A stretch of 34,973 bases of DNA from contig JAFGHD010000113.1 in assembly GCA_016939365.1 (NCBI GenBank), forward strand, positions 1 to 34,973, in the 5' to 3' direction. This DNA is from Bacteroidales bacterium. GTDB lineage: Bacteria; Bacteroidota; Bacteroidia; Bacteroidales; JAFGHD01. Positions 1 to 34,973 of the stretch are shown piece after piece; within the stretch, counting starts at the first letter, position 1; each line of letters opens with the position of its first letter. Both the position numbers and the translations under genes were made by a program. Under the pieces are notes generated by a model, which saw nothing but the letters and a program-made list of their open reading frames with translations, ran no database searches and was not told the DNA's origin.

Positions 1-6
1 AGACAG

Positions 7-1281
7 GTGCTCCGGAAATTTTTCCATTCCGAATTCATCAGGAACGTAACCACACTGATGAGCGGTACGGCCATCGCCCAGGCCATTCCGTTGCTCATAT
101 CCCCTGTCCTGACCCGTATGTATCATCCTGAGGATTTCGGTATCCTGGCCCTGTACATGTCGCTGGCGGCCATCCTCTCAGTCGGATCCACCGGAAGGTA
201 TGAACTGGCCATCCTGCTTCCCGGAAGGCATCGGGATGCAGCCAATATTCTTGGGCTGTCCATACTGCTGGCTTTTATTTCAGGGCTGATCACGCTTGTT
301 CTTGTCATCCTGCTGGGTAATACGATGGCCGGCTTTTTCGGGGAGCCCCGTATCGGTCCATGGTTTTATCTGCTACCGCTGACCGTCTTCCTGTCGGGGG
401 TGATGCAGGCCTTCAACTACTGGTCGACGCGGCACAAGACCTTCAGAATTAACGCCGCCGCCCGTATCTCGCAATCGGGCGTGGCAGCTGCCACGCAGCT
501 GGGGATGGGTATCCGGTGGGGAGGTCCTGCCGGACTTATACTGGGTTATATCCTCGGCATCCTGGCCGGAGCCTTGTCACTGGGATGGCAGGCTGTCACA
601 AAGCCCGGAAAGCTCTTTCGCGACCTTTCCCGCAGGGAGATGCTCGCCAACGCCCGGAAATACCGTAACTTTCTGCGGATCAATACCCCCCATGCCATCA
701 TCGACTCCCTGCAGGACAACAGTATCGTTTATGTCATTATGTTCTATTTCACGAAGATGGTACTGGGGTCCTATGCCTTTGCCTATCGCATCCTGAAGGC
801 CCCCGTAGGCCTCATCGGAAGTGCCATGTATCAGGTGTTCTTCCAGAAAGCCTCCGGAGCGGCCCAGCAGGGACAGGACATCCGCCCGATGATCCTGAGC
901 ATCTACAGGAACCTTTTCCTGATCGGCTTCCCGGTCTTCACCCTGCTCTTCGTCTTTTCACCCCAGATCTTCTCGTTCGTCTTCGGCCCCGAATGGCGCA
1001 CTTCGGGAGAGATCGCACGCCTCCTGATACCCTGGATATTCATGAACTTCCTCGCCTCCCCGGTCTCCTCCATCGCCATCATCATGAACAGGCAGAAGGA
1101 GGCCATGTGGTTTACCCTGGCAGATATCATCATCAAGATATCCTCGCTGGTGACCGGCGGACTGTTTCTCGACTATGAATGGGGTTTCGGGATCATGAGT
1201 GCCGGCAGCAGCCTGCTCCTGGCGGCCGCACTCGTATGGTATTACCGTATTGCCCGCCCCAGAATGAAACCGGCGTATTAA
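7..1281 (+). CDS. Wzx-type polysaccharide flippase (MOP family)
   Basis: This 424-residue integral membrane protein resembles lipopolysaccharide/O-unit flippases, which move undecaprenyl-linked repeat units across the inner membrane. The N-terminus carries the family signature SGTAIAQAIPLLISPVLTR (residues 19-37) followed by YHPEDFG, and about 12 hydrophobic segments run to the C-terminus. The first codon in the window is GTG at 7. The frame is open back to base 1, so a start a few codons upstream, outside the window, cannot be excluded, but the N-terminus aligns well with full-length family members. It sits at the head of a polysaccharide gene cluster, separated from the next gene by 328 bp. 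The substrate cannot be read from sequence. Confidence 0.9.
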   Translation: MLRKFFHSEFIRNVTTLMSGTAIAQAIPLLISPVLTRMYHPEDFGILALYMSLAAILSVGSTGRYELAILLPGRHRDAANILGLSILLAFISGLITLVLVILLGNTMAGFFGEPRIGPWFYLLPLTVFLSGVMQAFNYWSTRHKTFRINAAARISQSGVAAATQLGMGIRWGGPAGLILGYILGILAGALSLGWQAVTKPGKLFRDLSRREMLANARKYRNFLRINTPHAIIDSLQDNSIVYVIMFYFTKMVLGSYAFAYRILKAPVGLIGSAMYQVFFQKASGAAQQGQDIRPMILSIYRNLFLIGFPVFTLLFVFSPQIFSFVFGPEWRTSGEIARLLIPWIFMNFLASPVSSIAIIMNRQKEAMWFTLADIIIKISSLVTGGLFLDYEWGFGIMSAGSSLLLAAALVWYYRIARPRMKPAY

Positions 1282-1464
1282 ACCCACATCGTCGCCAGGA
1301 AGTTAGTCATTCAGCCTGACTGTCAGAACTATGGTTCATTTTCCCCACAGGGAAAAACCGGCATGATCCTGACCTGCCTGATGATATGAATGCCCTCCGT
1401 GCAAAGGACAGAATGCCTTATCAATGAATTGTCCACATCATACGGCCATATATTAACCCGGAAC

Positions 1465-1495
1465 TAAACTGACAAAATCAGACAGTTTAAATTTG
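1465..1495 (+). promoter_or_regulatory. Candidate -7 promoter element overlapped by a dyad
   Basis: TAAATTTG at 1488-1495 matches the Bacteroidota -7 consensus TAnnTTTG. The inverted repeat TAAACTG / CAGTTTA (1465-1471, 1483-1489, 11-bp spacer) overlaps its left end, as expected for a repressor site. No clear -33 TTG-type element is seen, so both calls are tentative. Confidence 0.4.
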
Positions 1496-1517
1496 CAAAC
1501 CTGTTTTCCGTCAGTAT

Positions 1518-1552
1518 AACTTCCAACTTCCGACTCCTATCTTCTATCTTCT
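1518..1552. repeat. Degenerate heptanucleotide tandem repeat (5 units)
   Basis: Five consecutive 7-mers can be read: AACTTCC, AACTTCC, GACTCCT, ATCTTCT, ATCTTCT. They form a strongly strand-asymmetric pyrimidine tract. It lies 57 bp upstream of the acetyltransferase start. Function is unknown. Confidence 0.6.
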
Positions 1553-1609
1553 TCCTCATCAGTATCGATAATTGCTTTATTTTGCATTATCATTCTCAAC
1601 ACAACCCGG

Positions 1610-2206
1610 ATGCCCGGACTGAGGAACTGGTTCTGGAAAAAAGCATCTCAGATGCTCCGACCCCGGATGGTATGGGGGTACCGTCACCCCGGGGGAAGGT
1701 GGCTTCCCGCCACACGGGTCAGTAACAGTACTTTCATTGATCACCCGGAAGGGCTGGATATCGGCGATAATGTATTCATCGGACACTTCAACTATATAGA
1801 TGCTTCGGGAGGGATACGAATCGGTAAGGGAACGCAGGTGACCAATTTCATCAGCCTGACCACGCACTCAAGCCACATCTCCATCCGGCTGTACGGCTCT
1901 CATTATCAAGACCATACCAATCACCTGGGATATGAAAAAGGCCCGGTTGAGATCGGTGAGTATTGTTTTATCGGGCCCCACTCCGTCATCATGCCCGGGA
2001 CAAAGATCGGCAAAGGCTCGATCCTGGCGGCGTACAGCTATGTGCAGGGCGATTTCCCGGATTTCTCGGTCATCCGGGGCAATCCGGCTCAACGTACCGG
2101 AGATACCCGGGAACTTGACAAAAAGTACCTCGATGGACACCCGGAGATACGTGAATATTACAAACAATGGGCAGGAGAGCTGCCCGGAAGCGGGGAAGCG
2201 GTATGA
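1610..2206 (+). CDS. Left-handed beta-helix (hexapeptide) acetyltransferase
   Basis: This 198-residue protein belongs to the LbH acyltransferases (WbbJ/maltose O-acetyltransferase-like), which transfer an acetyl group from acetyl-CoA, probably to a sugar of the cell-surface glycan. Hexapeptide-type repeats run from about residue 45 to 155, for example IGDNVFIG, IGKGTQV, IGEYCFIG and IGKGSILAA. The motif HSSHIS near residue 85 supplies histidines of the kind used in the active site. The end RGNPAQ is typical of the family. The stop overlaps the next start (ATGA, 2203-2206), indicating translational coupling to the glycosyltransferase gene. Confidence 0.87.
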   Translation: MPGLRNWFWKKASQMLRPRMVWGYRHPGGRWLPATRVSNSTFIDHPEGLDIGDNVFIGHFNYIDASGGIRIGKGTQVTNFISLTTHSSHISIRLYGSHYQDHTNHLGYEKGPVEIGEYCFIGPHSVIMPGTKIGKGSILAAYSYVQGDFPDFSVIRGNPAQRTGDTRELDKKYLDGHPEIREYYKQWAGELPGSGEAV

Positions 2207-3237
2207 GGCTCCTGGTGATCAGTACGGCCTCCATCCATCTGGAGCACTTCCTTGACCTGATCAAAGGTCAGGATTTTGAAGTTGTGACAATCTCCGACGG
2301 AACGCCTCCACCCTCTTCTGTGAGTCATGAAAAGCTTGTATTCTCACTGCGCAATCCGATCGGATCGATCCGGAGCATCAGGAGAATAAGCCACCTGGCA
2401 TCCTCCTTCCGGCCGGATCTGGTGCATGTGCACCAGGCGGGAACCCACGCATGGCTTACGTTGAAGGCATTACGGCAAACCGGCATACCCGTGGTGGTTT
2501 CAGCCTGGGGTAGCGACATTCTTCTGTCACCCCAAAAGGGAATTCTATACCGTAAGATGGTAAGGTACATCCTCCGGAAAGGAAGGTACTTCACCTCGGA
2601 TTCCATATACATGGCCTCGCGTATGAAGGCTCTCGCCGGGCACGACCTGGACGTCACCATCCTGAACTGGAGTGTTGAGGACATTTACAGGCCCGGAGGG
2701 AAGGAGCAGATCGTTTACTCCAACAGGCTGCACAAGGACATATACCGCATCGACGAAGTGATCAGGGCTTTCCACAGGTTCACCGGCAGCACTCCGCAGG
2801 GATCATGGACTTTGGTAATCGCAGGGGAAGGCCCCCTGACCCCCGCATTGAAAAACCTTGCAGATGAATTGGGTCTATCGGATCATGTAAGCTTCGTGGG
2901 ATGGCTGAGCTCCGGGGTGAACCAGGACTATTACCGCCGTGCACGGATTTTCGTCTCCCTGCCCATATCCGATGCCACCTCCGTAAGCCTGCTTGAAGCA
3001 CTTTCGGCGGGTTGCATACCTGTCGTCTCTGATCTCCCGGCCAACATGGAATGGGTGATGCACCGGATCAACGGCATCATTGCCCATGACCTGAAGGCGG
3101 ACATCCTTGGAGAGGCGATGCAGCTGGACACAGATCAGGCCTTACGGATCAACCGGGAGCTTTTCCGTACCCGAGCCTCCCGGGAGGCAAGCCTGGCTGG
3201 TCTGCTCAGCCTGTACCGAAGAATTCTGCCATCATGA
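2203..3237 (+). CDS. GT4 family glycosyltransferase
   Basis: This 344-residue GT-B fold enzyme probably adds one sugar of the lipid-linked repeat unit at the cytoplasmic membrane. The N-terminal half has HVHQAGTHAW and SAWGSDI, typical of Bacteroidota GT4 enzymes. The C-terminal half has the donor-binding region: VIAGEGPL, VSFVGWLS and the conserved stretch SVSLLEALSAGCIPVVS with its glutamate. I chose ATG 2203 over an in-frame upstream GTG-type codon because it forms an ATGA overlap with the acetyltransferase stop and starts directly with the first beta strand, MRLLVIST. The next gene also begins with an ATGA overlap. Donor and acceptor sugars are unknown. Confidence 0.88.
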   Translation: MRLLVISTASIHLEHFLDLIKGQDFEVVTISDGTPPPSSVSHEKLVFSLRNPIGSIRSIRRISHLASSFRPDLVHVHQAGTHAWLTLKALRQTGIPVVVSAWGSDILLSPQKGILYRKMVRYILRKGRYFTSDSIYMASRMKALAGHDLDVTILNWSVEDIYRPGGKEQIVYSNRLHKDIYRIDEVIRAFHRFTGSTPQGSWTLVIAGEGPLTPALKNLADELGLSDHVSFVGWLSSGVNQDYYRRARIFVSLPISDATSVSLLEALSAGCIPVVSDLPANMEWVMHRINGIIAHDLKADILGEAMQLDTDQALRINRELFRTRASREASLAGLLSLYRRILPS

Positions 3238-4358
3238 AAGATGCCGTCTGCCATATCTCGACGGTTCACAACAGCTTTGATGACCGCATCTACTACAGGG
3301 AGCTGAAGTCCCTGAGCGAGGCGGGGTACGAGACACATCTTGTGGCAGTGCATCCCGGGAATGAAACCGTGAATAACATCAACATCCATGCCCTTCCGCC
3401 GTTCCGGGGGTTCTGGTCCAGGTGGATCAGGGGCAGCCTTCTCGCCTTCCGCCTGGCGCTCCGGACACAGGCCCGGGTATGCCACTTCCATGACCCGGAA
3501 CTGATGTTTTGCGGACTGTTGCTGCGGATCATGGGCAGGAAGGTCATATATGATGTCCACGAAGACCTGCCGAGACAGGTACTGACCAAGACATGGATCC
3601 GCCCGGCCGGGCTCAGAGTATTGCTTTCATGGATTATAGGGCTTGCGGAGGGTATCGCGTCGTGGTTCTTCAGCGGTGTGGTAGTGGTTACAAACGACAT
3701 CGCACGGAGGTTTCCCCGGCGGAAAACATGCCTCGTCAGAAACTTCCCCGTACTCAGTCTGATCCCGCAGAACGTTGCGGAAAGAGAGGAAGACCGTGAC
3801 CGGTTCGTCCTGATATATACCGGAGGTATCACGGCCATAAGGGGTGTACTTGAGCTGATCAGGGCCGTCGGGCAGATGGAGGGTGAGTGTGTCTTATGGC
3901 TGCTCGGGGAATTCGAAGACCCTGCATTCCTGGAACAGTGCCGGAATGCACAGGGATGGGAATATGTCAGGCATTTCGGAAAAGTCCGTCACGACCTGGT
4001 CTTTCCGTATATCATCCGCGCGGATGCGGGTGTTGCCCTGCTGCATCCTGTAAAAAACTACCTCACCAGCCTTCCGGTAAAAGCTTTTGAATACCTTGCA
4101 TGCGGCAAACCGATGATCATGTCTGACTTCCCTTACTGGAAGGAGTTTTTTGCCGGATGTGCACTTTTCACAGATCCCCGGGAACCGTCAGGCATCGGGA
4201 TTTGCATCCGTCAGCTGATGGCGTCACCTGAAACGGCCAAAGCCCTGGGCAGTGAAGGATTGGACAGGATACACACCGGATGGTCTTGGGAGAAAGAAAG
4301 GGAAAAGCTATTTTTGCTCTATAACCGCTTATTGGATGATAACCGCCAGGGTGCTTGA
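3234..4358 (+). CDS. GT4 family glycosyltransferase
   Basis: This 374-residue retaining GT-B enzyme belongs to a widespread Bacteroidota GT4 type. Its features are SFDDRIYYRELKSL near residue 14, CHFHDPELM near residue 83, YDVHEDLPRQ near residue 104, and the donor-binding C-terminal half with YTGGITAIRG and LPVKAFEYLACGKPMI. It overlaps the preceding gene by ATGA (3234-3237). It overlaps the following GNAT-like gene by about 23 bp. Expected role: addition of a sugar to the undecaprenyl-linked glycan on the cytoplasmic face of the inner membrane. The specific sugar cannot be assigned. Confidence 0.88.
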   Translation: MKDAVCHISTVHNSFDDRIYYRELKSLSEAGYETHLVAVHPGNETVNNINIHALPPFRGFWSRWIRGSLLAFRLALRTQARVCHFHDPELMFCGLLLRIMGRKVIYDVHEDLPRQVLTKTWIRPAGLRVLLSWIIGLAEGIASWFFSGVVVVTNDIARRFPRRKTCLVRNFPVLSLIPQNVAEREEDRDRFVLIYTGGITAIRGVLELIRAVGQMEGECVLWLLGEFEDPAFLEQCRNAQGWEYVRHFGKVRHDLVFPYIIRADAGVALLHPVKNYLTSLPVKAFEYLACGKPMIMSDFPYWKEFFAGCALFTDPREPSGIGICIRQLMASPETAKALGSEGLDRIHTGWSWEKEREKLFLLYNRLLDDNRQGA

Positions 4359-5304
4359 CCCGGACCTCCGGGATATCTATTACGGGCTGGCAGGACGGTA
4401 CGGAGATGTCTTCAGCACGAGGGGCTGGCACGACCTGTTCGGAAATGAACTGCAACTCGTCGGCCTTTTCGATGATGAGGGAGAATTACAGGGTGGATTT
4501 CACCTGATGAGGAGCCATGCAGGGCCTTTCGCTTACACCCGCAATCCCTTGTTCACCCCGCATATCGGTTTCTTCTTCCACAATCCGGCACAACATGAGG
4601 TGAAAAGGCGATCCCGTCTGAAAACAGCCATGACAGCCGTTGCCCGGTATCTTCGCGAAACCAGATGCCCGGTCATCTCCTGCGCTCTCGATCCATCCCT
4701 TACAGACATGCAACCGTTTTTCTGGAATGGTTTCAAGGTCATCCCGAATTATACTTACCGGCTTCACCTGAATATTCCAGAGGATGCACTGCTGGAGGGG
4801 ATATCCGGGGACCGGCGAAACGATATGCGAAAAGCCACACGGGACGGGATACGGGTCGAGCAGCCGGAAAGCCTGGAAGTGATCCGGAGACTGGTGGACA
4901 TGACGTTTTCCAGGCAATCCAAAAAATACAGCCGCGAACTGGTGAAGCGCATCCTGTTCGGTTTTGCCACACCGGACAACTCGTTCGCATTCACCGCCTG
5001 CCACGAAGGCAGACCGGTCGCAGGAGTCTTTTGTGTTCATTCAGGCAATAAAGTATATTACCTTTTGGGGGGATATGACCACCATGAAGGGCATTCCGGC
5101 GCAGGTGTCCTTGCCCTTTGGGAGGCAATACTCCATGCGAGGGCAACAGGAGCGAGGATTTTTGATTTCGAAGGCTCGATGGTACCGGCCATCGAAAAAT
5201 ATTTCCGGGGTTTCGGGGGTGAGCTGGTGCCTTATTTCACGGTCAACAGAGCCTGGCTGCCACTGGAATTTGCACTCAAGCTCGTAAAAAGATCAGTGTT
5301 CTAG
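4336..5304 (+). CDS. FemAB/GNAT-like acyltransferase of the glycan cluster
   Basis: This 322-residue protein resembles the Acetyltransf_6/FemAB-like GNAT proteins. These acylate amino groups, using acyl-CoA or aminoacyl-tRNA depending on the member. The GNAT-like half includes RRNDMRKATRDGIRVE (about residue 155), FAFTACHEGRPVAGVF and YYLLGGYDHHEGHSG. The C-terminal signature FDFEGSMVPAIEKYFRGFGG (about residue 272) is typical of homologues in polysaccharide loci. The open frame begins at 4252, which would overlap the upstream gene by 107 bp. ATG 4336 is preferred, and GTG 4351 is possible. The gene lies 1 nt from the deacetylase-like gene, suggesting the two act on the same amino sugar. Confidence 0.75.
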   Translation: MITARVLDPDLRDIYYGLAGRYGDVFSTRGWHDLFGNELQLVGLFDDEGELQGGFHLMRSHAGPFAYTRNPLFTPHIGFFFHNPAQHEVKRRSRLKTAMTAVARYLRETRCPVISCALDPSLTDMQPFFWNGFKVIPNYTYRLHLNIPEDALLEGISGDRRNDMRKATRDGIRVEQPESLEVIRRLVDMTFSRQSKKYSRELVKRILFGFATPDNSFAFTACHEGRPVAGVFCVHSGNKVYYLLGGYDHHEGHSGAGVLALWEAILHARATGARIFDFEGSMVPAIEKYFRGFGGELVPYFTVNRAWLPLEFALKLVKRSVF

Positions 5305-5305
5305 G

Positions 5306-6124
5306 ATGAAAGTGATCATTTCGCATGATGTGGATCACCTGTCGGTCAGGGAACACCTGAAGGACATGATCATACCGAAATTTATCGCCCGAGCCCTCAT
5401 CGAGCGGCTTACGGGCAAAATATCCTCAGGCGCCTTTTTCCGGAGGATGCACGGGCTGATCAAAGGCAGGTGGCACCGAATCCCTGAGCTGGTCAAATAT
5501 AATGTGATACATGGTATTCCAGCCACCTTCTTTTTCGGGATGGCCAGGGGGCTGGGTATGACATACAGGCCTGAAGCCGCCGAATCCTGGATCCGCTATG
5601 TTCAGAAGCACGGAATGGATGCCGGTGTGCATGGGATATGCTTCAGCAACGATGATCTCATCAGGAAAGAAAGGGAACGATTCAGCCGTATCACAGGGAA
5701 TAACCGGTTTGGCATCCGGATGCATTACCTCAGAAAAGATGAAAACACATATCGCCTTTTGAGCCGGGCCGGGTATCTGTTCGACTCCACAGAATACGGT
5801 TTGAAACCCATCACGGGGCATTACGAGATGTGGGAGATACCCGTAAGCCTGATGGACGGTGTAGTATTCGAGGCAGGCAGGCAATGGCAGGTAAGAAACA
5901 TCGAACAGGCCATCCTGTTCACCCTCGAAATCCTTCAGGAAGCCGTGAAAAGGAATATCTCCTATTTCGTGATCCTTTTTCATGACCGCTATTTCGACCC
6001 TGCATTCCCCGACTGGATGAAATGGTACCAATGGCTCACGGTGTATATCGCGGAACAGGGATGGCCGGTGATCCCGTTCAGACAGGCTGTGGATGAGCTG
6101 AACGCCAAAGCCAAGGGCACATGA
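5306..6124 (+). CDS. Polysaccharide deacetylase-like (NodB/CE4-related) protein
   Basis: This 272-residue protein starts MKVIISHDVDH. The HDVDH at residues 7-11 corresponds to the metal-binding first motif of NodB-type deacetylases. Further family-like points are PATFFFG (72-78), GVHG with H109, MHYLR (139-143), the FDST at 159-162 and ILFHDRYFD with H226. The canonical HS/TxxH second motif is not obvious, so the metal site is atypical and catalysis is uncertain. No signal peptide is visible, so it probably acts in the cytoplasm on a lipid-linked or nucleotide-linked sugar. It is separated by 1 nt from the upstream acyltransferase and overlaps the downstream glycosyltransferase by ATGA (6121-6124). 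Confidence 0.72.
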   Translation: MKVIISHDVDHLSVREHLKDMIIPKFIARALIERLTGKISSGAFFRRMHGLIKGRWHRIPELVKYNVIHGIPATFFFGMARGLGMTYRPEAAESWIRYVQKHGMDAGVHGICFSNDDLIRKERERFSRITGNNRFGIRMHYLRKDENTYRLLSRAGYLFDSTEYGLKPITGHYEMWEIPVSLMDGVVFEAGRQWQVRNIEQAILFTLEILQEAVKRNISYFVILFHDRYFDPAFPDWMKWYQWLTVYIAEQGWPVIPFRQAVDELNAKAKGT

Positions 6125-7332
6125 AGATCCTCATCCTGACGCAATACTATCCTCCCGAAGTGGGTGCCCCGCAGAACAGGCTGTCCGATCTGGCGCAAAG
6201 GCTGAAATCCATGGGAGATGAAGTATCAGTGCTTACCGCCATTCCCAGCTATCCGCACCGCAGAATATATGACGGCTATCATGGACAAAAACGGATGCGG
6301 GAATTCATGGACGACATCGAGGTGCACCGTACCCGGATCTTTGTCGGACAAAGCAACAGGATCACCGCACGCCTTTTAAACTACTTCTCTTTCGCATGGA
6401 GATCCTTTTGTTATGGATGGTTACGGATGGGGAGGTTCGACCTGATCATATGTGAATCCCCTCCCCTGATTCTGGGGATAACTGCATGGTTGCTTAAAAA
6501 AATCAAAAGGGCGCGGATGCTGTTCAATGTGTCTGACCTGTGGCCGGAGAGCGCCGAGAAACTGGGGCTGGTCACCAACAGGATACTCCTGTGGCTGGCG
6601 ACACGGCTTGAACGGTTTCTGTACCGACACTCCGACCTTCTCAGCGGCCAGACACAGGGCATCGTGAGCACCCTCAGGGACCGTTCCCGGGGCAGGCCGG
6701 TTTTCTGGCTTCGAAACGGCATCGATCCGGAATGGTTCGATCCTTCCCGTGAATATCCCGACTACCGGCAGCTCCTGGGGATACCGGAAGAGGCTTTTGT
6801 CGTTTTTTACGGCGGGATCATCGGATATGCCCAGGGGATGGAGATCATTACCGGTGCGGCCTCTCTGATCCATGATCCCCGGATTCTCTTTGTGATCGCG
6901 GGTGAAGGACCGGTCAGGGAGGAGCTCATCCGCGAAAAGGAACGGATGGGACTGCAGAATGTTCTCCTTTTCCCTGCTTTCAAAAGGGAAGAGATGCCCG
7001 CAGTCATCCATATGGCCAATGCAGGTGTCATCCCGCTCCGGAAACTGGAACTCTTCATGGGAGCCATCCCTTCCAAGATTTTCGAATGCCTCTCCATGAA
7101 AAAACCCGTCCTGCTCGCTGTGGACGGGGAGGCACGGGATCTCTTCATCAGGCAGGCAGAATGCGGACTTTTTGTGGAACCGGAAAATGCCGCCGACCTG
7201 GCCGGTAAAACCATGGAGCTCTTTAACAACCCGGAACTCCAGAAAAAGCTGGGCGAAAACGGCCGGCAATGGGTATTGAAAAAATTCGACCGGAAAATGA
7301 TAGCGGCTGAATTCAGGGAATTCATCAAATAA
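6121..7332 (+). CDS. WbuB/WcaI-like GT4 glycosyltransferase
   Basis: This 403-residue GT-B enzyme opens with MKILILTQYYPPEVGAPQNR, the signature of WbuB/WcaI-like transferases; WbuB adds L-fucosamine-type sugars in O-antigen synthesis. VSDLWPESAEKLGL near residue 138 and the donor-site segment IPLRKLELFMGAIPSKIFECL near residue 305 support the subfamily. FVIAGEGPVREEL lies near residue 258. The start overlaps the stop of the deacetylase-like gene (ATGA), so it is the last gene of the coupled chain. The subfamily would fit a 6-deoxy-amino sugar acceptor or donor, but this is inference from related enzymes. Confidence 0.85.
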   Translation: MKILILTQYYPPEVGAPQNRLSDLAQRLKSMGDEVSVLTAIPSYPHRRIYDGYHGQKRMREFMDDIEVHRTRIFVGQSNRITARLLNYFSFAWRSFCYGWLRMGRFDLIICESPPLILGITAWLLKKIKRARMLFNVSDLWPESAEKLGLVTNRILLWLATRLERFLYRHSDLLSGQTQGIVSTLRDRSRGRPVFWLRNGIDPEWFDPSREYPDYRQLLGIPEEAFVVFYGGIIGYAQGMEIITGAASLIHDPRILFVIAGEGPVREELIREKERMGLQNVLLFPAFKREEMPAVIHMANAGVIPLRKLELFMGAIPSKIFECLSMKKPVLLAVDGEARDLFIRQAECGLFVEPENAADLAGKTMELFNNPELQKKLGENGRQWVLKKFDRKMIAAEFREFIK

Positions 7333-7365
7333 ACCCAGATTAATCCACCTTACCTTTGTCATTTC

Positions 7366-8622
7366 ATGAAACCGTTTATCTCCCCAGTAAAGGATCATGT
7401 GCTGAAATGGCTGATATGGCTGGTGGCCTTTACGATCCCCTTCAAGGGTCCGGTGAGCGTCTATGCCATAATCCTCCTGTTGCTCTACTGGCTCTATTAC
7501 CTTGGTTTCGGTTCCGGATGGGGCAGGATCGCGCAAAAAGAATATATGAAAGGATGGGTACCCCTTGTATTGCTTTACATGCTTTACCTTGCCGGCATGC
7601 TCTACACTGGCAATCCGGGTGAAGGGTGGTTTTCACTGCAGGTGAAGCTGCCCATGCTTCTCTTCCCGCTGTTTTTTTTCAGCCTTGAATCCTCATTTAT
7701 AAACATAAAACTGCTGAAAACCGCAGGCGGTTTTTTTGCAGCAGGAACGGTGTTCATTTCAGTGATTTTACTGGTAAGGGCCTTTGTATGCTTCCGGGAG
7801 CAGCACGATCCCCTCTGCTTCTTCTACAGCAACCTTTCGTGGTATCATCATGCCTCCTATTTCTCAATGTATTGCTCTTTCTCAGCAGGCTTGCTGGGAA
7901 TGGATGCAGGCAGGGAATCGAAAAGGGCGCATAACCTGTACCGCTTCATCCTGATCCTTTTCCTCATGACCATGGTCTTACTGCTGAGCTCCAAGGCAGG
8001 GCTCGGCAGCCTGGGTATCACTGCGGTTGCCGTTCTGGCTCACCATGTAATGCGCAGGCATTACCTCCAGGTTTTATCTGAAGTTATTTTTCTGGTATCG
8101 TTTGCCGCCGTGGCCTGGCACGTATTTCCCGTGGCATTCAACAGGATGTCGCAGGCCATGGATACTGTTACGCAGGATGAAGCACTGACAAGGGATACAG
8201 CGGAAAGCACTACCATCAGGATCCATATCTGGAGGACGGCACTGGGATTATTCAGGGAACATCCGCTGATTGGTGTGGGTACCGGGGATACCAGAACGGA
8301 ACTGGGTAAAAAATATCGTCAACAGGGTCTTGACAATGCATTCACCAACCATCTCAACGCTCACAATCAATATCTCCAGACAGGCATTACACTGGGGATC
8401 ACAGGTCTGGCAGGTTTGTTACTTATGTTGGCCGTACCTCTTATCCGGGCCGTACAATCCCGTGACATAGCCTTTCTCATGTTTCTGCTGATCACAGGCT
8501 TTAACCTGATGGCGGAATCGATGCTGGAGACCCAGGCAGGAGTAGTTTTTATCACATTTTTCAACAGTATTTTCCTGGCTTCAAACGGATCGGGTGTCGT
8601 TATCCGACACGAAGCTCCCTGA
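7366..8622 (+). CDS. O-antigen ligase / polymerase family membrane protein (Wzy_C)
   Basis: This 418-residue polytopic membrane protein has about 10-12 hydrophobic segments and the Wzy_C/WaaL signature region. A large loop is followed by [27 protein letters not shown] and [14 protein letters not shown]; the H-N-Q-Y-L pattern and the catalytic-loop arginines match the family. Members either ligate glycan to a lipid A core (WaaL) or polymerise O-units (Wzy), and sequence alone does not decide which. TACCTTTG at 7351-7358 resembles a -7 element but lies so close to the ATG that the transcript would be almost leaderless, so readthrough from the cluster is also likely. Its 3' end overlaps convergent pdxJ by 23 bp. 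Confidence 0.85.
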
Positions 8623-9319
8623 GATAGAGCTGTATGGTGTTTTCCAGGCCGAAATAGAGGGCATCGGAAATGAGGGCATGCCCGATGGAAACCTCAAGGA
8701 GGCCGGGAATATTTGAAGCAAAATATCGAAGGTTCTCCAGATTGAGGTCATGACCGGCATTCAGCCCAAGTCCCGCCTCAACCGCAGTCCTGGCTGCCCT
8801 GACGTATGGCTCAATGGCGTGTTCCCTGTTCCTGGAGTATTGAGAAGCATATCGCTCCGTGTAAAGTTCCACCCGGTTGGCACCGATGGCGGCTGCATGC
8901 CTGATCATCCGGTCGTCCGTTTCGATGAAAAGTGAAGTCCTGATGTTGTATTCCTTGAATCCGGATAGTACATCCCTGAGGAAATCACTGTTACGAATGG
9001 TATCCCATCCTGCGTTTGAAGTCAGTGCATCCGGGAGGTCAGGCACTAAGGTCACCTGGTGGGGTCTGACCTCAAGCACCAGATTTATGAATTTCTGGGA
9101 GGGGTATCCTTCGATATTGTATTCGGAGTTTATCAGCGGTCTGATATCCCTGACATCCTGATACCTGATGTGCCGTTCATCCGGTCGTGGATGCACAGTA
9201 ATTCCCTGTGCACCAAATGCTTCGCAATCTCCTGCCGCCCGGACCACATCCGGGACATTTCCCCCCCGGGCATTTCGCAACGTTGCGATCTTGTTGATGT
9301 TCACACTAAGCCTGATCAT
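8600..9319 (-). CDS. pdxJ: Pyridoxine 5'-phosphate synthase PdxJ
   Basis: PdxJ condenses 3-amino-2-oxopropyl phosphate with 1-deoxyxylulose 5-phosphate to form pyridoxine 5'-phosphate in the DXP-dependent vitamin B6 pathway. The 239-residue length matches the family. Visible signatures are [17 protein letters not shown] (residues 4-20), the phosphate/substrate segment [13 protein letters not shown] (39-51), [16 protein letters not shown], and the C-terminal [14 protein letters not shown] and [15 protein letters not shown] 9319 gives the canonical N-terminus, and a GGAG lies a few bases upstream of it on the minus strand. It is a single minus-strand gene, convergent with and overlapping the O-antigen ligase gene. 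Confidence 0.96.
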
Positions 9320-9570
9320 ATCTCCGATTTGCTGTAAAAATAAACAATCATATGTATTTCAGCATTCTCCAGATGATAAAGATCAGATAATCTCTTCAGT
9401 ACCGCCAAGTTTTCAACATACACTTCTTGATAATTACAAGGCAATTCAGATCATAACAGCTGGGCTTAAACAAGAGAGGCAATCATTTTTGGCCTAACCT
9501 TCTGTTTTACAGCTTTATAAATAATTCGTGATCGTATGGGATAAAAGTTTGCTGGTCAAAGGAAAGATCA

Positions 9571-9651
9571 TCAAACGAGGGAACTCGATATTTATCAGAT
9601 GAATATAAACATGAGCCTGTTGAATTCTTTACATATAATTTCAAACGAGGG
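9571..9651 (+). repeat. Direct repeat TCAAACGAGGG, copies 70 bp apart
   Basis: Identical 11-mers lie at 9571-9581 and 9641-9651. The centre-to-centre distance is 70 bp, close to seven helical turns at 10-10.5 bp. The second copy ends 14 bp upstream of the TATATTTG element. A paired activator or repressor site is possible. Confidence 0.5.
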
Positions 9652-9664
9652 TAATTTCTGATGT

Positions 9665-9672
9665 TATATTTG
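9665..9672 (+). promoter_or_regulatory. Candidate -7 promoter element of the SPOR-domain gene
   Basis: TATATTTG matches TAnnTTTG. It implies a transcript start near 9678-9680, after the first in-frame ATG (9661) but before ATG 9709. This supports 9709 as the translation start. No convincing -33 element is visible. Confidence 0.5.
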
Positions 9673-9708
9673 CTTATGCATAATGTATTGAAATCAAACC
9701 CAGGCCTT

Positions 9709-11466
9709 ATGAAGACGGGAGTGCGATTTGTTATGGGTTGGCTGTTGATATTGCTTCTCAGCCAGATCTATTCTTCCAGACTGCATGCACAATCATCCCT
9801 GAACTACAATTGGTATGTGAATGCCAATTCCGGGGTCGCCCAGGCGTATTGTGACCTGCAGGAGGAGAACAATCATATATCCAAACTCAGTGCCGAGACC
9901 AATATCGGTTATGGACTGAGGCTGGGCAGCTACATCAGCCCGGTCTTTGCGGCCCATACGCAATTCCTGAAGGCAAACCTTAAGGGGTCGAAGAAGTCAT
10001 CAGATGCTTACTTCGAAGCGGACCTCCTTGAGTTTCACCTGGGAGCCACAGTGAACCTGAGCAACCTCATTTTTGGGATCAACCATAACCGGAAGCTGGC
10101 TTTATATGGTACGACAGGTTTCGGGCTGAATTATTTCAGGTCAGAGGCACGGCGTCTTTCAAACGATAACCTGGTAAACAGCTATGGCTATACCAAAGAC
10201 CTGGAAGGCAAAAAGGATAACCGTCTGCAATGCTTCATCGCCCCGCTGGGATTGGGTGCCGACCTAAGGCTGGCAAAAAAATGGTATATGAATATAGAAA
10301 CCGTCCTTCGTCTCTCCGACAGCGATAAGGTCGATGCCATCGTCAGCGGAAAACGCAAGGATGCTTACTATTATACATCCCTGGGGTTGTCCTATAACTT
10401 CGGCAAGAAGAGCAAACGTGAGAGGATTGACGTACCTCAACCGGTCATTGCAGAGGTGGAAGAGGTCGATTCCATGCTCAATGAGAGGGTGGACCTGGTG
10501 TATGTGATCCCCGAGGATGTGACTTCCAATAGCGAGTTCACCCTGAAGTACATTATTCATAAAGGCTGTATCGATGGTTTCGGTGAACTCATGCAGATAC
10601 TCCCCATCGGCTTTGATGTGCTGGATACCGTCATCGATGACGCCCGGTTCGAATTCAGGAATTACACCCTCAATCTTTACTGGGATGTATTGCCTGAGGA
10701 CTCTGTTTTTGAGATCAGCTACAGGGTACATGTGAACGATGTGTATGGAAACCTTCCCATCACCAGTATCCTTTACTTTGACAGGACGGGAAAGGAATAC
10801 AAGTTCAAGCGCTCCATTTATATCGAGAAGCAGGCACCCGAAGAGATCGTGAGCGCAGACACCCTACCTGAGGAGCCACCCCCCGTTGTTGGGGATATCA
10901 TTGAATTCAAGGTTCAGGTCAGGGCTGCCTACAAGGCCAGGATTCCACTACAGAGGCTGGCAAACAAATACCATCTCAGGGATTCCATTCGTGAGGACTA
11001 CGTCGGCAACTGGTACCGTTATTCCGTAGGATCCTTCGCCACATATGCCCAAGCCAGAGAGTACCGGGATATCCTGCGCAGTGACAATAAAGTGCTGGAT
11101 GCCTTCGTGGTTGCCTTCAGAAACGGTGTAAGGCTTAATTCGCTGAGCGATCTGAAGGAACTTCCCCCGTCGCCCTTTCCTGAGCCCGCAACTGAATTCC
11201 AGGAAACAGGTATTGTATACCGGGTCCAGATTCTGGCGCTTCTTCACAACAGGGTGACCCCCGAAACCCTGCAGGAAATATTCGGGATCGACGAACAGAT
11301 CACTGAAGAATCATACGATTCATGGCGGAAATATACTGTGGGCCGGTTCACCTCCCTGGATGAAGCCAAACATATGCGGCAGAAGATGATCGGGGAGGGT
11401 ATCATGGATGCATTCATCGTGATCTACAAGGACGGCAAAAGAATTTCACCCGGAAATCCTATGTAA
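9709..11466 (+). CDS. Secreted SPOR-domain protein with N-terminal beta-barrel-like domain
   Basis: This 585-residue protein begins with a signal peptide (residues 1 to about 25, ending LHAQ). Residues about 30-235 look like a small outer-membrane-type beta-barrel with alternating hydrophobic strands, ending YYYTSLGLSYNFGKK. A middle beta-rich domain (about 250-380) contains YWDVLPEDSVFEISYRV. Two SPOR-like repeats close the protein: about 397-472 (FKVQVRAAYKA to DAFVVAFRNGVRL) and about 502-575 (YRVQILALLHN to DAFIVIYKDGKRI). SPOR domains bind denuded peptidoglycan glycan strands, so a periplasmic or envelope-anchoring role is likely. ATG 9709 is chosen because it begins the signal peptide and lies downstream of the -7 element. 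The gene ends at a strong terminator. Confidence 0.8.
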   Translation: MKTGVRFVMGWLLILLLSQIYSSRLHAQSSLNYNWYVNANSGVAQAYCDLQEENNHISKLSAETNIGYGLRLGSYISPVFAAHTQFLKANLKGSKKSSDAYFEADLLEFHLGATVNLSNLIFGINHNRKLALYGTTGFGLNYFRSEARRLSNDNLVNSYGYTKDLEGKKDNRLQCFIAPLGLGADLRLAKKWYMNIETVLRLSDSDKVDAIVSGKRKDAYYYTSLGLSYNFGKKSKRERIDVPQPVIAEVEEVDSMLNERVDLVYVIPEDVTSNSEFTLKYIIHKGCIDGFGELMQILPIGFDVLDTVIDDARFEFRNYTLNLYWDVLPEDSVFEISYRVHVNDVYGNLPITSILYFDRTGKEYKFKRSIYIEKQAPEEIVSADTLPEEPPPVVGDIIEFKVQVRAAYKARIPLQRLANKYHLRDSIREDYVGNWYRYSVGSFATYAQAREYRDILRSDNKVLDAFVVAFRNGVRLNSLSDLKELPPSPFPEPATEFQETGIVYRVQILALLHNRVTPETLQEIFGIDEQITEESYDSWRKYTVGRFTSLDEAKHMRQKMIGEGIMDAFIVIYKDGKRISPGNPM

Positions 11467-11490
11467 ACCTCAGGTGTGCTGCTCATGATT

Positions 11491-11538
11491 GGAGTCTCCG
11501 GCCAGGTCCAGGTCTTCAACCGGAGGCTCCTTTTTTTT
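11491..11538 (+). terminator. Rho-independent terminator after the SPOR-domain gene
   Basis: GGAGtCTCCGG (11491-11501) pairs with CCGGAGgCTCC (11520-11530), with one internal mismatch, and eight T residues follow (11531-11538). The T tract runs into the stop codon of convergent rtcB (11537-11539). The minus-strand flank is not T-rich, so it should work for the + transcript. Confidence 0.85.
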
Positions 11539-13009
11539 ATCTCCATTTTTCCGGATCAGCCATTCTGACGATCCGGGGGGTGAATCTGGCCAGCACCTCT
11601 ACCAGGTTCTTCTGAAAGGCCATCACCTGGTCGATGTCTTTATACACCACGGGACATTCATCCACATGACCTCCAATAAGTTCAATTCCGGCCTGCCGGA
11701 TCATGTTTTCCATTGCCTTCCTTGAGATGGTTTTGACCGCCTTGCTGCGTGACACCTGCCTGCCTGCCCCGTGCGATGCGGAAGACAATGAGGATGGTTC
11801 TCCCTTTCCCCGGACCACATACCCCGGGTGGGTCATGGAGCCGGGAATGATCCCGACATCAAGGATCCCTGCAGGGGTGGCACCCTTCCTGTGCACGATG
11901 ACTTCGGTACCATCTTCCAGAACCTCATTCCACGCAAAGTTGTGGTGATTCTCTATCATTACCTCAGGTTCCCATCCCAGTGCGCGGGATATCTTGCGGT
12001 GTATCTTATGATGATTGTCAGAAGCATAAAGACCGGCAAGGTTCATGGCGATCCAGTATTCCGCTCCAGATTCACTTTCCAGCCCGAGCCATGCCAGATG
12101 GCGCATCCGGGCAGGCAGACGGATCCGCTCCATGGCGATCCCCGAGTAGACCTCCGCCACCCGGGCTCCGAAACCCCTTGAGCCGGAATGGCTCAACAGG
12201 GCAATATATGTACCGGCTCTCAATCCGGAGGAGGGATCTGATTTACGGACTTCAAGTATCCCCCATTCCACAAAATGGTTCCCAGCTCCTGAAGTGCCGT
12301 GCTGCCGGTAGGCCATATCCTTCAGATCCCTGATCACTTGTGTTGAGGACCACTCCTGCCTGTCAAACAAACCGGTATCATCATGTGCATCCGTTTCCCC
12401 ACCGATACCGAATACGGTATGATCCTGAAGGGACCGCCGAAGTTTCTCCCTCTCCTTTGTGAGCATGTCCGGGGAAAGGGGAAAGACCGACATACACATC
12501 CGGCAGGCGATATCGACCCCTACGGCATACGGGATAACAACATCATTGAGGGTAGCCAGCACACCACCGATGGGAAGGCCATAGCCGACATGTGCATCCG
12601 GCATAAGAGCCCCCGCGACCGTCACCGGAAGACGCATGGCATGATCCATCTGGTCTATTGCCTCCCCGTCGATCTGTTCCCTGCCGAATATTTTATAATA
12701 CAAAGGCTCACGGCGCACGACCACCTCCTCTGCAGGAAAAGCTTCGGATATGACATAAAAACCGGACTTCGCGGGTTCGGTCCCTGATGTGATGACGCTC
12801 CCGGCCAGCGAACAGAAAGGCTCCCCCCTGTCAAGAAAAGATTCCGGACTCCTGAGAAGCTCATCAAAAAGATGCAATACTGCCTCCTTCGCCCAACCTT
12901 CCTTCCTCATCAAATCCTTTCCGGCCTTGCCGAACATCCGGATCAGCCGGAGATCATTCAATCCCAGCCGCCGGTGATCATCCCCCGTGATCTTATCCCT
13001 TCCCATCAT
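11537..13009 (-). CDS. rtcB: RtcB-family RNA ligase
   Basis: RtcB joins 2',3'-cyclic-phosphate or 3'-phosphate RNA ends to 5'-OH ends using GTP and Mn2+, in RNA repair or tRNA/rRNA healing. All key positions of the family can be read: D166 and C169 (GVDIACRM), H245 (GTSGAGNHF), H274 (HSGSRG), H356 (NHHN), the HRKGATPA motif (373-380), GSMTHPGY and the guanylated histidine H413 in SHGAGR. At 490 residues it is of normal length. The metal-site motif is DIACRM rather than the textbook DIGCGM, pointing to a distinct subfamily. No archease gene is adjacent. The start is ATG 13009, with ATG 13006 equally possible. It is divergent from mfd. Confidence 0.92.
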   Translation of the reverse strand: MMGRDKITGDDHRRLGLNDLRLIRMFGKAGKDLMRKEGWAKEAVLHLFDELLRSPESFLDRGEPFCSLAGSVITSGTEPAKSGFYVISEAFPAEEVVVRREPLYYKIFGREQIDGEAIDQMDHAMRLPVTVAGALMPDAHVGYGLPIGGVLATLNDVVIPYAVGVDIACRMCMSVFPLSPDMLTKEREKLRRSLQDHTVFGIGGETDAHDDTGLFDRQEWSSTQVIRDLKDMAYRQHGTSGAGNHFVEWGILEVRKSDPSSGLRAGTYIALLSHSGSRGFGARVAEVYSGIAMERIRLPARMRHLAWLGLESESGAEYWIAMNLAGLYASDNHHKIHRKISRALGWEPEVMIENHHNFAWNEVLEDGTEVIVHRKGATPAGILDVGIIPGSMTHPGYVVRGKGEPSSLSSASHGAGRQVSRSKAVKTISRKAMENMIRQAGIELIGGHVDECPVVYKDIDQVMAFQKNLVEVLARFTPRIVRMADPEKWR

Positions 13010-13119
13010 TCCAGAATCATAAACCGGCTCTGAACAAATTCAGGCCAGTGGGGTTTTAATTTCGTTGGTCATTTTCTCATCTGCATAAAACACCTGGCAA
13101 CGGAACAACGTTTTAACCC

Positions 13120-13140
13120 TTAACATTCCTGAAATGTTAA
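13120..13140. promoter_or_regulatory. Perfect 8+8 bp palindrome between rtcB and mfd
   Basis: TTAACATT (13120-13127) and AATGTTAA (13133-13140) form a perfect dyad with a 5-bp spacer. No T tract follows, and it lies in the shared upstream region of two divergent genes, so an operator is more likely than a terminator. Confidence 0.5.
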
Positions 13141-13226
13141 TGGAAAAACGGAATCTACGCCCATTTTTCATCATACCCACCAGGAGTATAAGATATTATT
13201 AAAGATACAAAAAAGAAGGAATACAA

Positions 13227-13234
13227 TAACTTTG
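13227..13234 (+). promoter_or_regulatory. Candidate -7 promoter element of mfd
   Basis: TAACTTTG matches TAnnTTTG and would place transcription start near 13241, giving a leader of about 54 nt before the mfd ATG. No clear -33 element is visible. Confidence 0.45.
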
Positions 13235-13294
13235 ATGCCTTGATCAAACTGCTGTGAAACGGAGGATCATCCCTTCATCCGTTATTGCGCCGGC

Positions 13295-16200
13295 ATGAGG
13301 GCGGAAGATTTGATCGGAGTCTACGGGCAGGACAGCCGAACCAGGCTGTTGCTCAACCACCTGGAGGTACTCGGCGATTACCGGGCACATCTTGGCGGAC
13401 TGATCGGGTCTTCCCGTGCCGTGATTGTCGCCGCCGCCTTTCAGGCAATGGACTTCAGCCATTTCATCATCGCAACCGACCGGGAAGCCGCCGCCTATCT
13501 TTTCAACGACCTTGAGAACTTCTTCGGGGAAAAAGAACTGGCATTCTTCAAGAAGAAAGTACTTTTCTTTCCCTCCTCATTCCGGAGGGAGTTCGATCTG
13601 TCGTCCACCGACAACATCAGCGTTCTGATGCGCACGGAAGTACTCAAACGCACAGATTCCGGAAACAGGAAAAGCATCATCGTAACCTACCCTGAAGCCC
13701 TGGCGGAAATGGTGGTCCGTAAAACCTTCATCAGCAAGAACACCTTCAGGGTAAAGGAGGGCGATCTGCTGTCACTGGACACCCTGGCCGATTATCTGAT
13801 CGACCATCATTTCTCCCGGGTTGATTTCGTGTATGAGCCGGGTCAGTTCTCCATCAGGGGCGGTATCGTGGATGTCTTCTCTTACACCAATGACCTGCCC
13901 TACCGGATCGAGTTCGGACCCGATGCAGTGGCTTCCCTGCGTTCTTTCAATCCTTCAGATCAGCTTTCCGTTGACCGGCTGTCACACGTCACCCTGGTTC
14001 CCAACATACAGGATCGAAGGATGTCTGAAAAAATGGAGCCCCTGCTCGCACATCTGCCGGAACAGTCGGTTCTGTGGATGGATGAACCGGAATTTATCGG
14101 GCAACGGATCGATCAGATGTTTGGGGTAGCGGCAAAGGAAACGGGGGTTGAGGAACAGGATCCTTTACTCGATGCGGATTCGATGTTCATGAAATCTGAT
14201 GCCTTCCTCTCCCGGATTGAGAATTTCCCGTTGGTAGAATGGGGCACCAGACCCAGCTACGAAAACGCAGAGCGGTTCCACTTCAGCCAGGAACCCCAGC
14301 CGGATTTCCACAAGAACTTCGAACTCCTGATCGAAAATCTCAGCGACAATTCCGGCAGGGGGATCACGAACCTGATCTTTTCAGACAATCCGAACCAGTT
14401 AAAGCGTATCCACGCTATTTTCGAGGACCACCACGCATCCTACCGCATGGAACGGAAATTCAGCTACGATGTGGTCAGTATCTCGATCCACGAGGGTTTT
14501 GTTGACCCCCAGGCCGGGGTGGCGTGCTACACCGACCATCAGATTTTCGACAGGTACCACAAATTCTTCCTTCATGAGCGCTATTCGGCCAAGGAGGCCA
14601 TCTCCATCAGGGAGCTCTATGACCTGAAACCCGGCGACTGGGTTACCCATATCGATCATGGTGTAGGCCGGTTTGACGGTCTGGAAAAGATCGTGAACAA
14701 CGGCAGGGAGCAGGAGGCCATACGGCTGATTTATGAAAACGATGACCTCCTTTACATCAGCATCCACTCCCTCCACCGGATATCGAAATACACCGGCAAG
14801 GAGGGCACTGTGCCGAGGCTGAGCAGGTTGGGATCCAATGCCTGGAACAGGCTGAAGGAAAAGACCAAAAAGAGGGTTAAGGATATCGCCAAGGATCTGA
14901 TCCACCTGTATGCCAAGAGGAAGCAAACGGAGGGATTTGGCTTTACCCCCGATACCTACCTGCAGCATGAACTGGAGGCCTCATTCATGTACGAAGACAC
15001 CCCGGATCAGGTGCGGGCAACGCAGGAGGTCAAGGAAGACATGGAAGCTTCCCATCCGATGGACCGGCTGATATGCGGTGATGTAGGGTTCGGGAAAACC
15101 GAAATAGCCGTACGTGCGGCATTCAAGGCGGTGGCTGACAGTAAGCAGGTGGCCATTCTGGTTCCCACAACCATCCTCGCCCTCCAGCACTACAAGACCT
15201 TTCTCTCAAGATTGCAGGAATTCCCGTGTAAGGTTGAGTATATCAACAGATTCAGGAGCAAAAAGGATCAGACTGCAGTACTGAAAGGGCTTACTGATGG
15301 AACGGTCGACATACTGATCGGGACTCACCGTATCATCAGCAAGGACGTCAAATTCAAGGACCTGGGTCTCCTGATCATTGACGAGGAACAAAAATTCGGT
15401 GTGGCTGCCAAGGAGCGGCTGAAACATCTGAAAGTCAATGTGGACACCCTTACCCTGACGGCGACACCGATCCCACGCACCCTGCAGTTCTCACTGATGT
15501 CAGCCCGTGACCTTTCGATTTTAAGGACACCACCCCCCAACAGGTATCCCATTCAAACCGAAGTCAGGATTTTTGATGAGGAACTGATTGGGCAGGCGAT
15601 CCGCTTCGAGGCCGACCGGGGAGGCCAGGTCTTCTTCGTTCACAATAAGATTCAGAATATTGCCGAAGTGGCGGATCTGATACGACGGATCGCACCAGAC
15701 CTGAGAATCGCTGTTGGGCACGGGCAGATGGAGGGTCAAAGCCTGGAAAAGGTGATGACCGATTTCATCGAGGGCCAGTACGATGTCCTGGTATCCACCA
15801 CCATTATCGAATCCGGGCTCGACATACCTAACGTCAACACCATCATCATCAATGAGGCACATCATTACGGGCTGAGTGACCTTCATCAGCTCCGTGGCAG
15901 GGTGGGCAGATCCAACCGCAAAGCGTTCTGTTACCTGCTGACTCCGCCCCTCGCGACGCTCACCGACGAAGCCCGGAAACGGCTCAGAACCCTTGAGGAA
16001 TTCTCCGCCCTGGGGAGTGGATTCAACATTGCCATGCGCGACCTCGATATCCGGGGGGCAGGTAACCTTCTCGGCGCCGAACAAAGTGGATTCATTTCCG
16101 AGATCGGATTTGAGATGTATCACAAGATTCTGGACGAAGCCATCCGGGAACTCAAGGAAACCGAATTCAGGGAGCTGTTCCGGATGGAACGCGAAAAGGA

Positions 16201-16663
16201 GTTCATCAGGGAATGTCAGATAGAGACTGACCTTTCCATCCTCATCACCGACGATTATGTGACAAGCATCACTGAGAGGTTATCGTTGTACAAGGAGCTG
16301 GACAGTATCAGCTCGGAGGAGGAGCTCGTGAGGTTCAGCAATCGTCTGACCGACAGGTTCGGGCCGATGCCTTCCCAGACCATCGAACTGATCGATGCCA
16401 TAAGATTGAGGTGGAGGGCAAAAGAACTGGGATTTGAAAAGATTGTGCTGAAAAATGAACGGTTTGTCGGTTACTTTATCCCGGATCCCGAATCCCCCTA
16501 TTTCCAGTCTGAACGTTTCATGCAGATCATCCGCTACATTCAGGCTCATCCACAGGTATGCCGCATGAAGGAGGCCCGGGAAAAACTGGCGCTGACGATA
16601 TTCAAGGTCACAGCAGTGGGAGATGCGCTGAAAATTCTTGAAGAAATACGGACGTTTCGCTGA
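13295..16663 (+). CDS. mfd: Transcription-repair coupling factor Mfd
   Basis: Mfd is the ATP-driven translocase that removes RNA polymerase stalled at lesions and recruits UvrA/UvrB. At 1122 residues it is full length for the family. Domain order: UvrB-homology region (to about residue 330); CarD-like RNA-polymerase-interacting domain (about 440-510, LKPGDWVTHIDHGVGRFDGL); translocase with Walker A GDVGFGKTE (595-603, K601), the DEEQ box (696-699) and HQLRGRVGRS; and a C-terminal TRCF domain. ATG 13295 begins MRAEDLIGVYG, a normal N-terminus, and follows a candidate promoter. It is monocistronic, convergent with the PpiD-like gene and divergent from rtcB. Confidence 0.97.
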   Translation: MRAEDLIGVYGQDSRTRLLLNHLEVLGDYRAHLGGLIGSSRAVIVAAAFQAMDFSHFIIATDREAAAYLFNDLENFFGEKELAFFKKKVLFFPSSFRREFDLSSTDNISVLMRTEVLKRTDSGNRKSIIVTYPEALAEMVVRKTFISKNTFRVKEGDLLSLDTLADYLIDHHFSRVDFVYEPGQFSIRGGIVDVFSYTNDLPYRIEFGPDAVASLRSFNPSDQLSVDRLSHVTLVPNIQDRRMSEKMEPLLAHLPEQSVLWMDEPEFIGQRIDQMFGVAAKETGVEEQDPLLDADSMFMKSDAFLSRIENFPLVEWGTRPSYENAERFHFSQEPQPDFHKNFELLIENLSDNSGRGITNLIFSDNPNQLKRIHAIFEDHHASYRMERKFSYDVVSISIHEGFVDPQAGVACYTDHQIFDRYHKFFLHERYSAKEAISIRELYDLKPGDWVTHIDHGVGRFDGLEKIVNNGREQEAIRLIYENDDLLYISIHSLHRISKYTGKEGTVPRLSRLGSNAWNRLKEKTKKRVKDIAKDLIHLYAKRKQTEGFGFTPDTYLQHELEASFMYEDTPDQVRATQEVKEDMEASHPMDRLICGDVGFGKTEIAVRAAFKAVADSKQVAILVPTTILALQHYKTFLSRLQEFPCKVEYINRFRSKKDQTAVLKGLTDGTVDILIGTHRIISKDVKFKDLGLLIIDEEQKFGVAAKERLKHLKVNVDTLTLTATPIPRTLQFSLMSARDLSILRTPPPNRYPIQTEVRIFDEELIGQAIRFEADRGGQVFFVHNKIQNIAEVADLIRRIAPDLRIAVGHGQMEGQSLEKVMTDFIEGQYDVLVSTTIIESGLDIPNVNTIIINEAHHYGLSDLHQLRGRVGRSNRKAFCYLLTPPLATLTDEARKRLRTLEEFSALGSGFNIAMRDLDIRGAGNLLGAEQSGFISEIGFEMYHKILDEAIRELKETEFRELFRMEREKEFIRECQIETDLSILITDDYVTSITERLSLYKELDSISSEEELVRFSNRLTDRFGPMPSQTIELIDAIRLRWRAKELGFEKIVLKNERFVGYFIPDPESPYFQSERFMQIIRYIQAHPQVCRMKEAREKLALTIFKVTAVGDALKILEEIRTFR

Positions 16664-16742
16664 TACTGAAACCCTCAGACAGAAAATACAATCCCCCACC
16701 GGAAAAAATAATCCACATTCAGGCTACCCTCACCGGACAGGC

Positions 16743-18872
16743 TTAATAGAACATGACACGGTTGTCTGTGATATCGGCTTCTTCCTCCAGAACGGTCAGA
16801 TAGGAATTATTATTGACCTTGGAAGTGAAGTTGTTTATTAGTTGCTGCTCATAAGTCCGGTAATTCACAATCAGGTCGGGTCTGGAAAACATATCGGCAA
16901 TAAAGACGAACGCGGAATTTTCACCCTTGACAGGCCCGGAGAGGACTCCCTCCTCGCTGCTGAATACGGCTGCCACGAGCTTCACTTCGTTCCCGTAGGA
17001 ACCGATATTACGGGTCTGAAGATTCACGCTTCTTACTGTGTCGACCTTCGATTCGAGTATCTCTGCAATACGGTACAGGTCATTGGATTCGGCGAGGGCC
17101 TGGCGGACTTTCTCCACAGCCACATCCCCCTTCTTCTCCTTAATGATCAATGGCCGCATCACTTCCAGCAGATCCTCCATGGGTGGAATTCCTTCCTCAC
17201 GGACCTTGGTAACCATGGCAACGACAAACTTGTCTTCAAGGGTGAAAACAGGTGATATACTCCCTTCGCCGACATTTTCCATGTGAGACCACTGCACGAC
17301 TGGCCGTGCATTTTCAAATCCTGCAATACGGTTACCCATCGGGGCCAGGTAGTTTGCATTCCGGATGGACAGACCCATGTTATTGGCGAGGGTATCAAAA
17401 GCCTCAGCGGTCAGGGCTTCTGCTGCAAAACGGCTGGCCTGAGTATAGACCTCCTGATAGGACTGGTTACTCGGGAGGATGGCTCTTTCGACCAGTGCCA
17501 CCCTCACCTTTTTTTCAGGTTCCTTCTTGTCTGTAACTTTGATGATATGCCATCCGAACTGACTTTCCGTTTTTACGATATCACCCACCTTGTTTTCGAG
17601 CACTGCCTGGTTGAAGGGGTAGACCATGGATCCATCGGCGAACCATCCGAGATCACCTTTGTTTTCGGCTGCAGATGGATCATCGCTTAACGCTGCGGCC
17701 AGATATTCCATCCTGGACGGATCGGATTTCAGGATATCCATAATGCTGTCCGCAATATGCTCCGCCTCTTCGCGGGTACGGGTCATATCCTCTCCGGATC
17801 CGAATGCTCCGGTAAACGAAATGAGGACGTGGCTGGCTTTCATTGAATCCGGGCGGTTCTGAATATCCATCAGCCGGGCCATATACCACTTTTCGCTATC
17901 AATATAAGGTTCGACGCAGGTTCCTATTTCCGAATTGAACATTAGGGAATCGATCTGTACCGCGAGAGACCCTTTCTTATGCCAGGAGGAATCGTACCGG
18001 ACATCAGAGACGGCATTCACAAACATGGGAATGTTTTCTGAGGTAAGGAATTCATCGTAAATCCTGAATACCTCCTCGCGGATTTTTGACCTGTCCTCAT
18101 TGGTCGGATATACTTCAAAAATAACAAAGTTAAGGTCTCTCGAGGCGGTCTGTTTGTAGTTCATACCGTACTCGTCATAATATTTGTTGAAGTCCCTGTC
18201 TGTCACTTCTACCAATGAATCGGGCAGGCTGATATAGCGGTAACCGGCGAGACGGATATCTGCCGTGACCCTGCGTTCCATGAAGTCGCCATAGAGCAGG
18301 GTGTCGGGCATGAAATAGGCTTTGGTAATCAGGTTCTTATATTTGGTCTGGAGTCGGTCATCCTTGATTGCCTTCTCAAAGTTGTTCCATTGTTCCCTGG
18401 CTTCCGGGGTCATCTGATCGTAATTCTTCAGATAGTTTCTTACCAGCTGAGGATTGTACTGATCCGTTTCGGGATCCTTGAAATACTGGAGTATGTATGA
18501 ATGGGGGTCTTCTCCCTGCACCAGCTCATACAGCTCATCGGGGGTCACGTGGAGGTTCAGTTCTTCGAATTCCCTCCCCATGATAATCTCCTGGACGATC
18601 TGCTTCCAGACTTGTTCCTTTGTACGGAACACATCCTCCTCTGAGAGTCGGTCGGTCTGCTGGTTTCTTCTCTGGATATCCAGTGTCTTTTCGACCCTCT
18701 CATTGAACTGGGTGATTGGAATGTCCTCCCCATAAAGCTCCGCTATGTTATAAATTTGTCTTCTACTCGTTCTCGGGTTGAGCAGGTCCCCGAGAACAAA
18801 AGCGGCCAGTGCAACTCCCACAATGATGATCAAAAGTCCCGATTGCTTCCTGATTTTGCCGATTAATGCCAT
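16743..18872 (-). CDS. PpiD/SurA-like membrane-anchored peptidyl-prolyl isomerase
   Basis: This 709-residue periplasmic foldase has one N-terminal membrane anchor (about residues 11-31, SGLLIIIVGVALAAFVLGDL), a SurA_N-like helical chaperone region (about 40-200), and a parvulin/PpiC domain at about 345-450 (KASHVLISF, SDDPSAAENKGDLGWF, FGWHIIKV). A second, degenerate rotamase-like region may follow. Such proteins help outer-membrane proteins fold after Sec export. It is the last gene of the envelope run coaX-OMP-TPR-lptC-CorC but lies 142 bp from its neighbour and has its own -7-like element (18897-18904). ATG 18872 gives the expected MALIGKIRKQSG N-terminus. Confidence 0.9.
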   Translation of the reverse strand: MALIGKIRKQSGLLIIIVGVALAAFVLGDLLNPRTSRRQIYNIAELYGEDIPITQFNERVEKTLDIQRRNQQTDRLSEEDVFRTKEQVWKQIVQEIIMGREFEELNLHVTPDELYELVQGEDPHSYILQYFKDPETDQYNPQLVRNYLKNYDQMTPEAREQWNNFEKAIKDDRLQTKYKNLITKAYFMPDTLLYGDFMERRVTADIRLAGYRYISLPDSLVEVTDRDFNKYYDEYGMNYKQTASRDLNFVIFEVYPTNEDRSKIREEVFRIYDEFLTSENIPMFVNAVSDVRYDSSWHKKGSLAVQIDSLMFNSEIGTCVEPYIDSEKWYMARLMDIQNRPDSMKASHVLISFTGAFGSGEDMTRTREEAEHIADSIMDILKSDPSRMEYLAAALSDDPSAAENKGDLGWFADGSMVYPFNQAVLENKVGDIVKTESQFGWHIIKVTDKKEPEKKVRVALVERAILPSNQSYQEVYTQASRFAAEALTAEAFDTLANNMGLSIRNANYLAPMGNRIAGFENARPVVQWSHMENVGEGSISPVFTLEDKFVVAMVTKVREEGIPPMEDLLEVMRPLIIKEKKGDVAVEKVRQALAESNDLYRIAEILESKVDTVRSVNLQTRNIGSYGNEVKLVAAVFSSEEGVLSGPVKGENSAFVFIADMFSRPDLIVNYRTYEQQLINNFTSKVNNNSYLTVLEEEADITDNRVMFY

Positions 18873-18896
18873 TATCTACGTTTTTTAAATGGGTTG

Positions 18897-18904
18897 CAAA
18901 TGTA
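18897..18904 (-). promoter_or_regulatory. Candidate -7 promoter element of the PpiD-like gene
   Basis: On the minus strand this reads TACATTTG, matching TAnnTTTG. It lies 24 bp upstream of the start codon. TTTC about 20 nt further upstream is a weak -33 candidate. Confidence 0.5.
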
Positions 18905-19014
18905 CAATAACTAAATCAAAACATGAAAAGAAAAAAGGATAAAACTATAGTTGGTGCGGGAGGACCATAAACAGGTGGTTGAGGGGCATGGTCGCCGATC
19001 CCGGAGTAAGGCGA

Positions 19015-20280
19015 TCATACTGAGAGGATGAGACGAACCTCCTCAATGCGCGTATCACCGGCCTCTTCAATAATAAAGGTGACGGGGGGCATGATGATCC
19101 GGTCCCCTTTCCGGGGTATGCTCTGCTGGATATGAATGATCAATCCGCCAAGGGTCTCGTATTCATCTGATTCGGGAAGTCCCAGGTGGTATTTCTCATT
19201 CAGGTAGTCGATCTCCAGCCTTGCCGAAAACAGGAATTCTCTCTCGCTGATCTTCCGTTCCACCAGCTCTTCCGTATCATATTCATCTTCAATTTCTCCA
19301 AATATCTCCTCGATAAGATCTTCCATGGTGACCAGTCCGGAGGTACCCCCGAACTCATCCACAACTACCGCAACACTTTTCTGCTCCTTCAGCAGCATCT
19401 TCAGGACCGTATTCGCCAGCATGGTCTCGGGGACGATGGGAATATGCCGGATGATCGAAGTGATGGTTTCGGGATTGGTGAAGAGGTCGTAAGAATGGGT
19501 ATAGCCGATGATATGATCGGTGTTCTCATGATAAACCAGTATCTTCGAATGTCCGGATTCGATGAATTTATCCCTGAGTTCACGGATGGAAGCATCCTTG
19601 TCAATGGCGACCATTTCTGTTCTGGGTACGAGGCATTCCCTGAGTCTCACCTTCCTGAACTCAATGGCGTTCTGGAATATCTGTAGCTCCTGGTTCAGAT
19701 CGCCTTTTTCCTCCTGGTCCGGGGAAAATTCTTTCAGGAAATGATCGAGGTCGACCGGGCTGAAAGCATAATCCTGCGCGGTAAATTTCATCCGGAACAG
19801 TTTTCTCAGGATCAGTTCAGAAAGGCCGATTACGGTAAGGACGACCGGATACAGCAGAATATAGATGACCTGAACGGGAACGGCAAAGAAGTTCAGGATC
19901 GCGTTGGAATTGATCCGGAACAGTACTTTGGGCAGGAATTCCGCGAAGAACAGGATAAACAGTGTTGAGATGACGGTTTGAACGAGCAGGATGACCGATT
20001 CAGAAATGAGGTGATCCGGAAGCCATTTGATGATAAAGGGTTCAAGGACAGAAGCCATGGCAATACCGTAGACGACCAGAGCAATGTTGTTTCCCAGGAG
20101 AAATGTCCCGAGGATGCGGGAGGGCTTCTTGACAAAGGAAGAGAGGATGCGGGCCGACAGTAAGCCCCTGTTCCTGTCCAGTTCGATACGGAGCTTGTTG
20201 GAGCTGATGAATGCGATCTCCATCCCCGAGAAAAAGGCAGAAAAGACCAGGGCTACCAGTATGACCGGCCAGGGATTCAT
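19015..20280 (-). CDS. CorC/HlyC-type membrane protein (DUF21, CBS pair; GldE-like)
   Basis: This 421-residue protein has an N-terminal DUF21/CNNM-type membrane domain (about residues 1-150: SAFFSGMEIAFISSNKLRIE, FLLGNNIALVVYG, FAEFLPKVLFR), a CBS-domain pair (about 205-320, with LVPRTEMVAIDKD and VVVDEFGGTSGLVTMEDLIEEI) and a C-terminal CorC_HlyC domain (about 335-420). Relatives act in Mg2+/Co2+ efflux; in gliding Bacteroidota the GldE protein has this same architecture. Which applies here cannot be told from sequence. It is 36 bp downstream of lptC in the same direction. Confidence 0.88.
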   Translation of the reverse strand: MNPWPVILVALVFSAFFSGMEIAFISSNKLRIELDRNRGLLSARILSSFVKKPSRILGTFLLGNNIALVVYGIAMASVLEPFIIKWLPDHLISESVILLVQTVISTLFILFFAEFLPKVLFRINSNAILNFFAVPVQVIYILLYPVVLTVIGLSELILRKLFRMKFTAQDYAFSPVDLDHFLKEFSPDQEEKGDLNQELQIFQNAIEFRKVRLRECLVPRTEMVAIDKDASIRELRDKFIESGHSKILVYHENTDHIIGYTHSYDLFTNPETITSIIRHIPIVPETMLANTVLKMLLKEQKSVAVVVDEFGGTSGLVTMEDLIEEIFGEIEDEYDTEELVERKISEREFLFSARLEIDYLNEKYHLGLPESDEYETLGGLIIHIQQSIPRKGDRIIMPPVTFIIEEAGDTRIEEVRLILSV

Positions 20281-20316
20281 TGTTTCAGTGTTTTTATGAT
20301 CCCGCCGGGAAATTTC

Positions 20317-20883
20317 TCATGTGCCATCTTCAACAGTAAATTCACCCGAAGGATTACGGACCGTGTAGCTTTCAAAGTCCTGATCAGACACCAGTCCATC
20401 ACCATAAATCACATCTTCCCCGGAGATGATCTTGACGAACACATCGGAAAAGATCTGGTTCTTTTTCTGATCCCATACGAGGTGTTCAGTGAACAACTGC
20501 TCACCGTTCCTATTGTTTGTAACGACTACGTTGTTTCGGGCCTCCATTGTTTCGTTCCCGTCACGGAGCAGACCGAAGCGTGCAGTAATCACTGATGTAA
20601 CCTGCATGATTGAATCATAAAAACAGACTTCGAATCCGGAGGGGAATTCCGTATGCGGATCATCGCCGCCGTAATGAACCATCAACGGGCCGGTCAGCTT
20701 TGCCTGGACCCTACCTCCTTCTGAGTAGACCACCTCGATATCCGTTGCACTCTCGGGAGGGATGCTATCGATGAATGTCAGCGCCTGGATGGTCTGGATG
20801 TCATTTTCGCATCCGTCCCACATCAAAGAAGCCGCCACCAGGATAACCGTCAACCAGCACAATGCGATGGGGTGCCTGTTCAC
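20317..20883 (-). CDS. lptC: LPS export periplasmic protein LptC
   Basis: LptC takes lipopolysaccharide from the LptB2FG transporter and passes it to the LptA bridge. This 188-residue protein has an N-terminal hydrophobic segment (about 8-22) ending at Cys25 in DGCEND. Bacteroidota LptC homologues often have a lipoprotein-like Cys-Glu-Asn-Asp at this place. The beta-jellyroll pattern follows: VVYSEGGRVQAKLTGP (about 50-65), the strand FPSGFEVCFYD, then FTEHLVWDQKKNQIFSDVFVKI and GDGLVSDQDFESYTV near the C-terminus. It is 16 bp from the TPR gene, consistent with one transcript. Confidence 0.88.
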   Translation of the reverse strand: MNRHPIALCWLTVILVAASLMWDGCENDIQTIQALTFIDSIPPESATDIEVVYSEGGRVQAKLTGPLMVHYGGDDPHTEFPSGFEVCFYDSIMQVTSVITARFGLLRDGNETMEARNNVVVTNNRNGEQLFTEHLVWDQKKNQIFSDVFVKIISGEDVIYGDGLVSDQDFESYTVRNPSGEFTVEDGT

Positions 20884-20899
20884 TGCGGTCAGAAATTGG

Positions 20900-22282
20900 T
20901 TAATCGGACGACCTGACAGTGGTCATCTCGTTGATCCAGCATTCCACCTTGTAAGGGTCTCCTTTCTTAAGGTCATGAAAGAAGATGGTTTCGGTTGCGG
21001 GGAAATACTGGCTGAATGTATTGATCTTGGTGTTGGCCACCTCTGCAACCGTGGGATCAACGGATCTCGCCTTGATATATTTGTCGACTGCCGCCCAGTA
21101 GGCAACACGTTCAGTCAGTTCATTATCTCCACAATCCTTTGCGGATGCGGCATACATGTCTCCGATGAGAATAAATGCACTGCCGTCTTCCGGTCTGACT
21201 TTCAACACCTCATAACACTGGTTTCTGGCTGCGGAATAGTTGTGCTGCTGGTAGTAAACGTTGGCCAGCAGGAAATGCGCATCCGCCCTGTCGTTATCAT
21301 CTTCAAACAAAAGGGTCGCCTCCTGCAGGTATGTGGCAGCCCTGGCGTAATTCTCCTTTTTGATGTACATCTTTCCCATCAGATAGGCCGAATTGGCCGT
21401 GGGTTCAAGTTTATGCAGCTTTTCTGTGGCGCTGAAAAAAAGATCGGAGTCGGTGCACTTCTTCTTGTCCAGAATTTTGGTGATCTTTTTGAGCAGATCA
21501 ATGTCTTCGGGGTTGCTTTCAAATTTACCGGCATAAATACTGATCAGGTCTTCACAGGTCGCATAAGGTTCGAAGGAGAGTTCGATATTTCCCTTGATAT
21601 TCTCCCAGTTGACCAACTTCCTGTTATCACCGGCATATTTCTTCAGGTTGAAATCAATGATTTGGCTGACCTGGTCATAGATATCGACCAGAACCATTTT
21701 ATCGAGCTTTTCAGCCTTCACCATCTTTTCTGCCGCCCTGAAATAGTATATCAGTACCGGTCCTTCTGATTTATTCCCCTGCAACTCAATCGACTTCCCG
21801 AGGATGTGGTAAGTTTCCTCATAGGCATTAGGTCTGAGCTTGTAAAGGTCAACACCTTTCCTGCCCAGGTTATATCCCTCTTTGCCGTAATACTGAATTC
21901 GCCGGTCATATACCATTAAAAGAGTATCGATCAGACGTTCCCGCCTGTCCTTGTCAGTCTCGTTCTGAATGCGGTGTTCAGTAATTGTAAGTCCATGAAT
22001 ATAAATGTTCTGGGTTGATTCAGGGCAATTCAGGAACACCCATCTCCATGGTGCAATGGCATCCCTGACGGCATTGTTTTTGTAATCGCTTTGCTTCCAC
22101 TGCTTGTAAAACTCGTAATAGAGCGAAATATTCATTACACAGGTTGCACTGTCATCCCCATATTTCGAAACGCCGCCCTCTTCCTCAGACTCATCATCCG
22201 TTTCATTCTGGGAAAAGACAGGAAGCACCGGAACAACGCTCCACATCATTGCAAGGACTAAAATGCCAAAAAGATTTTTCAT
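20900..22282 (-). CDS. Secreted tetratricopeptide-repeat protein
   Basis: This 460-residue protein has a signal peptide (residues 1 to about 25, ending PVFSQ) and TPR-type helical repeats, clearest at about 300-400 (for example NSAYLMGKMYIKKENYARAA, DAHFLLANVYYQQHNYSAA). The function is not known. The same kind of TPR protein commonly lies between the coaX-linked outer-membrane protein and lptC in Bacteroidota genomes, so a role in envelope assembly is inferred from context. A -7-like element at 22319-22326 could start a transcript including lptC and the CorC-like gene. ATG 22282 begins the signal peptide directly. Confidence 0.8.
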   Translation of the reverse strand: MKNLFGILVLAMMWSVVPVLPVFSQNETDDESEEEGGVSKYGDDSATCVMNISLYYEFYKQWKQSDYKNNAVRDAIAPWRWVFLNCPESTQNIYIHGLTITEHRIQNETDKDRRERLIDTLLMVYDRRIQYYGKEGYNLGRKGVDLYKLRPNAYEETYHILGKSIELQGNKSEGPVLIYYFRAAEKMVKAEKLDKMVLVDIYDQVSQIIDFNLKKYAGDNRKLVNWENIKGNIELSFEPYATCEDLISIYAGKFESNPEDIDLLKKITKILDKKKCTDSDLFFSATEKLHKLEPTANSAYLMGKMYIKKENYARAATYLQEATLLFEDDNDRADAHFLLANVYYQQHNYSAARNQCYEVLKVRPEDGSAFILIGDMYAASAKDCGDNELTERVAYWAAVDKYIKARSVDPTVAEVANTKINTFSQYFPATETIFFHDLKKGDPYKVECWINEMTTVRSSD

Positions 22283-22318
22283 AATCCAAACCTTCTTTAT
22301 TCAATTTCCTAACGTACA

Positions 22319-22326
22319 CAAAATTA
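22319..22326 (-). promoter_or_regulatory. Candidate -7 promoter element of the TPR gene
   Basis: The minus strand reads TAATTTTG, matching TAnnTTTG, in the 72-bp gap between the outer-membrane protein gene and the TPR gene. The leader would be about 30 nt. No clear -33 element is visible. Confidence 0.45.
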
Positions 22327-22354
22327 CGAAATGTTATCAATATAACGTTCAGGA

Positions 22355-23644
22355 TCAATAATAACGTCTTTTCATAAACCAGATTTCGTATACTGTGATA
22401 CCGAAACGCAACACCGAATAATTTTCCCGGATCATCTGATCCCGTGTGGTTCCCCTTCTGCCGGTAGTGAAACTGAGGTTAAGCATCGATTCCGATCTGA
22501 ACAGCGGTAAACCTAAACCAAAAGATATACCAAAATCATCCAGTTGCTGGTTTCCAATGTTGAGGTAGGATGAGGAGTAGTAAGCTCCAGCCCGGAATTC
22601 AACATGTTTCCAGTATTTATCGGAGATATCGGTGGATGGAAGGTACATACCTCCCACCATGATTCTCTGGCTGTTCCGGAGTGAGTCGGTATCCTCGTAG
22701 ACTGTCAGTTTCGACCATTCGTCCCAGGTGTAATCCAGCCCGAACAGCCATTGGTTCTTTTTCTCCAGAGCCAGCCCCACTCCAAAGCCCTGTGGAAGCC
22801 CGATATTACCTTTGAGACCGTCGTCAAAATCCACAGTGTCTTTAATGATCTCCACATTGGAGATGGTTCCCAGGTAGGTTTGGGCAATAAAATCCCGTTT
22901 GGCCCGGATATCTGTGGCCGGATGGTACACGGCTCCCAGGTTGGCCTGAAGCTCATTCTTCATAGGAATGGTAAGCTGGAGGCCCATGTCCGCCATGATG
23001 TCGCCCGCACTGATTTCATCGCTGACTTTGGTAGAAAGATAGTAGATCGAATCGGGAAAGGTAATATACTGGCTTTTTTCAATGGTACCGAAGAGGTATG
23101 AGGCATTGATGCCGACGGACAGGTTTTTGAACAGACTAAATGAATTTCCCCAGAAGAAGGAGTGTAATCCTCCGGATCCTTCGTATTTATGTCTGACGTT
23201 ACCCGTCTCATTTCCAATATTTTCGTCGGTAATCCGGTACCCGGTCTGAACGAAAGGTACCAGCCCGACACCACTGCTCCACCAGCGGGATACCGGAAAC
23301 CCGAAAACCATATGTTCCATGGTGGATGAAAAACTTTTCTCGCTTTGTTCGATAGTAGTCAATTTCATCCACTGCCCCTTGACGGCTCCCTCGAAAACAA
23401 ATGAAAGGCTGTCCAGTGCCGTATAGGATGCCGGATTCCTGAAATTGACATTTTTGTGGTTTCTGATGCCCAGGCTGAGGTCTCCCATGGAGGCACCCAT
23501 TACGGTATTGGCATTGACGGGGTAACCGATACCCCTGGATGAGTAAGGAGAGGTCAGACCGGTCTGGGCATAACCATGCGATCCTGCAAATAAGCATAAC
23601 ACAGCCATCAGCGGCAGGAAACTGATTGGATTCCGCTCAGCCAT
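22355..23644 (-). CDS. Outer-membrane beta-barrel protein (FadL/PorV-like)
   Basis: This 429-residue protein has a signal peptide (about residues 1-27, ending GYAQ) followed by a GLTSPYSSRGIGY segment and a long series of alternating amphipathic strands ending LRFGITVYEIWFMKRRYY. Features such as VNFRNPASYTALDSLSFVFE, GVGLVPFVQTGY and LGLPLFRSESMLNLSF resemble FadL/PorV-type outer-membrane channels. The substrate is unknown. The start overlaps the coaX stop by 8 bp, so it is translationally coupled to coaX. Confidence 0.78.
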   Translation of the reverse strand: MAERNPISFLPLMAVLCLFAGSHGYAQTGLTSPYSSRGIGYPVNANTVMGASMGDLSLGIRNHKNVNFRNPASYTALDSLSFVFEGAVKGQWMKLTTIEQSEKSFSSTMEHMVFGFPVSRWWSSGVGLVPFVQTGYRITDENIGNETGNVRHKYEGSGGLHSFFWGNSFSLFKNLSVGINASYLFGTIEKSQYITFPDSIYYLSTKVSDEISAGDIMADMGLQLTIPMKNELQANLGAVYHPATDIRAKRDFIAQTYLGTISNVEIIKDTVDFDDGLKGNIGLPQGFGVGLALEKKNQWLFGLDYTWDEWSKLTVYEDTDSLRNSQRIMVGGMYLPSTDISDKYWKHVEFRAGAYYSSSYLNIGNQQLDDFGISFGLGLPLFRSESMLNLSFTTGRRGTTRDQMIRENYSVLRFGITVYEIWFMKRRYY

Positions 23645-24383
23645 TGAAGTTCAGAATATGATTGAGACCGGCCATTAGAAGATTCGGGGTTGCAAAGATG
23701 TCACTTTTTAGCTTTTCAGCAAAAAAATCGGCATCTCCTCCTGTGATCGCCACAATAATCCGGGGATAACGCTTTCGGTAAAGGGCCGCGATCCCTTCCA
23801 ATTCAACCACTGCGCCGTTCACCACTCCGCTCCGGATCGAGTCGACGGTGGATCGGCCGATCAGTTCGACCGGATGATGGCCCGGTTGCAATGAGGGCAA
23901 CGCGGCGGTAAAGGCGTTCAGCGCCCTGAAACGCATGTGCAGACCGGGAGAGATACTCCCCCCATGGTAAGTTCCATCATGGCTGATAAAATCAAAGGTG
24001 ATGCAGGTGCCTGCATCGATCACAAGGACATCCTTCCCGGGGAAAAGCCTGACGGCACCTGCGGCCAGTGCGATCCGGTCTTTTCCCAGTGTCCCGGGTG
24101 TGATGTAGGCATTTGTGAATGGCAACAGCGTCTCCGGTCCCAGCTCTATAAGCCTGAAACGCTCCATCAATAGTTCCCTGATATCCCCTGGAACGGGAAT
24201 AACTGAAGAGAGAATAGTGGCTTCGATCCTTTCGTCTTTACTTTCGCGCTTCCGAAATTCATCCAGGAGCCATCGCAACCTGTCCGCATCCAGTCCTGTC
24301 AATACCCTGTGGTCAAGTATCTGGTCATGCCTGAACAGGGCCAGTTTGAGAAGGGAGTTGCCGAAATCGATGACCAGATTCAT
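23637..24383 (-). CDS. coaX: Type III pantothenate kinase CoaX
   Basis: CoaX phosphorylates pantothenate with ATP, the first step of coenzyme A synthesis. This 248-residue ASKHA-fold enzyme has the phosphate-1 motif MNLVIDFGNSLLKLA (D6), GKDR (100-103), DAGTCITFD (123-131, phosphate-2), GGSISPG (141-147) and a third glycine-rich motif, VAITGGDADFF, near residue 215. Length and N-terminus are standard. It heads the minus-strand envelope gene run and overlaps the downstream outer-membrane protein gene by 8 bp. Confidence 0.95.
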   Translation of the reverse strand: MNLVIDFGNSLLKLALFRHDQILDHRVLTGLDADRLRWLLDEFRKRESKDERIEATILSSVIPVPGDIRELLMERFRLIELGPETLLPFTNAYITPGTLGKDRIALAAGAVRLFPGKDVLVIDAGTCITFDFISHDGTYHGGSISPGLHMRFRALNAFTAALPSLQPGHHPVELIGRSTVDSIRSGVVNGAVVELEGIAALYRKRYPRIIVAITGGDADFFAEKLKSDIFATPNLLMAGLNHILNFNG

Positions 24384-24492
24384 GAAGGGAATTGGAAGTG
24401 ATTCGAAGTGCCGGAATTCACTGTTTGCTGTTTTATAAGCTTTTAAAACGCACTGGAGGAGACAAAATTTTTTTACAAATAAAAAAAAGTGC

Positions 24493-24500
24493 TATCTTTG
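24493..24500 (+). promoter_or_regulatory. -7 promoter element of tRNA-Phe
   Basis: TATCTTTG matches TAnnTTTG 13 bp before the tRNA. A T-rich TTTTTTT tract about 18 bp upstream (ending 24474) is a possible -33 region. The position is right for a short 5' leader. Confidence 0.7.
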
Positions 24501-24513
24501 CAACCCTCAAAAC

Positions 24514-24586
<73 letters not shown>

Positions 24587-24600
24587 CGAACACCCACCTG

Positions 24601-24634
24601 GCGGCTTGCAAACACTGGCAAATGCCGCTTTTTT
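24601..24634 (+). terminator. Rho-independent terminator after tRNA-Phe
   Basis: GCGGCTTGC (24601-24609) pairs with GCAA and GCCGC (to 24628), with a two-base AT bulge, and six T residues follow (24629-24634). It ends 12 bp before the convergent lipoprotein gene. Confidence 0.75.
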
Positions 24635-24645
24635 GTTGCTGGTAA

Positions 24646-25074
24646 TCAGGGTTTATCATAATCGATCTCTTTGGTAAGGTTTCCCTGTTCGTCCCAGAAG
24701 CGCCAGATGCCGGATCTTTTACCTTCGGTCATTTCACCCTCGTAATATTTCTGTCCGCTCTCATGCCAGACCGTTTTTGTTCCATGGTCCACGCCGGCCT
24801 TGTAGTTGGCTTCGCTCCATTTGTTCCCATTGGGATACCAGTATATCCAGCGTCCTGTGCGCTGTCCGTTTTCATAATTGCCTTCCAGCCTGGGGGTTCC
24901 GTCTTCGTAGAACTGTTCCTCACGGATCGGCTGCTCCTGGCCTGGATCTGCATAATAAATCACGATCCGTGGTTGTCCATCGGGCCAGGACTCCCTGACG
25001 ACTTTCACCGGTTCCTGCTTGCAGGCCATTGCCATTCCGGAGAGGACAAAGATGGTGATCAGAAGGTTTCGCAT
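24646..25074 (-). CDS. YwqK/MORN-repeat lipoprotein
   Basis: This 142-residue lipoprotein has a signal peptide ending in the lipobox AMAC with Cys18. Three MORN/YwqK-type repeats follow: YENGQRTGRWIYWYPNG, YKAGVDHGTKTVWHESG and MTEGKRSGIWRFWDEQG. Repeats of this kind occur in secreted Bacteroidota proteins and in the family named after YwqK, but no biochemical role is established. The open frame extends to 25134, overlapping pyrC by 50 bp. ATG 25074 is preferred because it starts the signal peptide 10 bp after the pyrC stop. It is probably co-transcribed with pyrC. Confidence 0.75.
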   Translation of the reverse strand: MRNLLITIFVLSGMAMACKQEPVKVVRESWPDGQPRIVIYYADPGQEQPIREEQFYEDGTPRLEGNYENGQRTGRWIYWYPNGNKWSEANYKAGVDHGTKTVWHESGQKYYEGEMTEGKRSGIWRFWDEQGNLTKEIDYDKP

Positions 25075-25084
25075 TGTTTGGTTT

Positions 25085-26455
25085 TTAGTTGATCTTCCGG
25101 TTGAACAACAGGCGCCGGCCTTTGACCGACTCATCGAACCGGCCTTCGTGAAAAGCGAGGTGTCCGTTCACGAAGGTATGGGTTACAGTGGACCTGAAGG
25201 AGTGTCCCTCAAGCGGAGACCATCCGCATTTATAAAGAAGATTGGATTTCTCCACACGGGAAGGTCTTGCAGGATCCACGAGTACAAGGTCGGCATGGTA
25301 TCCCTCCCTGATGAATCCGCGGCGATCCACCTGGAAGCAGACTGCGGGGGCATGGCACATTTTTCTGACCACTGTTTCAAGCGGAATCCTCCCTTCATGC
25401 CAGAGATCCAGCATGGCCAGCAGGGCATGCTGTACCATGGGTCCACCTGAGGGGGCCTGTAAATAGGGTCTGTTCTTCTCTTCCAGGGTATGTGGCGCAT
25501 GATCGGTCGCGATCACATCGATCCGGTCATCCAGCAATGCCGACAGCAACGCCTGCTGATCCTCACGTGTCTTCACGGCCGGATTCCATTTGATGCGGTT
25601 TCCCAGCCGTCCGTAATCTGTATTGTTAAACCAAAGGTGGTGTATGCACACCTCTGCGGTGATCTTCTTCCGCTCCAGGGGGACATGATTGTCGAACAAG
25701 GACATCTCCCGGGCGGTCGAAAGATGAAGCACATGGAGACGGGTATGGTACACCTTTGCCAGACCGGTGGCCAGGCGGGTAGATTTATAACAGGCTTCGG
25801 AACTGCGTATCAGGGGATGGGCCTCAGCCGGTATCTCACGGCCATATTTCTCTCTGAAGATTTCCAGGTTCTTCCGGATAGTGGTCTCATCCTCACAATG
25901 AACGGCAATGAGCATCCGGCTTTTGGAGAAGAGGGTATTCAGTGTGTCAATGTTATCCACCAGCATATTACCCGTGGAGGATCCCAGGAAAATCTTTATG
26001 CCGCACACATCCCTGGGATTGGTTCGCAGCGTCTCCTCTGCGTTTTCGTTGGATGTGCCCATATAGAAGCTGAAGTTGGCCAGCGACTTTTCAGCTGCCA
26101 GCTGGTATTTCTGCTCCAGAAGTTCCTGTGTCAGTACCGGAGGGGAGGTGTTGGGCATTTCCATGAAAGAGGTGATCCCGCCTGCAACGGCCGCCCTGCT
26201 TTCTGATTGAATATCCGCTTTATCGGTCAAACCCGGTTCCCTGAAATGCACCTGGTCATCGATGACGCCCGGCATCAGGAGGAGCCCCTCTGCGTCGATG
26301 ATCCCGGCATCACCGATCTCATCGGCACCGATGGATTCATGATTCCTGTCCGCAACTTTGCGGATCACACCATCCTGCACCAGAACATCCCCCTCAAAAA
26401 CCCTTTCTTCATTGATGATCTGTGCATGGGTGATAAAATAGGCAATCGGTTTCAT
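25085..26455 (-). CDS. pyrC: Dihydroorotase
   Basis: Dihydroorotase cyclises carbamoyl aspartate to dihydroorotate in de novo pyrimidine synthesis. This 456-residue amidohydrolase belongs to the long class I type. It has the metal-binding VHFREPG after MPGVIDD (about residues 62-76), the HCEDE and HVLHLSTA histidine motifs, and the C-terminal metal aspartate in ATDHAPHTLEEK (about residue 302). The open frame starts three codons earlier with GTG at 26464; ATG 26455 is preferred and gives MKPIAYF. It lies 54 bp after a GT2 gene and is followed closely by a lipoprotein gene. Confidence 0.94.
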   Translation of the reverse strand: MKPIAYFITHAQIINEERVFEGDVLVQDGVIRKVADRNHESIGADEIGDAGIIDAEGLLLMPGVIDDQVHFREPGLTDKADIQSESRAAVAGGITSFMEMPNTSPPVLTQELLEQKYQLAAEKSLANFSFYMGTSNENAEETLRTNPRDVCGIKIFLGSSTGNMLVDNIDTLNTLFSKSRMLIAVHCEDETTIRKNLEIFREKYGREIPAEAHPLIRSSEACYKSTRLATGLAKVYHTRLHVLHLSTAREMSLFDNHVPLERKKITAEVCIHHLWFNNTDYGRLGNRIKWNPAVKTREDQQALLSALLDDRIDVIATDHAPHTLEEKNRPYLQAPSGGPMVQHALLAMLDLWHEGRIPLETVVRKMCHAPAVCFQVDRRGFIREGYHADLVLVDPARPSRVEKSNLLYKCGWSPLEGHSFRSTVTHTFVNGHLAFHEGRFDESVKGRRLLFNRKIN

Positions 26456-26509
26456 ATTGATCACCCTGTTTGCATCCGGGTGGCAGGCGAATATAAGAAA
26501 AAGATGTGT

Positions 26510-27250
26510 TCAGCCCTTCCGGGGTCTGATTTTTCCGGTCAGACTCCTGAACCTCAGCTCCATGACACCAAAAATGGCTTCTCTGAAGATGCTCTTGTTC
26601 ATCTTGGATTCCCCTTCGGTCCGGTCGGTAAAGATGATGGGCACCTCCACGATGTGAAATCCCAGTTTCCATGCAGTGAACTTCATCTCGATCTGGAAAG
26701 CATATCCGGTAAATTTGATCCGGTCCAGGTCGATGGTGTCAAGCACCTTACGGGAATAGCATTTGAAGCCTGCCGTTGTGTCGCGGACCTTCATCCGCGT
26801 CACCATACGTACATAGACCGAAGCAAAATAGGACATCAGTATCCTTCCCATCGGCCAGTTCACCACGTTCACACCATTGATATACCGGGAACCGATCGAC
26901 AGGTCTGCTCCTCCAAGTGCGCAGGCCTCATACAGCCTCACCAGGTCATCCGGATTATGCGAAAAATCGGCATCCATCTCGAAAACATACCCATAATTCC
27001 TCCGGAGTGCCCATTTGAAGCCATGGATATAAGCTGTTCCCAGGCCCAGTTTTCCTTTCCGCTCCTCCATAAAAATTCGTCCGGGAAATTCCTGCATCAA
27101 TCCCCTGACGATGTCTGCCGTTCCATCTGGTGAATTGTCCTCTACAATAAGAATATCAAATCCTTTCTCAATGGAACACACCTTCCGGATGATCTTCCCG
27201 ATGTTCTCCTTCTCGTTGTAGGTAGGTATGATAACCAGGCTGTCGTTCAA
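26510..27250 (-). CDS. Polyprenol monophosphomannose synthase-like GT2
   Basis: This 246-residue GT2 enzyme resembles DPM1/Ppm1, which transfer mannose from GDP-mannose to a polyprenyl phosphate. The signatures are VIIPTYNEKENIGKII at the N-terminus, VEDNSPDGTADIV, the metal-binding DADFSHNPDDL (about 92-102), GSRYINGVNVVNWPMGR and RDTTAGFKCYSRKVL. The C-terminal membrane GtrA-like segment of some relatives is absent, as in the soluble type. The product would be a lipid-linked sugar donor for glycosylation at the periplasmic face. It follows the DUF5689 lipoprotein gene by 64 bp, with a hairpin in the gap, and precedes pyrC. Confidence 0.88.
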   Translation of the reverse strand: MNDSLVIIPTYNEKENIGKIIRKVCSIEKGFDILIVEDNSPDGTADIVRGLMQEFPGRIFMEERKGKLGLGTAYIHGFKWALRRNYGYVFEMDADFSHNPDDLVRLYEACALGGADLSIGSRYINGVNVVNWPMGRILMSYFASVYVRMVTRMKVRDTTAGFKCYSRKVLDTIDLDRIKFTGYAFQIEMKFTAWKLGFHIVEVPIIFTDRTEGESKMNKSIFREAIFGVMELRFRSLTGKIRPRKG

Positions 27251-27282
27251 GATGTTTCGGTTTTGTTCGTTTCACCATCAGG

Positions 27283-27309
27283 GGAATGTGAATCAATCGG
27301 GCACATTCC
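27283..27309. other. Hairpin between DUF5689 gene and GT2 gene
   Basis: GGAATGTG (27283-27290) and CACATTCC (27302-27309) form a perfect 8-bp stem with an 11-nt loop. No T tract follows on either strand, so it is at best a weak terminator or an mRNA processing/stability element after the DUF5689 stop. Confidence 0.4.
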
Positions 27310-27314
27310 GGGCA

Positions 27315-29123
27315 TTACTGGTCTTCCAGGATGACATCATCGACCATATATGTGGTTGTCTCTGTCGTTTCATTACCCTGAAACAGGAACCCTACATAGG
27401 CTACCCCTGAAAACTCCGACAGGGAGATGTTTCCGGAGGGAACCCACTGGCTGTACGGGGTAAATTGACCGGCCAGGTTGCAGGTCAGAGGTGTCCATGT
27501 AGCAGAGGCAGGGTCGGTGCCGTTGAAATCGTTCGAAATCCAAAGGCTAAGGCCGTCATGTACCCAGTATTGTTGTGCGGAACTGAAAGTGAAGACCGGG
27601 TTGGTCATGGCATCGAGATTGATGGGTGGGGTGATGAGCCACATGGCATTGTCTCCGCCGGAACCCACCGAACGGCCTGCAGCACAAATGTTTCCCGACA
27701 ACTCTTTCCCCTGCCACCTCCGGGTGCCGGTCTGGGCCATGTTGTACCAACCGGTCAAGGTGATATCCTGTCCGGCGGTCTCGCTGCCGAAGTCCTCGTC
27801 GAGTGAGGTGACCGGTCCGCCACCACTGCCTGTTATTACGATCACGTCGTCGATCTGGATGGATGTGGAAGCTTCATTGCTTCCCTTATATTTGAATGCG
27901 ATGAACACATTGCCGGTGAAACTCGAAAGGGATATCTCTCCGGATGCGATCCATTCGTAGTTGGGGCTGGAGGCGTCGGGCAGCACCGCATCAAGCTCTG
28001 TCCACGTAGCCGTTCCGACATTTATTCCGTCAAAATCGACGGAGGCAAGGACAGTGACCGGGTCGAAGGATGAGTGCAACCAGTAAGCCTGGGCACAGTT
28101 GAAGGTAAGAACCTTGTTGCCCTCTGTATTGATGACCGGTGGTGTGATGAGCCAGGTCTCCATATCTGTAAGCCCGGAATTGTACCCTGTGGCCTGGGCA
28201 TAACGTTCCTCATTATACTCCTTGCCCTGCCATCTCCTGTCACCTGACACCACCAGGTTGTTCCAGCCTGAAATGGAAATATCGGTATAGTTGGCGGCAT
28301 TGTCGAAATGTTCCTCTAAGGTTTCCACCGGTTGTACATTGGTACCGCAACGCTCACCGGTCATATCGATCTCCTCGGTCCTCCTTATATAGAGCTGGAT
28401 ATCGCCGCTGTAAATGGATGCAACAGCTATAATGGAACCATTACCCTCGGGAACAAGCTGATCGGCGAATTTGGCATAGCCGCTTGTTCTTACGATGATG
28501 CTGTTCAACCCGTCACAATTCTCAATATTCCAGTTCACGGAAGTCAGATTCGCAGCGTCGGCATATGTGTTTCCCAGGGCGCTGCTTACGAACTGCACGC
28601 CTTCCAGTCTGATCAGTTGTGACTGGTACTGGTCAGTAAGCAGTTCACTGTATGCCACCAGCTTCGGTTCCACAACAATTCCGGTCTGTTGCTTGATAAC
28701 GTTGTAGTCCACATCCACGGAGTCAACCTGCAGCAATCCATTGTAATTGCTGAGTACCAGGTTCTTCAGGTACACCCGGACATAATCCCCTTCATAAAGG
28801 CCACCTGAAGCCATGAGGTGGAGGTTTATCCCTCCGGTGTTGTCCATGACATAGCTGCTCTTGTAAATATTGCCGGACGTCTCATCCATAACTACTGTGG
28901 CATAAAATGACAAATCGCCTGTGAACTTCACAGCGTTATACCCTGCCAAAACCGCATCAGCATAGATTTGTCTGAGGTCGGCAATAGTCAGCAGATTTCC
29001 CTCAGGTATGGTCTGCTCAGGTGGTTCATCAAATTCCTTCTTCACACAGGAGTTAACCACGGCCAGCAACAACAAGGGTAATGCCAGTTTGGAGATTTTC
29101 AGGTACATATGATTTATGTTCAT
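27315..29123 (-). CDS. DUF5689 / choice-of-anchor-J surface lipoprotein
   Basis: This 602-residue lipoprotein has a signal peptide with Cys26. Residues about 45-255 form a DUF5689-like region with two beta-rich OB-fold-like units, including YATVVMDETSGNIYKSSYVMD, GGINLHLM and GDYVRVYL; the second runs from SQLIRLEGVQF to GDIQLYIRR. Two jelly-roll choice-of-anchor-J domains follow, at about 268-430 and 438-602. Each carries a near-identical GW-N---G-RRWQGKE motif (286-302, 458-474). The pattern VVxD..GxIY..xYVxD..GGI resembles OB folds near extracellular nucleases. ATG 29123 is chosen because it starts the lipoprotein signal. It is 26 bp downstream of the TonB receptor gene, suggesting a receptor-lipoprotein pair. 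Confidence 0.82.
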   Translation of the reverse strand: MNINHMYLKISKLALPLLLLAVVNSCVKKEFDEPPEQTIPEGNLLTIADLRQIYADAVLAGYNAVKFTGDLSFYATVVMDETSGNIYKSSYVMDNTGGINLHLMASGGLYEGDYVRVYLKNLVLSNYNGLLQVDSVDVDYNVIKQQTGIVVEPKLVAYSELLTDQYQSQLIRLEGVQFVSSALGNTYADAANLTSVNWNIENCDGLNSIIVRTSGYAKFADQLVPEGNGSIIAVASIYSGDIQLYIRRTEEIDMTGERCGTNVQPVETLEEHFDNAANYTDISISGWNNLVVSGDRRWQGKEYNEERYAQATGYNSGLTDMETWLITPPVINTEGNKVLTFNCAQAYWLHSSFDPVTVLASVDFDGINVGTATWTELDAVLPDASSPNYEWIASGEISLSSFTGNVFIAFKYKGSNEASTSIQIDDVIVITGSGGGPVTSLDEDFGSETAGQDITLTGWYNMAQTGTRRWQGKELSGNICAAGRSVGSGGDNAMWLITPPINLDAMTNPVFTFSSAQQYWVHDGLSLWISNDFNGTDPASATWTPLTCNLAGQFTPYSQWVPSGNISLSEFSGVAYVGFLFQGNETTETTTYMVDDVILEDQ

Positions 29124-29149
29124 TTTTCTGAATTTATTTCCATGGAACA

Positions 29150-31666
29150 CTATATCCTGAAGGCCAGGTTCAGGAAATAGGTACGGCCATAGAGGTAATA
29201 ATATTTCGGGGGAAACTTGTTGATGTCTTTCTGTTCATATCTGAACTGTTCGTATCCTCCGACAACAAGATCCTGATTGTCAAGGATATTACTTACATTG
29301 AGCGTCACACCTATATAATGGCCTTTAACGATCCATGATTTGCCGCAAAAAAGATTGACGGTATATCCGTTGGGTTGTTCAATCTGATCAAGTACAGCAT
29401 TCCATTGCGGATCATCGGTCACAAGGCCTTCCATGGCAGCTTCGGTGCGGCGGTCGGGATTGGGATCCAGGTAGATATCGTCGAAGTAATTCACGTCGAG
29501 TCCGGCAAACCAGTATTTCGGTGAATTGTATTTCACTCCGCCGGAGACGGCTGTCTGGGGCATACCCCCGACCTTATAGTTTTTGAGGTAGACACGCCTG
29601 TTTTCAGCAAGGAGTTCGGAGTTATTGTCCTGGGTGATGGTGGCCAGCGGACGGGAAGAGTAAGTATAATCACCGACAGCCACCACTCCCGTCAGCTCGA
29701 GGGTCTGTGTCAGTTTTCCTTCCGCACCGATCTCGATACCGTAATGCAATTTGTCCACCCCGGTCATCAGGTAGTTCACAAAACTGTTCAGCTCCTCATG
29801 ATAGAAACTCCGGGCATACACCTGGTCAGTGAACTGTGCCCAATATACAGTGATGCGTGATTTCAGATAGGGTGAGCGGTAGATATAGCTGGCATCGGCG
29901 GCCATGACCTTTTCGGTGGTCAGACCTGAAACGGCATAATCACGGGTACGGGGTGACACGTAGGCATTCCAGAAATAGGGGGACCGGCCAATAAAGACCA
30001 CATTGACGCCGGCGAAATGCCTTCCTGTGAATTTATAGGTGTAGCCTCCCTTCAGCCCATAGGTCATAAAGGACTGCTTCTCTGAATCCCCATAGGAATC
30101 ATCGGGAAATTTCCCGTTCTGCATGTTTCCTGTACGCCAGAACTCATTGTAACCGATGGTTCCTGCAAAATAAAACTCGCTTTTGGGATACTTGAAGGAG
30201 GGTTGGAGGAATACGGAATAATCGTTGATATTGGCCACATAGTCATAACCAAACCGGTCATCCTCCCTGAGGAGGCGGTTGGGGTGGCGCAGGTCGTTCT
30301 GGGCCGCTATGGGATCAATGAAGTCTCGTTCGGCAAATTTGTCAACATCAATATAAAAATCACCACCCAGAAGATCTTTCACGGTTTTATAACGGTAGCC
30401 CTTGTACCAGGTCATATCCATCCCGCCGGAGAGTGTCATGTGTTCCGTCAACCGATTCTCGAAGGAGGAGTTTGCCTTAAGCTGCCGGTAGTCGTTACGC
30501 CGCTCTTCCACGATGTATTTGGCCAGCATGCCGGTGACGTTGTTTCCTTCAATGCCGTCCACATTCTCCATGGTGAACAGGTTTTTCCGATTGGCGAAAT
30601 AGAAGAAATCCCAGTCCACCTGCCTGAATTCCTCATCAGTGGTCCACCAGTTGTGATACCTGGCTGCCGTGGCGGGGTCTTCATCCTGGTAATAGCTAGG
30701 CAGGTTGCGGTAATAGTCTGGTCTGGGATCGGCGGCGTCGTACCATTCCAGCGCAGTGGTCCCTCCGCGTCCGAATGAAAAGGAGAGCGAGGAGGTGACA
30801 TTCATCTTCTCAAGGGGATCCCAGTAGTGGCTCAGGATGAACATAGGCTGGTGGTATGCGGCTACACGTGAATTCCTCACCTCCCCGTTCTGGTATCCCC
30901 AGTAAGGATTATAATAATTGGAACCAGCCAGATCATAGGCTTCCTGTGTGGAGATGCCGCTCTGACCACGCTGGGAGGGACTTCCGTAAGCAACCAGTCC
31001 GAGGCTGTGTCTGTTGTTAATTTTGCGCTCGACGGAGAGGAAATAGCCCCAGGCATCGTAAAATGTACCCTCTACATAGCCCTGCTGCGACCAGCGCCGT
31101 GAGGCGGAGGCCGTCACCGCCCACTTATTCTTCATCAGCCCGGTGGAATAGATCATCATCAGCCGGTTACGGTAGGTCCTGTTGGAAAGTGACCAGGTCA
31201 GCTTGGTCTGTTTCCTGAAAAGTGAAGCCCTGACGATCATGTTCGAGATGCCTCCGATCCCGCCGAAGGAATGTCGGGATGCATTGATGCCGGTCTCGAT
31301 CTCCGTGTTCCTGAACGCGTCGTTGAGGCCGCCCCAGCGGCCATAATACACCCTGCCGGTCTCCATGTCGTTCAGAGGTACACCGTTCACCATCACCATG
31401 GAGTTCTCCGAATCAAAGCCACGTACCCTGAACCGGGCCGCACCGAAAGAATAACCCGCAGTTGAATTGAAAATATCATCCGATGATTGCAACAGACCTG
31501 AGATATCCTGGATCTGTTCGTCGTTATCCAGGTCCGTACCGGAAATGTTCACCGTTGGAAGTGAGGTCTCTGCTTTTTCGGTCGAGAGGGCTGTGGTGTC
31601 CACCTGCCCATAAACAACCGGCATCCCTCCCGCCAGAAGCAGGATCAACCACGCACCTCTTTTCAT
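29150..31666 (-). CDS. TonB-dependent outer-membrane receptor
   Basis: This 838-residue receptor has a signal peptide (1-21, ending VYGQ), then a plug domain (about 50-160) with FRVRGFDSENSMVMVNGVPLND split by the start of the barrel. The long beta-barrel ends YYYLYGRTYFLNLAFRI, a typical aromatic C-terminus. It lacks the N-terminal carboxypeptidase-D-like domain of SusC proteins, and no SusD gene is adjacent. The substrate is unknown, but the partner lipoprotein and the divergent nuclease suggest nucleic-acid-derived or phosphorylated compounds. The open frame extends to 31840, but ATG 31666 starts the signal peptide and lies just after a promoter-like element, so it is preferred. Confidence 0.92.
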   Translation of the reverse strand: MKRGAWLILLLAGGMPVVYGQVDTTALSTEKAETSLPTVNISGTDLDNDEQIQDISGLLQSSDDIFNSTAGYSFGAARFRVRGFDSENSMVMVNGVPLNDMETGRVYYGRWGGLNDAFRNTEIETGINASRHSFGGIGGISNMIVRASLFRKQTKLTWSLSNRTYRNRLMMIYSTGLMKNKWAVTASASRRWSQQGYVEGTFYDAWGYFLSVERKINNRHSLGLVAYGSPSQRGQSGISTQEAYDLAGSNYYNPYWGYQNGEVRNSRVAAYHQPMFILSHYWDPLEKMNVTSSLSFSFGRGGTTALEWYDAADPRPDYYRNLPSYYQDEDPATAARYHNWWTTDEEFRQVDWDFFYFANRKNLFTMENVDGIEGNNVTGMLAKYIVEERRNDYRQLKANSSFENRLTEHMTLSGGMDMTWYKGYRYKTVKDLLGGDFYIDVDKFAERDFIDPIAAQNDLRHPNRLLREDDRFGYDYVANINDYSVFLQPSFKYPKSEFYFAGTIGYNEFWRTGNMQNGKFPDDSYGDSEKQSFMTYGLKGGYTYKFTGRHFAGVNVVFIGRSPYFWNAYVSPRTRDYAVSGLTTEKVMAADASYIYRSPYLKSRITVYWAQFTDQVYARSFYHEELNSFVNYLMTGVDKLHYGIEIGAEGKLTQTLELTGVVAVGDYTYSSRPLATITQDNNSELLAENRRVYLKNYKVGGMPQTAVSGGVKYNSPKYWFAGLDVNYFDDIYLDPNPDRRTEAAMEGLVTDDPQWNAVLDQIEQPNGYTVNLFCGKSWIVKGHYIGVTLNVSNILDNQDLVVGGYEQFRYEQKDINKFPPKYYYLYGRTYFLNLAFRI

Positions 31667-31695
31667 TGATTGAAATATCCGTTTTGACAAGGGAA

Positions 31696-31703
31696 CAAAA
31701 ATA
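31696..31703 (-). promoter_or_regulatory. Candidate -7 promoter element of the TonB receptor gene
   Basis: The minus strand reads TATTTTTG (31696-31703), matching TAnnTTTG. It lies 29 bp upstream of the chosen start. The -33 partner is unclear. Confidence 0.5.
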
Positions 31704-31735
31704 GGCAATAAATGAAATCCGGCCTGCTTATTTAA

Positions 31736-31743
31736 TATTTTTG
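31736..31743 (+). promoter_or_regulatory. Candidate -7 promoter element of the nuclease gene
   Basis: TATTTTTG matches TAnnTTTG and is identical to the opposing element at 31696-31703. It lies 33 bp upstream of ATG 31777. No clear -33 element is visible. Confidence 0.5.
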
Positions 31744-31776
31744 CCCCCGATTCACCAAAGGATAAGACATTGTAAA

Positions 31777-32841
31777 ATGATGCCGATAGCTTTCCGATAC
31801 CTGTTGTCCACATTATCGGTCTTTCTGCTGCTGACCCCACAGGTCCGGCTTTACGGGCAATCCGAAAAGAGTTACCATGTGATCTGTGCCGCTTTCTATA
31901 ACCTGGAAAACCTGTTTGACACCATTCTGGACTCTGGGCTCAGAAATAATGAGGAGTTCACGCCGGAAGGTCCGAATGCATGGGATACAGAACGGTATCA
32001 TTCGAAGCTGAAGAAGCTGGCGGAGGTGATCTCCGGCATCGGTACCGGCATGACGCCGGATGGTCCGGCCATCCTGGGTGTCTCAGAGGTTGAGAACCGC
32101 CGGGTCCTGGAGGATCTGGTGAAGGAGCCGGTGATCCGGGACAGGAATTACCGGATCGCACACTTTGACTCGCCCGACCGCAGGGGTATCGACGTAGCCC
32201 TGCTCTATCAGCCGGAATATTTCACCCTGACCAATGCCCGGACATATTCGCTGTATCTGCCTCATGATACGGCATTCCGCACCCGGGACCAGCTGGTGGT
32301 CAGCGGCAGGCTTGACGGAGAGATGTTCCATTTCATCGTGAACCACTGGCCTTCCCGCCGGGGAGGAGAGAAAAGGTCCAGGCCGCTCCGCAACGCGGCC
32401 GGCCAGCTCTGCAGGCATATCACCGACAGCCTGCTGCAACTTAATCCCATGGCGAAGCTCGTCATCATGGGAGACCTGAACGATGACCCGGTCAATCCCA
32501 GCGTAAAGGAACATCTGCGTACCAAAGGCAAGGAGGAGGAGCTACAGGGTGGAGACCTTTTCAATCCCATGATGAAAATGTACCGCGACGGCGTTGGGTC
32601 ACTGGCATACCGCGACTCATGGAACCTGTTCGACCAGATCATCGTCTCCCAGGCACTTCTGGGTAAGGATTACAGCACCTGGAAGATATACGGGGTCAGG
32701 GTATACAATGAGTCCTTCCTGGTACAAAAAGAGGGAGCTTTCACCGGATACCCCCTGAGAACCTTCGCCGGGGGAGTATACATGAATGGCTACAGCGATC
32801 ATTTCCCGGTGTACCTGTATCTGATCCGGGAGGTGAATTAA
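31777..32841 (+). CDS. Secreted endonuclease/exonuclease/phosphatase (EEP) family protein
   Basis: This 354-residue protein has a signal peptide (about 1-28, ending LYGQ) and a complete EEP (DNase I-like) catalytic set: FYNLENLFD (N42), GVSEVENR with E104, RRGIDVALLYQP (135-146), VNHWPSR (188-194), MGDLNDDP (231-238), DQIIVS and SDHFP (340-344). Family members cut phosphodiester bonds in DNA/RNA or phosphomonoesters using a divalent metal. The export signal suggests action outside the cytoplasm. It is transcribed divergently from the TonB receptor with 110 bp between the starts. ATG 31777 is preferred over the upstream TTG at 31741, and ATG 31780 is possible. Confidence 0.9.
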   Translation: MMPIAFRYLLSTLSVFLLLTPQVRLYGQSEKSYHVICAAFYNLENLFDTILDSGLRNNEEFTPEGPNAWDTERYHSKLKKLAEVISGIGTGMTPDGPAILGVSEVENRRVLEDLVKEPVIRDRNYRIAHFDSPDRRGIDVALLYQPEYFTLTNARTYSLYLPHDTAFRTRDQLVVSGRLDGEMFHFIVNHWPSRRGGEKRSRPLRNAAGQLCRHITDSLLQLNPMAKLVIMGDLNDDPVNPSVKEHLRTKGKEEELQGGDLFNPMMKMYRDGVGSLAYRDSWNLFDQIIVSQALLGKDYSTWKIYGVRVYNESFLVQKEGAFTGYPLRTFAGGVYMNGYSDHFPVYLYLIREVN

Positions 32842-32883
32842 ACCGGGAACAAGTCACGGGGTGATTCGACCTAACTTGCCATA

Positions 32884-34500
32884 TCATTCCTGGACATACA
32901 CCTTCTCCGCCTGGATTACCTCGTAAGTGACTGCATCATAAACAAATGCGACGACAGAAAGATGCTTCTCCTTCCAACCCGGATCGAGAGCCAGATTGGA
33001 ATAGCTGACTGTATAAGGAACGCCAGGAACAATATTGCCTGTATTGAGCCCCTCGCCCCAGGTGCCGCTGAATGATCCCCTGAGGACGTGCATGTGCACG
33101 TAATCCTCGATATCCGGCGTGGGTCCGATGGTCGGGTCATTGTTCATCTGCGGTGCGACGATACTGTCCTCGGCAATAAAGGTACAGACACGGTAAATTC
33201 CGCGCAGTGTATTCAGGAAGGTGACGGTTACCCCTGTGGATAAGGCATGGGATGACTGATGATAATCCGTAGTGATCCTGAGTGAGGCATCGGGCATATG
33301 GCTGAGTGCCTCCCCCACCTTGGATGCCCAGTCCTGCGGATTCAGCACCCGTGCGGTTCCTTCTCCCATCCGGTTGACCATACCTTTTGGATTTCCCAGG
33401 ACGCTGATCCCGAAAAAGGTGTCCAGTTCATCCCCTTCATCGGTTGTAAAATCCATGGTATACAGACCGCCGGCTGAGGGTTGTGCAAACCATCCGGCAT
33501 GGACTGCCAGTAACACGACCTGGCCATCATACTGTTCCTCCAGATCACGGGAGATCACGGCCGCCCCCGGGCAGTTGACGCATTTATGACCGGTGTAATC
33601 CTCAAGCAGTACTTTCCGCACCGGAGCGACATAATTGTCTGTCAGAACCCTGCTCTCTGCCTGGATCACTTCCCCGGTCAGGGTATTGTACACCACAGCC
33701 ACCACATGACAACGGTCCGCCTTCCAGGTGATGTTGACAGGGATGCCCTGGTAACTTTTGGTAAAGCGCTCCCCCGGATGAGCATGGTCATCGCTGTTGA
33801 GCACCTCTCCCCATGTACCGTTCACCGCAGTACGCAGGACGTGCATATGAACAAAGTCCTCAATGTCAGGCACATCTCCCAGCAAAGGATCATCATTCTT
33901 CTGGGGCGCGATGATGCTGTCCTCTGTGATGAATACACTGAGGTTGTATATACCTTCCAGATAAGCCAGAAACGTAGTTACAATGCCAACTGATAAGGTG
34001 CCTTCGTCCGCATTAAAGTCGTTGGTGATGACAATACATGCCCCGGCAGAGACTTCGAGAATGGAGCAAATCTTTTGCTCCCAATCTTCCGGTGCAAGGA
34101 TGTGTGCCGAATCTCCTCCCGTTCGGCTGACCATACCGGCGGGGTTTCCCGTGGCGCTGATACCGTAGAAGGCATCAAGTTCATCCCCGGCAGGGGTTGT
34201 GAAATCAGCGGTGTATATCCCTCCATCTGGTTCGGCCATTGGCCCTGCATGAACGGACATGACCACCAGTCTGTCATTGTGCATGTCGGCCAGGTCTTTC
34301 AGAATCTCACCGGCAATGGGATAACCGGGGTACAGATGACCGGTAAATACTTCGAGAAATGCTTTCCGGGGTAACTGCAGGTTAGTGTCGTTACCACTAT
34401 TTCCCTGATTGCGAAGGTAAGGCTCCTCAATCTTGTCGCACCCCAGCATGAAAAGTACCGGGATGAACAGAATATAGAATGGGAAAAAGAGATTCTTCAT
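32884..34500 (-). CDS. Lipoprotein with two Omp28-like thioredoxin-fold halves
   Basis: This 538-residue lipoprotein (Cys21 after LFMLG) contains two homologous halves (about 45-290 and 295-538). Each has VHAG, TDFTT or MDFTT, GDELD, GISxxGNPxGMV, EDSIIAPQ/EDSIVAPQ and DIEDFVHMHVLR or its close variant. Omp28-related proteins have a thioredoxin-like fold with a CxxCP pair. The C-terminal copy keeps it (HKCVNCP, C307 and C310), whereas the N-terminal copy has HLYPGYP (Y57 and Y60). ATG 34500 is chosen because it starts the lipoprotein signal 11 bp after the upstream DUF6029-like gene, with which it forms an operon. The function is unknown; roles in adhesion or redox handling are speculation. 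Confidence 0.83.
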   Translation of the reverse strand: MKNLFFPFYILFIPVLFMLGCDKIEEPYLRNQGNSGNDTNLQLPRKAFLEVFTGHLYPGYPIAGEILKDLADMHNDRLVVMSVHAGPMAEPDGGIYTADFTTPAGDELDAFYGISATGNPAGMVSRTGGDSAHILAPEDWEQKICSILEVSAGACIVITNDFNADEGTLSVGIVTTFLAYLEGIYNLSVFITEDSIIAPQKNDDPLLGDVPDIEDFVHMHVLRTAVNGTWGEVLNSDDHAHPGERFTKSYQGIPVNITWKADRCHVVAVVYNTLTGEVIQAESRVLTDNYVAPVRKVLLEDYTGHKCVNCPGAAVISRDLEEQYDGQVVLLAVHAGWFAQPSAGGLYTMDFTTDEGDELDTFFGISVLGNPKGMVNRMGEGTARVLNPQDWASKVGEALSHMPDASLRITTDYHQSSHALSTGVTVTFLNTLRGIYRVCTFIAEDSIVAPQMNNDPTIGPTPDIEDYVHMHVLRGSFSGTWGEGLNTGNIVPGVPYTVSYSNLALDPGWKEKHLSVVAFVYDAVTYEVIQAEKVYVQE

Positions 34501-34511
34501 GATAAAAGATT

Positions 34512-34973
34512 CTAAAAGCTGCTGGTAATGGTAAGTGTCAGTCCGCTGGAGGCGGGAACCTGCCGGCATACGCCCCCAACACAAAGTATCCCTTCACGCT
34601 GCAATCCGTAAGCAAGTGAAATCCGGTTGGTCTTGTTGGTGTAGCCCACTGCTCCGGAATAATAATGGTAGGTGTTGCTGCCGGAAGGATTGTTATAATT
34701 GTATTCATCCCTGACGGAGAAGAACCATTTCGGTGCAATAGTGTATTCCAGCATACCGGAGACCCAGTTTCCCGAATCCTGGCGACTCTGTAAATACTGA
34801 AGCTCCAGGCGGAGGGCATTTTTTTTTGTCATCTTGTATGTGATATCCGCCACACCCACATGTGCCTTTATTTTATGACCGTGCCCCGATTCTATGCCCT
34901 CCTCGATGACATCGATATTATAGAGCAAGTAGGTGTAGGCCAGGATGATCTTCCAGGATGGGTTCAGTTTGCG
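34512..34973 (-). CDS. DUF6029-like outer-membrane protein, C-terminal part (truncated by window edge)
   Basis: The reading frame is open through the right edge of the window, so the start lies outside; 153 residues are visible. They form alternating beta strands typical of a barrel C-terminus, for example WKIILAYTYLLYNID, LRLELQYLQSRQDSGNW, WFFSVRDEYNYNN and YHYYSGAVGYTNKTNRISLAYG. The end is GGVCRQVPASSGLTLTITSSF. That ending resembles the DUF6029 family, which in Bacteroidota is often found next to Omp28-like genes. The stop is 11 bp from the Omp28-like start. Confidence 0.7.
   Translation of the reverse strand, partial: RKLNPSWKIILAYTYLLYNIDVIEEGIESGHGHKIKAHVGVADITYKMTKKNALRLELQYLQSRQDSGNWVSGMLEYTIAPKWFFSVRDEYNYNNPSGSNTYHYYSGAVGYTNKTNRISLAYGLQREGILCVGGVCRQVPASSGLTLTITSSF

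Follow-up and report, generated by a model that had tools for sequence, protein, structure and literature searches.

Gene content of the locus

The window, a stretch of 34,973 nucleotides from a Bacteroidales genome, contains towards its end the gene of a TonB-dependent receptor, the gene of a surface-type lipoprotein on the same strand and, divergent from both, the gene of an exported EEP enzyme, followed by two further genes (Table 1). The preliminary description of this DNA had recognised a TonB receptor lacking both a SusC-type N-terminal domain and a SusD partner, a DUF5689 lipoprotein with two jelly-roll domains beside it and a divergent exported EEP enzyme that keeps its catalytic residues, and our domain scans and alignments agree with it on all three points. 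A sigma-70 scan of the region between the receptor and EEP genes was uninformative, the scan being unsuited to this phylum.

Table 1 Features of the locus, with positions numbered along the window
Feature	Position	Strand	Remarks
DUF5689 + two anchor-J surface-type lipoprotein	27315..29123 (ORF 27315-29150)	-	Orthologue of RA0C_RS04920
TonB-dependent receptor, distinct Bacteroidia clade	29150..31666 (ORF 29150-31840)	-	Orthologue of RA0C_RS04915; Plug only
Divergent intergenic region, 110 bp	31667..31776	.	Common to receptor and EEP genes; presumed promoters; start codons read from sequence
Exported Exo_endo_phos_3 (EEP) enzyme	31777..32841 (ORF 31741-32841)	+	Orthologue of the gene at the RA0C_RS04910 place
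Omp28 lipoprotein, tandem	32884-34584 (likely 32884-34503)	-	ORF
DUF6029, C-terminal end only	34512-34973	-	ORF

The receptor, with its probable start at ATG 31666, is 838 aa long and contains a Plug domain with no N-terminal CarboxypepD_reg domain in either the Pfam scan or the alignment. Most module-type homologues scanned do carry CarboxypepD_reg (six of eight: L006, L012, L014, L017, L019 and L020, not L004 or L015), so that its absence from the window receptor is a local feature. The receptors of the window and of Riemerella anatipestifer fall in one clade of a maximum-likelihood tree (100/100 support) with low-scoring paralogues outside it, and in the phylum search Riemerella-family receptors scored 713-773 bits against 206-267 for the paralogues. 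The motif DPRPDYYRxLPS, present in 84 of 132 orthologues, was rejected as a diagnostic feature since it is altered in Riemerella to NPSPLYYRNLPS and hence is not defining. A solved-structure sequence search with the receptor returned nothing useful. SusC/SusD pairs likewise combine a TonB receptor with a neighbouring gene for a surface-type lipoprotein; the window however has neither a SusD/RagB homologue nor CarboxypepD_reg by Pfam, and a nuclease-like enzyme takes the place of glycan enzymes.

The start codon of the lipoprotein is uncertain (GTG 29150, ATG 29123 or ATG 29108), giving a length of about 603-611 aa. Its lipobox (AVVNSC) is followed by the family motif CVKxxFDxPP, and Pfam and NCBIfam identify a DUF5689 domain (E 1e-43) and then two choice-of-anchor-J domains of jelly-roll/MAM-like type. 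Against the NCBIfam model lipo_M949_1556 (NF052645) the protein scores 226.9 bits, below the curated cut-off of 475, while the Riemerella lipoprotein scores 599. The AlphaFold (AF2) model is confident (mean pLDDT 94), and structure comparison aligns its anchor-J domains with gingipain adhesin and with MAM domains (Z up to 16). With the whole lipoprotein model as query, Foldseek matched tandem OB folds A and B of the telomerase factor Teb1 (E 1e-5, probability 1.00, TM 0.34); the aligned ranges were not printed, and the length of the Teb1 tandem OB folds suits the DUF5689 region. From this match the DUF5689 region probably resembles a tandem OB arrangement, in line with the OB-fold-like character proposed in the preliminary description, and it may bind DNA. 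The VIA-align list was rejected as evidence on this point, being filled with jelly-roll/MAM proteins matched by the anchor-J domains; a solved-structure sequence search with DUF5689 gave nothing useful, RPA32 alone appearing at E 0.35. Elsewhere in the same genome a second DUF5689-like domain occurs in a very large PKD/beta-propeller-type protein (2102-aa open frame; C72:12272-12763, L002). The DUF5689 model also matched the Bacillus subtilis control genome, perhaps in the OB-containing nuclease YhcR, a match given no weight here.

The EEP enzyme starts at ATG 31777, carries a signal peptide and matches Exo_endo_phos_3 (PF19580) with E 9e-128 and 426 bits against a gathering cut-off of 27. Its motifs (N, ExEN, RGxD, HWPSR, GDxND, D and SDH) are conserved in an alignment of 36 sequences, where all are invariant except the C-terminal SDH, lost only in one homologue at a point where its translation is out of frame; judged by these residues the predicted DNase I-type active site is intact. 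The AF2 model (pLDDT 90) matches Bacteroides EEP proteins and TDP2 with Z 24 and DNase I with Z 22, and also CNOT6L, the mannosyl-6-phosphatase Bt3783 (Z 23.5) and sphingomyelinases (Z 21.8-22.3). Since sugar and lipid enzymes score as well as nucleases, we rejected the fold as proof of a nuclease, and it leaves the substrate unsettled. The enzyme resembles ExeM/NucH in being an exported DNase I-like protein, and its NHWxSR and GDxND motifs are ExeM-like, but it reaches only 21.6 bits against the NCBIfam model NF033681, far under the cut-off of 300. A solved-structure sequence search gave nothing useful. A second, paralogous Exo_endo_phos_3 enzyme is encoded near a NamZ/DUF1343 gene on another contig of the same genome (C171, L181:7032-10651).

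Conservation and co-inheritance of the module

A scan with the receptor alignment identified 80 loci in named genomes of Bacteroidales, Flavobacteriales, Saprospirales and Chitinophagales, most of the loci coming from environmental metagenome-assembled genomes (MAGs). At least one DUF5689 protein lies downstream of the receptor in 75 of the 80 loci, with two or more in 29, and a strict spacing rule for the two genes holds in 64 of the 74 loci with room for it. Upstream of the receptor, 65 loci offer 1.4 kb of sequence or more, and in 50 of these the EEP gene comes immediately next, in divergent orientation. The same order, with the EEP gene facing away from the receptor and DUF5689 following it, recurred in 18 of 20 further loci from other Bacteroidia genomes, the exceptions being L148, in which the contig ends beyond the receptor, and L155, in which the genes lie apart. 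This arrangement is far beyond chance and the three genes form a conserved module, as required by the hypothesis of the preliminary description. In Marinifilum a second receptor and DUF5689-type pair, outside the main receptor clade, lies about 4 kb before the module (L101:1588-6014).

Inheritance was followed in 296 evenly sampled genomes of the phylum, of which 73 belong to the class Bacteroidia; we counted as present a receptor above 400 bits, a DUF5689 lipoprotein with E ≤ 1e-30 to the M949_1556 model and an EEP orthologue of at least 400 bits. The receptor occurs in 46 of the 73 Bacteroidia genomes and the lipoprotein in 44, all within the receptor set; the EEP orthologue occurs in 46, 45 of which have the receptor. 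The resulting table for receptor and EEP enzyme (45/1/1/26) gives P=1.7e-17, and counting by genus (21/1/1/19) gives P=9e-10, values which overstate the number of independent events because the genomes are related. In one genus, 11 genomes have retained the EEP gene although 17-55 kb separate it from the receptor, which points to co-retention beyond linkage. The only genome of the window's own genus that was searched (G001) lacks a receptor orthologue (best E 7e-14); either the distribution of the module is uneven inside the genus itself or this MAG is incomplete.

Among 39 neighbouring proteins scanned there are eight of the Endonuclease I family (Endonuclease_1), two DNA/RNA non-specific endonucleases (Endonuclease_NS) and one PLD protein; two of these, the PLD protein and an Endonuclease_1, are fusions with DUF5689. 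No match was found in the viral contigs searched.

Relationship to the transformation locus of Riemerella anatipestifer

Of the papers found, one alone mentions DUF5689: it describes a transposon screen of Riemerella anatipestifer in which markerless deletion of either RA0C_RS04915, described as a CarboxypepD_reg beta-barrel, or RA0C_RS04920, described as a DUF5689 and DUF5017 protein, lowered natural transformation below detection (PMC8459023). The authors' model of DNA uptake through receptor and lipoprotein is speculative and leaves its nuclease without identity, and homologues of RS04915 were reported only in Flavobacteriaceae, including Flavobacterium (PMC8459023). It counts against the transformation reading that Flavobacterium johnsoniae, under the one set of conditions tried, could not be transformed.

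We anchored the Riemerella locus by a comEC primer published for that strain (PMC8383284), which, searched in a genus with high lipoprotein scores, matches exactly in two genomes. In a single-contig genome of 2.16 Mb the order is comEC, a small ORF, a carboxyltransferase, the EEP gene, the receptor and the DUF5689 lipoprotein. These six genes fit the six tags RA0C_RS04895 to RA0C_RS04920, the Pfam domains correspond for each gene, and DprA is some 54 kb further along, as expected for RS05130; we therefore infer from the numbering of the tags that RS04910 is the EEP gene. In BLAST comparisons the window and Riemerella proteins are 33 % identical over 832 aa for the receptor (E 5e-144), 27 % for the lipoprotein (E 4e-28) and 40 % for the EEP enzyme (E 6e-95), and the window receptor and lipoprotein are orthologues of RS04915 and RS04920. 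They have the same order, with the EEP gene divergent upstream in both organisms; the window differs in a receptor without CarboxypepD_reg, a lipoprotein with two anchor-J domains instead of one and the absence of comEC from the immediate neighbourhood.

RS04910 served the authors as an upstream control; their screen of 3,000 insertions, which was not saturating, did not list the EEP gene among those needed for transformation, and they did not delete it (PMC8459023). Two of three Riemerella TonB proteins are needed for full transformation, the TonBA and TonBB mutants being impaired, although one of the two effects was attributed by the authors to iron starvation (PMC8383284).

The remainder of the proposed competence pathway

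The genome of the window encodes ComEC, DprA, a protein with three HHH motifs (33 % identical to the likely RS02645) and NamZ/DUF1343. Riemerella likewise depends on DUF1343 for transformation. No PF00437 ATPase of the type IV pilus, type II or Tad type was found at E ≤ 1e-20 in this genome, which is 97 % complete, nor was a PF00437 ATPase found in two Riemerella genomes. Type IV pilus DNA uptake, as in Vibrio and Neisseria, would perform the same step, conveying DNA through the outer membrane and delivering it to an HHH protein and ComEC, but does so by a secretin and pilin where the module offers a barrel and a lipoprotein. ComEC is present in 74 of 74 genomes of the class and the three-HHH protein shows no association with the module within it (P=0.44), so these competence genes lend the module no co-occurrence support. 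The organism itself may be competent.

All nine Bacteroidia ComEC proteins examined consist of DUF4131 and Competence domains, the profile reported for Bacteroidetes (PMC6299819), with no recognised beta-lactamase nuclease domain in any of the nine. In Streptococcus pneumoniae, the nuclease domain of ComEC is probably inactive, and the strand left behind by ComEC is degraded by a separate nuclease, EndA (PMC12455585). A ComEC without a nuclease domain and this precedent together lead one to expect a dedicated exported nuclease, for which the EEP protein, whose fold differs from that of EndA, is the best candidate. This remains suggestive only, because ComEC proteins from genomes without the module lack the nuclease domain as well.

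Proposed function and alternatives

We consider it probable that the three genes constitute a TonB-powered, pilus-independent outer-membrane DNA-uptake module that feeds ComEC. The lipoprotein would bind extracellular DNA through its tandem OB-like DUF5689 domain and dock it on the receptor, whose barrel would admit the DNA to the periplasm using TonB energy. There the three-HHH protein, encoded elsewhere in the genome, would hold the DNA, and ComEC would pass one strand to the cytoplasm for DprA and RecA. The exported EEP enzyme may act as a nuclease either outside the cell or in the periplasm, where it could make ends, degrade the non-transported strand or recycle nucleotides. A bolder proposal, which we hold tentatively and lean against, is that pilus-less Bacteroidia import DNA through a dedicated TonB receptor and OB-fold lipoprotein and that the co-inherited EEP enzyme is the missing nuclease degrading the non-transported strand, since ComEC in this phylum has no beta-lactamase nuclease domain.

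The preliminary description had combined lipoprotein capture, nuclease cleavage and TonB uptake of the products. The conserved module, the nuclease neighbours and fusions and the transformation orthologues favour such a sequence, although the experimental link is to natural transformation and not to phosphorus scavenging. A nutritional role would have EEP and other nucleases cut DNA outside the cell, DUF5689 capture the oligonucleotides and the receptor import them as food or a source of phosphorus, with transformation in Riemerella a by-product. Its mechanism is the same up to the periplasm; EEP enzymes as a superfamily cut phosphodiesters, secreted T9SS-type nucleases with DUF5689 domains adjoin the module and most loci come from environmental MAGs. 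We nevertheless think this unlikely, given that essentiality has been shown for transformation (PMC8459023), that removal of phosphate lowered Riemerella transformation (PMC8383284) and that no phosphate-stress genes are among the recurring neighbours. DNA feeding and transformation are not exclusive, and the phenotype favours transformation.

The receptor and lipoprotein might alternatively maintain envelope or LPS structure, their loss blocking transformation secondarily. The NCBIfam family to which the Riemerella lipoprotein belongs takes its name from M949_1556, a protein with reported effects on antigenicity and on pathogenicity or virulence, so that an indirect envelope effect is conceivable; M949_1556 may be RA0C_RS04920 itself, since the Riemerella genome G384 contains a single lipo_M949_1556 (NF052645) match, at the transformation locus. 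Such an effect seems quite improbable, however, where the conserved partner is a nuclease-like EEP enzyme, fusions and neighbours come from three other nuclease families, the lipoprotein has an OB-like domain and the Riemerella defect is complete and not partial (PMC8459023). Uptake of another phosphoester, for instance the head group of a phospholipid or a phosphorylated glycan, in which the EEP enzyme would serve as phosphatase or phosphodiesterase, would suit the resemblance to Bt3783 and sphingomyelinases and that of the anchor-J domains to carbohydrate-binding modules as well as adhesins, but is very improbable when the neighbourhood shows no recurrent SusD, glycosidase or sugar kinase and the orthologues have a transformation phenotype (PMC8459023).

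That transformation requires the receptor and lipoprotein is established for Riemerella, within the Flavobacteriaceae (PMC8459023). What looks new is the co-inherited EEP enzyme, the occurrence across Bacteroidia and the fusions to nucleases, no follow-up paper having been found in a search that left bioRxiv and most subscription papers outside. Bacteroidota are among the dominant phyla of guts, oceans and sludge, and for their pilus-less DNA uptake the main genetic lead so far was a gene list from one duck bacterium. That lead now becomes a defined three-gene module present in 46 of the 73 Bacteroidia genomes of the sample, its receptor extending beyond Flavobacteriaceae and thereby correcting the earlier view of its confinement, and RA0C_RS04910 becomes a specific candidate for the nuclease missing from the published model. 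If the bolder proposal above is correct, there would be another general way for DNA to cross the outer membrane, in 46 of the 73 sampled Bacteroidia genomes.

Flanking genes

The Omp28-like and DUF6029 proteins had been regarded as possible accessory surface components, a suggestion we abandon: neither has a homologue in any other locus, including 40 with more than 3 kb of sequence beyond the EEP gene. Between the end of the DUF6029 gene and the likely start of the Omp28 gene lie about 8 bp (34503-34512), and the gene layout suggests a separate DUF6029-Omp28 operon merely converging on the EEP gene. The Omp28 lipoprotein is itself a tandem duplication, its halves about 48 % identical, with the CxxC motif (CVNC) kept in the second half and lost in the first. 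A few kb from the module, amid housekeeping genes, the window also encodes a BamG-family beta-barrel assembly protein (22355-23644, minus strand; NF053685, 371 bits).
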